Origin: Clostridia bacterium
GTDB taxonomy: Bacteria; Bacillota; Clostridia; Oscillospirales; Acutalibacteraceae
NCBI GenBank assembly: GCA_017517665.1
Contig: JAFWYP010000001.1
Location: forward strand, 62,001 to 126,000
DNA length: 64,000 bases
Reading direction: 5' to 3'
The position numbers and the translations under genes are program-made. Position 1 is the stretch's first letter; each line of letters starts with the position of its first letter. Below, one piece after another: positions 1 through 64,000 of the stretch. The notes beneath the pieces were generated by a model, which was given only the letters and a program-made list of their open reading frames with translations, ran no database searches and was not told where the DNA came from.

Positions 1-254
1 AACCTGAAGGGGAAATTTATTTCAATATTGCCGACGGCTGTGTTTACTGCAGAAAATGCGGCAGCGGCGAAAAAATAAACGCAACGGTTTTTGCTGCGAT
101 GAGGCACGTTTGTGCAAACCCTATTGAGAGAATGTATTCCTTCTCTCTGCCTGCCGAGGATGAAAAGCGCTTTGCCGCTGTTTGCGAAAGATTCCTGCTT
201 TCGCAGACGGGCAAGAGATTCAAGGCGCTTGAATTTTATAAATCATTATTTTAA
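1..254 (+). CDS. recO: DNA repair protein RecO, C-terminal part (truncated by window edge)
   Basis: The frame is open from base 3 and gives 83 residues before TAA at 252-254. Seen: a cysteine cluster (CVYCRKCG) near the left edge, then a helical stretch ending in RFKALEFYKSLF. This matches the zinc-finger-like motif and C-terminal helices of RecO, which loads RecA through RecF/RecR in recombinational repair. The N-terminal OB fold lies outside the window. No terminator is visible between it and the transporter that starts about 20 bases later. The call rests on a short piece. Confidence 0.72.
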   Translation, partial: PEGEIYFNIADGCVYCRKCGSGEKINATVFAAMRHVCANPIERMYSFSLPAEDEKRFAAVCERFLLSQTGKRFKALEFYKSLF

Positions 255-275
255 AGACGAAAGGAACTTGTGAAA

Positions 276-1865
276 ATGAAACTTGACGGATTTCTTCACA
301 AACTGTTCGGAACAACTCCGGGCAAAGGCGTTCAGCCCAAAGAGGCGATTGCCTACAGCGTAGCCGGTTTCGGTCAGAACTTTATCTGTACCATCATCGG
401 CTCGTATCTCACCATCTTCCTTACCGATGCTCTCCTTTTCGGTGCTGAAGGCGTAACTATAGGTGCTGTTACAGGCTCAATGGCAGTTGCGTATCTTATG
501 CTCGGCACAAGAGTTTTTGATGCATTCAATGACCCCATCATGGGTTCAATTGTTGACAAGACCCGCACAAAGTGGGGTAAATGCCGCCCTTATCTCAAAT
601 GGATGGCAATTCCCATCGCAGTTATGACTATTGCTTGCTTCCTTCCTGTTTTTCAGGCTAAGGCAACATCATCATTTATCATTATTGCAATTATTTATGT
701 TATCTGGTCTGTTGTTTACACAATCGCAGACGTTCCCTACTGGGGACTTTCAACCTGTCTTACCAACGACACCGTTGTCAGAGGCAATATTCTTACGGTT
801 GCCCGTATGGCTTGCACAGTCGGTGCAGGTATTGTTACGGTTTTTGTTCCCATTATCACAAACGGCATTACCGCAAAATTCAAGTATACAGCAGATGATA
901 TCGGTAAAATCATGATTGACAAAGCTGATGCTATCGCAAAGATGGTTCTCAATCAGGGCATGACAGCGGAAGAAGCTGCGCAGTCATTTGTAGGCACCGT
1001 TATCAAAGGTCAGGAACTTGCAAACGCAGATACTCTCAAGATGATTTATTTCATATGCGCAGTTGTTCTTGTTGTTGCTGCAGTTCCCATGTTCTTCTAC
1101 GGTTTCAAGCACACAAAAGAGCGTTTCACAGCTGACGACAATCCTCCCTCATTCGGACATAACCTCAAGCTCTTCTTCAGAAACAAGGAACTTCTCCTCA
1201 TTGTTGTATCCGGAATTCTCGGCGGTGCAAGAATGGTTTATTCTTACACAGGCGGACTTTATTTTGCAAAGTATGTTCTTCAGAACGAAGGTCTTTACAG
1301 CCTTATAACTCTTCTTGTTGTTCCCGGCGGACTTGTAGCTTCCGTTCTCGTTCCCTGGATGTCAAAGAAGTTCACAAAGAAATGGTCATATATTGTTGTT
1401 CACCTTTTCGGCGGCGTAGTTATGGCTGTTATGTATTTTGTGGGCTATGACGCACCCTGGAAGCTTGTTGTTGCTGCAATCGGTCTTGTTCTTCTCGGCA
1501 TTCCTCAGGGTGTTAACAACATCATTACATATGCTATGATAGGTGACACAGTTGACTATCTTGAATGGAAAACAGGCGAAAGAGGCGAGGGCATCTGCTT
1601 CGCAATGCAGACTCTTATCAACAAGATTGGTATGGCAGTAGGCGCATTCATCGGCGTTATTTCGTTCTCCGCAGCAGGAATCAACTCCGAAACAGGTTAT
1701 ATTTCAGCAGAAGGTGCAAACACTCTCTGGAATATGCTTGTTCTTTCAGGCGTTATCAGTATGTTTGCCTGCGCAGTTCCCATGTTCTTCTATACAATCA
1801 CAGAGAAGAAGCAGGCACAGATGGTTGCCGAAATCGAAGCGAAAAAAACAACCGTTGCTAAATAA
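276..1865 (+). CDS. MFS transporter of the GPH (glycoside-pentoside-hexuronide:cation symporter) family
   Basis: About 529 residues with roughly 12 hydrophobic segments, an inner-membrane sugar:cation symporter by family. Near residues 80-110 it carries the GPH signature RVFDAFNDPIMG followed by a DKTRTKWGKCRP loop. A soluble insertion of about 60 residues (around 195-255, rich in Asp, Lys and Ala) lies in the central loop. The ATG at 276 is preferred over the in-frame GTG at 270 because AGGA at 262-265 is then 10 bases away rather than 4. The substrate cannot be read from sequence. The aldolase and IolC-like kinase downstream hint at a sugar or inositol link, but a terminator and a new promoter lie between. 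Confidence 0.85.
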   Translation: MKLDGFLHKLFGTTPGKGVQPKEAIAYSVAGFGQNFICTIIGSYLTIFLTDALLFGAEGVTIGAVTGSMAVAYLMLGTRVFDAFNDPIMGSIVDKTRTKWGKCRPYLKWMAIPIAVMTIACFLPVFQAKATSSFIIIAIIYVIWSVVYTIADVPYWGLSTCLTNDTVVRGNILTVARMACTVGAGIVTVFVPIITNGITAKFKYTADDIGKIMIDKADAIAKMVLNQGMTAEEAAQSFVGTVIKGQELANADTLKMIYFICAVVLVVAAVPMFFYGFKHTKERFTADDNPPSFGHNLKLFFRNKELLLIVVSGILGGARMVYSYTGGLYFAKYVLQNEGLYSLITLLVVPGGLVASVLVPWMSKKFTKKWSYIVVHLFGGVVMAVMYFVGYDAPWKLVVAAIGLVLLGIPQGVNNIITYAMIGDTVDYLEWKTGERGEGICFAMQTLINKIGMAVGAFIGVISFSAAGINSETGYISAEGANTLWNMLVLSGVISMFACAVPMFFYTITEKKQAQMVAEIEAKKTTVAK

Positions 1866-1876
1866 AAATTATTTCT

Positions 1877-1912
1877 TATCCGTCGGAGGATTTTACTTCG
1901 GCGGATATTTTT
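1877..1912 (+). terminator. Rho-independent terminator after the GPH transporter
   Basis: The arms TATCCGTCGGAG (1877-1888) and CTTCGGCGGATA (1896-1907) form a hairpin with minor wobble pairs, followed by a T-rich tail (TTTTTAT). Confidence 0.75.
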
Positions 1913-1925
1913 ATGCAAAAAGATG

Positions 1926-1954
1926 TTGAGATTTAAAAATAATAATGGTATAAT
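1926..1954 (+). promoter_or_regulatory. SigA-type promoter for the yibEF-aldolase-iolC operon
   Basis: TTGAGA at 1926-1931 and a perfect TATAAT at 1949-1954 are separated by 17 bases. The ATG of the next gene is at 1984. Confidence 0.7.
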
Positions 1955-1983
1955 ATATTAACTTTAGATTTTGAGGTGAGAGG

Positions 1984-3123
1984 ATGAAAAACAGACAGAC
2001 GGTGTTTCAGATAATAACCGTTTTTGTTTCTGCACTTCTCATTCTTATTTCTTATATGTATATAGTCGGTGACGGGACCATTTTCAAAGGTAACCTTGAC
2101 GGCGAAATTATAAAAGCAAGGGTTATCCGTGTTACCGATGTCAATGTTCAAAATGTCAGCGGTGAAAGCGAATTTCTGACTGTGAAATTCAAGGCGCAGG
2201 CACTCAATACCGATCTGAGAGGCAAAACAGTTGAAGCGGTGCAGGAGATAGATAAATCCTATGCTTTCAGTCCCCGTCAGGTTGAAGAAAATGACAAGGT
2301 TTTGCTGTCGGGTTATGTAGAGAACGGCGAAATGCAGTATTATTTCGGAGATTTTGTAAGAATAACTCCGCTGCTGTGGCTTCTTGTTATTTTCTGCGTT
2401 CTGATTGTTGTTTTTGCGAAAATGCAGGGACTTAAAACCGTTATTTCGCTTGGTTTTACCTGCCTTTCAGTATTCACTGTTCTTATTCCTTCAATTCTTA
2501 ACGGTCATAACATCTATTTATGGTCAATACTTGTCTGTGTTTTCATAACCGTGATGACACTTTGTTTAATCAGCGGATTCAACGTCAAGGCTTTATGTGC
2601 GGGAATCGGCTGTATCTGCGGTGTTCTTTGCTCGGGTCTTATAACCCTGATTATGGATAAATTTCTGAATATGACGGGTCTTATCGAAGAAGAATCAATC
2701 TATCTTGTTCAGCTTTATCCCGATAATCCCATAAATCTCAAGGCGATAATATTTGCCATGATTATAGTCGGTGCGGTCGGTGCGGTGATGGACGTTTCGA
2801 TGTCTATTTCATCATCGCTTTATGAACTGCGTATAAAATCTCCTGAAATCAAGCCTCAGGCGCTTATGAAGTCCGGACTCACAATCGGCAGAGACATGAT
2901 GGGCACAATGACTAATACCCTTGTACTTGCCTATATCGGAAGCTCGCTGACGAGTGTGCTTTTGCTTGTTGCCTATAATGCGGACATACAGCAGGTTATC
3001 AACCGTGAACTTATCGTTGCGGAAATACTTCAGGCTCTTGCAGGCAGTATGGGTATGCTTCTTACCTTGCCTTTGACAAGCGCAATCTGTTCGGTTATAT
3101 ATTATAGTAAGGAGGAAAAATAA
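1984..3123 (+). CDS. YibE/F family membrane protein
   Basis: 379 residues. An N-terminal membrane anchor (about residues 8-28) precedes an extracytoplasmic beta-rich part of about 90 residues, then about seven hydrophobic segments with the conserved GAVGAVMDVSMSISS stretch typical of YibE/F. The family is widespread in Firmicutes and its biochemical role is unsettled. The start is fixed by GAGGTGAGAGG just upstream. The stop overlaps the ATG of the aldolase (TAATG at 3121-3125), so the two are probably translationally coupled although no shared function is known. Confidence 0.85.
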   Translation: MKNRQTVFQIITVFVSALLILISYMYIVGDGTIFKGNLDGEIIKARVIRVTDVNVQNVSGESEFLTVKFKAQALNTDLRGKTVEAVQEIDKSYAFSPRQVEENDKVLLSGYVENGEMQYYFGDFVRITPLLWLLVIFCVLIVVFAKMQGLKTVISLGFTCLSVFTVLIPSILNGHNIYLWSILVCVFITVMTLCLISGFNVKALCAGIGCICGVLCSGLITLIMDKFLNMTGLIEEESIYLVQLYPDNPINLKAIIFAMIIVGAVGAVMDVSMSISSSLYELRIKSPEIKPQALMKSGLTIGRDMMGTMTNTLVLAYIGSSLTSVLLLVAYNADIQQVINRELIVAEILQALAGSMGMLLTLPLTSAICSVIYYSKEEK

Positions 3124-3968
3124 TGCCTCTTGTAAATATGAGTACCTTGCTGAAAAAAGCAAGGGAAGGCGGTTATGCGGTCGGCAGCTTCAGCGTTTCC
3201 AACATGGAAATGGTGCTCGGTGTGTTAAAAGCTGTTGAAGAAACAAAAAGTCCTGCGATTCTTCAGATAGCCGAGGTCAGACTCAATCATTCTCCGCTTG
3301 AAATCATAGGACCTCTTATGGTTGCGGCGGCAAAGAATTGTTCAATGCCCGTTGCTGTGCATTTTGACCACGGAAAAACAACCGAGAAAATAAAGCAGAC
3401 TCTCGACATCGGATTTACGAGCGTTATGCTTGACGGTTCGCATCTTCTGTTTGAGGAAAACGTAAAAATAACCGCAGAAACAAAGCTTCTTGCCGTTCAA
3501 TACGGTGCTGACTGTGAGGGTGAAATCGGCTGTGTCGGCGGAAGTGAGGACGGAAGCGAGGATATCGCAGTCAACTGTACATCGCCCGTTCAGGCTCTGG
3601 AATTCCATGAAAAAACAAATGTTGATGCGCTTGCCGTTGCAATCGGAAATGCCCACGGCAACTATAAGCAGACACCCAAACTCCGTTTTGATATTCTTGA
3701 AGAAACTGCAAAGCTTGTGAAAGCTCCTCTTGTTCTTCACGGCGGCACGGGTATCCTTCCCGAGGATTTCAGGAAGTGTATAGAGCTTGGAATCAATAAA
3801 ATAAATATTGCAACCGCAACATTTGACAGCGTTGAATATTCCGTCAGAAAAGCTTATGAAAACGGCACTATAAAAGGCTATTACGATTTGCAGACCGCAG
3901 AGGTTGAGGGTGCATACCGTAACGCCATGAAACATATAGAAATATTCGGATGTTCCATGAAAGGATGA
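3123..3968 (+). CDS. Class II aldolase (fructose-bisphosphate / IolJ-like family)
   Basis: 281 residues, normal length for the zinc-dependent FbaA/IolJ/GatY family of TIM-barrel aldolases. Seen: the HFDHG motif with catalytic Asp82 and metal-binding His83, GNAHGNYK and LHGGTG with the other expected zinc histidines, and the NIAT phosphate-binding stretch. The metal site therefore looks intact. Only 5 bases separate it from an IolC-like kinase, which favours 6-phospho-5-dehydro-2-deoxygluconate aldolase (IolJ, giving DHAP and malonate semialdehyde). Fructose-1,6-bisphosphate or tagatose-bisphosphate aldolase remain possible. AGGAGG sits just before the start. Confidence 0.85.
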   Translation: MPLVNMSTLLKKAREGGYAVGSFSVSNMEMVLGVLKAVEETKSPAILQIAEVRLNHSPLEIIGPLMVAAAKNCSMPVAVHFDHGKTTEKIKQTLDIGFTSVMLDGSHLLFEENVKITAETKLLAVQYGADCEGEIGCVGGSEDGSEDIAVNCTSPVQALEFHEKTNVDALAVAIGNAHGNYKQTPKLRFDILEETAKLVKAPLVLHGGTGILPEDFRKCIELGINKINIATATFDSVEYSVRKAYENGTIKGYYDLQTAEVEGAYRNAMKHIEIFGCSMKG

Positions 3969-3973
3969 ACAGA

Positions 3974-4993
3974 ATGAGTTATATTAATTTTGACAAATCA
4001 AAACCCCTTGATGTAATCCCCATCGGAAGAATTGCCATTGACTTTAATCCTACGGATATGAATATGCCTCTTTCAGAGAGCAGCAATTTCAATAAATATG
4101 TTGGCGGTTCACCTGCAAATATCGCTGTCGGTCTTGCAAGACTCGGAGCAAAGTGCGGATTTATCGCAAGAGTTTCAGATGACCAGTTCGGCGACTATGT
4201 TGAAAATTATTTTAAGAATGACGGCATTGATGTTTCCCATGTTTTCAGATGCGAAAACGGTGAAAATCTCGGTCTTACATTTACGGAAATTCTCAGTCCC
4301 ACACAGAGCAGTATTCTTATGTACCGTGAAGGCGTTGCAGACCTTCAGGTCTGCGTTGACGATGTTGATGAAGATTACATCAAGCAGGCAAAGGCCGTTG
4401 TTATTTCGGGTACTGCACTATGCGCAAGTCCCTCAAGAGAAGCGGCTCTCAAAACACTTTTCCTTGCAAAGAAAAACGGCGTTGTTGTTATTTTTGATAT
4501 CGACTACAGAAGCTATACCTGGAAGAATAAGGACGAAATTTCTCTCTATTATTCAATCGCCGCAAAGAACAGCGATATCGTTCTCGGTTCAAGAGAAGAA
4601 TTTGATCTTACCGAAGCTGTTGAAGGGGTATGTGCAAGCGACGAAGAATCCTCTGCACGCTGGTTCTCCTACGGCAACAAAATCGTAATCATCAAGCACG
4701 GCAAGGAAGGTTCCGTTGCTTATCTTGATGACGGCTCGGCTTACAAAGTAAAGCCTTTCCCCGTAAAGATGCTCAAAGGCTTCGGCGGCGGCGACGGATA
4801 TGCTTCCGCATTCATTTACTCTCTCCTTAACGGAAAAAGCGTTCCTGAAGCACTTGAATTTGCAACCGCATCCGCTTCAATGCTTGTTTCCGCACACAGC
4901 TGCTCAGCCGCAATGCCCTCTGCACAGGCTGTTCAGGAATTTATCGACAAAACCAAACCCACCTCAGGCGAGGTTATCGAAAAGATTAAATAA
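3974..4993 (+). CDS. iolC: PfkB-family sugar kinase, probable 5-dehydro-2-deoxygluconokinase (IolC)
   Basis: 339 residues. The N-terminal pattern GRIAIDFNPTDMN and FNKYVGGSPANIAVGLARLG closely follows IolC, and the PfkB signature appears as GGGDGYASAF (271-280), with the usual GAGD read as GGGD so that the catalytic Asp274 is kept. IolC phosphorylates 5-dehydro-2-deoxygluconate in myo-inositol breakdown, and the aldolase just upstream would take the next step. ATG 3974 is chosen over 3950 because AAGGA (3961-3965) is 8 bases from it. None of iolB, D, E or G is in the window, so the substrate is inferred. Confidence 0.78.
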   Translation: MSYINFDKSKPLDVIPIGRIAIDFNPTDMNMPLSESSNFNKYVGGSPANIAVGLARLGAKCGFIARVSDDQFGDYVENYFKNDGIDVSHVFRCENGENLGLTFTEILSPTQSSILMYREGVADLQVCVDDVDEDYIKQAKAVVISGTALCASPSREAALKTLFLAKKNGVVVIFDIDYRSYTWKNKDEISLYYSIAAKNSDIVLGSREEFDLTEAVEGVCASDEESSARWFSYGNKIVIIKHGKEGSVAYLDDGSAYKVKPFPVKMLKGFGGGDGYASAFIYSLLNGKSVPEALEFATASASMLVSAHSCSAAMPSAQAVQEFIDKTKPTSGEVIEKIK

Positions 4994-4995
4994 AA

Positions 4996-5015
4996 AAGGG
5001 TGCTTATGCACCCTT
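4996..5015 (+). other. Stem-loop between iolC and tRNA-Arg
   Basis: AAGGGTGC (4996-5003), a TTAT loop and GCACCCTT (5008-5015) form a stable stem. There is no proper T-run after it and the tRNA begins 6 bases later with no space for a promoter. A leaky terminator or an RNA-processing element is more likely than a hard stop. Confidence 0.55.
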
Positions 5016-5021
5016 ATATAT

Positions 5022-5098
5022 CCGCCCGTGGCGCAGTTGGATAACGCAGCAGATTCCGATTCTGAAGAACGGGGGTTCGAATCCCTTCGGGCGGGCCA
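5022..5098 (+). tRNA. tRNA-Arg (anticodon CCG)
   Basis: A 77-base cloverleaf with encoded CCA. The acceptor arms CCGCCCG (5022-5028) and CGGGCGG (5088-5094) pair fully. The anticodon loop TTCCGAT gives CCG, reading CGG (Arg). The T arm GGGGG-TTCGAAT-CCCTT contains two G-T pairs. Two weak points are visible: C13-A22 in the D stem and G27-A43 at the top of the anticodon stem. It appears to depend on transcription from the iolC side. Confidence 0.93.
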
Positions 5099-5104
5099 AA
5101 CAGC

Positions 5105-5118
5105 GCCTCTTGCGAGGC
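5105..5118 (+). other. Small hairpin after tRNA-Arg
   Basis: GCCTC-TTGC-GAGGC, just 3' of the CCA end, without a T-run. It could be a processing or protection hairpin; nothing more can be said. Confidence 0.35.
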
Positions 5119-5222
5119 TAAGATAAGAGATAATATTGAATAAATAATAGATAATAGAGAACGAAGTTTTTGGATGCTGTTTGTATTATTATCTATTCTT
5201 TATTATCTCTTTTCTATTATCA
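5119..5222. repeat. AT-rich imperfect palindromic element
   Basis: A left arm of about 40 bases rich in GATAATA/AATAGA words (5119-5160) is mirrored by a right arm at about 5187-5222; AAGAGATAATA near the left end matches the complement of TATTATCTCTT in the right arm. The centre (about 5160-5187) is unrelated. There is no reading frame of note. Such a sequence could fold as a long hairpin and resembles dispersed palindromic repeats of gut Clostridia. Copy number cannot be judged from one window. Confidence 0.55.
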
Positions 5223-5269
5223 AGACACAATATCAACCAACAATGACGGTAATAATCCAAATGTTATCT

Positions 5270-5297
5270 TTGATTTCTGCACTTTACTTTATATAAT
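5270..5297 (+). promoter_or_regulatory. Promoter of the XRE regulator at 5350
   Basis: TTGATT (5270-5275), a 16-base spacer and a perfect TATAAT (5292-5297). The left arm of a 12-base inverted repeat lies over its -35 end and spacer. Confidence 0.6.
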
Positions 5298-5340
5298 GTA
5301 ATCAGCCAATAGAAATAAACTTAAATCAAAAGTGCAGAAA
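5274..5340. promoter_or_regulatory. Candidate operator: 12-bp inverted repeat flanking the promoter
   Basis: TTTCTGCACTTT (5274-5285) is the exact reverse complement of AAAGTGCAGAAA (5329-5340). The first copy covers the -35/spacer region; the second sits in the 5' leader and touches the ribosome binding site AAAGGAG (5338-5344). The centres are 55 bases apart, about five helical turns, which would suit looping by a dimeric or tetrameric XRE regulator. Autoregulation is inference. Confidence 0.5.
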
Positions 5341-5349
5341 GGAGACCAT

Positions 5350-5757
5350 ATGAACAGCGAATCAAACATAGGTGAAAGAATAGCCTACTACCGAAGATTG
5401 AATGCAATGACACAGGAAGAACTTGCCAAAAGATTAAATATTTCCACCCAGGCTGTTTCAAAATGGGAACAAAAAATCACCTCTCCGGACATTATGCTTC
5501 TGCCTGAACTTGCAAGCATATTCAATATCAGTATAGACGAATTGTTCGGAAAGAAAGTTAACACTGAACCCGTGTTTAATCTTGTTGATAATGTTCCTTG
5601 GGGGGATGACAGACAAATACGTATTGCGGTTTATCATGGAAAAAAGCTCACACAACAATCTGTATATGAACTTCAAGATGGAATAAATGAAATTAATATT
5701 CATTTTGACTATGGAGATGTTTATAAAATACACGGTATTTGTAAATTAAAAGTATAA
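5350..5757 (+). CDS. XRE-family HTH transcriptional regulator (short C-terminus)
   Basis: About 135 residues from ATG 5350, which AAAGGAG five bases away supports over the GTG at 5332. Residues about 5-65 form a Cro/CI-type HTH (MTQEELAKRLNISTQAVSKW). The C-terminal part begins like the long beta-repeat (DUF4097-like) tails often attached to such regulators in Clostridia but stops after about 60 residues at ICKLKV. The gene is more AT-rich than its neighbours and follows a tRNA and a palindromic repeat. It may control itself and the CapA gene downstream. Confidence 0.85.
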   Translation: MNSESNIGERIAYYRRLNAMTQEELAKRLNISTQAVSKWEQKITSPDIMLLPELASIFNISIDELFGKKVNTEPVFNLVDNVPWGDDRQIRIAVYHGKKLTQQSVYELQDGINEINIHFDYGDVYKIHGICKLKV

Positions 5758-5821
5758 GATTTTATTGCATGTGTTTCAAACAAAAAGTCTCTTTTAAATC
5801 CGTTATTAGCAATCGGGCCAT

Positions 5822-5863
5822 GCAAACCAATCTCCGTTAATCGGAGATTGATTTGCTTTTTAT
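5822..5863 (+). terminator. Strong hairpin with T-tract between the XRE gene and capA
   Basis: 15-base arms (5822-5836 and 5842-5856) with a single C-A mismatch, a TTAAT loop, then a run of Ts. It ends less than 20 bases before the capA start, and no separate capA promoter is visible, so it may act as an attenuator as well as a terminator. Confidence 0.85.
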
Positions 5864-5880
5864 CTTGAAAGGAAAATGAC

Positions 5881-7044
5881 ATGAAAGATAAATCAATCCT
5901 TGTTTTTACCGGTGATATCGGTTTTGACAGATATATGTACGGCAAGTGGAATGACGAAGAGCTTATTTCCGATGAAATACTTGATTTCCTTCATTCTGCT
6001 GACCATGTTATTGCAAATGTTGAGGGACCCGTTGCGCCCGTTGAACAGAACACGACCAAAGACGGAGTTCAGCAGCTGCTTCACACAATCGACCCCGAAG
6101 CGGTTAAGGTTCTCAACAAAATGCATGCCAATATCTGGAATATCTGCAATAACCATATTATGGATGCAGGAGAATACGGTATCAGAACAACCCTTGAAAT
6201 TGCAAAAGAGAATAATGTTCAGACCATCGGTGCGGGCATGAATATTCACGAAGCGAGAAAACCCGTTATTCTTGATGAAGCGGGCGGAATCGGTATGTTC
6301 GGAGTCGGATATCAGCGTGCTTGCAGAAAAGCCGATGAGAATAAAGCGGGCTGCTACAGTTGGAGTGACCTCGACGAAATTCAGAATACGATAAATGAAA
6401 TCAAAAAGACCTGCCGTTGGTGCATTGTTGTTGCTCATGCGGGCGAGGAATTCACTCCGCTTCCGTCACCTTATACAAGAGAACGCTGTCATAAATATCT
6501 TGAAATGGGTGCGGATATCGTTGTGATGCACCATCCCCATGTTCCGATGAATTATGAAACGGTAGGGGATAAGGTGATTTTCTATTCCCTCGGCAACTTC
6601 ATTTTTGATACCGATTATCAGCGTTCGCAGTATAATACCGAATTCGGTCTGATAGTGAAAATCAACTTCACGGAAACGGAGTTTTCATGGGAACCCATGG
6701 GACTTGAAATTTTGAGGGATTCCGAACACATCGTGAAAACAGACCTTCCGAGAATATTTGTTGATGTTCAGGAGGAGGATTTTAAACTTCTTTCGCCTCT
6801 TTCCGCAAAAATGCACATTGCCGCCACGAGAAGGCAGATGACATATCTCAATCCGCAAAGGTTCAAAAACGCAACCGAAGAGGAGTGGGCAGAGCATTTT
6901 GCAGAGCCTCTGAGAACAGGCAGAGTGCCGGGTGAAACCCTCGATTTCTTCATTCTTTGCCCGCTTGCCGCAAAAGCGGAGGAAAACGAATGGCAAAAGA
7001 GTAAGCTTGAAGATGTTAAGCAGTATATTCTGGAACAGATGTAA
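5881..7044 (+). CDS. CapA family protein (poly-gamma-glutamate capsule CapA-like fold), no signal peptide
   Basis: 387 residues with the metallophosphatase-like CapA fold: VFTGDIGFDRYMYG at the start, ANVEGPVA, ICNNHIMD, VVAHAGEEF, MHHPHVP and YSLGNFIFD in order, matching the metal-binding loops of the family. Classical CapA is membrane-anchored and takes part in poly-gamma-glutamate export; this one has no N-terminal hydrophobic segment, so it is probably cytoplasmic. AAAGGAAA precedes the start. Substrate unknown. Confidence 0.82.
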   Translation: MKDKSILVFTGDIGFDRYMYGKWNDEELISDEILDFLHSADHVIANVEGPVAPVEQNTTKDGVQQLLHTIDPEAVKVLNKMHANIWNICNNHIMDAGEYGIRTTLEIAKENNVQTIGAGMNIHEARKPVILDEAGGIGMFGVGYQRACRKADENKAGCYSWSDLDEIQNTINEIKKTCRWCIVVAHAGEEFTPLPSPYTRERCHKYLEMGADIVVMHHPHVPMNYETVGDKVIFYSLGNFIFDTDYQRSQYNTEFGLIVKINFTETEFSWEPMGLEILRDSEHIVKTDLPRIFVDVQEEDFKLLSPLSAKMHIAATRRQMTYLNPQRFKNATEEEWAEHFAEPLRTGRVPGETLDFFILCPLAAKAEENEWQKSKLEDVKQYILEQM

Positions 7045-7050
7045 AAAAAT

Positions 7051-7071
7051 GGGGCAGTTCAAAACTGCCCC
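7051..7071. terminator. Bidirectional terminator between convergent capA and XRE genes
   Basis: A perfect 9-bp stem GGGGCAGTT/AACTGCCCC with a 3-base loop. A-rich sequence on the left gives the T-run for the minus-strand gene. Confidence 0.75.
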
Positions 7072-7077
7072 GTTAAT

Positions 7078-7605
7078 TTATTTCAGCCCGTATCTTCCGC
7101 AGTAATCAAGAACAATTTTTCTGAAGTGCTCATGCTTGAAGCTGTTTTTGACATCCGTAACATCAACATAAGCTCCCATTTTAAGATTCTGAATAACAGC
7201 TTCCGCAACAAAAGCCTCAAAAGCGTAATCGTTTGCAAAAGCTTCTTCAATATCAGTGTTCATTGCCTCATCTATGCCGTTTACTGCTGAACGGTAAATG
7301 ATGTTTTCTTTTCCGAGAAGTCTGCCCATATTTTCAAAACTTCGGAGTCCGTGTATCATATCGGAAACGCTGATTTTCCCTTTGTATTCAACCGATTTTT
7401 CACCGCCGTTAAGGATGAAATCAACCGTTGTTTCAAGCACCTTTGCCAGATCGGGCAAAACCGCAACATCGGGCAGAGTTTCGCCTCTTTCCCATTTGCT
7501 GACCGCCTGAAATGATACTCCGAGTCTTTCGCCGAGTTCGTTCTGTGTAAGTCCTTTTGATTTTCTTAAAACTGCAATCTGTTCACCGATTTTTTGCATA
7601 TTCAT
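7078..7605 (-). CDS. XRE-family HTH transcriptional regulator
   Basis: 175 residues. Residues about 6-62 are a Cro/CI HTH (LTQNELGERLGVSFQAVSKWERG). The C-terminal 100 residues are mostly helical, acidic, and without a motif I recognise; they may bind a ligand or mediate dimerisation. GGAGG lies 5 bases before the ATG at 7605. It stands alone, convergent with capA and divergent from the T-box operon. Target unknown. Confidence 0.88.
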   Translation of the reverse strand: MNMQKIGEQIAVLRKSKGLTQNELGERLGVSFQAVSKWERGETLPDVAVLPDLAKVLETTVDFILNGGEKSVEYKGKISVSDMIHGLRSFENMGRLLGKENIIYRSAVNGIDEAMNTDIEEAFANDYAFEAFVAEAVIQNLKMGAYVDVTDVKNSFKHEHFRKIVLDYCGRYGLK

Positions 7606-7642
7606 AATAACCTCCGCAGCAGTTTGAATTTATCATATCTGC

Positions 7643-7671
7643 ATTATATCATTTAAATATAAACTTTTAAA
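7643..7671 (-). promoter_or_regulatory. Probable promoter of the minus-strand XRE gene
   Basis: On the minus strand TTTAAA (7671-7666) and TATAAT (7648-7643) are 17 bases apart. The -35 is weak. The rest of 7672-7770 is AT-rich with no gene visible. Confidence 0.45.
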
Positions 7672-7771
7672 TAACTGTGTATTTGAAATTATTATAATAT
7701 AATTCAACCGATTGGAAATTATATATAATAAATACATTATAAATAATTACGCATTTAGTTAAAATTGGTTG

Positions 7772-7799
7772 TTGACATTGAAAAATTATTTGCTATAAT
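7772..7799 (+). promoter_or_regulatory. Promoter of the aspS-gatC operon
   Basis: A perfect TTGACA (7772-7777), a 16-base spacer ending in an extended -10 TGC, then a perfect TATAAT (7794-7799). It is one of the strongest promoters in the window. Confidence 0.85.
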
Positions 7800-7804
7800 A
7801 TCAT

Positions 7805-8012
7805 GTGAAGCCCCGTCTTTTGTGGAAAGTTTAAAAGAGATAGCGCATCATGGGCTGAAAGTGCGCTTTAAATGAGTAGTAAGAACGGCAACACTTCCTC
7901 GTATAAAAACAAAATACAAAGAGCGGATATCTTTTTGATATCAATACGGGTGGCACCGCGGGTAAATTATTGACTCGTCCCGAGAATTGTAATGATTCTC
8001 GGGGCGTTTTTT
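7805..8012 (+). promoter_or_regulatory. T-box riboswitch leader of the aspS/gatC-gatA-gatB operon
   Basis: The T-box core GGGTGGCACCGCGGG (7948-7962) is followed by a strong terminator whose arms start CGTCCCGAGAAT (7976) and end ATTCTCGGGGCG (8006), then six Ts. Upstream, GCGCA/TGCGC closes a distal stem I hairpin and AGTAGTAAGAACGGC (7876-7889) resembles the 3' side of the specifier loop. That stretch contains AAC (7884-7886, Asn) overlapping GAA (7883-7885, Glu); no clear GAC is seen there. Uncharged tRNA would stabilise the antiterminator and switch on the operon. The T-box is certain; the specifier is inferred. Confidence 0.92.
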
Positions 8013-8064
8013 GTTTTTGAGAATCATATATTAAATTGTTAATTATGCATCGGAGGTAAGGAAA

Positions 8065-10173
8065 ATGTACAGAACTCATCGTTGCAACGAAATAAGAGAA
8101 TCGCATATCGGTCAGACTGTTCAGCTTGCGGGCTGGGTAGATGTTATCCGTGACCACGGCGGCGTTCTCTTCGTTGACTTGCGTGACGAAACAGGCGTGA
8201 CACAGGTTGTTGTTCACGACGAAAATCTTGTTAAAGGTATCAGCAAAGAAACCGTTATTTCCGTTTCGGGCGAAGTAACAAAGCGTGACGAAAATACCGT
8301 TAACCCCAAAATCGAAACAGGTCTTGTTGAGCTTGTTGTTGATACTCTTGAGGTTCTCGGCGTCTGCAGCAGAGATTTGCCCTTTGAAATCGGTTCAAAC
8401 GACACAAACGAGAACATCCGTCTTAAGCACAGATTCCTCGATTTGAGAAATTCCGACCTTCATAATAATATCATTCTCCGTTCAAAGGTTATAGGTCATA
8501 TGCGTCGTCTTATGGAGGAGAGGGGATTTCTTGATATTCAGACCCCCATTCTCACCGCATCTTCACCCGAGGGCGCAAGAGACTTCCTTGTTCCCAGCCG
8601 TAAACATCCCGGAAAGTTTTACGCTCTTCCCCAGGCGCCTCAGCAGTTCAAACAGCTTCTCATGGTGTCGGGATTCGATAAATACTATCAGATTGCACCC
8701 TGCTTCAGAGATGAAGATGCCCGTGCTGACCGTTCACCCGGTGAATTCTATCAGCTCGACTTTGAAATGGCTTTTTCCACTCAGGAGGAGGTTCTCAAGG
8801 TATGCGAAGATGTTGTAAGTGACGTATTCCGCACTTTCTCGGATAAGAAAATCACGGAAACACCGTTCAGATGTATTCCTTACAGAGAGGCTATGGCGAA
8901 ATACGGTTCGGATAAGCCTGACCTTCGCAATCCTCTTGTTATATGCGACCTTACCGACCTCTTCAAGAGAGTAAAGTTCAAGCCTTTCATGAACAAACCC
9001 GTAAGAGGTATTGTTGCACCCTGCAAGAACGAAAGATGGTTCTTTGATAAGTCCCTTAATTTCGCAACAAAGCAGGCAAAGATGGCAGGTCTTGCACATA
9101 TCACTCTTCTCAATGCTGAAACCTATGAGTTCAAGGATGATCCCATCGTTAAGGTTCTCACAGAAGAAGAAAAGAGAGAGATTGTTGAGCTTACAGGCGT
9201 TAAGGAAGGCGAAACAATCTTCTTTATCTGTGACACAATTTCAGATGTTGCCGATAAGAATGCTGGCGTTATCCGTACATGGCTCGGTAATGAACTTGAG
9301 CTTATCAACAAAGATTCGTTTGAATTCTGCTTCGTTGTTGACTTCCCCATGTATGAGCGTGATGAAACAACGGATAAGATTATATTCACTCACAACCCGT
9401 TCTCAATGCCTCAGGGCGGTCTCAAGGCTCTTGAAACAATGGAACCCACCGAGATTCTTGCATATCAGTATGACCTTGTATGTAACGGTATCGAGCTTGC
9501 TTCGGGTGCTGTAAGAAACCACAGCCCCGAAATTATGAGAAAAGCTTTTGAAATCGCAGGCTACAGCGAGGACGAGGTTGAAAAGAGATTCAGCGCACTT
9601 TATAATGCATTCCAGTTCGGTGCACCTCCCCATGCGGGCATGGCACCCGGTGTTGACAGAATTGTAATGCTTCTTGCAGATACGGAAACCATCAGAGACG
9701 TTATCGCATTCCCGCTTGACGGTACTGCTCAGGACCAGATGCTCGGCGCACCCGGCGAAGTAACAGAACTTCAGCTTTACGAAGCAAACGTAAGCATCAG
9801 AGGCAAGGGAAGTGTTGAAACTCTCGGTTCAGAGGGCGGAGATCCGTCAGCATTCGCTTCAACCGTTAAATCCTCAAAGTCAGGCGTTGTTTCAACAAAG
9901 TCAAAGCTCGACAGCCTTGAATCCGTCAACGAAATCGCTTTCACAGCCGATGAAAAGAAGGCTATGGAAAAGATTTTCGGCGATATGAAGAAGAGCGAAG
10001 ATGCTCTCGAAAAGCTTGATACAGAAAATGTTGAAGCCATGATTTATGTTATGCCTATGACCAATGTTCTCCGTGACGACAAACGAGAACAGCCGTTTGA
10101 GCGCAAGGACCTTCTTGCAGGTGCTCCGCAGAGCACGGAAGACAGCTGGCAGGTTCCCAGACTTGTAAAGTGA
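8065..10173 (+). CDS. aspS-gatC: Aspartyl-tRNA synthetase fused to amidotransferase subunit GatC
   Basis: 702 residues, about 110 longer than usual bacterial AspRS. Residues 1-582 contain the OB-fold anticodon domain, the class II core (FRDEDARADRSPGEFYQLDF as motif 2, GMAPGVDRIVMLL as motif 3) and the bacterial GAD insert. DHGG with His31 matches non-discriminating AspRS, which also charges tRNA-Asn. A Ser/Lys-rich linker (about 583-619) leads to residues 620-702, which align along their length with GatC: LEKLDTENVEAM, MTNVLRDDK, LLAGAP and a VPRLVK end. No stop separates the parts and no free gatC is present. A good ribosome binding site (CGGAGGTAAGGA) precedes ATG 8065. Confidence 0.93.
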   Translation: MYRTHRCNEIRESHIGQTVQLAGWVDVIRDHGGVLFVDLRDETGVTQVVVHDENLVKGISKETVISVSGEVTKRDENTVNPKIETGLVELVVDTLEVLGVCSRDLPFEIGSNDTNENIRLKHRFLDLRNSDLHNNIILRSKVIGHMRRLMEERGFLDIQTPILTASSPEGARDFLVPSRKHPGKFYALPQAPQQFKQLLMVSGFDKYYQIAPCFRDEDARADRSPGEFYQLDFEMAFSTQEEVLKVCEDVVSDVFRTFSDKKITETPFRCIPYREAMAKYGSDKPDLRNPLVICDLTDLFKRVKFKPFMNKPVRGIVAPCKNERWFFDKSLNFATKQAKMAGLAHITLLNAETYEFKDDPIVKVLTEEEKREIVELTGVKEGETIFFICDTISDVADKNAGVIRTWLGNELELINKDSFEFCFVVDFPMYERDETTDKIIFTHNPFSMPQGGLKALETMEPTEILAYQYDLVCNGIELASGAVRNHSPEIMRKAFEIAGYSEDEVEKRFSALYNAFQFGAPPHAGMAPGVDRIVMLLADTETIRDVIAFPLDGTAQDQMLGAPGEVTELQLYEANVSIRGKGSVETLGSEGGDPSAFASTVKSSKSGVVSTKSKLDSLESVNEIAFTADEKKAMEKIFGDMKKSEDALEKLDTENVEAMIYVMPMTNVLRDDKREQPFERKDLLAGAPQSTEDSWQVPRLVK

Positions 10174-10183
10174 GGTGCTGAAA

Positions 10184-11374
10184 GTGAGTTATTATATTAA
10201 TGAAATAAATAAAGCGGGAAAAATCGCAGTTGACGATACAATTCTTGTTAAAGATGTTCCTGCAACCGCAGGTTCAAAAATGCTTGAGAATTTCAAGCCT
10301 CTTTTCAGCGCAGAAGCAGTTGAAAGACTTGAAAAAGCAGGCTATGAAATTTCGGGTAAAACAAATGTTGGCGAATTCGGACTTGACCTTCTCGGCGAAT
10401 TCTCAAACTTCGGTGCGGTAACCGAAAACGGCAATCTTGCAGGTGCAGCCGCAGCTCTTGTTGCAAAGGGTGAAATCAAGGCTGCTCTCAATGTTGACCT
10501 TAACGGAGCACCCCGTCGCGCAGCTGCAATTTCGGGTGTTGACTTCATAAAGCCTACCTACGGCACGGTTTCACGCTACGGTATAATCGCTTGCGCCTGC
10601 TCGGGTGAGCAAATTGGTGTTACAGCTGCAAATGCCGAAGACATGAAAGAAATTCTTTCCGTTATCGCTGGTCATGACGATAAAGACGGCACAAGCCTTC
10701 CCGCAGAAAAATATGAGTATACACTCGATGAAGATGTTTCGGCAATGAAAATCTGTATCGTTAAAGAGCTTTATGAATCAGCAAGTGCTGAAGTAAAAGC
10801 AAACATCGACGTTTATGCAAAGAAGCTTGAAGCTCTCGGTGCAAAGGTTGAAACCGTTTCTCTCAATATTGTTTCCGATGTTCAGACTGCATGGCAGATT
10901 CTTATGAGTGCCGAAACAACAAACAATCTTTCGAGATTTGACGGCGTTAAATACGGCTACAGAACTCCCGAATATAAGAATATTGACGAGCTTTATGCCA
11001 AGAGCAGAAGCGAAAGCATGAATTTCCTCACAAAGGCAACAATCATCTACGGTTCGGATGTTCTTTCAAAGGGCAGATACGAAAACTGCTATGACAAGGC
11101 ACTCCGTATCAGAAGAATTGCTTGTGACAAGGTAAGAGAAATCCTTGCTTCATATGATGCAATTCTTGCACCCGCCTGCGGAAAAACAAGCTATCAGGCT
11201 TATGATATCCTTGAAGCATTCGGCAAGGTTTTTGAAGAAAGCCTTTACACCGCAATTCCGAGCATCACAGGTATGCCCGCAGTTGTAACAAAGGGCGTTC
11301 AGCTTATCGCCGATTCATATAAAGAGAGCGTGCTTCTGAGCATCGCTCATACCGTTGAAGGAATGGAGGCATAA
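10184..11374 (+). CDS. gatA-like: GatA homologue lacking the amidase Ser-cisSer residues (pseudo-amidase)
   Basis: 396 residues against about 485 for normal GatA. It aligns throughout (ENFKP, GKTNVGEF, GVDFIKPTYGTVSRYG, SRFDGVKYGYRT, AHTVEG). The catalytic Lys is kept (LVKD, Lys23), but the GGSSGGS loop reads NGNLAGAAAAL (about 82-92) and DTGGSIRQPA reads DLNGAPRRAA (105-114), putting Ala109 where the acyl-forming Ser should be. The N-terminal helices and C-terminal loops are also shortened. GatA normally hydrolyses Gln and channels ammonia to GatB; this copy should not. The frame is intact, so it is not a pseudogene. GTG 10184 is preferred, with GAGGTG overlapping the aspS stop. Confidence 0.88.
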   Translation: MSYYINEINKAGKIAVDDTILVKDVPATAGSKMLENFKPLFSAEAVERLEKAGYEISGKTNVGEFGLDLLGEFSNFGAVTENGNLAGAAAALVAKGEIKAALNVDLNGAPRRAAAISGVDFIKPTYGTVSRYGIIACACSGEQIGVTAANAEDMKEILSVIAGHDDKDGTSLPAEKYEYTLDEDVSAMKICIVKELYESASAEVKANIDVYAKKLEALGAKVETVSLNIVSDVQTAWQILMSAETTNNLSRFDGVKYGYRTPEYKNIDELYAKSRSESMNFLTKATIIYGSDVLSKGRYENCYDKALRIRRIACDKVREILASYDAILAPACGKTSYQAYDILEAFGKVFEESLYTAIPSITGMPAVVTKGVQLIADSYKESVLLSIAHTVEGMEA

Positions 11375-11377
11375 AAG

Positions 11378-12790
11378 ATGAAATACGAACTTGTTATCGG
11401 TCTTGAAACTCATGTTGAGCTTTCAACAGACTCAAAGCTTTTCTGCTCCTGCGGCGGTCATTCAAGCCCCAAAGAGCCCAATGACTGCGTATGCCCTGCA
11501 TGCAGCGGTATGCCCGGTATGCTTCCCGTGACCAATAAGCATGCAATCGAGCTTGCAGTTAAAGCAGGTTTCATGCTCAACTGCAAAATCAATCAGTATA
11601 CAACTTTTGATAAAAAGAGCTATTATTATCCCGATCTTCCCTGCGCTTATCAGATAACACAGTGGTTCCATCCCGTTTGTGTTGAAGGCAGTGTTGATAT
11701 CAACGGCAGACAGATCGGAATCAAGCAGATTCACGTTGAAGAAGACGCGGGTAAGCTTGTTCACGATGAAGCAACAAACACTTCATTTGTTGACTACAAC
11801 CGCACAAGCGTTCCTCTTATTGAAATCGTAAGCAAGCCCGACTTCCGTTCATCCGACGAAGTTATCGCTTATCTTAAGAAGCTCAAATCAAGCCTTCAGT
11901 TTGCGGGTATTTCCGAATGCGAAGAAGGCGCAATGAGATGCGACGTCAATATTTCAGTCCGTCCCGAGGGTTCAAACGAACTCGGTGTACGTTCCGAAAT
12001 CAAGAATATGAGTTCACTTTCCGAAATCAAGGATGCAATTGAATTTGAGAAGGTTCGCCACGTTGATGCGATTGAACGCCACACGGAAATGCTCGTTCAG
12101 GAAACACGCCGCTGGGATGATGTCAAGAGACGCACCTTCCCAATGAGAAACAAGGAAACTGCGGCTGATTACCGTTATTTCCCTGACCCCAACCTCATGC
12201 CCATCATTATTGATGATGAGTGGCTTGAAAAAATCAGAGCAAGCATGCCTGCAACCTCAGAAGAAAAGACAAAGTATTATGAGGAAATGGGCATCGCAAC
12301 CAAGGAAGCATCCGTTCTTTCATCCGACAGAAAGCTCTCCGATACTTTTGATAAGGTTGTTGCAATGGGCAGAAGCCCCAAGACAGTTGCAAGCTGGATT
12401 CTTACCGAATGCATGGGTCAGATGAAACGTCTTGAGCTTGATTCTCTTGAAATCAGCCCCGAAAAGCTTGCAAGAATCATCGAGCTTGCAGAAAGCGGTG
12501 AAATCACCCGTGCGGCAGGCAAGAAGATTCTTTCCGCAGTATTTGAAAATGACGTTGATGTTGATAAATTCTGTGAAGAAAATGCGCTCAACGCAAAGGT
12601 TGACGAGTCCTTTATTTCCGATACCGTAGACCGTGTTATCGCTGCAAATGATAAGGCAGTTGCAGACTACAAGAGTGGCAAGACCAAGGCTGCGCAGGCA
12701 CTCTTCGGAAGTGTTATGAAGGAACTCAAGGGTACGGGCGACCCCGCAGTTATCAGAACTCTTCTTGAAGAAAAACTCAAGAGCCTTTAA
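11378..12790 (+). CDS. gatB: Aspartyl/glutamyl-tRNA amidotransferase subunit B
   Basis: 470 residues, full length. GatB activates the side chain of mischarged Asp- or Glu-tRNA with ATP and transfers ammonia to it. Seen: GLETHVEL at the start, the Cys-rich metal site (CSCGG and CVCPACSG), the cradle motifs YYYPDLPCAYQITQ, HVEEDAGKLVHD and DYRYFPDPNLMP, and the C-terminal YqeY-like tail domain that grips the tRNA elbow. Nothing appears degraded, in contrast to GatA. It starts 3 bases after the GatA stop. Confidence 0.96.
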   Translation: MKYELVIGLETHVELSTDSKLFCSCGGHSSPKEPNDCVCPACSGMPGMLPVTNKHAIELAVKAGFMLNCKINQYTTFDKKSYYYPDLPCAYQITQWFHPVCVEGSVDINGRQIGIKQIHVEEDAGKLVHDEATNTSFVDYNRTSVPLIEIVSKPDFRSSDEVIAYLKKLKSSLQFAGISECEEGAMRCDVNISVRPEGSNELGVRSEIKNMSSLSEIKDAIEFEKVRHVDAIERHTEMLVQETRRWDDVKRRTFPMRNKETAADYRYFPDPNLMPIIIDDEWLEKIRASMPATSEEKTKYYEEMGIATKEASVLSSDRKLSDTFDKVVAMGRSPKTVASWILTECMGQMKRLELDSLEISPEKLARIIELAESGEITRAAGKKILSAVFENDVDVDKFCEENALNAKVDESFISDTVDRVIAANDKAVADYKSGKTKAAQALFGSVMKELKGTGDPAVIRTLLEEKLKSL

Positions 12791-12802
12791 TAAACAATTA
12801 TT

Positions 12803-12833
12803 AAGGAACGCTGTAACAGGCGTTCCTTTTTTG
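12803..12833 (+). terminator. Terminator of the aspS/gatC-gatA-gatB operon
   Basis: AAGGAACGC/GCGTTCCTT with an 8-base loop and six Ts closes the operon. Confidence 0.88.
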
Positions 12834-12915
12834 TCCATATTTTTACTACAAAAAACAGCAAAAACGGTGCGAAGTTGTAACAATTTCCGAAAATAAAAAA
12901 TAAAGGTAAAAACCC

Positions 12916-12943
12916 TTGAAAATCAAGATGAAAGGCGTATAAT
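12916..12943 (+). promoter_or_regulatory. Promoter of the SulP transporter
   Basis: TTGAAA (12916-12921), 16 bases, perfect TATAAT (12938-12943). The ATG is at 12980 with AAGGGAG before it. Confidence 0.7.
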
Positions 12944-12979
12944 ACGATGCGGAATAAATTAATTAAAGGGAGAATTGCC

Positions 12980-14620
12980 ATGAACATATTTCAGCCGAAA
13001 TTATTTTCATCCCTCAGAAATTACAGTAAAAAACAGCTTGTGAATGACCTTGTTGCAGGTGTTATTGTTGCAATTATCGCTCTTCCGCTTTCAATCGCTC
13101 TTGCAATTGCATCGGGTGTTTCACCCGAAAAGGGTATTTACACCGCAATCGTAGCAGGTTTTGTTATCGCTTTTCTCGGTGGCAGCAATGTCAATATTTC
13201 AGGTCCCACGGCGGCTTTTGCAACAATAGTTGCAGGCATTGTTGCCCAATTCGGAACAAGCGGACTTGTTATTGCAACTCTTATGGCAGGCCTTATACTC
13301 ATTCTTATGGGTGTGTTCCGTTTCGGTTCGCTTATCAAATATATTCCTCACACGATAACAACGGGCTTTACTTCGGGTATCGCTCTGACAATAGTTATCG
13401 GTCAGATAAAGGATTTTCTCGGTCTTACCTTCCCCGAGGGTATGCCTACGGTTGAAACCGCAGAAAAGGTTGAAGCAATTGCCCATTCAATCACAACAAT
13501 CAATTGGCAGGCATTTCTTATGGGTGCAATCGCACTTGCAATTCTTATTGTATGGCCTAAAATCAGCAAGAAAATTCCCGGTTCTCTCATAGCGGTTGTG
13601 GTCGGAGTTGTTGTTGTAAAAGTGTTTGATATGGAAGTAAATACGGTCGGAGACCTCTATACGATTTCCCGTGATTTGCCGAAATTCGTGCTTCCCGAAT
13701 TCAGCTTCAATACTGTTAAACAGCTTATTCCGAGTGCTTTCACAATTGCAATTCTCGCAGGTATTGAGTCGCTTCTTTCCTGCGTTGTTTCCGATGGAAT
13801 GATTAACGATAAGCATAATTCAAACACCGAGCTTATCGCTCAGGGTGTGGGCAATATCTGTTCGGGACTTTTCGGCGGTATTCCCGCAACGGGTGCAATT
13901 GCAAGAACAGCCGCAAACGTCAAAAACGGCGGAAGAACTCCCGTTGCAGGCATTGTTCATGCACTTGTTCTTCTTCTTGTTCTTGTTGTTCTTATGCCTT
14001 ATGCCGCATGGATTCCCATGCCCGTTATTGCCGCAATCCTCTTTATGGTTGCCTATAATATGTGCGAGTGGAGACAGTTTGTAAAAATCTGCAAAACCGC
14101 ACCGAAGAGTGATATTATCGCTCTTGTGGTAACTTTTGTTCTGACGGTTGTTTTTGACCTTGTTGTTGCAATTGCAGTCGGTATGATTATTGCTGTTGTT
14201 CTCTTTATGAAGAGGATGGCAGATGTTACCCACATCAGAACATGGACGAAGGGCGGCGAAAATGCACCCGACAGCGAAAGACTCAAGGAAATTCCCGAAC
14301 ATACAACGGTTATTGAATTTGAAGGACCGATGTTCTTTGCATCTTCGGAAAAATTCAACTCAATCACTTTTGAAGAGGGAATAAAGACCGTTATTCTCCG
14401 CATGAGAAACGTTCCCGCCCTTGATTCAACGGCAATGCGTGCTCTCAATGAAATTTATTCAACCTGCAAAAAATCTGATTTGACGCTTATTCTTTCTCAC
14501 ACAAACGAACAGCCTCTTGCGGTTATGAAAAAAGCAGGCTTCTATGACGAAGTCGGAGAAGAAAACTTTCTTCCGAATATCGACGAAGCCCTTGCATACG
14601 CAGAAAAAATCAACGGGTAA
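12980..14620 (+). CDS. SulP family inorganic anion transporter with C-terminal STAS domain
   Basis: 546 residues. About 12 hydrophobic segments (residues about 15-415) carry the SulP features GLYTAIV-like GIYTAIVAGF, NVNISGPTAAF and ATGAIARTAANVKNGGRTP; a STAS domain follows (about 440-540, with ALDSTAMRALNEIY). Members move sulfate, bicarbonate or other anions across the inner membrane, often with H+ or Na+. The ATG at 12980 is preferred over 12947 because the ribosome binding site lies between them. Single-gene unit with its own promoter and terminator; substrate open. Confidence 0.92.
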   Translation: MNIFQPKLFSSLRNYSKKQLVNDLVAGVIVAIIALPLSIALAIASGVSPEKGIYTAIVAGFVIAFLGGSNVNISGPTAAFATIVAGIVAQFGTSGLVIATLMAGLILILMGVFRFGSLIKYIPHTITTGFTSGIALTIVIGQIKDFLGLTFPEGMPTVETAEKVEAIAHSITTINWQAFLMGAIALAILIVWPKISKKIPGSLIAVVVGVVVVKVFDMEVNTVGDLYTISRDLPKFVLPEFSFNTVKQLIPSAFTIAILAGIESLLSCVVSDGMINDKHNSNTELIAQGVGNICSGLFGGIPATGAIARTAANVKNGGRTPVAGIVHALVLLLVLVVLMPYAAWIPMPVIAAILFMVAYNMCEWRQFVKICKTAPKSDIIALVVTFVLTVVFDLVVAIAVGMIIAVVLFMKRMADVTHIRTWTKGGENAPDSERLKEIPEHTTVIEFEGPMFFASSEKFNSITFEEGIKTVILRMRNVPALDSTAMRALNEIYSTCKKSDLTLILSHTNEQPLAVMKKAGFYDEVGEENFLPNIDEALAYAEKING

Positions 14621-14623
14621 TTC

Positions 14624-14657
14624 AAAGACCTGTGCACAGTAAAATGCACAGGTCTTT
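14624..14657. terminator. Bidirectional terminator between SulP and the SGNH hydrolase
   Basis: A perfect 13-bp stem AAAGACCTGTGCA/TGCACAGGTCTTT with an 8-base loop, flanked by T- or A-rich sequence on both sides. Confidence 0.85.
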
Positions 14658-14661
14658 ATTC

Positions 14662-15456
14662 TTATTCTTCGGTATAATTCAGGTCTGTTCCGATAAATCC
14701 GACCTCTTTGAAATCTTCAAAATTATGTCGGATAATATAGTCAATGTATGCCGCAACCATGTGTGCCGTGAGAACATAACCCATGGGATTGAGATGTCCG
14801 CCCATATAGAATTTTTTGCGGAATTCTTCATCGTAATCGGGTCCGTATGTGAAAAAATCCAGAACATAGGTGTTGTCAAAATATTCAGCCATTTCAAAAA
14901 GTGCTTTTCTGTGAAGCTCTGTTTTTTCACGCACGCGGTGGTTTCCGCTTTCTCTCATCATGGTCATGAGAAAGAATTTTGCCCTTGGCTGTATTTTCTT
15001 TAAATGCTGAATAATCTGCGCATAATAACCCATGAAGGTTTTGCCGTTTTGGGTGTAGTCATCGGGGTTTATATCGTTGATTGAACCGATGTCCTGATCC
15101 TGATTTTGTATGTCATTTACGCCCAGTGCAATTATATAGCATTGGCACGCATACTGAGGGTCCCAAAAACGCATATTGTCCGCAAAGTTTTCGCAATATT
15201 CCCTTGCAGTCATACCGCCTCTTGAAAAATTGTAGCAGGTGCTTCCGCACAGACGGGCGAGATTCTGTCCCCATGAATATTCAAAATAATCGTGATAACC
15301 CTTGTTGCCGTCTTTATCACGGCTTTCAAATTCTCCGGAAGAAAGGCTGTCGCCCACAACGCCTATTTTTCTGAAAATCGCGGTGTATCCGCCGCTTTCG
15401 GTAAGCTTTTCAAGCGGCTTTTCATCTGCGGTGAATATCATGTCATTCAATTTCAT
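14662..15456 (-). CDS. SGNH/GDSL-type hydrolase
   Basis: 264 residues from ATG 15456, chosen because AAGGGGTGT lies 7 bases upstream; an in-frame start at 15486 has none. Seen: VVGDSLSSGE (nucleophile Ser37), FSRGGMTA (block II Gly), ALGVNDI (block III Asn) and the C-terminal GGHLNPMGY carrying the catalytic His. There is no signal peptide. Members are esterases acting on acetylated sugars or lipids; the substrate is unknown. Monocistronic. Confidence 0.85.
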   Translation of the reverse strand: MKLNDMIFTADEKPLEKLTESGGYTAIFRKIGVVGDSLSSGEFESRDKDGNKGYHDYFEYSWGQNLARLCGSTCYNFSRGGMTAREYCENFADNMRFWDPQYACQCYIIALGVNDIQNQDQDIGSINDINPDDYTQNGKTFMGYYAQIIQHLKKIQPRAKFFLMTMMRESGNHRVREKTELHRKALFEMAEYFDNTYVLDFFTYGPDYDEEFRKKFYMGGHLNPMGYVLTAHMVAAYIDYIIRHNFEDFKEVGFIGTDLNYTEE

Positions 15457-15554
15457 TTTAACACCCCTTTTTCGGAATTTTATCACGGTTTTGTATCACT
15501 ATCAATAGATTTTGACATTTTATAACATTTTCTATAAAAAATTTTTATAAATAC

Positions 15555-15583
15555 TTGTAAATTTTTTGTTAATATGAGATAAT
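15555..15583 (+). promoter_or_regulatory. Promoter of the NSS symporter
   Basis: TTGTAA (15555-15560), 17 bases, GATAAT (15578-15583). The flanking sequence is very AT-rich. Confidence 0.5.
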
Positions 15584-15628
15584 ATCTATCTATTATTAAC
15601 TTTGAAAAAAGTTAAGCAGGAGGTTTTT

Positions 15629-16984
15629 ATGAGCGAAAAAAGAAGCAGCTTTACGGGAAAAATCGGATTTGTACTTGCTGCTGCAGGTTCTGCGGTAGGT
15701 CTGGGCAACATCTGGCGTTTTCCTTATCTTGCGGCTAAATACGGCGGAGGTATTTTCCTTCTTGTTTATCTTATTCTCGCCGTAACATTCGGATTTGCAC
15801 TTATGTGTGCCGAAATTGCACTCGGCAGAAAAACAGGCAAGAGTGCAATCGGTGCGTTTGCAGACCTTAACAAGAAATATTCATTTATCGGTGTTATAGC
15901 GGCGCTTATTCCCGCACTTATTCTGCCTTATTATTCGGTAATCGGCGGCTGGGTAACCAAGTATCTTACCGTTTTTGCTACAGGCGGAATTCACGAGGCG
16001 GCGGCTGACGGCTACTTTGAAGGCTTTATTTCAAAGCCTGTCGAACCCATCGGTTGGTTCCTTCTCTTTATCGGACTTACGGCACTTATCGTTCTTCTCG
16101 GTGTTGAAAAAGGTATAGAAAAGGTCAGCAAGGTTATGATGCCTGTCCTTGTTGTTCTTACGCTCATAATTGCAGGTTATTCGGCGTTTATGCCCGGTGC
16201 AATGGAAGGCGTAAAATACTATCTCACACCCGATTTCAGCAAGTTTTCGGCAACAACCGTTCTTTCCGCGATGGGACAGCTTTTCTATTCGATGTCACTT
16301 GCCATGGGTATTATGATTACCTACGGTTCATATATGAAAAAGAATGTTAACCTTGAAAAATCCGTAAGACAGATTGAGATTTTTGACACAGGCATTGCAT
16401 TCTTTGCGGGTCTTATGATTATTCCCGCTGTTTTCGCATTCTCGGGCGGAGATGAATCTGCGTTGGGCAAAGGTCCCGGACTCATGTTCATCACTCTTCC
16501 CAAGGTTTTTGAAAGCATGAAGGGCGGCACATTTATCGGTGCACTTTTCTTCCTTCTTGTTCTTTTTGCGGCTCTTACTTCTTCAATTTCACTTATGGAA
16601 ACGGTTGTTTCAATAGTAAGAGATAAATTCGGATGGAACAGAAAAGCAACCTGCATTGCCGTTCTTGTTTTCAGCGTTGTTCTCGGACTGCCTTCATCTC
16701 TCGGCTTCGGTTTGTGGAGCGCAGTTTCCATTAACGGTATGTCAATTCTTGATATGTTTGACTTTGTAAGCAACAGTATTCTCATGCCTGTTGTTGCATT
16801 GCTTACCTGCATTTTTGTCGGTTACGTCATCAAGCCCAAGTGCCTTATCGAAGAAATTGAGCTTACGGGTGAATTCAAGAGCAAAACTCTTTTCACAATC
16901 GTAATCAAGTATGTTGCCCCTGTTTGCATCATTCTTATTCTTGTTTCCTCGATTCTTGATACGCTGGGTATAATGAAAATATAA
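15629..16984 (+). CDS. Sodium:neurotransmitter symporter (NSS/SNF) family amino-acid transporter
   Basis: 451 residues with about 11-12 hydrophobic segments. The N-terminus has the NSS signature GFVLAAAGSAVGLGNIWRFP with the unwound TM1 sodium and substrate site, and a TM6-type SMSLAMGIMITYGSY stretch. Bacterial relatives (LeuT, TnaT, MhsT) import amino acids with Na+. AGGAGG is 5 bases before ATG 15629. The stop is 16 bases from the next start, so it is probably co-transcribed with the exported phosphoesterase; a functional link is unclear. Confidence 0.93.
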   Translation: MSEKRSSFTGKIGFVLAAAGSAVGLGNIWRFPYLAAKYGGGIFLLVYLILAVTFGFALMCAEIALGRKTGKSAIGAFADLNKKYSFIGVIAALIPALILPYYSVIGGWVTKYLTVFATGGIHEAAADGYFEGFISKPVEPIGWFLLFIGLTALIVLLGVEKGIEKVSKVMMPVLVVLTLIIAGYSAFMPGAMEGVKYYLTPDFSKFSATTVLSAMGQLFYSMSLAMGIMITYGSYMKKNVNLEKSVRQIEIFDTGIAFFAGLMIIPAVFAFSGGDESALGKGPGLMFITLPKVFESMKGGTFIGALFFLLVLFAALTSSISLMETVVSIVRDKFGWNRKATCIAVLVFSVVLGLPSSLGFGLWSAVSINGMSILDMFDFVSNSILMPVVALLTCIFVGYVIKPKCLIEEIELTGEFKSKTLFTIVIKYVAPVCIILILVSSILDTLGIMKI

Positions 16985-17000
16985 TTGTGAGGTGCAAAAA

Positions 17001-18707
17001 ATGAAAAAGGTTTTATGTTTCGTTCTCTCTGCGCTTATTCTTGTTTCTTCTGTTTCGGTTGCACTTGCCGCCGAAAGTGATGATGCATTGAAGTTTGCAG
17101 TTGCTTCCGACCTTCACTACAATGTTCCCGAAGAAGAGCTTACCGCAAGCGGTGAAATTGACGATGAAATTTATTGGTATGCAAACCGCCGTGCCGCAAT
17201 GGAAAACGAAAGCGGCTGGATTATTGATGAATTCCTTAATCAGTGTGCGGAAGATGATAATATTGAGTTTGTTCTTATCTCAGGCGACCTTGCCGATAAC
17301 GGCAAGAGCATCGCTCAGGAGCATCTTGACGTTGCCGCAAAATTCAAGGAGTTTGAAGAAAAAACAGGCAAGCAGATTTATGTTACCGTCGGCAACCACG
17401 ATGCAGGTCTTGACTGCGCAACAACCATGGATGATTTCAAGAGAATATACCATGATTTCGGTTATGCGGAAGCTCTCACCGTTGTTGAGGATAACTGCTC
17501 ATACACCGCAAATCTCGGCGATAAATACAGACTCATTTCTCTTGACAGCTGCGACCCCGATAAGTCAACGGGTGACGGTATGTCGGCAGAAAAAATGGAT
17601 TGGGTCAGAAAGCAGGCTCAGCAGGCAAAGAAGGACGGCAGACATCCTGTTCTCATGATGCACCATAACCTTCTTGACCATATGCCCGTTCAGAGCATTT
17701 TCAGCAAGGATTTCATTGTTCAGTTCCATTATTCAACAGCTGATCTTTTTGCAAACTGGGGCATAAAGCTTGTGTTTACAGGTCACGAACACTGCAGCGA
17801 TGCCGCTACATACACAAGCACTATCGGTAATGTTATCTATGATTTTGCAACCACTTCTCTTACAATGTATCCTCTTCAGTACAGATATTTTGAAATCACG
17901 GATGACGAAATAAAGTATGAAGCAAAGACCGTTGATAAGCTTGATACAGAAGCTCTTTCTGCAGCAGTCAGAGGTTATTCACAAGAACAGCTTGACCTTA
18001 TGAATGCGGGTCTCAACGCTTATTCAAAGGGATTTCTCAAAGCAGGTGTTCAGTGGAGACTTACCCGTTCTCTTAAAATGGAGCAGATGGGTATTGCGGA
18101 GGATTCGATTTTCTATGACCTTGTAAATACAGCAGTCGGCGGTCTGAGAAAGATTCTCGAACAGCCTCTTTACGGTGAAGGCGGAATTCAGCAGCTTGCG
18201 GCTGAATATAACATTGAAATTCCCGACAGCAGCTACAAAACAGGCTGGGATGTTGCGCTTGAACTTGTTGCGGCACACTATGAGGGAAGTGAAAGCTTTG
18301 ATTTCAACACAACCGAAGTCACAATATTCCTTCGTCTTGTTGCTCTTGTTCTCCGCGATGACCTTGCAACTCTTGCCGATGAAGTATTCTTTGAAGCTGC
18401 TAATGAAATCTTCAAGAATTTCGGAACAGACTCGTTCATAACCGATATCACAAAGCTTGCAACGAAGGTTCTCGGCGGCGTAACTCCCGTTGAATATCTC
18501 CTTCTCGCAATTGTTTCACCTCTTGTTTATTCCTTTGCGGTTGACCATGACGGAGTGGATGACAACAACGGCATACTTCCCGGTTACGGCACCGTTAATG
18601 CTGAATCCAATGTTTCGAATGTATTTGACAGAATTATCGGTATCTTCAATGATATAACAGTATATTTCATAAACTTTGTCAACATAATCTGGAATATGAT
18701 ATTCTGA
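17001..18707 (+). CDS. Exported calcineurin-like metallophosphoesterase
   Basis: 568 residues. A signal peptide (MKKVLCFVLSALILV..., cut predicted after ALA) precedes the metallophosphoesterase domain with all metal motifs: ASDLHYN, ISGDLADNG, VGNHDAG, MMHHN and TGHEHCSD (within about the first 275 residues). The remaining 290 residues are a helical C-terminal region with hydrophobic stretches and a weakly hydrophobic end that may touch the membrane. Probably a cell-surface nucleotidase or phosphodiesterase; substrate unknown. GAGGTG precedes ATG 17001. Confidence 0.88.
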   Translation: MKKVLCFVLSALILVSSVSVALAAESDDALKFAVASDLHYNVPEEELTASGEIDDEIYWYANRRAAMENESGWIIDEFLNQCAEDDNIEFVLISGDLADNGKSIAQEHLDVAAKFKEFEEKTGKQIYVTVGNHDAGLDCATTMDDFKRIYHDFGYAEALTVVEDNCSYTANLGDKYRLISLDSCDPDKSTGDGMSAEKMDWVRKQAQQAKKDGRHPVLMMHHNLLDHMPVQSIFSKDFIVQFHYSTADLFANWGIKLVFTGHEHCSDAATYTSTIGNVIYDFATTSLTMYPLQYRYFEITDDEIKYEAKTVDKLDTEALSAAVRGYSQEQLDLMNAGLNAYSKGFLKAGVQWRLTRSLKMEQMGIAEDSIFYDLVNTAVGGLRKILEQPLYGEGGIQQLAAEYNIEIPDSSYKTGWDVALELVAAHYEGSESFDFNTTEVTIFLRLVALVLRDDLATLADEVFFEAANEIFKNFGTDSFITDITKLATKVLGGVTPVEYLLLAIVSPLVYSFAVDHDGVDDNNGILPGYGTVNAESNVSNVFDRIIGIFNDITVYFINFVNIIWNMIF

Positions 18708-18716
18708 TAACTGAAG

Positions 18717-18743
18717 GCAGCTTGCATACGCAGGCTGCTTTTT
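18717..18743 (+). terminator. Terminator after the metallophosphoesterase
   Basis: GCAGCTTGC/GCAGGCTGC with one G-T pair, a 4-base loop and five Ts. Confidence 0.82.
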
Positions 18744-18791
18744 GTTTACACATTGTTTTTACTTTTATAACTATTTATCTCTTTATTGGTG

Positions 18792-18820
18792 TTGACGATT
18801 TAATTATAATATTATATAAT
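18792..18820 (+). promoter_or_regulatory. Promoter of lon
   Basis: TTGACG (18792-18797), 17 bases, TATAAT (18815-18820). I saw no CtsR or HrcA-type operator next to it. Confidence 0.7.
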
Positions 18821-18880
18821 AATATGCTAAGATAGTATAACTATAACTAAAAGTGTTTTAAACCCCAGAAGGAGATAGAT

Positions 18881-21289
18881 ATGACCAGAGAAGAAAAAAT
18901 AAGAATAATGCCTGCGGTTGCGCTTCGCGGACTTGTGGTTTTTCCCGATATGTTTATTCATTTTGATGTCGGCAGGGAAAAATCAATCAATGCACTCCGT
19001 AAGGCTATGGATACAGACCAGGAAATTTTTCTTGTGACACAGAGAGATATTTCTGTTGATGACCCCGATTACAGCGAGCTTTACGAAATAGGTGTAGTTG
19101 CAAATGTAAAGCAGGTTCTTAAGCTTCCCGGAAAAAGCGGCAATGTGAGAGTTGCCGTTGAAGGTCTTTACAGAGCAAGACTTATTGAAGGTGTCGGTGC
19201 AGGGAAGAATTATCTTAAGGCGATGATATTCCCGATTGATGAGCAGGCAGTCAAAGCAGAGGATATTGATTATGCGAAGGCTCTTGTGCGTCACACCAAG
19301 GATGTTTTTGCCGATTATTCGGATTGCGCACCCCAGATGCCTGCCGATGTCATGACAGGCGTTATGCAGAAGGATGATGCGGGTCAGCTTGCAGACTATA
19401 TTGCAGGCAACATCATGCTCGAATATGAGGACAGACAAGCAATTCTTTCAACGATAAATCCCGTCAGAAGACTTGAAGAAATGTGTGTTCTTCTTGCAAG
19501 CGAAAGTAATCTGCTTACTCTTGAAGCGGATATCAACGATAAAGTTCAGGAGCAGATTGACAAGAATCAGCGTGAATATTATCTTCGCGAACAGATGAAG
19601 GTTATTTCCGACGAACTCGGCGGCGGTGCATCGCATGAGGAAGAACTGAGCTCGTTCAGAGAAGCAATATTCAATCTCAGAGCCTCCGATGAAGTCAAAG
19701 AAAAGCTTTTCAAGGAATGCGACAGACTTGAAAAATATTCTTCTCATTCACCAGAAGCGGCGGTAAGCAGAAATTATATTGAAACCTGCATTTCGCTTCC
19801 GTGGGACAACATGAAAGAAGAAAATACTGATATTTCAAAATCAAGAAAAATCCTTGAAAACGACCATTACGGTCTTGATAAAATCAAAAAGAGAATTCTT
19901 GAATATCTTTCCGTCAGAGTACTTGCTCCCGATATCAAAGGGCAGATTATCTGCCTTGTCGGACCTCCGGGAGTAGGCAAAACCTCAATTGCACGTTCAA
20001 TTGCAAGCGCAACGGGCAGGGATTATGTGAGAATTTCTCTCGGCGGCGTAAAAGACGAGGCTGAAATAAGAGGCCACAGAAAAACATACATAGGCTCAAT
20101 GCCCGGCAGAATAATCAATGCAATGCAGCAGGCAGGTTCAAGCAATCCGCTTATGCTTCTTGATGAGGTTGATAAGCTTTCGTCCGATTATAAGGGCGAC
20201 CCCACTTCTGCGCTTCTTGAAGTTCTTGACCCCGAACAGAATTCGACCTTCAGAGACCACTACATCGAGCTTCCGTTCGATTTGAGCAAGGTTATGTTTA
20301 TTACAACTGCAAACGTTGAAGCTAATATTCCCGACCCCTTGCGTGACAGAATGGAAATAATAGAACTCGGCAGCTATACGAGCGAAGAAAAATTCCATAT
20401 TGCCAAAAAACATCTTATTCCCAAACAGATAAAGCGCCACGGTCTGACTGCAGGCAAGCTGAGAATAACCGATAAGGCACTCAGACTTATTATTGAGGGA
20501 TATACCCGTGAAGCAGGTGTAAGAGCGCTTGAACAGAAGATTGCCGCCGTTTGCAGAAAGGCTGCAATGAAGGTTGTTGAAGACGGAGCAGAAAAGATTT
20601 CCGTTAAACCCGAGGATGTTGAAGAATATCTCGGCACACGCAGATATAAAGCCGATACGATGATAAAAGAAAATGAAATCGGTGTTGTAAACGGCCTTGC
20701 ATGGACAAGTGTGGGCGGTGATATGCTTGAAATTGAAACCGCCGTGCTTAAAGGAAGCGGCAAGCTTGAACTTACGGGCTCTCTCGGTGATGTTATGCAG
20801 GAAAGTGCAAAAGCAGCTGTGAGCTATATCCGTTCAAAGGCAGATATTTTACCGCTTAACGGAAATTTCTATAAAGAAAACGATATTCATATTCATGTTC
20901 CCGAGGGCGCAACTCCAAAAGACGGTCCTTCTGCAGGCGTAACAATTGCAACCTCTCTTGTTTCGGCACTCACGGGAATAAAGGTGCGTAAGGATGTTGC
21001 CATGACGGGCGAAATTACTCTTCGCGGCAGAGTTCTTCCCATCGGCGGACTTAAGGAAAAATCAATGGCGGCTTACAGAGCAGGCATAACCACGGTTGTT
21101 ATTCCCTATGACAACATTTCCGACCTTGATGAGGTTGACGAAAAGGTAAAAGAAAAAATTACTTTTGAACCCGTTAAATCGGTTGATGAAGTGTGGGAAA
21201 TAGCTCTTGAAAAGAGCGGGAAAACCACGGAGAAAAAGGTTGCGCCCGTTGAAGCGGTAAAAACTTCCCGAGCATCAATAACACAGTAA
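18881..21289 (+). CDS. lon: ATP-dependent protease Lon (LonA)
   Basis: 802 residues, normal LonA length. Order: N-terminal substrate-binding domain (about 10-205), coiled-coil, AAA+ module with Walker A GPPGVGKT (361-368) and Walker B LLDEVDKL, and the C-terminal protease domain with PKDGPSAGV carrying catalytic Ser684 plus the dyad Lys about 43 residues later. It degrades damaged and regulatory proteins in the cytoplasm. AAGGAG precedes ATG 18881. The gene order lon-ysxC is the classical Firmicute one. Confidence 0.97.
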
Positions 21290-21300
21290 AGGATACCATT

Positions 21301-21879
21301 ATGAGATTTGATAAAACAGAATTTGCGGCAGCCTACGGCACATCGAAACAGCTTCCTCCCTCGAAAGAAGCGGAAATTGTTTTTTCGGGACGTTCAAACG
21401 TAGGCAAGTCGTCGCTGATAAATAAACTCTTCAACAGAAAAAATCTTGCAAGAGTCAGTTCGGTGCCGGGTAAAACAATAACGGTTAACTTTTTTAAAGG
21501 TGACGGAGTTTATTTTGTTGACCTTCCGGGCTACGGCTATGCAAAGCGTGAGCAGGCTGAAAAGAAAAGATGGGCAGACCTTATGGAAGGCTATTTTCAG
21601 TCGGAAAGAAATATAGCTCTCGTTATTCAGCTTATTGATATGCGCCATGCACCGTCTGCCGATGATATGATAATGCTTAACTTCCTCAAGGAAACGGGAA
21701 TTCCCTTTGTTATCGCCCTCACAAAATGTGATAAGCTCAACAAAACGGAAACCGAAAAGAGAAGAGAAGCTCTTGAAACCGAGCTTGCCGATTATTCCGA
21801 TATAAAACGTATTGAATTTTCGGCAATAAAAGGCACGGGTGTTGAAGAAATGAAGGCAGTTATTGAAAAAGCTGTCTGA
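21301..21879 (+). CDS. ysxC: Ribosome biogenesis GTP-binding protein YsxC/EngB
   Basis: 192 residues, full length. G1 GRSNVGKSS (30-38), the T-containing switch, G3 DLPGYGYA, G4 TKCD and G5 SAIKG are present. The GTPase helps 50S subunit maturation. It starts 11 bases after lon and is followed by lysA after 12 bases, so it belongs to one transcript. Confidence 0.96.
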   Translation: MRFDKTEFAAAYGTSKQLPPSKEAEIVFSGRSNVGKSSLINKLFNRKNLARVSSVPGKTITVNFFKGDGVYFVDLPGYGYAKREQAEKKRWADLMEGYFQSERNIALVIQLIDMRHAPSADDMIMLNFLKETGIPFVIALTKCDKLNKTETEKRREALETELADYSDIKRIEFSAIKGTGVEEMKAVIEKAV

Positions 21880-21891
21880 GGAGGAATAAAA

Positions 21892-23190
21892 ATGTTTGTT
21901 TCGGATTGCATCTCGGTCAACGAAAAAGGTCATCTGACCGTCGGTGGCTGTGATACCGTTGAAATATCAAAGGAATTCGGAACTCCCGCATATGTTTATG
22001 ATGAAAATGAAATCAGAAAGAATATCAGGGAATTCAGAAATTCGATAGATGAAAATTACGGCGGCAGAGGCATGGTGCATTATGCAAGCAAGGCTTTCAG
22101 CTGCAAAGAAATTTACCGCATATGTGCCTCGGAGGGCATAGGTGTTGACGTTGTTTCGGGCGGAGAGCTTTATACTGCTCTTTCCGTGGATTTTTCCGCC
22201 GAAAAAATTGCTTTCCACGGTAACAACAAAAACTATGCAGAGCTTGAATATGCGGTTGAGAGTAACGTGGGCAGAATTATTGTTGATAATATAACAGAAC
22301 TTGAAACCCTGAACGCAATTGCCGCAAAACACGGAAAAACTGTCGGTATCATGTTCAGAATAAAGCCGGGTATTGACGCGCATACCCACGATTTCGTGAA
22401 AACGGGTCAGATTGATTCCAAATTCGGTTTTGCTCTTGAAACTGGCGAAGCGATGGAAGCGGTCAAAACCGCACTCGGAATGTCAAATATAAAGCTTTGC
22501 GGACTTCATTGCCACATCGGTTCGCAGATTTTTGATATCGACCCGTTTGAGCTTGCGGCAAAAGTAATGCTTGAACTTTTTGCGGATGTGAAATCACAGA
22601 CAGGTGTTGAGCTTGAAGAACTCAATCTCGGCGGCGGATTCGGTATCAGATATCTTGAAAGCGATAATCCCAAACCGTTCGGAGCCTATATGAAAACGGT
22701 TTCAAAAACTGTTCATGAATATTGCGAAAAACTTGGACTTGCCGTTCCGTTTATTCATATTGAACCCGGCAGGTCGATAGTCGGTGCGGCGGGCATAACC
22801 CTTTATACTGTCGGTGCAGTCAAAGAAATTCCTGATATCCGCACTTATGTTTCAATTGACGGCGGTATGGCGGATAACCCGAGATATGCTCTCTACAAGT
22901 CGGATTATCAGGCTGTTTGTGCAAATAAGGCAAACGAAGAAAGAACCGAGATTGTAACGATTGCAGGCAAGTGCTGCGAAAGCGGAGACCTTATTCAGGA
23001 AAACACAAAGATTCAGAAGGTTCAGCCGGGTGATATTCTTGCGGTTCTTTCAACGGGTGCATATAACTATTCCATGGCGTCAAATTACAACAGAATTCCC
23101 AAGCCTCCCGTTGTTATGATTAAAGACGGCGAAGCAAGAATTGTTGTAAGAAGAGAAACTTACGAAGATGTTGCGGTATGCGACATCTGA
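21892..23190 (+). CDS. lysA: Diaminopimelate decarboxylase
   Basis: 432 residues, a fold-type III PLP enzyme that makes L-lysine from meso-diaminopimelate. Seen: YASKAFSC with the PLP-binding Lys67, HCHIGSQI, the glycine loop GGGFGIRY, EPGRSIVG, and the C-terminal CCESGD and GAYNYSMASNYN motifs that complete the active site at the dimer interface. GAGGAGG precedes the start. It probably shares transcription with ysxC. Confidence 0.97.
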   Translation: MFVSDCISVNEKGHLTVGGCDTVEISKEFGTPAYVYDENEIRKNIREFRNSIDENYGGRGMVHYASKAFSCKEIYRICASEGIGVDVVSGGELYTALSVDFSAEKIAFHGNNKNYAELEYAVESNVGRIIVDNITELETLNAIAAKHGKTVGIMFRIKPGIDAHTHDFVKTGQIDSKFGFALETGEAMEAVKTALGMSNIKLCGLHCHIGSQIFDIDPFELAAKVMLELFADVKSQTGVELEELNLGGGFGIRYLESDNPKPFGAYMKTVSKTVHEYCEKLGLAVPFIHIEPGRSIVGAAGITLYTVGAVKEIPDIRTYVSIDGGMADNPRYALYKSDYQAVCANKANEERTEIVTIAGKCCESGDLIQENTKIQKVQPGDILAVLSTGAYNYSMASNYNRIPKPPVVMIKDGEARIVVRRETYEDVAVCDI

Positions 23191-23233
23191 TTTTGAGGAA
23201 TAATATCTAATAAAAATATAAGGAAGTGACACA

Positions 23234-24502
23234 ATGCCTCAGGTCAGAATATTGGCAGAGCAGGTGCGTTTTGTTTCTGTTGAAACAGACAGCTTTAAAA
23301 CGGGCAGAATTTCGGTTTCCATGGCATTGCCCATGGATGAAAAAATGGCGGCGAATTCGTTGCTTATATATCTTCTCAAGCGTTCATGCAAGGAATATCC
23401 CGATTTCTCGCTTCTCAACGGCAAGCTTGATGAGCTTTACGGTGCAAGTCTTTCCGCCGGAGTAACCAAAATAGGTGAATCGCAGGTGCTTTCGCTTTCG
23501 CTTACTTGTCTTGACGACCGTTTTGCCTTGACCGAAGAGAGCATTGCGGAACAGTGTGCAGAGCTTCTTGCAGGCATGATTTTCAGTCCCAACTGCAAAA
23601 GCGGAAGCTTCGGTGCCGACAATCTCAACGCGGAAAAAAGACTTCTTATTCAGAGGATTGAAGAAGAGCTTAACGACAAAAGAACCTATGCCTTTAACAA
23701 ATGCATTGAATATATGTGTGCAAACGAAGCATACGGCAAGGATAAATACGGCACAATCGAGGAAATTCAAAATGTAAAAATGGCGGATGTTTATTCCGCA
23801 TGGAAGAACCTGCTTTCAACTGCTGTGTTTCAGATAACTGTTGTGGGAAGTGCATCGGATAAAATTGCCGATATCTTTACAAAGAAATTCTCAAAAATTG
23901 AACGCAATCCCGTTAAACCCGAAACCGTGTTTATCAAAAGAGGCAGACACTTCAACAGATACGAAGAAACCTATCCCGTAAATCAGGGTAAACTTGTTAT
24001 CGGTTTCAGAGCAGGCATGGAAAACAGCAGGGATAATATCCATGCGATAACCGTTATGAACGATATTTTCGGTATGGGCACCTATTCAAAGCTTTTTGTC
24101 AATGTCCGTGAAAAGCTCAGTCTTGCATATTATTGCTGGTCAAGACTTGTTGCAAGCAAGGGAATCGTGCTTGTTGAGGGTGGCATTGATACCGATAAGG
24201 AAAAGAAAGTTTCGGCTGAAATTCTCAGCCAGCTTTCGGATTTGAGAAACGGAAAAACAGACCCCGAGGTGCTTGAATCCTCAAAACGTTCTCTTAAAGA
24301 AAAATATAAATTCACAACACCCGAAGGAATCTGCGCATGGTATGCAGCGCAGGTGCTTGAAGAGGATATAGTAACTCCCGAAAGTGTTGCCGAGGGTGTT
24401 GAGGAAGTTACGATGGAGCAGGTCTGCGAAGCAGCAAAGAAGCTCTCGATAGACACAATATTCATGCTCAGGGCGCAGGAGGAGGCAGAAGATGAAGATT
24501 AA
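23234..24502 (+). CDS. yfmF: M16 peptidase-like protein YfmF (inactive partner)
   Basis: 422 residues with the insulinase-family fold. The HxxEH zinc motif expected about 50-70 residues in is absent (the region reads SLLIYLLKRSCKEYPDF), so it should be the non-catalytic half of a pair. Its C-terminal half keeps YSKLFVNVREKLSLAYY, typical of the family. It overlaps the active partner by 11 bases. In Bacillus the YfmF/YfmH pair is associated with EF-P 5-aminopentanol modification; that link is family knowledge, not visible here. Confidence 0.9.
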   Translation: MPQVRILAEQVRFVSVETDSFKTGRISVSMALPMDEKMAANSLLIYLLKRSCKEYPDFSLLNGKLDELYGASLSAGVTKIGESQVLSLSLTCLDDRFALTEESIAEQCAELLAGMIFSPNCKSGSFGADNLNAEKRLLIQRIEEELNDKRTYAFNKCIEYMCANEAYGKDKYGTIEEIQNVKMADVYSAWKNLLSTAVFQITVVGSASDKIADIFTKKFSKIERNPVKPETVFIKRGRHFNRYEETYPVNQGKLVIGFRAGMENSRDNIHAITVMNDIFGMGTYSKLFVNVREKLSLAYYCWSRLVASKGIVLVEGGIDTDKEKKVSAEILSQLSDLRNGKTDPEVLESSKRSLKEKYKFTTPEGICAWYAAQVLEEDIVTPESVAEGVEEVTMEQVCEAAKKLSIDTIFMLRAQEEAEDED

Positions 24503-25763
24503 GCAGCTTACAAACGAAAAGCTCGGCGAAACCGTTTTTTGTGCCGTTCATCCTTCGGGTCTTGAAATCAGAGTTATGCCTAAAAAAGGATATGACTCCG
24601 CTTATGCTGTTTTCGGCGTAAAATACGGCTCGATTGACACCGCTTTGCAGAAAGAGTCGGGTGAATTTGAAACAATCCCCGAAGGCACAGCTCATTTTCT
24701 TGAACACAAGCTGTTTGAAAGCGAAGATCTGAATGCTTTTGAGCGATTTGCAAAGACCGGTGCAAGTGCAAATGCATATACAAGCTTTGAAAAAACAGCC
24801 TATCTTTTTAAAGGTTCGGATAAAATTGAAGAATCGCTTGAAATTCTCCTTGATTTTGTTCAGAATCCCTATTTCACTCAGGAAACCGTTGAAAAAGAGC
24901 AGGGGATTATCGGTCAGGAAATCAGAATGTATCAGGATTTACCCGACTGGCAGGTTATGTTCAATCTTCTCAGGGCTCTTTACGAAAAGCATCCCGTAAG
25001 AATAGATATTGCAGGCACTCAGGAGTCGATTGCTGAAATTGATGCTGATTTGCTCTACGGACTTTATAAGAATTTCTATAACCCTGCCAACATGGTGCTC
25101 TGTGTTGTAGGTGCAATTGAACCCGAGAAGGTTTTTGATATTGTTGAAAAGAATATCAAGGAAACCGATGGCAGAAAGATTGAAAGAAAGTTTGAAAAGG
25201 AAAGCGCAAAGCCCGTAAAAGATTATGTTGAAGAAAAGCTTTCCGTTGCGTGCAAGCAGTTTCTTCTCGGCTATAAAGAAGATGTTTCCGGACCCTTGCT
25301 TTCTCTCGAAGATGAACTTGCATCGCAGATTATGCTTGAAGCGATTGCCGGCAAATCATCTCCGCTTTACAAAAAGCTTCTCGATGAAGAACTCATCGAC
25401 CTCGGATTCGGAACAGAGCTTTTCAACGGCTTCGGTTTTTCATGCGTTATGATGGGCGGAACAAGTGCCGACCCCGACAAAACGGTTTCCATTCTCCGTT
25501 CGGAAATAAAAAGAATGCAGAAAGAGGGCATAGACCCTGTCGCATTTGAAAGAGCAAAGAGAAAAACTTACGGCAGAATGGTTATGGGATATAACGATAT
25601 TGATGACACGGCAAATCTTATGATGAATCTTTATTTCAACGGATATGAACCTTTTGCGGAGCTTGAAGCCTGCAAAAATATAACCCTTGAAAAGGCTCAG
25701 GAAAGACTTGCTGTTCTCAAAGAAAAATCATCGGCGGTTTCTGTCATCAGTCCCATTGAGTGA
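24492..25763 (+). CDS. yfmH: M16 zinc peptidase YfmH (active partner)
   Basis: 423 residues. HFLEH at 68-72 gives the inverted zinc motif, and a conserved Glu lies about 75 residues later (VEKEQGIIGQEI). This is the catalytic half of the pair with the preceding gene. GGAGG is 7 bases before ATG 24492, inside the end of yfmF. Fourteen bases separate it from lgt. Confidence 0.92.
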   Translation: MKIKQLTNEKLGETVFCAVHPSGLEIRVMPKKGYDSAYAVFGVKYGSIDTALQKESGEFETIPEGTAHFLEHKLFESEDLNAFERFAKTGASANAYTSFEKTAYLFKGSDKIEESLEILLDFVQNPYFTQETVEKEQGIIGQEIRMYQDLPDWQVMFNLLRALYEKHPVRIDIAGTQESIAEIDADLLYGLYKNFYNPANMVLCVVGAIEPEKVFDIVEKNIKETDGRKIERKFEKESAKPVKDYVEEKLSVACKQFLLGYKEDVSGPLLSLEDELASQIMLEAIAGKSSPLYKKLLDEELIDLGFGTELFNGFGFSCVMMGGTSADPDKTVSILRSEIKRMQKEGIDPVAFERAKRKTYGRMVMGYNDIDDTANLMMNLYFNGYEPFAELEACKNITLEKAQERLAVLKEKSSAVSVISPIE

Positions 25764-25777
25764 GGGAGGAATAATAA

Positions 25778-26803
25778 ATGTCCGATTATACAATAGTATA
25801 TTTCAAAGGAATCGAAAGAGGCTTCAGTGTTCCGAGCACGCTTGCCGATTTTTCAATTTTCGGAATTGATGTCAACATTAAATTTTACGGTGCGATAATT
25901 GCATTCGGCTTTTTGCTTGCCGTTCTTTTCGGCGGCAGAATGGCTTATAAATGGAAAATGAGCCTCGACAAAATGGTCGATGTTCTCATTTACGGAACTC
26001 TCGCAGGAATCGTGGGCGCAAGGCTTTATTATGTTTTCTCAAAATGGGATTACTACGGTGAACATCTCTCGGAAATTCCGCAGATATGGAACGGCGGTCT
26101 TGCGATTTACGGCGGAATTATCGGCGGTGTGCTTGCCGCATTCATTGTGTGCAAGGTCAGAAAGATGAATTTCTGGAATTTGTTTGATATCGCCTCGATG
26201 AGCCTTCTCATCGGTCAGGGTATCGGCAGATGGGGCAACTTCACAAATCAGGAAGCTTTCGGTATCAATACCGAAATGCCGTGGGGTATGTGGAGCGAAA
26301 AAATCGCAGATGATATAATCAGAAATCAGGCGCTTCATGCCGAAAAAGGTTTTTATGTAGACCCCGACAAATTCGTTCACCCCACATTCCTTTATGAATC
26401 TATATGGTGCCTTCTCGGCGTGCTTGTGCTTTATATAATCTGCCGAAAGGCAAGAAAGTTCAGCGGACAGATTGCTCTCTGCTACGGCATCTGGTACGGC
26501 GTTGAAAGAACGGTTGTTGAGGGCCTCAGAACCGACAGCCTTTATATCGCAGGTACAACAATCCGCGTTTCTCAGGCTCTTTCCGCTGCGATTGCAATAG
26601 TCTGTGCAATTCTTCTTGTTGTTCTTTTAATAAAATTTACAAAGAATCCGAAGCCCATTGACGGTGTTGATTTCTTCCTGGAAGAAGAGCTGAAAAAAGA
26701 AGCTGAGGCAAAAAAGAATGCGGAATCAAAAACAACCGAAGAAACAGAGACAATTAATAATAATGTAATAAAGGAGAGTGTTTCCGATGGCAAAGATATT
26801 TGA
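25778..26803 (+). CDS. lgt: Prolipoprotein diacylglyceryl transferase
   Basis: 341 residues. Lgt moves diacylglycerol from phosphatidylglycerol to the lipobox Cys of prolipoproteins in the inner membrane. Seen: seven hydrophobic segments, the signature around IGQGIGRWGNFTNQEAFG with its catalytic Arg, HPTFLYES and the later YGVERTVVEGLRTD. A polar tail of about 45 residues, rich in Glu, Lys and Thr, extends past the last membrane helix and is longer than usual. The end overlaps folD by 17 bases. Confidence 0.95.
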   Translation: MSDYTIVYFKGIERGFSVPSTLADFSIFGIDVNIKFYGAIIAFGFLLAVLFGGRMAYKWKMSLDKMVDVLIYGTLAGIVGARLYYVFSKWDYYGEHLSEIPQIWNGGLAIYGGIIGGVLAAFIVCKVRKMNFWNLFDIASMSLLIGQGIGRWGNFTNQEAFGINTEMPWGMWSEKIADDIIRNQALHAEKGFYVDPDKFVHPTFLYESIWCLLGVLVLYIICRKARKFSGQIALCYGIWYGVERTVVEGLRTDSLYIAGTTIRVSQALSAAIAIVCAILLVVLLIKFTKNPKPIDGVDFFLEEELKKEAEAKKNAESKTTEETETINNNVIKESVSDGKDI

Positions 26804-27635
26804 CGGCAAGGCTGTCAGAGAATACAACCTTGATAAAATCGCAGAACAGGTTGCCGTGCTCAAAGAAAAGGGCGTTCTGCCCACCCTTGCGGTTATTATC
26901 GTAGGAAGCGACCCCGCAAGCCGTATTTACGTAAACAACAAAAAAGCTGCTTGCGAAAGAACGGGTATGCGCTCACTTGAATATGCACTTCCCGAGGAAA
27001 CAACAACCGAGGAATTGCTTGAACTTATCGACAAACTAAATGCGGATAAGGAAGTCAACGGCATTCTCTGTCAGCTTCCCGTACCCAAACATATTGATAA
27101 AAATGCCGTACTTGAAAGAATACTTCCCGAAAAAGATGTTGACTGTTTCCATCCCGAAAATGTGGGCAGACTTTCAATTGGAAACGGTGAACTTGTACCC
27201 TGCACACCCATGGGCATGGTAAAGCTTTTAGAATACGAAAACATAGACCCCACGGGCAAGCATTGCGTTATCATTGGCAGGAGCGATATCGTCGGCAAAC
27301 CCATGGCAATGCTCATGCTTGCAAGAAACGCAACCGTTTCAATCTGCCATTCAAAGACCGTTAACCTTTCCGAAATAACAAGGCAGGCAGATATCCTTGT
27401 TGCCGCAGTCGGCATTGCAAAATTCGTTAAAGCCGATATGGTCAAGGATGGCGCAATTGTTCTTGATGTCGGTATGGACAGGGATGAAAACGGCAAGCTT
27501 TGCGGTGATGTTGATTTTGACGAAGTCAAAGAAAAGGCTTCGTTCATCACACCCGTACCCGGCGGAGTAGGCCCGATGACAATTGCAATGCTCATGAGAA
27601 ACACTCTCACTGCTGCAGATATTCAGAACAGATAA
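26787..27635 (+). CDS. folD: Bifunctional methylene-THF dehydrogenase/cyclohydrolase
   Basis: 282 residues from ATG 26787; GGAG at 26773-26776 is 10 bases away, whereas the GTG at 26778 is too close. FolD interconverts methylene-, methenyl- and formyl-THF in one-carbon metabolism. Seen: SRIYVNNKKAACE with the catalytic Tyr and Lys, GILCQLPVPKHID, DVDCFHPENVG, the NADP loop GRSDIVGKPMA, and the C-terminal PVPGGVGPMTIAMLM. Confidence 0.97.
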   Translation: MAKIFDGKAVREYNLDKIAEQVAVLKEKGVLPTLAVIIVGSDPASRIYVNNKKAACERTGMRSLEYALPEETTTEELLELIDKLNADKEVNGILCQLPVPKHIDKNAVLERILPEKDVDCFHPENVGRLSIGNGELVPCTPMGMVKLLEYENIDPTGKHCVIIGRSDIVGKPMAMLMLARNATVSICHSKTVNLSEITRQADILVAAVGIAKFVKADMVKDGAIVLDVGMDRDENGKLCGDVDFDEVKEKASFITPVPGGVGPMTIAMLMRNTLTAADIQNR

Positions 27636-27647
27636 GGAGAAAGAAAT

Positions 27648-27884
27648 ATGGAAAGAAAACTTTACAGGAGCAGAACAGACAAAAAGATTTTCGGTGTAAT
27701 CGGCGGATTGGCAAAGTATTTTAACATTGATGCAACAATTCTCAGAATTATCTATGTTCTTCTTTCGATATTTGTAATCGGCTGTCCGATTATCATTTAT
27801 CTTGTTGTTGCGCTTATCATTCCCGAAGAACCCGAAAACACAGAGTATCAGCAGGCAAATTATGAGCCTGTTGACAAAAACTGA
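27648..27884 (+). CDS. PspC-domain membrane protein
   Basis: 78 residues. The N-terminal LYRSRTDKKIFGVIGGLAKYF and one strongly hydrophobic helix (about 37-60) are the PspC pattern, followed by a short acidic tail. Small PspC proteins sit in the membrane and are linked to envelope stress, though single-domain copies are poorly understood. AAGGAGAAAG is well placed before ATG 27648. It is the last gene of the lgt-folD stretch; a new promoter follows. Confidence 0.9.
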   Translation: MERKLYRSRTDKKIFGVIGGLAKYFNIDATILRIIYVLLSIFVIGCPIIIYLVVALIIPEEPENTEYQQANYEPVDKN

Positions 27885-27910
27885 TTTTTCAAAAAATATC
27901 AAAAAAAGAT

Positions 27911-27939
27911 TTGATAACACTTGAATGTTGTGCTATAAT
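27911..27939 (+). promoter_or_regulatory. Promoter of the rplU-prp-rpmA operon
   Basis: TTGATA (27911-27916), 17 bases, then an extended -10 TGC and TATAAT (27934-27939). Confidence 0.75.
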
Positions 27940-27945
27940 CTTTCA

Positions 27946-28061
27946 TGCCGCATATTCGGGGCGGGTGAGTTATGCCCAAAAACGGATTTATCCGTGCCTC
28001 CGGTAACCCACTTATAAGAGTTACGAGAATAGCGAGTCTTAAAGAAAAGGAATGAATTCCG
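27946..28061 (+). promoter_or_regulatory. Candidate structured leader RNA of ribosomal protein L21
   Basis: About 115 bases of GC-richer, gene-free leader sit between the promoter and rplU. Visible pairings are GGGT (27963) with ACCC (28006), a small CGGA-TTTA-TCCG hairpin (27983-27994), and CCTCCGG-type segments between. L21 leaders are known in Firmicutes, and position and structure fit; I cannot confirm the consensus by eye. Confidence 0.55.
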
Positions 28062-28373
28062 ATGTACGCAATTATTGAAACAGGCGGCAAGCAGTACAAG
28101 GTTGAAGCCGGCGATGTTATCTACATCGAAAAGCTTGACGCAGAAGAAGCAAGCGAATACACCTTTGATAAGGTTATCGCTGTCGGAATCGATGACGGTA
28201 TCACCGTTGGCGCTCCCTATGTTGACGGAGCAAGCGTTTCCGCAAAGATTGTCAAGAACGGTAAAGCAAAGAAAGTTATCGTTATGACCTACAAGCCCAA
28301 GAAGAACTCCAAGAGAAAGATGGGCCACAGACAGCCTTACACTAAGGTTGAAATCTCTGCTATCAACGCATAA
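28062..28373 (+). CDS. rplU: 50S ribosomal protein L21
   Basis: 103 residues, normal length. [20 protein letters not shown] at the start and the C-terminal [20 protein letters not shown] are diagnostic. It binds 23S rRNA domain VI near L20. AAAGGAATG is upstream. First gene of the L21-Prp-L27 operon. Confidence 0.98.
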
Positions 28374-28384
28374 GTACTTTCCCT

Positions 28385-28708
28385 ATGATAAGGGTCAAGT
28401 TCTTGGTCGGTAACAGACAGCTTGCAGGGTTTGAAATCAGAGGTCATGCGGATTTTGCCGATATCGGTGAAGACATAGTCTGTGCTTCGGTTTCTTCGGC
28501 GGCATTCATGGCGGCGAACACAATAACCGAAATCATCGGTGCAAAAGCCGATGCAAATGCAGACAGCGGAGCAATGTCACTCAGGGTTAAAGAACCTTGC
28601 GAAAGAACCGAAACGGTTCTTAAGGGACTCGAGCTTCACTTGAGTGAGCTTTCAAAGCAGTATCCCGACAACATCAAAATTATCTACGGAGGTGTAAAGA
28701 ATGCTTAA
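28385..28708 (+). CDS. prp: Ribosomal-processing cysteine protease Prp
   Basis: 107 residues. The conserved GHA (His21) and VCASVSSAA (Cys33) pair forms the catalytic dyad of Prp, which trims the N-terminal extension of L27 before ribosome assembly. Its place between L21 and L27 is standard in Firmicutes. No clear Shine-Dalgarno precedes ATG 28385, so it may depend on coupling to rplU 11 bases upstream. It overlaps rpmA by 8 bases. Confidence 0.96.
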
Positions 28709-28985
28709 GATAAACATTCAGCTTTTCGCTCATAAGAAAGGTATGGGTTCAACCCGTAACGGCCGTGACTCAGAATCAAAGAGACTCGGCGCAAAGAGAG
28801 CTGACGGTCAGTTCGTTCTTGCAGGTAATATCCTTGTAAGACAGAGAGGTACTCACATCCATCCCGGCAACAACGTTGGTAAGGGTTCAGACGATACTCT
28901 CTTCGCACTTATTGACGGTACAGTTAAGTTCGAGCGTATGGGCAAAGACCGCAAGAAGGTCAGCGTTTACGCAGTTGAGCAGTAA
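28701..28985 (+). CDS. rpmA: 50S ribosomal protein L27 with cleavable N-terminal extension
   Basis: 94 residues. The first nine residues, MLKINIQLF, then AHKKG match the Prp cleavage site, so the mature protein should start at Ala10. The body ([31 protein letters not shown]) is typical. The mature N-terminus reaches the peptidyl-transferase centre, which explains the need for removal. GGAGGTG lies 6 bases before ATG 28701, inside prp. Confidence 0.98.
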
Positions 28986-29000
28986 TTTACAGTAAAAATC

Positions 29001-29033
29001 AATCCGCTATGCATTTCGCATAGCGGATTTTTT
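29001..29033. terminator. Bidirectional terminator after rpmA
   Basis: A perfect 12-bp stem AATCCGCTATGC/GCATAGCGGATT with loop ATTTC and a run of Ts; it also ends the minus-strand unit. Confidence 0.88.
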
Positions 29034-29416
29034 CATGTTCTGTCAGACCAAATATCAAGCTTTTCAATGCGGAGATTTTTGCATTTTTCAAACGCTTTGG
29101 AAAGCAAAACCGTTTGAATGAAATCACCGTAATTTTTGTGCCACGAGCAAGTTGACAGTTTATTAATGTTTTCATCCGTATTGTAAATAATATCGGTATG
29201 AATCTGTACAGGTTCGCTGTCACCGTCGGAAAACTGTCTGACTAATGAAAACAGCAGCATGGTTTTGCCGTTGTGTGTAATCGAACCGCTTTCAAATAAA
29301 AATTCTTCATCTTCGCCGTCGATTTCCATTCTGCACATATTGCTGAATTTATCAATAACAGTTAGAAGCGGCGTGTTGAGGTTGATATTTGATTTGAGAA
29401 AATTAATAGTTTTCAT
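29033..29416 (-). CDS. Uncharacterised protein coupled to uvrA
   Basis: 127 residues from ATG 29416; the longer in-frame start at 29464 lies inside uvrA. The ATG overlaps the uvrA stop (TAATG on the minus strand), so it is probably translated by coupling and co-expressed with the SOS-type uvrBA operon. The protein is soluble, acidic in its first half, with a probable beta-rich core (GSITHNGKTMLLFSLVRQF) and a C-terminal LRIEKLDIWSDRT. It has no signal, membrane segment or motif I can name. Function unknown. Confidence 0.7.
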   Translation of the reverse strand: MKTINFLKSNINLNTPLLTVIDKFSNMCRMEIDGEDEEFLFESGSITHNGKTMLLFSLVRQFSDGDSEPVQIHTDIIYNTDENINKLSTCSWHKNYGDFIQTVLLSKAFEKCKNLRIEKLDIWSDRT

Positions 29417-32241
29417 TATTCCAGCACCTCTTTCAGATACATACCCGTATATGACTTCTTGCACTTTGCAACCTCTTCGGGAGTGCCTTGTGCAACGATC
29501 GTGCCGCCACCGTTGCCGCCCTCGGGACCGAGGTCGATTATATGGTCGGCAACCTTTATAACGTCAAGATTGTGCTTGATAACAATAACCGTGTTGCCCT
29601 TATCAACAAACTTCTGAAGAACATCAATCAGTCTGTGAACGTCGGCTGTGTGAAGTCCCGTTGTGGGTTCATCAAGAATATAAACAGTCTTACCCGTTGA
29701 CTGTCTTGCAAGCTCTGTTGCAAGCTTGACTCTCTGTGCCTCACCGCCCGAAAGAGTGGTTGCAGGCTGTCCGATTTTGATATATCCCAAACCGACATCA
29801 TAAAGTGTTTTGATTTTGCGGTGGATTTTCGGTATGCTTTCAAAGAAATTCATGCCTTCTTCAACTGTCATATCAAGAATATCGGCAATGTTTTTGCCCT
29901 TGTAATGCACTTCAAGGGTTTCTCTGTTGTATCTTTTGCCCTTGCATACCTCGCAGGGAACATAAATATCGCTCATAAAATGCATTTCGATTTTAACAAT
30001 GCCGTCACCCTGGCAAGCTTCGCATCTGCCGCCTTTGACGTTGAACGAAAAACGGTTTGCCTTGTAGCCTTTTTTCTTCGAATCAACCGTTGAAGCAAAA
30101 AGCTCTCTGATATCGTTGAAAACTCCCGTATAGGTTGCGGGGTTTGAACGCGGAGTTCTGCCGATGGGAGATTGGTCAATGTCGATAACCTTATCAAGAT
30201 ATTCCGTTCCTGTGATTTTGTCATGTTCACCGGGAATTTTTTTTGCACCGTTAAGGTGTGTTACAAGATATTTTTTGAGAATTTCATTGACAAGTGACGA
30301 CTTGCCCGACCCCGAAACGCCCGTCACAGCGATAAATTTTCCGAGGGGGAATTCAACGTCAATATTCTTAAGGTTGTTTTCTTTTGCGCCGTAAACAACA
30401 AGAGCTTTGCCGTTTCCTTCCCTGCGTTTTTCGGGAACAGGAATGAACTTCTTTCCGCTTAAATATTGACCCGTAACGGAATTTTCGCAATTCTTGATAT
30501 CGTCAATGCTTCCGCAGCAGACAATTTCACCGCCGTGAATACCCGCACCCGGTCCGACGTCAACTATATAATCCGCCGCCTCCATTGTTTCTTCATCATG
30601 CTCAACAACGATAAGTGTGTTGCCGATATCGCGCAGATGACGCAGAGTGTTGAGAAGCTTTGCGTTGTCGCGCTGGTGAAGTCCGATGCTCGGCTCGTCG
30701 AGAATATAAAGAACACCCATGAGTGACGAACCGATTTGCGTTGCAAGGCGGATTCTCTGTGCCTCACCGCCCGAAAGGGTAGCCGAGGGTCTTGCAAGAG
30801 AAAGATAATCAAGACCTACGCTTGAAAGGAATTCAAGTCTGCCTTTGATTTCCTTTATTATCTGACTGCCTATCATTTCATCGCGTTCGCGGAGCTTGAG
30901 ATTGTTAAGAAAATCAATTTCCTCGCCGATGGATTTATTTGAAAAATCGTTGATGTTAATGTCACCTACGGTAATGCAAAGAGATTCTTTTTTCAGCCTT
31001 GCGCCGCCGCATTCGGGACATTTCACCGTGGACATATATCCTTCGATTTCATTTCTCGAATATTCGCTTGTGGTTTCTCTGTATCTTCTTTCAAGGTTGT
31101 TTATGATACCCTCGAAGTCTGTCATGTAAGTGCCGCTTCCGTATTCGCTTCTGCGCTCAAGCTTGATTTTTTTGCCGTCCGTGCCGTAGAAAATAACATC
31201 CTTCGCCTTTTTTGAGAGGTCCTTGAATGGAGTTTCAAGCGAAAAATCATATGCCTTTGCAAGTCCCTCATAATACATCTGTGCAATTGTACCTCCGTCG
31301 GATGAACTCCAGCCGCTTGCCTGAATTGCACCTTCTTTTATTGAAAGCTCGGGATTCGGCACAATAAGTTTCGGGTCGACCTTCATCAGAACACTCAGAC
31401 CCGCACATTTCGGACAAGCACCGAAAGGATTGTTGAATGAAAACGAACGGGGTTCAAGTTCTTCAATATTCACTCCGTGTTCGGGGCAGGCATAGTTGAG
31501 AGAATAAAGCTGTTCTTCGCCATCGATAACATCAATCATCAAAAGTCCGTCGGTGAGATTTGTTGCGGTTTCAATTGAATCGGCGAGTCTTGAACGTATG
31601 CCGTCTTTGATGACAAGTCGGTCAACTATAACTTCGATATTGTGCTTTATATTCTTTTCAAGCTTTATTTCTTCGGATAAATCATAGACTATTCCGTCAA
31701 TTCTGACTCTTGCAAAGCCGCCCTTACGGATTGATTCAAGCTCCTTTACGTATTCGCCCTTTTTGCCTCTTGCAATGGGTGCCATAACCTGAATTCTTGT
31801 ACCTTCGGGCATTGAAAGCACGCGTTTTGTTATATCATCAACGGTCTGCTTGCTGATTTCTCTGCCGCACTCGGGGCAATGGGGGATACCGATTCTCGCA
31901 TAAAGCAGACGCAGATAGTCATAGATTTCAGTAACCGTGCCGACGGTTGAACGGGGATTCTTTGAGGTTGTTTTCTGGTCGATTGAAATAGCAGGGGAAA
32001 GACCCTCAATGCTGTCAATGGAAGGTTTTTCCATCTGACCGAGAAACTGTCTTGCATATGATGAAAGGGATTCAACATATCTTCGCTGACCCTCTGCGTA
32101 GATTGTGTCGAACGCAAGTGAAGATTTGCCCGAACCCGAAAGTCCTGTGAAAACAACAAGCTTGTCACGGGGGATTTGTATATCAACATTTTTAAGGTTA
32201 TGCTCTTTTGCACCCTTAACGGTTAAATATTTTGATGCCAT
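29416..32241 (-). CDS. uvrA: Excinuclease ABC subunit A
   Basis: 941 residues, full length. UvrA scans DNA for lesions and loads UvrB in nucleotide excision repair. Seen: two ABC modules with Walker [10 protein letters not shown] and GVSGSGKSS, the zinc-finger cysteines CPECG, CPKC and CEACQGDG...[10 protein letters not shown], two LSGGEAQR signatures and two ILDEP Walker B motifs. The start overlaps the uvrB stop (TAATG), giving a tightly coupled uvrB-uvrA operon. Confidence 0.98.
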
Positions 32242-34199
32242 TATTTACCTCTTCTTAGTTTTTCAATTTTATCACGGAGGAATGCTGCGTGTTCAAATTC
32301 AAGGATTTTTGCCGCCGCTTTCATTTCTGCCGTGAGTCTGACTATCATCTCTTCGCGTTCCTTTTTGCTCATCTTTGAAATCGGTTTGTCGCCGTCATCC
32401 TTTGCGGAAATTTCAATGATTTCGTAAACATCTTTGACAATTGTCTGCGGAGTAATGCCGTGTTCTTCGTTGTATGCCATTTGTTTCTGTCTGCGGCGTT
32501 CCGTTTCGGTTATTGCTCTTTCCATTGACGGCGTTACGCAGTCGGCATACATGATAACCGTACCTTTTGCATTTCGCGCAGCACGTCCGATTGTCTGGAC
32601 AAGCGATGTTTCGGAACGAAGGAAACCTTCTTTATCCGCATCGAGAATCGCAACAAGCGAAACTTCAGGAATGTCAAGACCCTCGCGCAGAAGGTTGATT
32701 CCGATTAAAACGTCAAAATCGCCGAGGCGCAGACCTCTGATGATTTCCATTCGCTCAATCGTATCTATATCGTGGTGCATATAACGCACCTTTATATCAA
32801 GGTTTTCAAGGTAATCCGTCAGGTCTTCCGCCATTCGTTTGGTGAGAGTTGTAACAAGAACTCTCTCGCCCTTGGCTGTTCTTTCGTTGATTTCCGAAAC
32901 AAGATCGTCAATCTGTCCTTCGACGGGTCTTACGGAGATTTCGGGGTCAAGAAGTCCGGTCGGTCTGATAACCTGCTCGGCAATCTGTGCGCTCTTTTCT
33001 TTTTCAAGTTCACCCGGAGTTGCGCTGACAAAAATTTTCTGACCCGTTCTTTTATAGAATTCATCGAAAGTAAGCGGTCTGTTGTCAAATGCGGAGGGGA
33101 GACGGAAACCGAAGTTTATAAGGCTTTCTTTTCTTGCCCTGTCACCGCCGTACATCGCTCTGACCTGCGGCAGGGTAACATGAGATTCGTCAACAAATAA
33201 AAGAAAATCATCGGGGAAATAGTTGAGAAGCGTGAACGGTGCGGACCCTGCAGGTCTGCCCGACATGATTCTTGAATAGTTTTCGATTCCTTTGCAGAAT
33301 CCTGTTTCACGGAGCATCTCAATGTCGTATTCCGTGCGCTGACGTATTCTCTGCGCTTCAAGAAGCTTTCCGTTTTCCTGAAAATATTTTTCTCTTTCAA
33401 GCATTTCTTCAAATATATTTGAGATGGATTTTTCCATTTTGTCGGGCGCGATAACATAGTGGGATGCAGGATAAATCGCTGCATGGGATAGCACACTTTT
33501 TACCTGACCCGTCAAAGCGTTGATTTCACTTATTCTGTCAATTTCATCACCGAAAAACTCAACCCGAATGCCGTTTTCATTTGAATAAACGGGGAATATT
33601 TCAACAACATCGCCCCTGACTCTGAATTTGTTACGGCTGAAATCAATGTCATTTCTTTCGTACTGAATCGAAACAAGCTTTTCTATCAGTTCATCTCGGC
33701 TTTTCTCCATACCTGTACGCAGTGAAATAACCATGCTGCGGTAATCAATGGGGTCGCCGAGAGTGTAAATACACGAAACACTTGCAACGATAATAACATC
33801 GCGTCTTTCCGAAAGTGCGGAAGTTGCGGAGTGACGAAGCTTATCTATTTCATCGTTAACGGCAGAATCTTTTTCGATATATGTGTCTGTAGTCGGAATA
33901 TATGCCTCGGGCTGATAATAATCATAGTAACTGACGAAATATTCAACCGCATTCTCGGGGAAGAATTCACGGAATTCCGAGCAAAGCTGTGCGGCAAGGG
34001 TTTTGTTATGAGCAAGAACAAGCGTGGGTCTGTTGACCTTTTCAATGATATTTGCCATTGTGAAGGTCTTTCCCGAACCCGTAACGCCGAGAAGCGTCTG
34101 CTCACCGTAGCCCTTGTTAAGACCGTCAACAAGCTGAGCGATAGCCTGCGGCTGGTCACCCGTCGGTTTGTATTTTGAATGTAAAACAAACTTATCCAT
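32241..34199 (-). CDS. uvrB: Excinuclease ABC subunit B
   Basis: 652 residues. UvrB is the damage-verifying helicase-like subunit that recruits UvrC. Seen: Walker A GVTGSGKT, the beta-hairpin region [21 protein letters not shown], helicase motifs including DESHVTLPQ and [22 protein letters not shown], and the C-terminal UVR motif ([15 protein letters not shown]) that binds UvrC. GAGGG precedes ATG 34199. A LexA-type box and promoter lie immediately upstream. Confidence 0.98.
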
Positions 34200-34223
34200 A
34201 AATTCCCTCGTGTTTCATGCTAT

Positions 34224-34235
34224 GAACAAATGTTC
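34224..34235. promoter_or_regulatory. LexA (SOS/DinR) box of the uvrB operon
   Basis: GAACAAATGTTC is an exact match to the Gram-positive LexA half-sites GAAC-N4-GTTC and lies just downstream of the uvrB -10, where binding would block transcription. Confidence 0.88.
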
Positions 34236-34241
34236 TAATGA

Positions 34242-34270
34242 ATTATAACATATATATTTTTAAAAGTAAA
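34242..34270 (-). promoter_or_regulatory. Promoter of uvrB
   Basis: On the minus strand TTTACT (34270-34265), 17 bases, TATAAT (34247-34242), next to the LexA box. Confidence 0.65.
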
Positions 34271-34340
34271 CAATTTATTATAAAATATTTGTGAATATCA
34301 ACAAATTTCATAAACAAAAGTTGCAAACTGTCTTTGTTTG

Positions 34341-34369
34341 TTGACAATTTATACAAATAGTGGTAGAAT
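34341..34369 (+). promoter_or_regulatory. Promoter of rfbA-rfbC
   Basis: A perfect TTGACA (34341-34346), 17 bases, TAGAAT (34364-34369). Confidence 0.75.
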
Positions 34370-34418
34370 AATCTAAACATTGCGGCAATAATCTCATTTC
34401 CGAAATGGAGTGTTTTAT

Positions 34419-35363
34419 TTGAAAGGTATTATTCTTGCGGGTGGTTCAGGTACAAGACTTTACCCTCTCACGATGGTAACAAGTAAGCAGCTTCTTCCCG
34501 TTTATGATAAACCCATGATATATTATCCTCTTTCAACCCTCATGCTTGCGGGAATCAGGGATATTCTTATAATTTCAACCCCTTGCGATACTCCCCGTTT
34601 TGAAGAATTGCTCGGCACAGGCAGACAGTTCGGAATCAATCTTTCCTACGCAGTTCAGGAAAGTCCCGACGGACTTGCGCAGGCATTTATCATCGGCGAA
34701 GAATTTATCGGTGACGATGATGTTGCCATGGTTCTCGGAGATAATATTTTTTACGGCAACGGTCTCGGACATATGCTCCGTCAGGCTGCAAAGAATAAAA
34801 ACCGAGCAACAATTTTCGGCTATTATGTTGATAATCCTCAGGCTTTCGGCGTTGTTGAATTCGATGAAAACGGTATTCCCGTTTCAATTGAAGAAAAACC
34901 TGAAATTCCGAAGTCAAACTATGCCGTAACGGGTCTTTATTTCTATGACAACAGAGTTGTTGAATTTGCAAAATCGCTCAAGCCTTCAAAGAGGGGAGAG
35001 CTTGAAATAACCGATATCAACCAGATGTATCTCGACAGGGGCGACCTCGACATAAAACTTATGGGCAGAGGCTTTGCGTGGCTTGATACGGGAACGGTTG
35101 AAAATCTTACGGATGCGGCAAACTTTATCAGAACCGTTGAAAAACTGCAGGGTATCAAGATTTCCGCACCCGAAGAAATTGCATATAATATGCGTTGGAT
35201 AAGCCGCGAGGCTCTTCTCAGCTCTGCCGAGAAGTACGGCAAATCCTCATACGGTCAGCATCTCCGTTCCGTTGCGGAGGGCAGAATTCTCTATACCGGC
35301 GGAAAACCCGGTGAAAGACCGTGCTGGGGTGCAGAAGGAGATTTGAACTATGACGTTGACTGA
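34419..35363 (+). CDS. rfbA: Glucose-1-phosphate thymidylyltransferase
   Basis: 314 residues. RfbA/RmlA joins dTTP and glucose-1-phosphate to make dTDP-glucose, the first step to dTDP-L-rhamnose. Seen: [17 protein letters not shown] at the start, the catalytic YDKPMIYYP stretch and [12 protein letters not shown] 34419 is chosen because it gives the family N-terminus MKGIILAGG and GGAG (34407-34410) is 8 bases away; the GTG at 34410 would add three residues. It is a little longer than the usual 290 residues, with a polar C-terminal tail. It overlaps rfbC by 14 bases. Confidence 0.95.
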
Positions 35364-35895
35364 AACGGCGATTAACGGCGTTTTTGAAATTGAACCAAAA
35401 GTTTTCGGCGATAACCGTGGCTGGTTTTATGAAAGTTATTCAAAGGAAAAATTTGAAAAGCTCGGCATAACAACGGAATTTATTCAGGATAACCGTTCTT
35501 TTTCGGCGCAGAAAGGCACATTGAGGGGTTTGCATTGCCAGACAAATCCCAGGGCGCAGGCAAAGCTCATAACCTGCCTCAAGGGGTCGATTCTTGATGT
35601 TGCCGTTGATATCAGAAAAGGTTCGCCGACCTATATGAAATGGATTGCCGTTGAACTCAGCGAGGAGAATAAAAAAATGCTTTTTATTCCCAAAGGCTGC
35701 CTTCACGGATTTGTGACTCTGACCGATAATGTTGAGGTAACATATAAGGTAGACGAAACATATTCACCCGAAAATGACAGAAGCATCCGTTTTGATGACC
35801 CTGCATTCGGTGTTGAATGGGGATGCGAAAATCCCGTGCTTTCCGAAAAAGACAAAAACGCACCGCTGTACTCCGACAGCGATGTTGATTTTTAA
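35350..35895 (+). CDS. rfbC: dTDP-4-dehydrorhamnose 3,5-epimerase
   Basis: 181 residues, normal cupin-fold RmlC. Seen: [16 protein letters not shown]-like [18 protein letters not shown] with the catalytic His, [12 protein letters not shown], and [13 protein letters not shown]. It works on the product of RfbB. Neither rfbB nor rfbD is in the window, so the pathway must be completed elsewhere. Confidence 0.96.
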
Positions 35896-35975
35896 TTTTT
35901 AAATTTTACCAAAATGTATATACGCATTGTTTCTGCTCATAATAACTGCGAAAAGCAATTAAGGAGTTGAAACGA

Positions 35976-36200
35976 ATGCTTGACAAAATTTCACTGGCTC
36001 TTGTGATAATCGGCGCTCTCAACTGGGGCAGCATCGGTCTGTTTCAGTTTGACCTCGTCGCCTGGATTTTCGGCGGTCAGGGAGCAATTCTCAGCAGAAT
36101 TGTTTACACAGTTATTGCCCTTGCGGGTATCTGGTGCATTTCCCTGCTTTTCAGAGAATCCGACGCTATCGTTAAGGCAGAATCAGACGATATACAGTAA
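35976..36200 (+). CDS. DUF378 family small membrane protein
   Basis: 74 residues from ATG 35976, with GGAG 9 bases upstream; the TTG at 35967 abuts the ribosome binding site. Two hydrophobic helices are separated by GGQGAILSRIVY, and the ALNWGSIGLFQFDLVAWIFGG pattern defines DUF378 (YuzA-like). Function unknown. It ends with a strong terminator. Confidence 0.88.
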   Translation: MLDKISLALVIIGALNWGSIGLFQFDLVAWIFGGQGAILSRIVYTVIALAGIWCISLLFRESDAIVKAESDDIQ

Positions 36201-36207
36201 AACAAAA

Positions 36208-36242
36208 ACCGCTGACTACTGAAAGTCGGCGGTAAATTTTTT
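36208..36242. terminator. Bidirectional terminator after the DUF378 gene
   Basis: ACCGCTGACT/AGTCGGCGGT with one T-G pair and a 6-base loop; T-runs on either side serve both strands. Confidence 0.8.
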
Positions 36243-36266
36243 GAGGGATTATTTATTGTTTGTTCG

Positions 36267-36971
36267 CTATTTTTTTGCAACAAATGTAACAACATCCGTT
36301 GTCAAATCGGAAACACAGTTTTCTCTCGGTATATCATATCTTTGACTGCGAACAGTATTTTTGATTGTTTCCCATCCGTCAAATGCATTCTTCAGCAAAT
36401 CTAGAAGTTCCTGAGTTTTAAGATTAACCTCAAATTGAGGCGTAAGTTGTTGCCCGTTTTCTTTGTTAATTTCTGTTATCTGAGAATTAATAATCAGACA
36501 AACAATACCGTTTTCTTTTATTCCTTTGCTGATTTCATTGAGCTTGTTTTTAAAAGATTCGATGTTGTCAACATGCTCTAAAGCGGAAACAGCAATTATC
36601 AAATCATAACTGTTTGCAGGGATTATATAATCATCAATAGAAGAAAAAATTCCGTTGATTTCGTTTTCAACACCGTATCTTACAGCGTTATTATTCAATT
36701 CTTCGATTGCAAGTTCAAGAATATCAACACAGTCAATTTTACATTTGCTTTTAAACTCTTGAGCAAGAGCTATACAGTTTCTGCCGATTCCGCAACCCAA
36801 ATCAAGAATGTTTATATTATTATAATTCTGAAAATATGGAGTTAAATCCATAACAGTTTTTACGGGTTTCTGAAGCCAGCTTCCGCTTTCAAAAAGTTTT
36901 GCGGTTGTATATATTTCGATATGCGATGCTTTTTCGGCGTCACGAATCGATTTTAATGTTTTGTTATCCAT
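36267..36971 (-). CDS. Class I SAM-dependent methyltransferase
   Basis: 234 residues. Motif I ILDLGCGIGRN (55-65), CVDI (motif II acidic position) and YDLIIAVSALEHVD mark a Rossmann-type methyltransferase close to the TehB/UbiG group. The substrate cannot be told. Its ATG overlaps the rqcH stop (TAATG). It is visibly more AT-rich and uses more ATA and AAT codons than the neighbouring genes, suggesting later acquisition at the operon end. Confidence 0.85.
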   Translation of the reverse strand: MDNKTLKSIRDAEKASHIEIYTTAKLFESGSWLQKPVKTVMDLTPYFQNYNNINILDLGCGIGRNCIALAQEFKSKCKIDCVDILELAIEELNNNAVRYGVENEINGIFSSIDDYIIPANSYDLIIAVSALEHVDNIESFKNKLNEISKGIKENGIVCLIINSQITEINKENGQQLTPQFEVNLKTQELLDLLKNAFDGWETIKNTVRSQRYDIPRENCVSDLTTDVVTFVAKK

Positions 36972-38728
36972 TATTTCTTCTTTTTTAACCTTTCACATAA
37001 TTCTCTGTCGGGTGTAACCCACATGGTATTATATGTGTGGTAAATAACCTTACCCGGTTTTGCACCGACAGGTTTTTTGAGTGAACGGACTTCCGTATAG
37101 TCGACCGCAACCTGCGAGGATTCTCTGCCTCCGCTGTGATATGCCGCAAGGATTGCCGCCTGACGGCAGGTGAGCTCGGGTATGATATCGCCGTTTCCTA
37201 TAACAACAACGTGCGACCCCGGAATTTTTTGCGTATGGAACCATGAATCGTCTTTTGCGGCGGTTTTGAAGGTCAGCAAATCGTTCTGAACATTGTTTCT
37301 GCCAACTAAAATCGTATATCCGTCATCGGAAACATATTCCATCGGAGGCATAGGCTTAGCTTTTTTTGTTTTGTCGTTTTTTGCACGCTTAAGATATCCC
37401 TGCTCATAAAGCTCGTTGCGGATTTCCGCAAGCTCCGTATATCCGTCTGCACGGTTAACGGAGTCAATTACCGATTCAAGATATGCAAGCTCCTGCTCGC
37501 TCTGTTCAATGAGTTCGCCGAGCATCTGCTCCGCTGTTTTTGATTTGCGGTATTCCTTAAAATACTTCTGTGCATTTGCAGAGGGGGAAAGTGCGGGATC
37601 TGCAGGAATTCTTATCGGCTCATTATTATTATAAAAATTTTCCAAATCATAAAAAAGCGAACCTTTTTCGAGTCGGTACTGATTTGCAAGAATAAGCTCT
37701 GCGTTGATTCGGAGAGAATCTTTGTCTGCACAGGCTTCAAGCTCTGCCTGACGGCTCTGGAGCTTTCTTGCAGCTCTTGCCGACATATTGGAAAGGAGCT
37801 TCAGAAGTGTCTGACTGCGCTGTTTTGTTCTCTCAAAACGGTCTTTTTCATAATAAAAATCGTCAAGAAGCTGTGAAAAGCTTTCAAAAGTTTTTGCGGA
37901 AACAGCAAAACCGTACTGTGTTATATCTGTAAATGTAAAGTCATAAGGCTTTACAGATTCACGCATAAGCATGGTCGGTGTTCCGTTTCCCGAAACAAGA
38001 GTTTCTTTTATTTCCGTCAGCTTTCTGAGAAGTCTTTGCTCATATAATTCGTTAATTTCCGTAACGGCAATGTCGCCGCCGCAGGTGAACGATGCAATTT
38101 CACGGCTTATCAAGGGAGAAACGCCTTCAAGCGTTTCAAGAACAGCACCCGACAAACGTTTGCCTGTGCAGTTTTTTATCAGATTGACTGCGGTTTCAGG
38201 CTCGATTACCGTGAGATTTGCCTTGCCCTGACGGGGCGGATATTCATATTTGAACATCGGTAAAATCTGTCTTACGGACGACTGTGTAAAGTCAACTCGC
38301 TTTACAGCATCAACAATATTTCCTTCCGAATTAACAAGTATAATATTGCTGTGTTTTGCCATGATTTCAACGCAGAGGGTGAAGGTTACCGCATCGCCGA
38401 TTTCGTTTGTTCCTGCGAGGTCAAGAAAAACAACTCTGTCAAGTCCGAGCTGTCTTATGTCGGTGATAACCGCACCCGTGAGATGCTTTCTGAAAAGCAT
38501 GCAGAGCATGGGCGGTGTTGCAGGATTTTCGGGCGCATTGGCAGTAAGGTGAATTCTCGGACTGTTAGCCGAAGCAGAGATAAGAAGACGGTAAGCACCT
38601 TCTCTCGAACGCAGATGAAACACCAGCTCATCTTTTGACGGCTGATGTATCTTTTCTATTCTGCTTCCGATGATGCAATCCGAAAGCTCTTTTTTTAATA
38701 AATTTATCGTGATTCCGTCAAGGGGCAT
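36971..38728 (-). CDS. rqcH: RqcH / NFACT-family ribosome quality-control protein
   Basis: 585 residues. Order: NFACT-N domain (MPLDGITINLLKKEL at the start), helix-hairpin-helix and long coiled coil (about 290-430), and NFACT-R domain near the end (VGRNNVQNDLLTFKTA, HTQKIPGSHVV). RqcH binds stalled 50S-peptidyl-tRNA complexes and adds C-terminal alanine tails to mark the chain for decay. Older annotation calls it fibronectin-binding protein. AGAGGA is well placed before ATG 38728. Confidence 0.93.
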   Translation of the reverse strand: MPLDGITINLLKKELSDCIIGSRIEKIHQPSKDELVFHLRSREGAYRLLISASANSPRIHLTANAPENPATPPMLCMLFRKHLTGAVITDIRQLGLDRVVFLDLAGTNEIGDAVTFTLCVEIMAKHSNIILVNSEGNIVDAVKRVDFTQSSVRQILPMFKYEYPPRQGKANLTVIEPETAVNLIKNCTGKRLSGAVLETLEGVSPLISREIASFTCGGDIAVTEINELYEQRLLRKLTEIKETLVSGNGTPTMLMRESVKPYDFTFTDITQYGFAVSAKTFESFSQLLDDFYYEKDRFERTKQRSQTLLKLLSNMSARAARKLQSRQAELEACADKDSLRINAELILANQYRLEKGSLFYDLENFYNNNEPIRIPADPALSPSANAQKYFKEYRKSKTAEQMLGELIEQSEQELAYLESVIDSVNRADGYTELAEIRNELYEQGYLKRAKNDKTKKAKPMPPMEYVSDDGYTILVGRNNVQNDLLTFKTAAKDDSWFHTQKIPGSHVVVIGNGDIIPELTCRQAAILAAYHSGGRESSQVAVDYTEVRSLKKPVGAKPGKVIYHTYNTMWVTPDRELCERLKKKK

Positions 38729-38730
38729 AA

Positions 38731-39504
38731 TTAATCCTCTTTACTGTAATATTTTACGGGGGATTTATGCGGTATGATTTCAACGTCGCAGTTAAGTTCG
38801 TTTTTTAATCTGTTCGCCAGAACTGTAACAACGGGATTTTCTGTTTCAAAATGACCTGCGGCTATGAGTGAGATTCCGATTGATTTTGCTTCAAGAAACT
38901 CATGGTGCTTTGCTTCGCCCGTGATATATGCATCACAGCCTGCTTTTGCGGCAGCATTCATAAAATCCGCACCTGCACCGCCGCAAAGCGCGATTCTTTT
39001 GATGATTTTACCGCTGTCTGCAATTGAAACGCAGGTTGAAAGTTTCTCCACACAAAGCTGCGCAAGCTGCCTGCCGTAAAGAGGTTTAATTTCCGCAACT
39101 CTCACCATTTCTGTTTCTCCAAAGTCAGAAAGAGGCACGGTGTTTTCAAACCCGAGGGCATCTGCAAGCGCATCGTTCACACCGCCTCTTGCGATATCAA
39201 GCGAAGTGTGTGCGCAAATTGCGGATATTCCGTTTTTTATGAGCATATATGTCGGGTCATCCGCCATAACGGTTTTTATTCCTCTGAAAATAACCGGATG
39301 ATGGCTGATGATGAGATTTATTCCGTTTTCGGCGGCGTATTTTATTGCTTCGGTTGTTATATCAAGTACAACTCCGATTTTGGAAACTTCATCATCGGCA
39401 TTGCCTACGATAAAACCGCTGTTATCCCATTCGCATTGTTTATCAAACGGCGCAATGCTGTTTATATATTCAAAAACATCCTTAACTGTCGGTTTGCATT
39501 TCAT
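38731..39504 (-). CDS. Nif3-like dinuclear metal centre protein
   Basis: 257 residues. Seen: WDNSGFIVG, ISHHPVIFRG with metal-binding His, HTSLD, and the C-terminal GEAKHHEFLEA and GHFETENPV. These are the NIF3/YqfO family metal ligands. The role is uncertain, with proposed GTP cyclohydrolase-type or iron-related functions. It overlaps trmK by 23 bases, the common Firmicute pairing. Confidence 0.93.
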   Translation of the reverse strand: MKCKPTVKDVFEYINSIAPFDKQCEWDNSGFIVGNADDEVSKIGVVLDITTEAIKYAAENGINLIISHHPVIFRGIKTVMADDPTYMLIKNGISAICAHTSLDIARGGVNDALADALGFENTVPLSDFGETEMVRVAEIKPLYGRQLAQLCVEKLSTCVSIADSGKIIKRIALCGGAGADFMNAAAKAGCDAYITGEAKHHEFLEAKSIGISLIAAGHFETENPVVTVLANRLKNELNCDVEIIPHKSPVKYYSKED

Positions 39505-40177
39505 TTATGATTTCCTCCGTTTCGGAAATAACTTTTTCAAGATATGCGGCAGTTTCGGGTTTTCCGTGAAGCTTTTCCGCCTCATGTTTTGTTCTGAGTC
39601 TTGAAACAATGTTTTTAAGATAGGTTTTTGCTTCTTTTTTCTTGCACTTGGGCAATTCACCCGTGTATATGTAAGAGATTTTTTTGTCGGATGTCTTTCC
39701 GGTATATTCTGCCACCATTGCACAGTAAATTTTACCCGAATCTACGCAAGCATCTTCAAACAGAATCTCAAATCCGTTTTCAATGAAATATCTGCGGATA
39801 TCCTCGGCATGGGACTGAGGCTGAACAATGATTCTTTTCGACGGGTCTTTAAGCCATTCTGTTCTTGAAACAAGCTCTTCCATGAGTGTTCCGCCCATTC
39901 CGCACATAACAAAATCATCGGCTTCTGAAGGCTCGATTTCATCAAAGCCGTCGGAAAGACGGAGCGTTATCTTATACTGAATTCCGTATTGTTCAACGGT
40001 CTTTTTTGCATTATCAAGCGGACCCTTGCGGACATCGCACGCAAGAGCCTTCGGCGAAATGCCGTTTAAAACAAGATAGGCGGGGAGATAGGCGTGGTCC
40101 GTGCCGATATCGGCAACGGTGTTACCCCGACGCACCATTCTCGCCGCCATGAGCATTCTTTCCGAGAGATTAAGCAT
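39482..40177 (-). CDS. trmK: tRNA (adenine-22-N1)-methyltransferase TrmK
   Basis: 231 residues from ATG 40177. TrmK methylates A22 in the D arm of tRNAs. Seen: [29 protein letters not shown] (SAM-binding motif I), ACDV, and the [14 protein letters not shown] active-site stretch with NPPY-like replacement normal in this family. The in-frame start at 40216 lies within the DUF1858 gene and is unlikely; ATG 40177 overlaps its end by 8 bases. The C-terminal coiled coil (about 185-231) is typical. Confidence 0.92.
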
Positions 40178-40376
40178 TCTGAGCAAGGAAAGCGTTGATT
40201 TTTGCGATAAGCTCATCAGCGTTTACGCCGTGAACCATGCAAGCCTGTGCAACGGATTCGTTTCTTGCAGAGGGACAACCGAGGCAATGCATTCCCATTT
40301 CAAGGAAGAAGGGAGCAACCTCACGGTTAGCATCAAGAATTTCGCCGATTTTCATATCTTTTGTGATTTCTGTCAT
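40170..40376 (-). CDS. DUF1858 domain-containing protein
   Basis: 68 residues. The pattern [33 protein letters not shown], with a Cys-x-x-Cys, matches DUF1858, a small helical domain (ScdA-N-like) linked to iron-sulfur or redox proteins. AAAGGATG precedes ATG 40376. It leads the trmK-nif3-rqcH operon. Function unproven. Confidence 0.9.
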
Positions 40377-40411
40377 GATAAATACATCCTTTCAAATAGA
40401 ATTACATTCAT

Positions 40412-40440
40412 ATTTTATCATAAATATTTTTGAATATCAA
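40412..40440 (-). promoter_or_regulatory. Promoter of the DUF1858-trmK-nif3-rqcH operon
   Basis: On the minus strand TTGATA (40440-40435), 17 bases, TAAAAT (40417-40412). Confidence 0.65.
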
Positions 40441-40446
40441 TAGTAT

Positions 40447-40475
40447 TTGACATTCTTCTTATAACATTGTAAAAT
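40447..40475 (+). promoter_or_regulatory. Promoter of the flavoprotein operon
   Basis: A perfect TTGACA (40447-40452), 17 bases, TAAAAT (40470-40475). It is back-to-back with the minus-strand promoter, only 6 bases apart. Confidence 0.7.
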
Positions 40476-40510
40476 ATATAATCAGAGTAAACCGAAAGGG
40501 GGGTGCAGAA

Positions 40511-41725
40511 TTGAAAAGCTATGATTTGATAATTGTCGGCGGATGTGCATCGGGAATTGTTGCGGCGATAAACGCCAAACGCAGAAATTCCGATATAAAA
40601 ATTGCAATTATCGAAAAATTGCCGAGAATCGGTAAAAAACTTCTCGCAACGGGCAACGGCAAATGCAATCTCACAAATGAAACTTCCGCCGCACACAATT
40701 ATGTCGGAAAAGAATTTGCCTCATATGCTTTTGAAAAATACAGTCCTGAAAAAATAAAGGAATTCTTTGCATCGCTCGGTCTGCTTTGTTATACGGATTC
40801 GTGCGGCAGAGTGTATCCCGAAAGCAACACTGCAGCCTCTGTTGTTGATGCTCTGCGATTTGAGCTTGAAAGACTGAAAATTGATGTTTACTGCGAAACT
40901 CCCGTAACGGAAATAAAGCATAAATCGGATTTCGTGATAAACGGTGAATTTATCTGCAAAAAGCTGATAATTGCCGCAGGCGGGAAAGCTTCTCCGTCTC
41001 AAGGTTCTGACGGAAGCGGATATATGCTTGCAAAATCCTTGGGACACAGTATTACCAGACTCTATCCCGCGCTTGTTCCGCTGTGTGCTTCTCCCGAAAT
41101 AACAAAGCCGATGAAGGGCGTAAGAGTCAGAAATGTGACACTTACACTCAAAGGTGAGAAAAAAATTGCTCAGACAAGCGGTGAAATTCTTTTTACGGAT
41201 TACGGGTTATCGGGAATTGCCGCGATGGAGCTTGCCGCATCAGCGCAGAAATACATTGATGATGTAAAGTGCAACCCCTTTACTTATATTGATTTTATGC
41301 CCGATATGAGTTATAATGAGCTTGTTGACTATCTGTTAAATCTTAATAAAATCAAAGGATTTACCAATATTGATAACTTACTTACGGGATTTCTTCCGAA
41401 AGCAGTCGGAATTGCAATTTGTAAAGCTTGTAAGCTTTACAAAGCAGACAAGCTTATTTCTGAGCTGAATGAAAAGGACATACGGAAAATTGCCGAAAAA
41501 ATCAAGAGCTTTCCGCTTGAAGTCACGGGAGCAAAGGACTTCAAGGACGCTCAGGTTACAAGCGGCGGCATAAAAACAAGCGAGATTGATGAAAAAACCA
41601 TGCAGTCAAAAATCTGCAGAAATCTTTATTTTGCAGGCGAGATAATTGATGTTGACGGCGGCTGCGGAGGATTTAATCTTCAATGGGCGTGGGCATCGGG
41701 TATGCTTGCAGGAGAACTTAACTGA
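40511..41725 (+). CDS. HI0933/YhiN-type NAD(P)/FAD-dependent oxidoreductase
   Basis: 404 residues starting at TTG (40511) with GGGGGGTG upstream. Seen: Rossmann FAD loop IIVGGCASGIVAA, the family motif GNGKCNLTNE, GGKASPSQGSDGSGY, and the closing FAGEIIDVDGGCGGFNLQWAWASG. The family includes BaiN and putative aminoacetone oxidases; most members have no proven substrate. Twelve bases separate it from another flavoprotein. Confidence 0.93.
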   Translation: MKSYDLIIVGGCASGIVAAINAKRRNSDIKIAIIEKLPRIGKKLLATGNGKCNLTNETSAAHNYVGKEFASYAFEKYSPEKIKEFFASLGLLCYTDSCGRVYPESNTAASVVDALRFELERLKIDVYCETPVTEIKHKSDFVINGEFICKKLIIAAGGKASPSQGSDGSGYMLAKSLGHSITRLYPALVPLCASPEITKPMKGVRVRNVTLTLKGEKKIAQTSGEILFTDYGLSGIAAMELAASAQKYIDDVKCNPFTYIDFMPDMSYNELVDYLLNLNKIKGFTNIDNLLTGFLPKAVGIAICKACKLYKADKLISELNEKDIRKIAEKIKSFPLEVTGAKDFKDAQVTSGGIKTSEIDEKTMQSKICRNLYFAGEIIDVDGGCGGFNLQWAWASGMLAGELN

Positions 41726-41737
41726 CGAGGAAAATGT

Positions 41738-43345
41738 ATGATTAAAATAAACGAAATTAAATTGCCGCTTGACAGCGATGCATCTTCACTCCGTAAAGCG
41801 GCTGCCAAAGCGTTAAGATGCAAGGAAGATAAAATTATGTCCTTGCAGATAACCAAAAAAGCGGTTGACTGCAGAAAAAAGGATAATATTTTTTTTGTGT
41901 ATAATGTTGCGGTTGAGGTTGATTTGGATGAAAAATCCGTTGTTGCCCATGCAAAGAACACGAAGGTTGAAATCGGTGTTCCGTATAAATATGAAATGCC
42001 CGAAATCAGAAGAACAAGCACATTGCGACCCGTAATAGCGGGTTTCGGACCTGCAGGATTCTATGCGGCGCTTATTCTTGCAAGGGCAGGCTTCAAACCT
42101 CTTGTTATTGAAAGAGGCGCAGATGTTGACACGAGAACAAAGGATGTAAATTCATTCTGGACAACTAAAAAACTCAATACCGAAAGCAATGTTCAGTTCG
42201 GTGAGGGCGGTGCAGGCACTTTTTCGGACGGTAAGCTCACAACGGGAATCAAAGACCCCCTTTGCCGAAAGGTTGTTGAAGAGCTTGTTGCACACGGTGC
42301 ACCCGAAGAAATTGCTTATTCTTCAACTCCTCATATCGGCACGGATAAGCTCGGTGCTGTTGTCAAAACATTCCGTGAAGAAATTATTTCACTCGGAGGA
42401 GAGGTTCGTTTCGGATGGAAACTCACGGATTTGATTATCGCAAACGGCGTTATTCAGGGTATAACCTGCCAAAATCCCGATGGCGGAATTGAAGATATCG
42501 AAACCGATACGCTTCTTCTCTGCATCGGACATTCGGCACGCGATACCGTTGAAATGCTTTATAAAAAAGGAATAAACATCATTCAGAAGCCGTTTTCTGT
42601 CGGTGTCAGAATCGAGCATCCCAGAGAGATGATTGACAAAGCGCAGTACGGTTCATTTGCGGGTCATCCCGCACTCGGTGCAGCAAACTATAAACTTGCC
42701 TGTCATCCGGAACACGGCAGGGGTGCTTACACTTTTTGTATGTGTCCCGGAGGAACGGTTGTTGCAGCGGCTTCGGAAGAGGGTCATGTTGTTGTTAACG
42801 GAATGAGTGAATATGCCCGCAACGGCGAAAACTCAAACGCGGCTCTTCTTATCGGAATTGAACCTGAGCATTTCGGAAGCGATCATCCGCTTGCAGGTAT
42901 TGAGCTTCAGAGGAAAATTGAAAAAACCGCATTTGAACTTGGCGGAGGTGACTACAGCGCACCCTGCCAGACTATCGGTGATTTTCTTAACAATACTCCG
43001 TCAAAGAAGCTTTCTTATGTAAAACCGACCTGCGCAACGGGTGTAACTCCCGGCGATATACGCAAGGTTCTGCCACAGAAGGTGACGGATATCATGGCTC
43101 AGGCTATTGTTAAAATGGATAAGAGCTTGAACGGTTTTGCACTTCCCGACGGTGTTCTCACAGCTCCCGAAACCCGTTCATCTGCACCTGTGAGAATTCT
43201 GCGTGACGACCTCTATCAGTCAAATATCAGAGGGCTTTATCCCTGTGGCGAAGGTGCGGGATATGCAGGCGGCATTGTTTCGGCGGCGGTTGACGGAATC
43301 AGATGCGCCCATGCCGTTTTAATTGACGAAAGCGATGAATGGTGA
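41738..43345 (+). CDS. FAD-dependent oxidoreductase (COG2509 type)
   Basis: 535 residues. An N-terminal domain of about 90 residues precedes the FAD loop VIAGFGPAGFYAALILARAG, then the hallmark ESNVQFGEGGAGTFSDGKL and FCMCPGG motifs and the C-terminal YPCGEGAGYAGGIVSAAVDG. The family is common in Clostridia, often listed as uncharacterised FAD dehydrogenases. Probably co-transcribed with the previous flavoprotein. Confidence 0.92.
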   Translation: MIKINEIKLPLDSDASSLRKAAAKALRCKEDKIMSLQITKKAVDCRKKDNIFFVYNVAVEVDLDEKSVVAHAKNTKVEIGVPYKYEMPEIRRTSTLRPVIAGFGPAGFYAALILARAGFKPLVIERGADVDTRTKDVNSFWTTKKLNTESNVQFGEGGAGTFSDGKLTTGIKDPLCRKVVEELVAHGAPEEIAYSSTPHIGTDKLGAVVKTFREEIISLGGEVRFGWKLTDLIIANGVIQGITCQNPDGGIEDIETDTLLLCIGHSARDTVEMLYKKGINIIQKPFSVGVRIEHPREMIDKAQYGSFAGHPALGAANYKLACHPEHGRGAYTFCMCPGGTVVAAASEEGHVVVNGMSEYARNGENSNAALLIGIEPEHFGSDHPLAGIELQRKIEKTAFELGGGDYSAPCQTIGDFLNNTPSKKLSYVKPTCATGVTPGDIRKVLPQKVTDIMAQAIVKMDKSLNGFALPDGVLTAPETRSSAPVRILRDDLYQSNIRGLYPCGEGAGYAGGIVSAAVDGIRCAHAVLIDESDEW

Positions 43346-43349
43346 GAAT

Positions 43350-43745
43350 ATGGAAACAAGACTTGAAAAGCTCACCGATGAGCAGCTTGCAAAGAGAATG
43401 TCAAAATATATTGCAACTCTGCAAAGCATAACGGTAAGAGCCGAATATTATTCAATGGGACAATGCCCCGAAAAAGAGCGAAAAGAGCTCAATGCCGATT
43501 ATGTGAAGGTCAGGGACGGAATCCGTGAGGATTTGAACTATCTGAATTATAACAAGGATAAAAAAGGCAGTAAGCTTTTGTGGGATAAATACTATCCCTC
43601 GGTAAACGAGGCGGCGGCATGGGGACTTTATGCAGACCCCGAAGGCGGTTTTGATGATGAATACTTCAAGAGTGTTGCCGTTGCGGAGGAAAAACTGACA
43701 AAATATTATTCTTATGATTACTGGAGAATAATTGCGGAGGAATAA
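43350..43745 (+). CDS. Hypothetical protein
   Basis: 131 residues from ATG 43350, only 4 bases after the flavoprotein stop; ATG 43335 inside that gene is the alternative. It is a soluble, charged protein, probably helical (LEKLTDEQLAKRMSKYIATL), with many Tyr and Trp near the C-terminus (YYPSVNEAAAWGLY, YYSYDYW). I do not recognise a family. It ends the flavoprotein operon before a strong terminator. Confidence 0.7.
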   Translation: METRLEKLTDEQLAKRMSKYIATLQSITVRAEYYSMGQCPEKERKELNADYVKVRDGIREDLNYLNYNKDKKGSKLLWDKYYPSVNEAAAWGLYADPEGGFDDEYFKSVAVAEEKLTKYYSYDYWRIIAEE

Positions 43746-43750
43746 GATTT

Positions 43751-43781
43751 AAGACAAGGTGCATTTGTACCTTGTCTTTTT
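43751..43781 (+). terminator. Terminator of the flavoprotein operon
   Basis: AAGACAAGGT/ACCTTGTCTT with an 8-base loop and five Ts. Confidence 0.85.
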
Positions 43782-43810
43782 GCATATATGCGCTGAATAT
43801 TTCATATAAT
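43782..43810 (+). promoter_or_regulatory. Possible SigE-type (sporulation) promoter before the M23-M50 pair
   Basis: CATATAAT (43803-43810) resembles the SigE -10 CATACAAT, and GCATATAT (43782-43789), 13 bases upstream, resembles its -35. A SigA -10 (TATAAT 43805-43810) without a good -35 is the alternative reading. Confidence 0.35.
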
Positions 43811-43838
43811 TAACCAAAACTTTTTCGGGGGAATTATA

Positions 43839-44735
43839 ATGGACTACGATTTTCAGGCACCGCAAAGAGAGGAACGAGATGAATACAGAAACCGATTCAG
43901 ATTTACCGATGAGGATGCACAGCCTCGCAGGAAAACAAAAGAAAAATCAAAAACCGATTATTTCATAAGGCTGATATTGCTCCAGAGCTTTCTGAGTCTG
44001 ATTATAGTTTCGGGAGTTTTTCTTGCTTCCAAAATCGCACCGAATTATTTTGCACAGATGAAAGAGGATTATGGGAGAATAATGCAGACCGATATGTCGG
44101 CAGGGGAGCTTGCGGATAAGCTTAAGGATGCGGCTGAATTTGTTTTCAAATCCGTAGATTCATCTGAACAGGTCAAAACCGCAATGTCGGATAACATATT
44201 GACAACATATGAAGTGACAAGCGATGAAACAGGCGAAAAAATTGCCGTGGGTGAAATGATAGACGGCTCGGGCGGTGACGATGCCGAATCGGCAAAGGGC
44301 ACATCGTTTGATAATTATTTTGTCAATGCCAATCCCGTTATGCCTGTAAACGGCGCAAGAATAACCTCGCGTTTCGGCTACAGAACTCATCCCATAACCG
44401 AAAAAAGAGGTTTTCATACAGGCCTCGACATGGCAGCGCCCGAGGGCACAACAATTTCTTCTGTTTATTACGGCAAAGTTACTGAAACGGGTGAGGGAGA
44501 TTCGTGGGGAAAATATGTTCTTGTTGAACATTCCGACGGCTTTGAAACCTTCTATTGTCATTTGTCCGAAATATATGTGCAGGAGGGTGTGGTTATAAGG
44601 CAGGGCGAAACTCTCGGTCTTGTCGGGTCAACGGGAATGTCAACCGGTCCTCATCTTCATTTTGAAGTAAGAATAAACGGAATAAGGGTAGACCCCGAAT
44701 TGCTTCTCTATCCGCAGAATGCCCATGAAGCTTGA
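43839..44735 (+). CDS. Membrane-anchored M23 (LytM) peptidase, SpoIVFA/SpoIIQ-like
   Basis: 298 residues. A charged cytoplasmic N-terminus (about 40 residues) leads to one membrane helix (about 42-65), a linker, and a C-terminal LytM domain (about 165-295) with SRFGYRTHPITEKRGFHTGLD and HLHFEV. The zinc ligands look complete (HxxxD, HxH). Directly downstream is an M50 protease; in Bacillus this order is spoIVFA-spoIVFB, whose LytM part is degenerate. The sporulation role is an inference from context. GGGGGAATT precedes the start. Confidence 0.85.
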   Translation: MDYDFQAPQREERDEYRNRFRFTDEDAQPRRKTKEKSKTDYFIRLILLQSFLSLIIVSGVFLASKIAPNYFAQMKEDYGRIMQTDMSAGELADKLKDAAEFVFKSVDSSEQVKTAMSDNILTTYEVTSDETGEKIAVGEMIDGSGGDDAESAKGTSFDNYFVNANPVMPVNGARITSRFGYRTHPITEKRGFHTGLDMAAPEGTTISSVYYGKVTETGEGDSWGKYVLVEHSDGFETFYCHLSEIYVQEGVVIRQGETLGLVGSTGMSTGPHLHFEVRINGIRVDPELLLYPQNAHEA

Positions 44736-45336
44736 TTTCGGTAAAACCGAGCTTAAAATCAATTTTTCTTTTGCTGTTGCTGTGACTCTGACTCTGATAA
44801 TTGACGAAAGCGGAGTGGGTGCGATTGCGCTTCTCAGCTGTATCCTTCATGAAGCGGGACATATAATCTGTTTGTTTATCCTCGGAGAAAAGCCAAAGAA
44901 AATAGAATTTTCTTTTTACGGGATAAAGCTTGAACGCGGTCCGATGTCATCGCGAAGCACTGTGGAGGATTTGCTTGTTTTTGCATCCGGACCTTCGGCA
45001 AATTTTATTTTTTCTGCGGTTTTGTTTCTTCTGAGCAATTTTTTTACTTCACTTCGAGATGCGGCGATAATCAGTCTTTGTATAGGGATATTCAATCTTG
45101 TTCCGTGTAAACCGTTTGACGGGGGAAATATACTTTATACCGTTCTTTGCAGAAACACAAAGCAAAATATTGCAGAGAGAATATGCTTTTGCGTATCTGC
45201 GGTTGTTCTTATACCGCTTATATTTTCGGGAATATATTTTTTGAAGATAAACCGAAATATTACCTTGCTTGCCGTTGCGGTATATGTTGCAGCGACTTGC
45301 TTGTTTGAATATAAATCAAAAACCGCCCTTGAATAA
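44719..45336 (+). CDS. Site-2 protease family (M50) protein, SpoIVFB-like
   Basis: 205 residues, with five to six hydrophobic segments. HEAGH (44-48) supplies the zinc ligands and Glu, and NLVPCKPFDGG the distal Asp, as in SpoIVFB, which cleaves pro-SigK in the mother cell. There is no CBS domain, so it is shorter than SpoIVFB (about 288). It overlaps the M23 gene by 17 bases with no own ribosome binding site, so it is probably coupled. Pro-SigK is the likely substrate if this is the sporulation enzyme. Confidence 0.88.
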   Translation: MPMKLDFGKTELKINFSFAVAVTLTLIIDESGVGAIALLSCILHEAGHIICLFILGEKPKKIEFSFYGIKLERGPMSSRSTVEDLLVFASGPSANFIFSAVLFLLSNFFTSLRDAAIISLCIGIFNLVPCKPFDGGNILYTVLCRNTKQNIAERICFCVSAVVLIPLIFSGIYFLKINRNITLLAVAVYVAATCLFEYKSKTALE

Positions 45337-45356
45337 CAAGAGCGGTTATGCTTTTT
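45321..45356. terminator. Terminator overlapping the M50 stop codon
   Basis: AACCGCCCTTG/CAAGAGCGGTT with one mismatch, containing the stop codon region, then a T-run. It separates convergent genes. Confidence 0.6.
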
Positions 45357-45873
45357 ACAGCTTGTTTTTTACATTTATGCATTTTGAAACAATGAACTTT
45401 TCAAAGTCCTCACAAGTGCCTTTTTCAAATTCGTTTTTATCAACCATCAATATAATCTTTTCTTTCAGAGTGAGCAAATACAGATTTTTGGTTTGCTTGA
45501 GCTTGATGATTTTATCATATTCAACCGTGATTTCCGATTTGTTTGTCAATGATGTTGATATGATACGGTCATCATAAAAATGCGTGATTGATTCAGGAAT
45601 TTTATTGTAAAGTGAGAGAAATTGTTTCTGTTGTTTATTGGTAATGATACGCAGTCTGATAATCGGATAAACAGCAAAAAATAATCCCATAACCGCAATA
45701 ATAACTGCCGGGATGATGTCGTAAAAGTAAAAATAAATAAAGAATGACAATGCAAAATACAGAACAGACAATATTATATAAGGCGTGGATTTCATAAGAG
45801 GATATCCGCCTTTGTAAGCTTCGGTATAATTATTCTTTGTGTGCCTGAATCTGTTTGTAAAAACAGCATCCAT
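45355..45873 (-). CDS. YcxB-like membrane protein
   Basis: 172 residues. Two adjacent hydrophobic helices (about 29-75) are followed by a soluble domain with TEYDKIIKLKQTKNLYLL-like text (EYDKIIKLKQTKNLYLL), typical of YcxB-like proteins with a PH-related C-terminal fold. Function unknown. GAGGG lies before ATG 45873. The gene is AT-rich compared with its neighbours and stands alone on the minus strand. Confidence 0.75.
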   Translation of the reverse strand: MDAVFTNRFRHTKNNYTEAYKGGYPLMKSTPYIILSVLYFALSFFIYFYFYDIIPAVIIAVMGLFFAVYPIIRLRIITNKQQKQFLSLYNKIPESITHFYDDRIISTSLTNKSEITVEYDKIIKLKQTKNLYLLTLKEKIILMVDKNEFEKGTCEDFEKFIVSKCINVKNKL

Positions 45874-46022
45874 AAGTATCCCTCACATTTATTTTCTCTT
45901 GAATAAATTATATTCTTTTGTGATGTTATTGTCAACAGAAACCGTTGTTTCAATAAAGTGTGGATTTTTTTGAAAAGATATGCTATTATATATAAGTTAA
46001 AATAATTTTCAGGAGAATTTGT

Positions 46023-47879
46023 ATGTATCCTAAAGAAATTGAAAAATTTTTGCTCAAGGTTCAGAAGCCCGGAAGATATACGGGCGGTGAACTCAACAGC
46101 GTTGTGAAAGACAAATCAAAGGTTGATATCCGTTATGCGTTTTGCTTCCCCGATACCTATGAAATCGGTATGTCGCATCTCGGCATGAAAATTCTTTACT
46201 CTCTTGTCAATGCAAGGGAGGATGCGTGGTGCGAAAGAGTTTTTGCGCCGTGGGTTGATATGGAAGAGGTTATGCGTGAAAACAATATTCCTCTCTATGC
46301 GCTTGAAAGCGGAGATGCAATCAAAGATTTTGATGTTCTCGGCTTTACAATGCAGTATGAACTCAGCTATACCAACGTTCTCAATATGCTCGACCTTGCA
46401 GGTCTGCCCGTAAGGTCAAAAGACAGAACATCTCTCACTCCCATCGTTATAGCAGGCGGTGCGTGTGTCTGCAACTCCGAACCGATAGCTGAATTCTTTG
46501 ATATAACTCTGCCCGGTGACGGCGAGGAAGTGACAAACGAGCTTATTGATTTGCTTAAGGAATACAAGGCGAAAGGCGCATCAAAGCATGAATTTCTTGT
46601 TGCTGCCGCACAGATAAAAGGTGTTTATGTTCCCTCACTTTATGAGGTTGAATATAACGAAGATAACACTGTTAAGTCCGTAACTCCCACAAACGGTGCA
46701 CCCGAAAAGGTTGTTAAAAGAAACGTTGCAAATCTTGACGAAATGTTTTCGCCTTCGGAATTTGTTGTTCCGTTTCTTGAGGTTGTTCACGACAGAACAA
46801 CGGTTGAAATTTTCCGCGGTTGCATAAGAGGCTGCCGTTTTTGCCAGGCAGGATTCCTCAACAGACCTCTCAGAAGCAAATCTCCCGAGGTTGTTGAAGC
46901 GCAGTGCAAGGCGATCTGCGACAGCACGGGTTATGACGAAATTTCTCTTTGCTCACTCAGCACGAGTGACTACAGAGGTCTTGAAACTCTCATAAAGAAT
47001 ATGCTGCCGTGGACGATTGACGAAAAAATCAATATTGCTCTTCCGTCGCTGCGTGCAGATAATTTCCCGAAGGAGCTTATGGAAAAGCTCAACGCCGTCA
47101 GAAGAAGCGGACTTACCTTTGCGCCCGAAGCAGGTACACAGCGTCTGCGTGACGTTATCAATAAAAACATTACCGAAGAAGAAGTTTTGCGTACTGCGGC
47201 ACAGGCGTTTTCGGGCGGTTGGACAGCCGTAAAACTCTACTTTATGATTGGTTTGCCCACAGAAACCGAAGAAGATATCAGGGGTATTGCAAATCTTGCA
47301 CAGGCGGTTGTTGATGAATTCTATAAGAATCCCGATAAACCCAAGGGCAAGAGCGTAAGTGTAAGCATCAGCCTTGCTTCTCTTGTTCCCAAGCCCTTTA
47401 CTCCCTTCCAGTGGGAGCCTCAGGATAAGCCCGATACCCTTATCGAAAAGCAGGATTTCCTTATTAATTGTGTTACAACAAGAAAAGTCAATGTTTCAAG
47501 GCATGTGCCCTGGACAAGCTTCCTTGAAGGTGTTTTCGCAAGAGGTGACAGACGTCTTGCCGATGTTATCGAAACCGCATGGCGCAAGGGTTGCAGACTC
47601 GACGGATGGTCGGAGCATCTTAAAAAGGATGCATGGGAAGAAAGCTTTGCGGAAAACGGAATCGACCCGTTCTTCTACACCGCAAGACGCCGTGATTACG
47701 ATGAAATTCTCCCTTGGGAGCATATGGATTACGGTGTAACAAAGAAATTCCTTATCAGTGAAAACAAAAAAGCTCATGAGGGTGTAACAACCGCTTGCTG
47801 CCGCGAAAAATGTGCAGGCTGCGGTGCAAATAAGCTTAACGGAGGTGTGTGCGATGAAATCGGTAAGACTGTGGTTTAA
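46023..47879 (+). CDS. TIGR03960 family B12-binding-type radical SAM protein
   Basis: 618 residues. The N-terminal half has the B12-binding-like region (AFCFPDTYEIGMSHLGMKIL), and the radical SAM cluster appears as FRGCIRGCRFCQAGF (Cys-x3-Cys-x2-Cys) near residue 265. The end has another cysteine group (CCREKCAGCGANK). The family nearly always precedes a TIGR03936 protein, as here; its reaction is not established. AGGAG lies before ATG 46023. Confidence 0.93.
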   Translation: MYPKEIEKFLLKVQKPGRYTGGELNSVVKDKSKVDIRYAFCFPDTYEIGMSHLGMKILYSLVNAREDAWCERVFAPWVDMEEVMRENNIPLYALESGDAIKDFDVLGFTMQYELSYTNVLNMLDLAGLPVRSKDRTSLTPIVIAGGACVCNSEPIAEFFDITLPGDGEEVTNELIDLLKEYKAKGASKHEFLVAAAQIKGVYVPSLYEVEYNEDNTVKSVTPTNGAPEKVVKRNVANLDEMFSPSEFVVPFLEVVHDRTTVEIFRGCIRGCRFCQAGFLNRPLRSKSPEVVEAQCKAICDSTGYDEISLCSLSTSDYRGLETLIKNMLPWTIDEKINIALPSLRADNFPKELMEKLNAVRRSGLTFAPEAGTQRLRDVINKNITEEEVLRTAAQAFSGGWTAVKLYFMIGLPTETEEDIRGIANLAQAVVDEFYKNPDKPKGKSVSVSISLASLVPKPFTPFQWEPQDKPDTLIEKQDFLINCVTTRKVNVSRHVPWTSFLEGVFARGDRRLADVIETAWRKGCRLDGWSEHLKKDAWEESFAENGIDPFFYTARRRDYDEILPWEHMDYGVTKKFLISENKKAHEGVTTACCREKCAGCGANKLNGGVCDEIGKTVV

Positions 47880-48516
47880 AAAAGACGGACTTGCTGTTTA
47901 TATCTCTCATCTTGATATGAACCGTTGCATGACCAGAGCCGTGCGCCGTGCCGATATTCCTCTTTGGTATACCGAGGGTTTCAATCCTCATCCTTATATG
48001 ACATTTCTCATGCCTCTGCCTCTCGGTCAGTCGGGTATGCGCGAGCCTCTCGATATCAGAATTGAAGAAGAGCTTACCTTCAAGGAAATCAAAAACCGTC
48101 TCAATGCCGTTATGCCGGAGGGAATAGAAATTGTTGATGTAGCAAAACCGATTTGCAAACCAAACGAAATTGCCGCAGGCGAATATGAGATTGATGTTGA
48201 ATTTGTATCGGAGGGCGAAGCAGAAGGATTTGCGGCAGGGGCAAAAGCCGTTATTGGCGGCGGAATTCTCAATGCCGAAAAACGAAGCAAGAGGGGTATA
48301 AAAACCGTTAATCTCTGCGAGCTTATCCGTTCTTTTGAAATAAAGCAGGAAGAAAATCTTGTCCGCATCAAAACCGTTCTTGCGGCAGGTAATTCCGTAA
48401 ACCTCAATGCAGAGCTTCTTATGAGTGCTCTTTATAATGAGTTTTCGGCTGAGCCCGAGAAAACAGAGATAGTCAGAACGGGGCTTTTAAGGGAAGATTT
48501 AAGTATATTTGAATAA
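47854..48516 (+). CDS. TIGR03936 family radical SAM-associated protein
   Basis: 220 residues from ATG 47854, with GGAGG 8 bases upstream inside the preceding gene (26-base overlap). Seen: VRLWFKKDGLAVYISHLDMNR and WYTEGFNPHPYMTFLMPLPLG. It is the usual partner of TIGR03960, possibly acting on rRNA or tRNA, but no substrate is proven. It has no iron-sulfur motif of its own. Confidence 0.92.
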   Translation: MKSVRLWFKKDGLAVYISHLDMNRCMTRAVRRADIPLWYTEGFNPHPYMTFLMPLPLGQSGMREPLDIRIEEELTFKEIKNRLNAVMPEGIEIVDVAKPICKPNEIAAGEYEIDVEFVSEGEAEGFAAGAKAVIGGGILNAEKRSKRGIKTVNLCELIRSFEIKQEENLVRIKTVLAAGNSVNLNAELLMSALYNEFSAEPEKTEIVRTGLLREDLSIFE

Positions 48517-48593
48517 TACGGGGGATATAAAATTGTAAAAACCCGTCAAAATGTTAAAAATCAAAAAATCTTGCGGATTTAACAAAAAAATGC

Positions 48594-48622
48594 TTGCATT
48601 CTTTTAAAACATATGATATTAT
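48594..48622 (+). promoter_or_regulatory. Promoter of rplS
   Basis: TTGCAT (48594-48599), 17 bases, TATTAT (48617-48622). Confidence 0.6.
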
Positions 48623-48628
48623 ATTACT

Positions 48629-48755
48629 CGCATTTGTGCCGTCAGTTGCGGCTTCGGCTCTCAAAGACGGGGTTTAATGCCAATAACATTAAAGCGGATG
48701 TTCCTCTTTCTGTGTAACAGTTATGAACACCTGAAAAAATCGGAGGAAAATAACA
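48629..48755 (+). promoter_or_regulatory. Candidate structured leader RNA of ribosomal protein L19
   Basis: About 125 bases of structured leader. GCATT (48630-48634) can pair with AATGC (48676-48680) and CCGTC (48639-48643) with GACGG (48666-48670), closing a nested helix. A second hairpin TTTAATG/CATTAAA (48673-48693) uses the same AATG bases, so the two folds exclude each other. L19 leaders are known in Firmicutes; consensus membership is unchecked. Confidence 0.55.
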
Positions 48756-49100
48756 ATGGATGCACTCAAACTCATCGCACAGGACTCACTCAAGTCTGAA
48801 GTACCCGTAATCGAAATCGGTGATACCGTTAAGGTTCACGTTAAGATTCGTGAAGGTGAAAAGGAAAGAATTCAGGTTTTTGAAGGCACAATCATCGCTC
48901 GCAAGGGCTCAGGCATTTCGGAAACCTTCACAGTACGCCGCCTTTCATACGGTGTAGGTGTTGAAAGGGTATTCCCCGTTCACTCCCCCAACGTTGCAAA
49001 GGTTGAAGTTGTAAGACACGGCCGCGTACGCAGAAGCAAGCTCTATTACCTCAGAGACAGAGTTGGTAAGGCTGCTAAGGTTAAGGAACAGATCAGATAA
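48756..49100 (+). CDS. rplS: 50S ribosomal protein L19
   Basis: 114 residues, normal length. [44 protein letters not shown] and the C-terminal [20 protein letters not shown] are diagnostic. It sits at the 30S-50S interface. CGGAGG precedes ATG 48756. The gene has its own leader and terminator. Confidence 0.98.
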
Positions 49101-49110
49101 TGAGCATGAG

Positions 49111-49140
49111 GGTGTAACAATTTTCGGTTGTTACACCTTT
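49111..49140 (+). terminator. Terminator after rplS
   Basis: GGTGTAACAA/TTGTTACACC, a perfect 10-bp stem with a 7-base loop and T-rich tail. It separates L19 from the signal peptidase genes, although read-through is common here. Confidence 0.82.
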
Positions 49141-49202
49141 ATTGTTATTTTTATAAATTAATTACATTAACTGACGATATTGTGAAAAAGGAGGGTAATA
49201 CC

Positions 49203-49793
49203 GTGCGCAGGATTGAAGAATTCTGGATTGAATTCAATCCGCCTGCAGTGCAGGAAGAAGCTGAAGCTTCAGGGGCGGTCAGTCTTTTTTATGATATGGT
49301 AGACTCTCTTAAGGGTGCTATAATCGTTGTTTTTATTGTTTTTGCCTGCTTATTCAGGGTTATCGGTGTTGACGGTGACTCCATGTTTCCGACCCTCAAA
49401 GACGGTGACTGGCTTGCCATTTCAGGTATAACGGCAGAAATCAAGCGTGGCGATATTGTTGTTGTCACTCAACCGTGGGAAAGAAATGTTCCCATAATCA
49501 AGCGTGTTATTGCCCTTGGCGGCGATACCGTTGATATTGATTTTGAGAAAAATAAGGTTTATATCAACGGCAGAGAGATTTATGAACCTTATATTTTAGA
49601 ACCAACAAGAGTAAGCTACGATGTCGAATTTCCGATAACCGTTGACGAAGGCAAGGTATTTGTTATGGGCGATAACCGTAATGTTTCGCTCGACAGCCGT
49701 TCAAGCAAAATCGGACTTATTGATGAGGGATATATACTCGGCAAGGCTTTGATAAGACTTTTTCCCACGGGAATGTGGGAAATATATGACTGA
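49203..49793 (+). CDS. lepB: Signal peptidase I (first copy)
   Basis: 196 residues from GTG 49203, chosen because GGAGG (49190-49194) is 8 bases away. One membrane helix (about 37-54), then GDSMFPTLKDGD (Ser60) and VPIIKRVIALGGD (Lys100), the catalytic dyad, and GDNRNVSLDSR near the end. It removes signal peptides outside the membrane. It is followed 14 bases later by a second copy. Confidence 0.95.
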   Translation: MRRIEEFWIEFNPPAVQEEAEASGAVSLFYDMVDSLKGAIIVVFIVFACLFRVIGVDGDSMFPTLKDGDWLAISGITAEIKRGDIVVVTQPWERNVPIIKRVIALGGDTVDIDFEKNKVYINGREIYEPYILEPTRVSYDVEFPITVDEGKVFVMGDNRNVSLDSRSSKIGLIDEGYILGKALIRLFPTGMWEIYD

Positions 49794-49807
49794 AAGAGGT
49801 GTTTCTG

Positions 49808-50371
49808 ATGTCTGAAAATTTCAGCGAGAAAAAAGAAAAAGGCGGATTGGTTTCAACCTGCTTTGATGTTGTATCCATAATATCGGTTGCAATAGTTGCA
49901 GTTGCGGTTGTTTTTATTTTTGCTTTCAGAACGGTGGGCGTTGTGGGCAGCTCAATGTATCCCACCCTTAAAAATTCAGACAGAATTATTCTTACCGCGT
50001 CTTACGGTGAACCCGAATACGGCGATATAGTTGTAACCTGTCAGCCCTCAAAATCGCCTTTAATTCCCGATGTTCTTGTTAAAAGAGTTATTGCAACAGA
50101 GGGTCAGACGGTTGATATAGATTTTGTCAACGGCATTGTTTATGTTGACGATACTGCACTTGATGAACCCTATATCAACGAAAAAACGCACGACAGAGAG
50201 AGCTTTGATAAACCTGTAACCGTTCCCGAAGGATATGTTTTTGTGATGGGTGACAACAGAAACGAATCAACTGACAGCCGCGATAACAGAGTAGGTTTTA
50301 TAAGAGAAGAATATATACTCGGAGAGGCGCTTTTCAGAATAGCTCCTTTCGGACAGTTTAAAATAGGTTAA
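49808..50371 (+). CDS. Signal peptidase I (second copy)
   Basis: 187 residues from ATG 49808 with GAGGTG upstream. One membrane helix (about 20-41), GSSMYPTLKNSD (Ser49), LVKRVIATEGQ (Lys92) and GDNRNESTDSRDNRVGF. Both catalytic residues are present, so both tandem copies should be active. The two have similar catalytic blocks but clearly different N-termini, an old duplication. rbgA begins 5 bases later. Confidence 0.94.
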   Translation: MSENFSEKKEKGGLVSTCFDVVSIISVAIVAVAVVFIFAFRTVGVVGSSMYPTLKNSDRIILTASYGEPEYGDIVVTCQPSKSPLIPDVLVKRVIATEGQTVDIDFVNGIVYVDDTALDEPYINEKTHDRESFDKPVTVPEGYVFVMGDNRNESTDSRDNRVGFIREEYILGEALFRIAPFGQFKIG

Positions 50372-50376
50372 AGATT

Positions 50377-51228
50377 ATGAATGAAAACATGACGATTCAG
50401 TGGTTTCCGGGCCATATGGCGAAAACCCGAAGACTTATAAAAGAAAGCCTGCATCTTGTTGATGCGGTCTGTGAAATAGTTGATGCAAGAATTCCCGAAA
50501 GCAGCAGAAATCCCGAGATTGATGAAATTGTCGGCTCAAAGCCGAGGATAGTTCTGCTTAATAAATGTGATCTTGCCGATGACAATGCAACTGCGAGAAA
50601 AATAAAAGAGCTTGCGGCAAAGGGAATAACCGCTTTGCCTGTTGACTGCAGAAGCGGAAAGGGTCTTGATAAATTTCAGCCTGCCGTAAGGGAGGTTCTG
50701 AAAGAAAAAATCAAGGCGAACACCGAAAAGGGTATGGCAGGTAAATCTCTGCGCGTTATGGTTGTGGGAATTCCCAACACAGGCAAATCCTCATTTATTA
50801 ACAGAATGGCGGGAAAAAACCGTGCCAAGGTTGCGGATAAACCCGGTGTGACAAGAAGCAACCAATGGTTTGCAATCGGTTCGGGAATTGAGCTTCTTGA
50901 TACTCCCGGTGTTTTATGGCCGAAATTTGAAGATCCCGAGGTAGGCTTCAAGCTTGCTTTTATCGGTTCCGTAAAAGATGAAATTCTGGATAGTCAGGAA
51001 ATAGCCGTAAGGCTTCTTTTGGTTATGCAGAAAAATTATCCGCAAAGACTTGTTGACAGATATAAAATAAGCGATTTTGAAGAACTTGAGCCTTATGAGC
51101 TTCTTGAACTCATAGGTGCAAAAAGAGGAATGCTTATCAAAGGCGGCGAAACCGATACGGAAAGAGCTGCTGTTATGCTTCTTGATGAATACCGTTCGGG
51201 CAAGCTCGGTAAGCTGACTCTTGATTAA
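50377..51228 (+). CDS. rbgA: Ribosome biogenesis GTPase YlqF/RbgA
   Basis: 283 residues. A circularly permuted GTPase: G4 LNKCDLAD comes before G1 GIPNTGKSSFINR and G3 DTPG, and WFPGHMAKTRR opens the protein. RbgA helps late 50S assembly around L16. No strong ribosome binding site precedes ATG 50377, so translation may couple to the signal peptidase upstream. Position near rplS and rnhB is typical of Firmicutes. Confidence 0.96.
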   Translation: MNENMTIQWFPGHMAKTRRLIKESLHLVDAVCEIVDARIPESSRNPEIDEIVGSKPRIVLLNKCDLADDNATARKIKELAAKGITALPVDCRSGKGLDKFQPAVREVLKEKIKANTEKGMAGKSLRVMVVGIPNTGKSSFINRMAGKNRAKVADKPGVTRSNQWFAIGSGIELLDTPGVLWPKFEDPEVGFKLAFIGSVKDEILDSQEIAVRLLLVMQKNYPQRLVDRYKISDFEELEPYELLELIGAKRGMLIKGGETDTERAAVMLLDEYRSGKLGKLTLD

Positions 51229-51239
51229 GAGGTGTTGTT

Positions 51240-52421
51240 ATGAGAAAGAAAATGGCGATTTTTCTTGCAGTTATAATCGCCTTGGATGTTATAGCACTCG
51301 GTGTTATATTTTTTACAAGAAATTCAGACAGCAGACTTGATATAAGCGCTGATGCACATCCCGGTGCAGACCCCACCACAACAGAAGAACAGATTCTTTT
51401 TTCTTCCGTCAGCTTTGTTGCAGTTGGTGATAATCTTATCCATAAGCCGATTTATAATCAGGCGGAGGCAAGAACAAGCGAGGGTTATGATTTCTCGTTT
51501 GCTTATGAGAATTTTGATGATATAATTTCGGTTCCCGATGTTGCAATTCTCAATCAGGAAACAATCATTTCAACCGAACACAATGTTTCCACATATCCCA
51601 TGTTCAACTCTCCCGTTGAAGTCGGAGATGAAATGCTTGAACTTGGTTTTGACGTTTTCAATATTGCAACAAACCATTCGATTGACTGCGGGGAAAAAGG
51701 TCTTATTTCTGCAATTAATTTCTGGAAAGGCAAAAATGCTGTAACCTGCGGTGCGTATCTCAATAAGGATGATTATTCAAATATTCCCATGCAAGAGGTG
51801 AACGGTGTTAAAATCGCCTATATCGGATTCACCGAATCAACAAACGGTCTTTCGCTTCCTTCGGATTCTGAAGTAATTCTTGTCCGTGCATCGGAAGAAA
51901 CCCGTTTGCAGCAGAGAATCATTGATGCAAAAGCGGTTGCCGATGTTGTTATCGTAAGTGCGCATTGGGGCAATGAATATACCCATGAACCCACAGACGG
52001 TCAGCGTCAGCTTGCCGAAAAGCTTGCTTCATGGGGTGCGGATGTTATTATCGGCACTCACCCCCATGTAATTCAGCCTGTTGAGTATATCAATAATGCA
52101 GACGGAAGCAGAACTCTTGTTGCGTATTCGCTCGGCAATTTTATTTCCGCGCAGAACAGAGGACCGAGAATGCTCGGCGGCGTTCTTAATTTTGAAATTG
52201 TAAGAAATAATGCTACGGGTGAAATAGGATTTGAAAACGTTAAATTTTCGGGTGCGGTAACTCATTACGGTCAGAGTTTTTCCAACCTTCGCATCTATCC
52301 CCTTAATGAGTATACGGAAGAACTCGCTTCAAAACACGGTGTTCTTGAAAAAACACCCGAATTCAGCCTGCAGTATCTCAATGATATAATCGCTAAAGTA
52401 ATAGATAAACAGTTCCTTTAA
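51240..52421 (+). CDS. Membrane-anchored CapA family protein
   Basis: 393 residues. An N-terminal membrane helix (about 5-25), a short Thr/Ala linker, then the CapA domain: FVAVGDNLIHKP, LNQETIIS, NIATNHSIDCG, VSAHWGNEY, IIGTHPHVIQP and YSLGNFISAQ. CapA proteins of this type work at the cell surface in polymer export or as poorly known metallophosphatases. AGAGGTG is near the start. It differs from the CapA at 5.9 kb by its anchor. Confidence 0.88.
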   Translation: MRKKMAIFLAVIIALDVIALGVIFFTRNSDSRLDISADAHPGADPTTTEEQILFSSVSFVAVGDNLIHKPIYNQAEARTSEGYDFSFAYENFDDIISVPDVAILNQETIISTEHNVSTYPMFNSPVEVGDEMLELGFDVFNIATNHSIDCGEKGLISAINFWKGKNAVTCGAYLNKDDYSNIPMQEVNGVKIAYIGFTESTNGLSLPSDSEVILVRASEETRLQQRIIDAKAVADVVIVSAHWGNEYTHEPTDGQRQLAEKLASWGADVIIGTHPHVIQPVEYINNADGSRTLVAYSLGNFISAQNRGPRMLGGVLNFEIVRNNATGEIGFENVKFSGAVTHYGQSFSNLRIYPLNEYTEELASKHGVLEKTPEFSLQYLNDIIAKVIDKQFL

Positions 52422-52430
52422 TAAATTCAA

Positions 52431-52473
52431 GCTGCGACGGTGAACGGTAAATTCGATTGCCGCGCAGTTTTTT
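52431..52473 (+). terminator. Hairpin with T-run between capA and rnhB
   Basis: CTGCG-CGG and CCG-CGCAG arms with one bulged A, followed by six Ts; rnhB starts 12 bases later, so it may be a partial stop. Confidence 0.65.
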
Positions 52474-52485
52474 ATAGGTGATATT

Positions 52486-53091
52486 ATGGATTATCAGTAC
52501 GAAATAAACGCAAAAAGTAACGGATTCAAGGCTGTGTGCGGTGTTGACGAAGCAGGCAGAGGGCCTTTGGCGGGTCCCGTTTTTGCAGCGGCGGTTATTC
52601 TTCCGGAAAATTGCGAAATTGACGGTCTAAATGATTCCAAAAAGCTTTCCGAAAAGAAAAGGGAAGCACTTTTTGATGTTATAAAAGAAAAGGCAATAAG
52701 CTGGAGTGTTGCAAGCGTTGATGAAAAAGTTATTGATGAAATAAATATTCTTCAGGCAACTTATCTTGCAATGAAAAATGCTGTTGAGGGTCTTGATGTG
52801 CCTGCTGATTATGCGCTTATTGACGGTAACAGAATGCCTCCGATTGAAATAAAGGGCGAAACTGTTATTAAGGGCGATGCAAAAAGCATGTCAATTGCGG
52901 CGGCATCAATTCTTGCAAAGGTGAGCAGGGACAGATTTATGCTTGAACTTGATAAAAAATATCCTCAGTATCAGTTCGCAAAGCATAAGGGCTACGGAAC
53001 TAAGCTTCATTATGAAATGCTGACAGAGCACGGTGTTTCACCTTGCCATCGCATGAGCTTTCTCAAATCTTTTTTCGGTGAAAAGAAATGA
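52486..53091 (+). CDS. rnhB: Ribonuclease HII
   Basis: 201 residues. It removes RNA from RNA-DNA hybrids and misinserted ribonucleotides. Seen: [20 protein letters not shown] with Asp21 and Glu22 as metal ligands, [13 protein letters not shown], the later Asp in [27 protein letters not shown] and [12 protein letters not shown]. Typical length. It overlaps yraN by 4 bases. Confidence 0.97.
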
Positions 53092-53453
53092 TTAAGAATA
53101 AAACAGGTGTGTGGGGAGAAATTTTTGCCGCGCGATATCTGCGTGACAACGGATATGATATTCTCTCCTCAAACTATGTCTGCCGTTTCGGAGAGCTTGA
53201 TTTGGTTGCGGCAAAAGATAAAACGGTTTGTTTTGTTGAAGTGAAAACAAGAAACCGCAACACTAACATCAGACCCATGGAAGCGGTTGACGAAGGAAAA
53301 CAAAAGCGTCTGGAAATGGCGGCAAAAAGCTTTCTTGCATCTGCAAAAATAAATGCTGAAACCCGTTTTGATGTTTGCGAGGTTTATCTTGATGATAACT
53401 GTGCACTTTCCGACATAAACTATATTAAAAACGCGTTTCAGGTGATGACATGA
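53088..53453 (+). CDS. YraN family protein (UPF0102, endonuclease-like fold)
   Basis: 121 residues. [30 protein letters not shown], and FVEVKTR form the restriction-endonuclease-like core shared by YraN, with the Glu, Asp and Glu-x-Lys arrangement intact. A role in DNA processing is suspected but not shown. It overlaps rnhB and the next gene by 4 bases each. Confidence 0.94.
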
Positions 53454-54415
53454 GGCTTTTTGATTTGCATTGCGATACGGCGGGAGAGTGTTATAACAAA
53501 AAAATTCCGCTTGCCGAAAATGATTTACATATAAGTTTATGTAAAGGTAAAGCACTTGACGAATGGTGTCAGGTGTTTGCAATCTGGATTCTTGATGAGC
53601 TTCGGGGCAAAAAAGCTTATGACTATTTTGTTAAAGTGCTTGAAAATCATAAAAACGAGATTAATAAAAATGCCGATAAAATCAAGCTGTGTCAACAGTT
53701 TTCGGATATTGATGAAGCTGTTAAAAACGGAAAATGCGCCGCTTTGACAGCGGTTGAAGGCGGCTCGCCTTTTGCGGAAAAAGATGTGGTTTTTATTGCG
53801 AAAGAACACGGTGTAAAGCTTATTACCCTTACATGGAACGGCGAAAATGAACTCGGTTACGGCTGTCAGTCAGGCGTTGATTCTGGTCTTAAAGAGTGCG
53901 GTAAAACTCTTCTTCGCTCAATGTGTGACATGAATATAGTTGCCGATGTTTCTCATCTCAACCGTGCAGGCTTTTATGATGCGGTTTCAAGCGGTGCAAG
54001 AGTTATTGCAAGCCATTCAAACTGCGAAAAAGTGCTTTTGAAAACGAGAAAAGACAGCGAGGATAAATTCTTTTCATGCCGTCGGAGTCTTAACGATGAG
54101 CAGATAAAAATTCTCATTGAATGCGGCGGATTGATAGGTATCAATTTCTGCAAAAGCTTCCTTGGTGATAACGGTGATGACGGCTTTGAAGCAGTTTACC
54201 GCCACATGGCGCATATTCTTGATTTGGGCGGAGAAAATGTGCTTGCAATCGGCTCGGATTTTGACGGGTGTGATATCAATCCCGAGCTTTCTGGCATTGA
54301 CAAAATTGAAAACCTTAACCGATTCCTTGCAGATAAGGGCATGGATTCGGTTTTGCTTGATAAGATTTTTTTCTCAAATTCACAAAAATTCTTCAAAAAC
54401 ATTTTACAAGAATGA
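53450..54415 (+). CDS. Membrane dipeptidase family (M19) protein
   Basis: 321 residues. Metal ligands of the renal dipeptidase-like family are visible: LHCDT (His7, Asp9), AVEGG (Glu), VSHLN and ASHSN (His), and a later GSDFDG. It probably cleaves dipeptides in the cytoplasm; there is no signal peptide. It ends the rnhB-yraN run, and the thrC promoter overlaps its 3' end. Confidence 0.93.
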   Translation: MRLFDLHCDTAGECYNKKIPLAENDLHISLCKGKALDEWCQVFAIWILDELRGKKAYDYFVKVLENHKNEINKNADKIKLCQQFSDIDEAVKNGKCAALTAVEGGSPFAEKDVVFIAKEHGVKLITLTWNGENELGYGCQSGVDSGLKECGKTLLRSMCDMNIVADVSHLNRAGFYDAVSSGARVIASHSNCEKVLLKTRKDSEDKFFSCRRSLNDEQIKILIECGGLIGINFCKSFLGDNGDDGFEAVYRHMAHILDLGGENVLAIGSDFDGCDINPELSGIDKIENLNRFLADKGMDSVLLDKIFFSNSQKFFKNILQE

Positions 54416-54431
54416 AATTGTGTGATATAAT
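54403..54431 (+). promoter_or_regulatory. Promoter of thrC
   Basis: TTTACA (54403-54408), 17 bases, TATAAT (54426-54431). It starts inside the end of the M19 gene. Confidence 0.7.
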
Positions 54432-54475
54432 ATTTTGAATCTTTTATAAATTATTTCCGAAAAGGATGATGTTAA

Positions 54476-55960
54476 ATGAATTATGTAAGCACGAGAGATA
54501 CTGCGGTCAAGGTTTCCGCTTCTCAGGCAATCACCAAGGGTATTTCTTCCGAGGGCGGTCTTTTTGTCCCTGAAAATCTTCCCAAGGTATCAATGAGCGA
54601 AATTGAAAAAATTGCAGGTCTTGATTATATCGGCAGAGCCAAGGCAATACTTTCTCTGTTTCTCACGGATTTTACCGAGTCTGAAGTTGATTCATGCGTA
54701 AAGGGTGCATATGAAACAGGGTTCTCGAGCGAAAAGGTTGCACCCGTTGAAACAATCGAAAAAGGCGTACATATTCTTGAGCTTTTCAAAGGTCCCACCT
54801 GCGCATTCAAGGATATGGCTCTCCAGATTCTTCCCAGACTTCTCACGGTTTCAAGCGGTAAAGCTGCACCCGGCACAAAAATTGTTATTCTTGTTGCAAC
54901 ATCGGGTGACACGGGCAAGGCTGCACTTGAAGGCTTCAAGGATGTTGAAAACACACAGATTCTTGTTTTCTATCCCAGTGACGGTGTAAGCCCCATGCAG
55001 AAGCTTCAGATGTGCACTCAGGAGGGTGCAAACGTTGCTGTATCTGCAATTGAAGGCAACTTTGACGATGCACAGAGCGGAGTCAAGAGAATTTTCACGG
55101 ACAAGACAATTTCTGCAAAGCTTGCAGAAAATTCAATGGCTTTTTCATCAGCAAACTCAATCAACTGGGGCAGACTCTGTCCTCAGATTGTTTATTATTT
55201 TTCAGCTTACTGCGATTTGCTTGCAAAAGGCGAAATCAAAACAGGTGATGAAATCAACGTTGTTGTACCCACCGGCAACTTCGGAAATATTCTTGCTGCT
55301 TATTATGCAAAAGAAATGGGTCTTCCCGTGAAGAAGCTTATCTGTGCTTCAAACAGCAATTCCGTTCTCACCGAGTTTCTCACAACAGGTGTTTACAACA
55401 GAAACCGTGAATTCTTCACAACGATTTCTCCCTCAATGGATATTCTTATTTCCAGCAACCTTGAAAGACTTCTCTATTCAATCGCAGGAAGCGAAAAGGT
55501 AACAGACTGGATGAAGCAGCTTTCCGAAAACGGTAAGTATGAGGTTGATGCGGATACTCTTGCCGCAATCAGGGCTCAGTTTGCGGCAGGATGCTGTGAC
55601 GATGATGAAACAAAAGCAACAATTGCAAAGATTTTCAAGGAAAAGAACTATCTTTGCGATACTCATACCGCTGTTGCAGTTAAGGTTTACTATGATTACA
55701 AAGCCGAAACGGGCGACGATACACCTGCTGTTATCGCTTCAACCGCAAGCCCGTTCAAATTCAGCGCGGCCGTTCTTGAAGCTGTTGACGGAAAGAACGA
55801 TAATCTTGATGAATTTGAAATGGTTGAACGTCTTGCATCCGTAACAGGCAAAAGCTGCCCCGAACAGCTTGCAAATCTCCGTGACAAGGCAGTGAGATTT
55901 GACGGCTGCTGCTCAAAGGACAGCATGGACGGTGTAGTATTCGATATGCTCGGTATCTGA
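54476..55960 (+). CDS. thrC: Threonine synthase
   Basis: 494 residues, the long fold-type II form. It converts O-phosphohomoserine to threonine with PLP. Seen: ISSEGGLFVPE, GPTCAFKDMALQ with the PLP Lys112, ATSGDTGKAALEG, the NSINWGRLCPQIVYY stretch and VPTGNFGNILAAYYA phosphate loop. AAAGGATG precedes the start. It has its own promoter and no visible terminator before the converging DUF1540 gene. Confidence 0.97.
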   Translation: MNYVSTRDTAVKVSASQAITKGISSEGGLFVPENLPKVSMSEIEKIAGLDYIGRAKAILSLFLTDFTESEVDSCVKGAYETGFSSEKVAPVETIEKGVHILELFKGPTCAFKDMALQILPRLLTVSSGKAAPGTKIVILVATSGDTGKAALEGFKDVENTQILVFYPSDGVSPMQKLQMCTQEGANVAVSAIEGNFDDAQSGVKRIFTDKTISAKLAENSMAFSSANSINWGRLCPQIVYYFSAYCDLLAKGEIKTGDEINVVVPTGNFGNILAAYYAKEMGLPVKKLICASNSNSVLTEFLTTGVYNRNREFFTTISPSMDILISSNLERLLYSIAGSEKVTDWMKQLSENGKYEVDADTLAAIRAQFAAGCCDDDETKATIAKIFKEKNYLCDTHTAVAVKVYYDYKAETGDDTPAVIASTASPFKFSAAVLEAVDGKNDNLDEFEMVERLASVTGKSCPEQLANLRDKAVRFDGCCSKDSMDGVVFDMLGI

Positions 55961-56134
55961 TTACATTGTACTTGTGGCGTTATCGTTGAGTTTGAAAGTT
56001 GAGCACTGTGTTTCGCCGCACTTGCAGGCTGTTGAGTTGCCTACTTCGATGCTGCCTGCGGTGCAAGCGGTTTCACCCTTGTGATAAACGCAGTTCTTTG
56101 CAAAACAAGTGATTTCGCTGATTTTCTTATCCAT
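55961..56134 (-). CDS. DUF1540 domain-containing mini-protein
   Basis: 57 residues on the minus strand, directly abutting the thrC stop. Six cysteines are spaced as ITCFAKNCVYH, ETACTAG and CKCGETQCSTF, the DUF1540 pattern of small Cys-rich, probably metal-binding proteins often found in spore-forming Clostridia. AAAGGAG lies 8 bases before ATG 56134. Function unknown. Confidence 0.85.
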   Translation of the reverse strand: MDKKISEITCFAKNCVYHKGETACTAGSIEVGNSTACKCGETQCSTFKLNDNATSTM

Positions 56135-56227
56135 TGTAGTTTTCTCCTTTCGTTGATTTTACGGAGAATATCCGCAATGATTATTATGAGCATTTTCACA
56201 TGAATTATTTTAGGAAAGGAAATGTCT

Positions 56228-56914
56228 ATGGCTCTTTTTGCAATCGGAGATACGCATCTTTCGCTTGCTACAGGAAAGTCAATGAATATTTTCGGAGGCT
56301 GGACAGATTATGAACATCGTCTTGAAAAAAATTGGCGACGGCTTGTAAACGATAACGATACGGTTGTGATAGCAGGGGATATTTCCTGGTGCATGAATCT
56401 TGAACAGGGTCTTGACGATTTCAGATTCCTTGATTCTCTGCCGGGCAGAAAAATAATTCTGAAAGGCAATCACGATTATTGGTGGGCAACGAAGAAAAAA
56501 GCGGATGAATTTTTTGAAAAATATTCATTGTCAACCTTGAATATTCTTCATAACAACACATATACCGAGGGCAATTTTGCCATATGCGGCACAAGAGGCT
56601 GGTTTTTTGATGCTGAAAGCGATGCCGACAAAAAGGTCGTGCTTCGCGAGGCTGGAAGACTGCGCGCATCAATCGCCGCCGCAAAGGAAACGGGACTTGA
56701 ACCTGTTGTGTTTCTTCATTATCCGCCGATCAACATAACCCAGAAATGCGATGAAATTTACAATGTCCTTGTTGAAGAAAACATAACCCGCTGTTATTAC
56801 GGACATCTTCACTCATATTCTCATACGGGAGCGTTTATCGGAGAGAATGATGGAATAAGGTTTTCGCTCATTTCAAGTGATTATCTTGAATTTTGTCCTG
56901 CTTTAGTATATTGA
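56228..56914 (+). CDS. Calcineurin-like metallophosphoesterase
   Basis: 228 residues. All metal motifs are present: FAIGDTHLSL, VIAGDISWC, LKGNHDYWW, FLHYPP and YGHLHSYSH. There is no signal peptide, so it acts in the cytoplasm. ATG 56228 is preferred to 56222 because AAAGGA (56215-56220) would otherwise touch the start. Substrate unknown; it resembles Clostridial phosphoesterases of the YkuE-related group. Confidence 0.88.
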   Translation: MALFAIGDTHLSLATGKSMNIFGGWTDYEHRLEKNWRRLVNDNDTVVIAGDISWCMNLEQGLDDFRFLDSLPGRKIILKGNHDYWWATKKKADEFFEKYSLSTLNILHNNTYTEGNFAICGTRGWFFDAESDADKKVVLREAGRLRASIAAAKETGLEPVVFLHYPPINITQKCDEIYNVLVEENITRCYYGHLHSYSHTGAFIGENDGIRFSLISSDYLEFCPALVY

Positions 56915-57080
56915 TTGTTGTCATTTTAGCCAAAAAAATGCAAAAATATCAGTAAAAATTAACCAAACATAAGAAAAAATAAATATATATAAATAAATAT
57001 AGAAATTTCAGAATTTATTTGTTATAATCTATTGCGTTAAAATATCATCGGCAGAATATGCCGAAACGGAGGAATTCTAA

Positions 57081-58499
57081 ATGAGCTTAATTTCAGCTAA
57101 CAAAACAGAAACCAACACATATGCAGTTGAAATCGCTGTTTCAGCAGAAGATTTCAAAGCTGCTATTCAGCAGGCTTATCTCAAGCAGAGAAAGTCAATT
57201 CAGATTCCCGGTTTCCGTAAGGGCAAGGCTCCTCTCATGATGATTGAGAAGCTCTACGGCCAGGAAGTTTTCTTTGAAGATGCACTTGACATCGTTTTCC
57301 CCGCAACAGTTCAGGCTGCTTATGAAGAAGCAGGTATCAACCCCGTTGATCAGCCCCGTGACTTCGACGTTAAGACAATGAGCAAAGAAGAAGGCGTTGT
57401 TATGTCATTCAACGTAACAGTTAAGCCCGAAATCACTCTCAAGGCTTACAAGGGTCTTACAGCTGAAAAGGCAGAAGTTAAGGTTACTGCAGAAGAAATT
57501 GACCATGAAATCGAGCATATGCTTGACAGAGGCGCAAGAATCATTAATGTTGATGACAGAGCAGTTAAAGACGGCGATATCACAGTTATCGACTTTGAAG
57601 GCTTTGTTGACGGCACAGCATTTGAAGGCGGCAAGGCAGAAAAGTATGAACTCACAATCGGTTCAGGTTCATTCATTCCCGGCTTTGAAGAGCAGATTAT
57701 CGGTCACTCAATCGGCGAAGAATTTGATGTAAATGTTACCTTCCCCGAAGCATACGCTCCCGAGCTTGCTTCAAAGGCAGCAGTTTTCAAGATCAAGCTT
57801 CACGAAATCAAGGTTAAGGAGCTTCCCGAACTTGATGACGAATTCGCAAAGGATATGGGCGAATACGAAACAGTTGCCGAACTCAAGAAGGGTATCGAAG
57901 AAGATATGCTCAAGAGAAAGCAAGACAGCGCTCAGCACGCATTTGAAGATGCAGTTATCGACGCTCTCACTCAGAATGTTGAAGGCGAAATTCCCGAATG
58001 CATGTATGAAAACAAGGCAAAGGAAAACATTGATTCCTTTGCACAGAGAGTCGGCCAGCAGGGTATCGACCTCAACACATATCTCATGTATATGGGTATG
58101 GACATGGCAACCTTTGAAGGCCAGATGAGAGAGCGTGCAGTTGCAGACGTTAAGATTGAGCTTGCAGTTGAAAAGATTATTGAGCTTGAAGGTCTTAAGG
58201 CAACTGATGAAAAGGTTGAAGAAGAATATTCAAATATGGCTGAAATGTATAATCTTGAAGTTGAAAAGATTAAGGAGCTCGTTCCCGCAGAAACAGTTTC
58301 AGCTGAAATTGCAAGACAGGATGCTCTGAAGCTTGTTATCGACTCTGCAAAGGCAAAGAAGCCTGCAGCAAAGAAGACAACAAAGAAGGCTGCTGATAAG
58401 AAGGAAGAAGGCGAAGCTGAAGAAAAGCCCGCAAAGAAGCCTGCAGCAAAGAAAACAACAAAGAAAGCCGCTGATAAGAAAGAAGAATCAGCTGAATAA
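57081..58499 (+). CDS. tig: Trigger factor with a Lys/Ala-rich duplicated C-terminal tail
   Basis: 472 residues. Order: ribosome-binding domain with the signature PGFRKGKAP (about 44-52), FKBP-type peptidyl-prolyl isomerase domain (about 150-240, DGDITVIDFEG) and the helical C-terminal chaperone arms (to about 420). A histone H1-like tail follows, made of an 18-residue unit (KKPAAKKTTKKAADKKEE) at 426-443 and again at 452-469. It folds nascent chains at the ribosome exit. The clpP and clpX genes come next, the standard order. CGGAGG precedes ATG 57081. Confidence 0.96.
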   Translation: MSLISANKTETNTYAVEIAVSAEDFKAAIQQAYLKQRKSIQIPGFRKGKAPLMMIEKLYGQEVFFEDALDIVFPATVQAAYEEAGINPVDQPRDFDVKTMSKEEGVVMSFNVTVKPEITLKAYKGLTAEKAEVKVTAEEIDHEIEHMLDRGARIINVDDRAVKDGDITVIDFEGFVDGTAFEGGKAEKYELTIGSGSFIPGFEEQIIGHSIGEEFDVNVTFPEAYAPELASKAAVFKIKLHEIKVKELPELDDEFAKDMGEYETVAELKKGIEEDMLKRKQDSAQHAFEDAVIDALTQNVEGEIPECMYENKAKENIDSFAQRVGQQGIDLNTYLMYMGMDMATFEGQMRERAVADVKIELAVEKIIELEGLKATDEKVEEEYSNMAEMYNLEVEKIKELVPAETVSAEIARQDALKLVIDSAKAKKPAAKKTTKKAADKKEEGEAEEKPAKKPAAKKTTKKAADKKEESAE

Positions 58500-58556
58500 T
58501 TCTTTGGTTGAATAAGTCAGGGATTTTTAAACTATACTTAATTATGAGTCTTAACG

Positions 58557-58582
58557 AAAAACCGGTTTTACTGCCGGTTTTT
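58557..58582 (+). terminator. Terminator between tig and clpP
   Basis: AAAAACCGG/CCGGTTTTT with an 8-base loop; the T-run is part of the stem. clpP has no clear promoter in the 35 bases that follow, so read-through is likely. Confidence 0.7.
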
Positions 58583-58617
58583 CATTTATTAAAAAGCGGA
58601 GAAAGGATTGAATTATT

Positions 58618-59199
58618 ATGGCATTAGTACCCTATGTTGTTGAACAGACAAACCGAGGCGAGCGTTCTTATGATATTTTCTCCCGCCTTCTTAACGACAG
58701 AATTATCGTTCTCTCCGACGAGGTAAACGACACAACAGCAAGCATTGTTGTTGCTCAGCTTCTTTTCCTTGAAGGTCAGGACCCCGATAAGGATATCAGC
58801 CTTTATATCAACAGCCCCGGCGGTTCTGTTACTGCAGGCATGGCTATTTATGACACAATGCAGTATATCAAATGCGATGTTTCAACCATCTGCATGGGCA
58901 TGGCTGCATCAATGGGCGCATTCCTGCTTTCATCGGGTGCAAAGGGCAAGAGATTTGCTCTTCCCAACAGCGAAATCATGATTCATCAGCCTCTCGGCGG
59001 TGCAAGAGGTCAGGCAACCGAAATCAAGATTGTTGCAGACCACATTCTCAAAACAAGAGAAAAGCTCAACAGAATTCTTGCAGAGAACACCGGCAGAAGC
59101 ATTGAAGAAATCGCAAGAGATACCGAAAGAGACAATTATCTCACAGCTCAGGAGGCTATGGAGTACGGTCTTGTTGATAAAGTAATTGCACACAGATAA
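58618..59199 (+). CDS. clpP: ATP-dependent Clp protease proteolytic subunit
   Basis: 193 residues. ClpP forms the double-heptamer proteolytic chamber served by ClpX and ClpC. The catalytic triad is complete: Ser98 in [10 protein letters not shown], His123 in MIHQPLGG, and Asp in TERDNYLTA. The N-terminal [22 protein letters not shown] contains the axial loop. AGAAAGGA precedes the start. Confidence 0.98.
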
Positions 59200-59254
59200 G
59201 GTGTGACTGGTGATAAATGCGACGGAACACAAACCGCAATAATATGATGTTTGT

Positions 59255-59283
59255 TTGACATTTTTTCGCAATCGACGTATACC
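59255..59283 (+). promoter_or_regulatory. Possible internal promoter for clpX
   Basis: A perfect TTGACA (59255-59260), 17 bases, TATACC (59278-59283). A short inverted repeat CGTAT-ACCCG-ATACG (59276-59290) overlaps the -10 and could be a regulator site; no CtsR consensus is seen. Confidence 0.5.
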
Positions 59284-59372
59284 CGATACGCCTTCATGCG
59301 AGAAAAATGCCATCCGTCATCATTTCTCAACAGTCAATTGATATGTATTATTAATCCCACAGGAGGCAAATT

Positions 59373-60662
59373 ATGCCCAGAGATGATGAAAAGAAGGTTT
59401 CATGTTCGTTTTGCTATAAAACGCAGGATCAGGTAGAAAAGCTTATCGCAGGTCCGAATGTTTATATATGCAATGAATGCATTGACCTTTGCTGTTCGAT
59501 AATCGAATCAGAACCTTCTCATAAAAAACGCCGTTCTGCTGATTTGGCAACTCTTCCGAAACCCGTTGAAATCAAGGCAAAGCTTGACGAATACGTTATC
59601 GGTCAGGATGCGGCAAAAATTGCGCTCAGCGTTGCGGTTTATAACCACTATAAAAGAATTGAAAGCAAGGGTATTTCCGATGTTGAGATTCAGAAGAGCA
59701 ACATTCTTCTTCTCGGTCCCACAGGTGTAGGAAAAACCATGCTTGCACAGACTCTTGCAAAGATTCTCGATGTGCCTTTTGCCATTGCAGACGCAACAAC
59801 TCTTACCGAGGCAGGCTATGTCGGCGAGGACGTTGAAAATATTCTTCTCAGAATTATTCAGGCGGCTGACTTCGATATAGAAAGAGCCGAGAGAGGCATT
59901 ATTTATGTTGACGAGATTGATAAAATCGCCCGTAAGAGCGAAAATCCGTCAATAACAAGAGATGTCAGCGGCGAAGGTGTACAGCAGGCACTCCTCAAGA
60001 TTATTGAAGGAACGGTTGCAAATGTACCTCCTCAGGGCGGTAGAAAGCATCCTCAACAGGAGTTCATTCAGATTGATACTTCAAACATTCTCTTTATCTG
60101 CGGCGGTGCGTTTGACGGAATTGAAAAAATAATCGAAAAGCGTTCAGAGGGTTCAACTCTCGGCTTCGGTGCACAGATCAAGAGCAAGGCGGAGTCGGCA
60201 AAAGATAATCTTATGGAAAAGGTTATTCAGCAGGACCTTGTAAAATTCGGTCTTATTCCCGAGCTTGTCGGCAGAATGCCTGTTGTAACAACTCTTCGTG
60301 AGCTTGATAAGGATGCGCTTGTAAAGATACTCACAACGCCCAAGAATGCAATTGTCAAGCAGTATAAAGAGCTTTTCAAGCTTGATGATGTTGAGCTTGA
60401 ATTTGACGATACCGCGCTTGAAGCAATTGCCGAAAAGGCACTTGAAAAGAAAACGGGTGCAAGAGGACTACGTTCAATTATTGAGAATGTTCTTATGCCG
60501 GTTATGTATACCGTGCCTTCGGATGCTTCCGTTGAGAGAGTATGTATAACATCGGCTTGCGTGAATGACGGTGCAACACCGCTTATTGAGCGTAACCCCG
60601 AAAGAAAAAAGATTAAAGTTACTCCTCCGCCCAAGATTACAAAATCGGGCAAGGTCGGATAA
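59373..60662 (+). CDS. clpX: ATP-dependent Clp protease ATP-binding subunit ClpX
   Basis: 429 residues. An N-terminal zinc-binding domain (CSFC and CNECIDLC, residues about 10-40), then the AAA+ module: Walker A GPTGVGKT (115-122), Walker B VDEIDKIA, the GFGA pore loop region (STLGFGAQ) and ELVGRMPV. It unfolds substrates for ClpP. AGGAGG lies before ATG 59373. A 170-base gap to clpP holds a possible promoter. Confidence 0.98.
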
Positions 60663-60676
60663 TCGAATAAAAAGAT

Positions 60677-60715
60677 AACAGGTGATTACGGAATTTCCGC
60701 AGTCACCTGTTTTTG
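60677..60715. terminator. Bidirectional terminator after clpX
   Basis: AACAGGTGA/TCACCTGTT with a small inner CGGAA/TTCCG hairpin and T-runs in both directions; the MATE stop codon follows immediately. Confidence 0.82.
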
Positions 60716-62074
60716 TTAATCTCTTGTAACCGTTTTTACCCAGTTGAAGCTGTTGACTTTGACAAGCGCAACAGCGCATTTGAGTACCTGGTCTGCCTTT
60801 AGGCAGGCAAAGGTAACAACAACGGGGAATTTGAAAACGAAGGCACTTAATGCACTCAGCGGTAAAACGATAAGCCACATAAAAATGATATCATTTTTCA
60901 GAACGAATGAGGTTTCACCGCCGCCCGATACTATTCCGCAAAGCGCGGGCGCTTCGTAAGCCGTGCCGATTATTGTTACGGCAAGCACCCATATAAACTG
61001 GTTTGTGATGTCAATCGTTTCGGGCGATGCATCATAAAAATCAATAATAAGATTTTTGGTAAGAAGAAGAATACCGCTTGAAATAACACCGATTGCAAGG
61101 AAAATCAGCTGCAGATTTTTGCTTCGTTTCTTGATAATTTCCATGGGTTTGTTTTCACCTATGGTTTTTCCGATAAGCACGCAGGCAACGTTGCTTGACG
61201 CATAGCAGATAACCGTTGCAACCTGGAAAATCGTTGTTGCAATGCTGTTTGCGGCTATTGCGCTTTCAATGAGTCTGCCGATGATTGCGCCCTGAATGCT
61301 CATTGCAACGCCCCATGAAACGCTGCTCATCATAAGAGGAAGTCCGGTTTTGAAATAGTCTTTTATCATTTGTTTATCGGTCACAAATAAGTCTTTTATC
61401 TTCATTTTCAGTTTTTTGTCAATGAATAAAAGATAAACAACCGTGACGATGAATTCAATCAGTCTTGATGCAAGAGTTGCAACCGCAGCACCTCTTATTC
61501 CCATTTCGGGTGCGCCGAATCTGCCGTAAATGAGCGCGTAGTTGAGGGAAATATTGATTGCAAAAGATGAAAGCGAAACATAGAATCCGATTTTTACCGT
61601 TTCAACGCTTCTTAATATTGAAAGAATGATTGTTGAAAGGGTAAACATGAGATATGTATGCTTGATAATGTCAAGATACAGCACCGACTGTTCAATAACG
61701 GCCTCTTTATCCGTAAAAAGGCGGATAAGCGTTTCGGGTGCAATTGCTGCAAACGCAAAAATAACAGCGGTGAAGATTATTCCCAGCCAAATTGCAACCG
61801 AAGAAACCCTGTGAATCGGCTTTGTTTCTTTTTTGCCCCAATACTGCGAGGCGATAACCGCCATTCCCGAGGAAATGCCCGATGCCGCCATGTTGAGGAA
61901 AAATTGGATGTTGTTGCATATGCCGACACCGCTGAGTGCCGTTTCGCTGTATGCGCCCATCATTACCGAGTCTGCAAGATTAACTCCGAATGCGATAAGA
62001 TTTTGTCCTGCCATTGTCAGCGTCATAATGATGAATGCTTTATAAAAAGCTTTGTCCGAAATTCTCTTTCCCAT
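60716..62074 (-). CDS. MATE family efflux transporter
   Basis: 452 residues from ATG 62074, with GGAGAGAG upstream; the start at 62092 has no site. Twelve hydrophobic segments in two similar halves (AGQNLIAFGVNLADSVMMG in the first) fit the MATE fold of Na+ or H+ driven drug and metabolite exporters, closest by eye to the bacterial NorM/DinF-type branch. No regulator gene adjoins it. Substrate unknown. Confidence 0.9.
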   Translation of the reverse strand: MGKRISDKAFYKAFIIMTLTMAGQNLIAFGVNLADSVMMGAYSETALSGVGICNNIQFFLNMAASGISSGMAVIASQYWGKKETKPIHRVSSVAIWLGIIFTAVIFAFAAIAPETLIRLFTDKEAVIEQSVLYLDIIKHTYLMFTLSTIILSILRSVETVKIGFYVSLSSFAINISLNYALIYGRFGAPEMGIRGAAVATLASRLIEFIVTVVYLLFIDKKLKMKIKDLFVTDKQMIKDYFKTGLPLMMSSVSWGVAMSIQGAIIGRLIESAIAANSIATTIFQVATVICYASSNVACVLIGKTIGENKPMEIIKKRSKNLQLIFLAIGVISSGILLLTKNLIIDFYDASPETIDITNQFIWVLAVTIIGTAYEAPALCGIVSGGGETSFVLKNDIIFMWLIVLPLSALSAFVFKFPVVVTFACLKADQVLKCAVALVKVNSFNWVKTVTRD

Positions 62075-62250
62075 ATTCTCTCTCCAACTCAAAAGTTATA
62101 TAAAGTATATCACCGCAAAATAGGAAACACAAGAAAAAATTAGGGATTTCTTAAGAAAATGCTAAGAAATATATTCCAAATAAGAATAATGCGGAAGTGT
62201 TCGGATGATATAATTCAAACAGGGACAAAAGATAATAAGGAGTTGGAAAA

Positions 62251-62817
62251 ATGAACGTTTATGATTTTGATAATACTATTTATAAAGGCGAATCGGGAGT
62301 AGATCTGTTTCTTTATTTCCTCAGACGTGACCCGAAGCTTGTGACTGCTTTGCCGTGGGCTATAAGCTGCATTGCAGAATATAAGGCAACCAAAATGACT
62401 CTTGATGATGTGCTTGATAAGTACGCGGGAGTTATTGAGGAGTATGCGGCAAAGATTGATGACATTGAAGGCAATGTAATAAAATTCTGGGATAAGAATA
62501 TCAAAAAAATAAAGCCTTTTTATTATGAACAAAGGCAGGATGATGATATAATTATTTCGGCATGTGTGGATGTTGTGCTTGAAGAAATCTGCAAAAGAAT
62601 AGGCATAAAAAATTATGTGGGGTCGGAGGTTGACCTTGAAAACAGAAAGCTTATCAATTTCTGCTACAGAGAAAACAAGGTCAAGGCTTTTAAGGAAAAA
62701 TTTCCTGATGCGGTTATAGATAATTTTTATACCGATTCCTATAACGATAAACCGATGATAGACCTTGCAAGGAATGCCTATCTTGTAAAAGGTGATAAAA
62801 TAGTGAAAATCAAATAA
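62251..62817 (+). CDS. HAD-superfamily hydrolase (HAD-IB-like)
   Basis: 188 residues. Motif I YDFDNTI supplies the nucleophile Asp5 and the acid Asp7; IISACVDVVLEE provides the motif II Ser; NKVKAFKEKF and YTDSYNDKPMIDLA give the motif III Lys and motif IV acids. The layout fits phosphoserine phosphatase-like HAD-IB enzymes of the SerB type, but the substrate is uncertain. AAGGAG is 7-8 bases before ATG 62251. Confidence 0.88.
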   Translation: MNVYDFDNTIYKGESGVDLFLYFLRRDPKLVTALPWAISCIAEYKATKMTLDDVLDKYAGVIEEYAAKIDDIEGNVIKFWDKNIKKIKPFYYEQRQDDDIIISACVDVVLEEICKRIGIKNYVGSEVDLENRKLINFCYRENKVKAFKEKFPDAVIDNFYTDSYNDKPMIDLARNAYLVKGDKIVKIK

Positions 62818-62824
62818 AAATATA

Positions 62825-62862
62825 ACCTCCTCAAAAATCAGAAGCGGTTTTCGGGGAGGTAA
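62825..62862. terminator. Probable stem between the HAD gene and the ABC exporter
   Basis: ACCTCC (62825-62830) and GGAGGT (62855-62860) enclose an AAAA/TTTT inner segment. A-rich sequence to the left gives T-runs for the minus strand, which suggests it ends the ABC transporter gene. Confidence 0.5.
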
Positions 62863-62865
62863 TGT

Positions 62866-64000
62866 TTATTCTTGCTGATATTTTTCTGCCTGAAGATTGA
62901 ACATATAGGCATATTTTCCGCCGAGTGCCATGAGTTCATCGTGTGAACCGCTTTCAACTATTTCGCCGTTTTCAAGCATATAAATAACGTCTGCCATAAC
63001 GGTTGTTGAAAGTCTGTGGGAAATGAAGATAACGGTTTTGTCTTCCGCTGCCCTTGACATGGCTTCGTTGAGTGCATATTCGGAAACGGGGTCAAGGTTT
63101 GCGCTGGGTTCATCAAGAATTGCAAACGGGCATTTCTTATAAAATGCTCTTGCAACCGCAACCTTCTGACCTTCACCGCCCGAAAGCGAAAGACCGCTGT
63201 CATCAAATTCACGCAGAAGCATTGTGTCCGTGCCGTTTTTGAGTTCTTTGCCGAAACTGCTTTCTCTGAGTGCGGCGAGGACTTTATCTTTGTCGGGATG
63301 GTCATTCATAGCAACGTTTTCGCCGATTGTTGCGCCGAAAAGCGAGAAATCCTGGAAAACAGCGGCATAGTTTTCGTGATAAGAGGGGATATCCCATTCT
63401 CTTATATCCGTGCCGTCAACCGTGATTTTACCTTCACTAACATCATAAAGTCTTAAAAGAAGGTTGGTAAGAGTTGTTTTGCCTGCGCCGTTATATCCGA
63501 CGAGAGCGATTTTCTGATAAGGCTTGATTTCAAGATTTATGTTCTTGAGAGTCGGCTTTTCATTGCCCGGATATGTAAAGGAAACATTCTCAAACTTGAT
63601 TGTTGCAGGCTTTTCAAAAACCTTTTCTACATCGCCGCCGATGATTTTTTCCTTTGCGCTCATGAACTTTCTGAATTTTTCAATATAAAGGCCGTTTTCG
63701 CGAAGATTAATCGAAAACCAGCTTGTCAGGTCAAAAACACATCTGCTGACAGCGTTTGCGCCGTTGAAGGTTGCGGCGAATTCACCGAGAGTGATTTCTT
63801 TGGTGACGATTGCTTTATAACCCATATAAAGAGCTATTCCGAGATAAACAAGCAGCGTCATCGGCAATGCTTCCTGAGAGAAATAAAGCTGCCACTGTTT
63901 TCTTAAAAACGGCGCAATTGTAACAATTCTGTCGGTAACATTTTTGTTATATCTTCTTTCAACCATTTCGCCTGCGGGATTGAGTCTTAATTCCTTCGCA
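62866..64000 (-). CDS. ABC exporter, ATP-binding/permease half-transporter (5' end outside the window)
   Basis: The frame is open to the right edge, so the visible 378 residues are the C-terminal part; the Met at 63966 is internal. The last part of the membrane domain (about 120 residues, TM5-TM6 region) leads to the nucleotide-binding domain with Walker A GYNGAGKTT, Q-loop FQDFSLFG, signature LSGGEGQKVAVARA, Walker B FAILDEPSANLD and switch ISHRLS. It is an exporter-type half, likely working as a homo- or heterodimer. Cargo unknown. Confidence 0.92.
   Translation of the reverse strand, partial: AKELRLNPAGEMVERRYNKNVTDRIVTIAPFLRKQWQLYFSQEALPMTLLVYLGIALYMGYKAIVTKEITLGEFAATFNGANAVSRCVFDLTSWFSINLRENGLYIEKFRKFMSAKEKIIGGDVEKVFEKPATIKFENVSFTYPGNEKPTLKNINLEIKPYQKIALVGYNGAGKTTLTNLLLRLYDVSEGKITVDGTDIREWDIPSYHENYAAVFQDFSLFGATIGENVAMNDHPDKDKVLAALRESSFGKELKNGTDTMLLREFDDSGLSLSGGEGQKVAVARAFYKKCPFAILDEPSANLDPVSEYALNEAMSRAAEDKTVIFISHRLSTTVMADVIYMLENGEIVESGSHDELMALGGKYAYMFNLQAEKYQQE

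Follow-up and report, generated by a model that had tools for sequence, protein, structure and literature searches.

In the textbook case of the amidotransferase GatCAB, an ammonia tunnel couples a glutaminase with a transamidase; its solved complexes we take to be those of S. aureus (2df4), A. aeolicus (3h0l) and T. maritima (3al0). Archaeal GatDE unites a GatB-type kinase with an amidase other than GatA, and AsnA consists of other proteins and is not tRNA-dependent. In C. acetobutylicum a T-box sensing Asn and Glu controls a transamidation operon (Saad et al. 2012, 2013, as cited in the available parts of PMC4206432 and PMC4052509). Deinococcus, Thermus and Bdellovibrio are described in the same parts of PMC4206432 as possessing AsnRS, GlnRS and a tRNA(Asn)-charging AspRS together with GatCAB, and B. 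bacteriovorus as lacking both AsnA and AsnB. These parts hold no mention of a GatA active-site loss for the systems of C. acetobutylicum, Deinococcus, Thermus or Bdellovibrio, and the accessible text of the open PubMed Central papers searched yielded neither an amidase-dead GatA nor a natural GatCAB that depends on ammonia.

The locus analyzed here lies in a stretch of 64,000 nucleotides from a Clostridia bacterium (contig JAFWYP010000001.1), referred to as the window. It resembles GatCAB in the similarity of its GatA over residues 17–371, in the presence of GatB and GatC and in its gene neighbourhood (Table 1). It differs in that the window type has no amidase Lys, no cis-Ser with its loop, no N-terminal GatA segment and no invariant Lys in GatB, and in that GatC is fused to AspRS in most loci of this family. 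We put the probability at roughly 0.6 that the operon encodes a tRNA-dependent, asparagine-forming amidotransferase which uses free ammonia, keeps its GatA homologue as a scaffold and replaces AsnA.

Table 1. Features of the operon and its leader; positions are those of the window.
Feature	Position	Strand	Basis
Sigma-70-like promoter (TTGACA, 16 bases, TATAAT)	7772..7799	+	sequence match
T-box riboswitch leader	7799..8012	+	Rfam RF00230 match 7799-7985, 43.8 bits, E 2.2e-7
AspRS with non-discriminating-type RDHGG signature and C-terminal GatC fusion, 702 aa	8065..10173	+	PRK00476, TIGR00135
GatA homologue without amidase Lys, cis-Ser and nucleophilic Ser (dead GatA in the text)	10175..11374	+	alignment, TIGR00132
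Codon 20, where Asp replaces the catalytic Lys	10232..10234	+	alignment (58 dead rows: Asp 57, Glu 1)
Former cis-Ser loop and nucleophile region, NGNLAGA ... DLNGAPRRAA, nucleophile place Ala112	10433..10537	+	alignment
GatB, full length, 470 aa, kinase residues kept, Cys89 for Lys, Asn272 for Asp	11378..12790	+	TIGR00133 503.3 bits, alignment

The gatA reading frame is intact, begins with GTG and encodes 399 residues, which bears out the earlier note in placing an in-frame GatA homologue between an AspRS-GatC fusion and a full GatB. TIGR00132 is its top model at 262.6 bits, below the curated NCBIfam cut-off of 481.1, and solved GatA chains match it from residue 17 to about 371, the best being 3h0l_A (E 2.4e-60). 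Both segment replacements that had been claimed were recovered by alignment: NGNLAGA, from residue 85, stands where canonical GatA has GGSSGGS, and DLNGAPRRAA, from residue 108, where it has DTGGSIRQPA. The cis-Ser loop is shortened and, in the pairwise alignment, the cis-Ser column holds Leu and the nucleophile column Ala, so that the cis-Ser and the acyl-forming Ser are indeed gone; the latter place is, however, Ala112 and not Ala109. The claim that the catalytic Lys remains did not hold, a later Lys having been mistaken for it: IAVKDN pairs without a gap with IAVDDT, so that the Lys column is Asp20, and none of the three residues of the Ser-cisSer-Lys amidase is kept. The cis-Ser was chosen among the loop serines because of the S130-S154 spacing in yeast (PMC4027206, in the part available). 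Canonical GatA open frames used for comparison measure 485–532 aa, in agreement with the proposed deficit of about 90 residues, much of which falls on the N-terminal segment ahead of the Lys and on the cis-Ser loop. Searched at E up to 1, the own genome (88.7% complete) yielded no second GatA-like gene.

As the earlier note had proposed, the substitutions were followed into relatives. A scan of genome contigs returned 50 loci with relatives of the dead GatA (55–95% identity in the best segment), in which the same changes recur; by their titles all come from Clostridia or Firmicutes that are uncultured or recorded from metagenomes, and in 33 of the 50 the title also gives a gut site (deer, goat, cattle, buffalo, sheep or yak). 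In an alignment of 58 dead rows, the window included, with 11 canonical ones, the cis-Ser column holds Leu in 54 rows and Ile in four, and the nucleophile column Ala in 43, Ser in nine, Thr in three, Tyr in two and Phe in one. Across the family Lys and cis-Ser are thus lost in every row and the nucleophile place drifts; a family-wide loss of the nucleophilic Ser was dropped as a description. Relatives with intact serines, named beforehand as one of the findings that would speak against a dead amidase, therefore exist as far as these nine rows are concerned, but the nine have neither Lys nor cis-Ser. The same applies to L125, L126 and L165, an outer group that shares the operon: their GatA of 444–447 aa has kept the nucleophilic Ser and lost the Lys and the cis-Ser loop.

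Of the 116 columns that never vary in the canonical GatA rows, 50 persist in 90% or more of the dead rows and 40 persist in less than 10%, and new residues have become fixed (Asp20 98%, Asn110, Arg115 and Glu145 100% each). The dN/dS check that had been suggested gave 0.050–0.152 for the dead GatA (13 pairs), next to 0.010–0.073 for GatB (12 pairs) and 0.023–0.073 for AspRS (13 pairs). From these ratios and the conservation it is concluded that the protein is maintained, and pseudogene decay was rejected at the family level. The view of a maintained, catalytically dead scaffold thus gains support at the sequence level from the loss of Lys and cis-Ser in 58/58 rows, purifying selection, the fixed new residues and the conserved operon, all of which are consistent with it.

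The loss appears in several grades. One operon of the same layout (L127) has a canonical GatA of 485 aa, L120 and L121 have dead and divergent ones (401 aa in L120; L121 ends with its contig), and L115, L116 and L117 carry GatA of 302–323 aa with further deletions. In L118 GatC is fused to a dead GatA, and the stretch fetched contains no GatB. In the GatB tree 26 rows from amidase-defective operons form one group (support 100/99) with 12 canonical GatB outside it, so that a single loss followed by erosion fits. The GatA tree groups the window type with L120/L121 (support 100/99), but it does not by itself indicate one loss, since the intermediates join canonical GatA and the shortest forms sit on long branches. 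The AspRS tree intermixes the shortest forms with intermediates and canonical operons. We give slightly better than even odds to the view that the complex switched from glutamine to free ammonia by losing the amidase site, that GatB changed to match while GatA stayed on as scaffold, that AsnA was displaced in many uncultured Clostridia of gut and rumen, and that GatA decays stepwise in one lineage (from about 485 to 445, 400 and 300 residues).

The order AspRS, GatC, dead GatA is consecutive in 47 of the 50 loci, the contigs of the other three (L068, L072, L077) ending before AspRS, and GatB follows next in all but L079, whose contig ends before it. Of the 47 loci, 39 have GatC fused to AspRS and eight have it as a separate gene. 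In the window the AspRS part scores 746 bits with NCBIfam PRK00476 and the GatC part (residues 612–701) 48 bits with TIGR00135, above the cut-off of 47.1, in agreement with Pfam GatC. The bifunctional AspRS-GatC family PRK12820 has the same domain order; the window fusion reaches 444 bits against its cut-off of 1379 and is therefore placed outside that family.

All 51 AspRS of dead operons carry the RDHGG signature, as does 4wj3, which we take to be the non-discriminating AspRS of P. aeruginosa, while the stand-alone second AspRS have R(D/N)LG in 7/7 cases, like 1eqr, presumably that of E. coli. On our assumption that the His/Leu position of this signature governs tRNA discrimination, the His suggests that the operon AspRS is a putative non-discriminating enzyme. 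As RDHGG also occurs in 6/7 AspRS of canonical or intermediate operons (a set with two intermediates), it marks the indirect pathway and not the dead GatA. FRDED is kept in 51/51 and the motif 3 pattern in 49/51 of the dead-operon enzymes. The extra AspRS of Deinococcus-Thermus differs in being of archaeal type (PMC4206432, available part).

GatB of the window passes the TIGR00133 cut-off. For the comparison, 54 GatB rows from dead operons were set against 30 clean canonical ones, L108, L125 and L126 having been left out of the latter because they come from defective operons. All 54 retain Glu and His in GLETHVE and Glu in EED, and 84 of 94 canonical-conserved columns persist in 90% or more of the dead-operon rows. 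The remaining ten do not, and one of them is an invariant Lys (30/30 in canonical GatB, 0/54 in the dead operons, with Cys in 38, Ala in 11 and others in five), for which reason the description of GatB as intact was rejected. Position 272 has changed from Asp to Asn in 52/54. GatB has therefore changed alongside GatA, and the intermediates L125 and L126 already show Cys at the Lys column. Cys89 of the window aligns with Lys88 of S. aureus GatB (2df4_B), which together with Glu125 presumably forms the gate of the ammonia tunnel; its loss may leave an open tunnel or a weaker enzyme, possibly hindering the passage of ammonia. The gate role found no confirmation in the available text of PMC4027206 or of the open PubMed Central papers searched.

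The leader of the window has an AAC (Asn) specifier at 7890–7892, the T-box sequence GGGTGGCACCGCG at 7948–7960 and, in its 3' part, a terminator hairpin with a T run to 8012. Its score is below the RF00230 gathering score of 93, which is passed by the leaders of L164 (126.6), L120 (113.9), L067 (99.9) and L121 (94.9); in L164, L120 and L067, classical T-boxes, the specifier was likewise read as AAC. The -10 region of the promoter is common to many aligned leaders, and AAC is invariant in an alignment of 30 window-type leaders. With a fixed-pattern check added to the alignment it was counted in 51/51 window-type leaders, among them close relatives and one locus entered as both L039 and L159, and the T-box sequence lay within the stretch taken in 48/51. 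No T-box sequence was found within 420 bases upstream of the operons of L115, L116, L123, L125, L126, L127, L130, L131 and L165. Near asnA of three non-carriers no T-box exceeded the gathering score, a weak test which the window leader would also fail.

In L075 a tRNA-Asn gene with U1-A72 lies directly ahead of the leader, and in G044 (L039/L159) one with G1-C72 is located some 2.7 kb upstream, where the contig ends; none was found in about 305 kb of G184. Since U1-A72 is reportedly recognised by bacterial GatCAB (PMC4206432, available part), the fact that one of the two tRNA-Asn genes seen has another pair counts against the proposed reading. In a survey of 2008 (PMC2494555, available part), T-boxes were reportedly not found ahead of the amidotransferase genes. 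The likeness to C. acetobutylicum, known here by description only, lies in an extra AspRS and GatCAB under a tRNA(Asn)-sensing T-box for asparagine/Asn-tRNA(Asn), with the difference that the riboswitch there reads Asn and Glu codons (PMC4206432 and PMC4052509, available parts).

The distribution of asparagine synthetases was examined in two samples, consisting mostly of metagenome bins: 99 genomes including the own genome (sample 1) and 150 genomes of the family (sample 2), all chosen for at least 90% completeness apart from the own genome. In sample 1, the 21 D1/D2 carriers (window type and near kin) have no asnA, three have asnB and 18 have neither; asnA was found in 0/4 genomes with the most decayed forms and 0/2 with intermediates, compared with 15/28 having canonical GatA only and 37/44 without GatA. 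The corresponding figures in sample 2 are 0/13 carriers, 0/3 intermediates, 18/83 canonical-only and 44/51 without GatA. Across both samples asnA was found in none of the 31 distinct carriers, in all of which the residues were inspected; the other genomes were for the most part assigned by identity and length. Within the own genus asnA was found in 0/15 carriers versus 25/30 non-carriers (Fisher 4.5e-8, relatedness not corrected), and of the five non-carriers without asnA four have asnB and the remaining one is 63% complete. Five genera contain both operon species in which no asnA was found and asnA species in which no GatA was found: g1 (G000, G022, G030), g15 (G199, G099), g85 (G225, G135), g94 (G144, G231) and g95 (G232, G145). 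One apparent counter-example, G220, with asnA and a GatA fragment of 48% identity, was discarded, as the fragment belongs to a canonical GatA, with GGSSGGS and DTGGS, that is truncated where its contig ends.

Part of the exclusion of asnA belongs to the indirect pathway in general, because canonical GatCAB genomes are also poorer in asnA. AsnRS is said to be present in all prokaryotes with AsnA (PMC4206432, available part). Among AsnRS-bearing genomes of sample 2, asnA is present in 0/8 carriers versus 18/44 with canonical GatA (p 0.04, uncorrected for relatedness). In G044, G144 and G184 (95–97% complete) neither AsnRS nor canonical GatA was found, and the AspRS-GatC fusion is the single class IIb synthetase found in G184. 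A further candidate for an AsnRS-less genome, G149, was rejected when a truncated AsnRS was found at a contig end. GlnRS is present in the own genome.

Because the T-box carries an Asn specifier, the AspRS signature is of the non-discriminating type and asnA is excluded, the operon points to tRNA-dependent asparagine formation, a role absent from the earlier note. According to the proposed mechanism, uncharged tRNA(Asn) would turn the operon on via the T-box, the AspRS would load Asp onto tRNA(Asn), and GatB would phosphorylate the Asp side chain with ATP and then amidate it. With no glutaminase, ammonia would have to come from elsewhere, and the cytosol would be its source instead of glutamine because the dead GatA should no longer be able to hydrolyse the latter. 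That free ammonia is the donor we infer from the apparent replacement of AsnA, itself ammonia-dependent. The ruminant gut is rich in ammonia. The dead GatA would act as the structural subunit joining GatB and GatC, and through the GatC fusion it could tether AspRS, so that misacylated tRNA would be handed on inside the complex. Asn-tRNA(Asn) would thus be made from Asp-tRNA(Asn), and asparagine through Asn-tRNA(Asn), and the operon would substitute for AsnA in its carrier species, many of which come from the ruminant gut. The proposed outcome equals that of AsnA, namely asparagine from aspartate, ATP and ammonia, and the two have so far not been found together in one genome. A reason to keep GatA as a scaffold is suggested by yeast GatFAB, in which ammonium chloride bypasses the glutaminase, and by GatC, which encircles the GatA-GatB interface (both from the available part of PMC4027206).

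If this reading is correct, a natural and maintained complex without glutaminase would imply that the coupling is dispensable, and it would offer a clean system for studying the roles of GatA besides hydrolysis. It would also explain the asparagine supply of those 18 of the 21 sample 1 carriers for which the search gave no AsnA and no AsnB. Automatic annotation may label such proteins GatA and hence predict a glutamine-dependent pathway.

Several other explanations have to be weighed. The main one, which we regard as unlikely, is that a divergent amidase of the asparaginase family (the superfamily of archaeal GatD) might feed GatB from Gln or Asn, with the dead GatA as docking subunit. When the flanks were clustered, no other neighbouring gene recurred as often (12/50 loci), a point of likeness to GatDE, and it also adjoins the operons of G071 and G144; the assignment comes from Pfam PF00710 for L075 and from NCBIfam for ten tested neighbours. 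GGT is conserved in 15/15 rows reaching that site and HGTD in 16/16, and GatD is the top NCBIfam model for 2/10. Within 1.2 kb downstream of GatB the gene occurs in 7/47 dead-operon loci versus 0/25 other GatB loci (p 0.09; the 25 were taken from L081–L110 without L082, L083 and L108 and may include the decayed operon L105). It was, however, not found in the fetched flanks of 38/50 loci, in the 64-kb window or in 10–11 kb surrounding the G184 and G044 operons, and its position and direction vary. Moreover, the ten neighbours score far below the curated cut-offs for GatD and asparaginase (TIGR02153 54–93 bits versus 324), and, in distinction from GatDE, their GatD matches start no earlier than model position 58, past the N-terminal part. 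The neighbour might be an ammonia supplier like archaeal GatD or a balancer of asparagine. That the dead GatA has instead gained a new catalytic or ligand site (D20, N110, R115, E145), e.g. for another amide donor or for the capture of ammonium, would agree with 18 positions whose residue is shared by 97% or more of the dead set and departs from the canonical majority, several of them at the old active site; this seems quite improbable to us, as the more decayed L115–L118 have lost much of the region, L116 being without the DLNG segment, and GatB persists beside L115–L117.

The loss of function might also extend to the whole complex, which would then no longer transamidate and be a decaying remnant or a regulatory device. 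The higher dN/dS of the dead GatA compared with GatB in 12/12 pairs having both, the GatA forms of decreasing length, the lost invariant Lys of GatB and the split copy of G014 would fit; yet the dN/dS of 0.010–0.073 for GatB and AspRS, the kept Asn T-box, the failure to find asnA in carriers, and G184, which shows no other route to Asn-tRNA, make it very improbable. Equally low is the probability of the operon being an accessory where a canonical GatA coexists, with this GatA or its complex supplying the ammonia or performing the reaction. Second copies, canonical by identity and length only, exist in G045, G058, G070, G115, G199, G211 and G225, and in L067 and L069 canonical genes with inspected residues follow the dead GatA; but the own genome and the 14 further carriers of its genus in sample 1 yielded no GatA besides the dead one, and in G044, G144 and G184 the search turned up neither a canonical GatA nor an AsnRS. 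Sequencing or assembly error, listed as a refuting possibility in the earlier note and conceivable given that most records are metagenome bins, is of practically negligible probability, the same residues being common to independent assemblies from many samples.

As a minor observation, the copy of the dead GatA in G014 is split across two reading frames.

Judged from the sequences, the change in GatA is accompanied by a change in GatB. Cys89 of the window GatB stands in the place of a Lys that is invariant in canonical GatB and occurs in none of the 54 GatB proteins from dead-GatA operons, and Asn272 replaces an Asp, a change found in 52 of these 54. At one and the same motif position, the operon-type AspRS proteins carry QAPQ (51/51) whereas the second, stand-alone AspRS carries QSPQ (7/7).

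At two loci (L067 and L069), canonical gatA and a gatB gene come after the dead-GatA operon; at L067 an asparaginase-like gene stands in between. In genome G061, which encodes a GatC-GatA fusion, the only GatB match lies on another contig, adjoining a GatA of canonical length.

The dead-GatA operon is repeatedly adjoined by a gene for a divergent asparaginase-family protein, whose side (upstream or downstream) and direction vary. The motifs GGT and HGTD are retained, and the ten proteins scanned score far under the curated cut-offs. Locus L075 places tRNA substrate (tRNA-Asn), sensor (T-box leader) and enzymes (the operon) in one row.

Features of the window and of related loci (L-numbers)
Feature	Position	Remark
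GatB residues 89 and 272	window, gene 11378-12790	
AspRS with QAPQ motif	window 8065-10173	
tRNA-Asn gene	L075:2573-2647	directly upstream of T-box leader and operon
Gut-1 RNA (RF01706, 74.2 bits) and tRNA-Gln	L054:2251-2325	just upstream of operon
GatC-GatA fusion	L118:1338-2573	genome G061; GatA part strongly decayed
Asparaginase-family gene	L042:1436-2464	
Asparaginase-family gene	L043:1442-2464	
Asparaginase-family gene	L044:8716-9735	
Asparaginase-family gene	L054:7654-8682	
Asparaginase-family gene	L055:1451-2506	
Asparaginase-family gene	L058:7885-8973	
Asparaginase-family gene	L060:655-1719	
Asparaginase-family gene	L061:1342-2484	
Asparaginase-family gene	L067:7631-8761	
Asparaginase-family gene	L075:7625-8773	
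Asparaginase-family gene	L078:268-1377	
Asparaginase-family gene	L080:7678-8706	
Asparaginase-family gene	L158:5798-6862	additional locus
Asparaginase-family gene	L108:357-1484	additional locus

An asnB-like gene and a second AsnRS-like gene are separated by about 0.56 kb in three genomes (contigs G002:C43, G011:C28 and G008:C1), as if the pair formed a small cassette.
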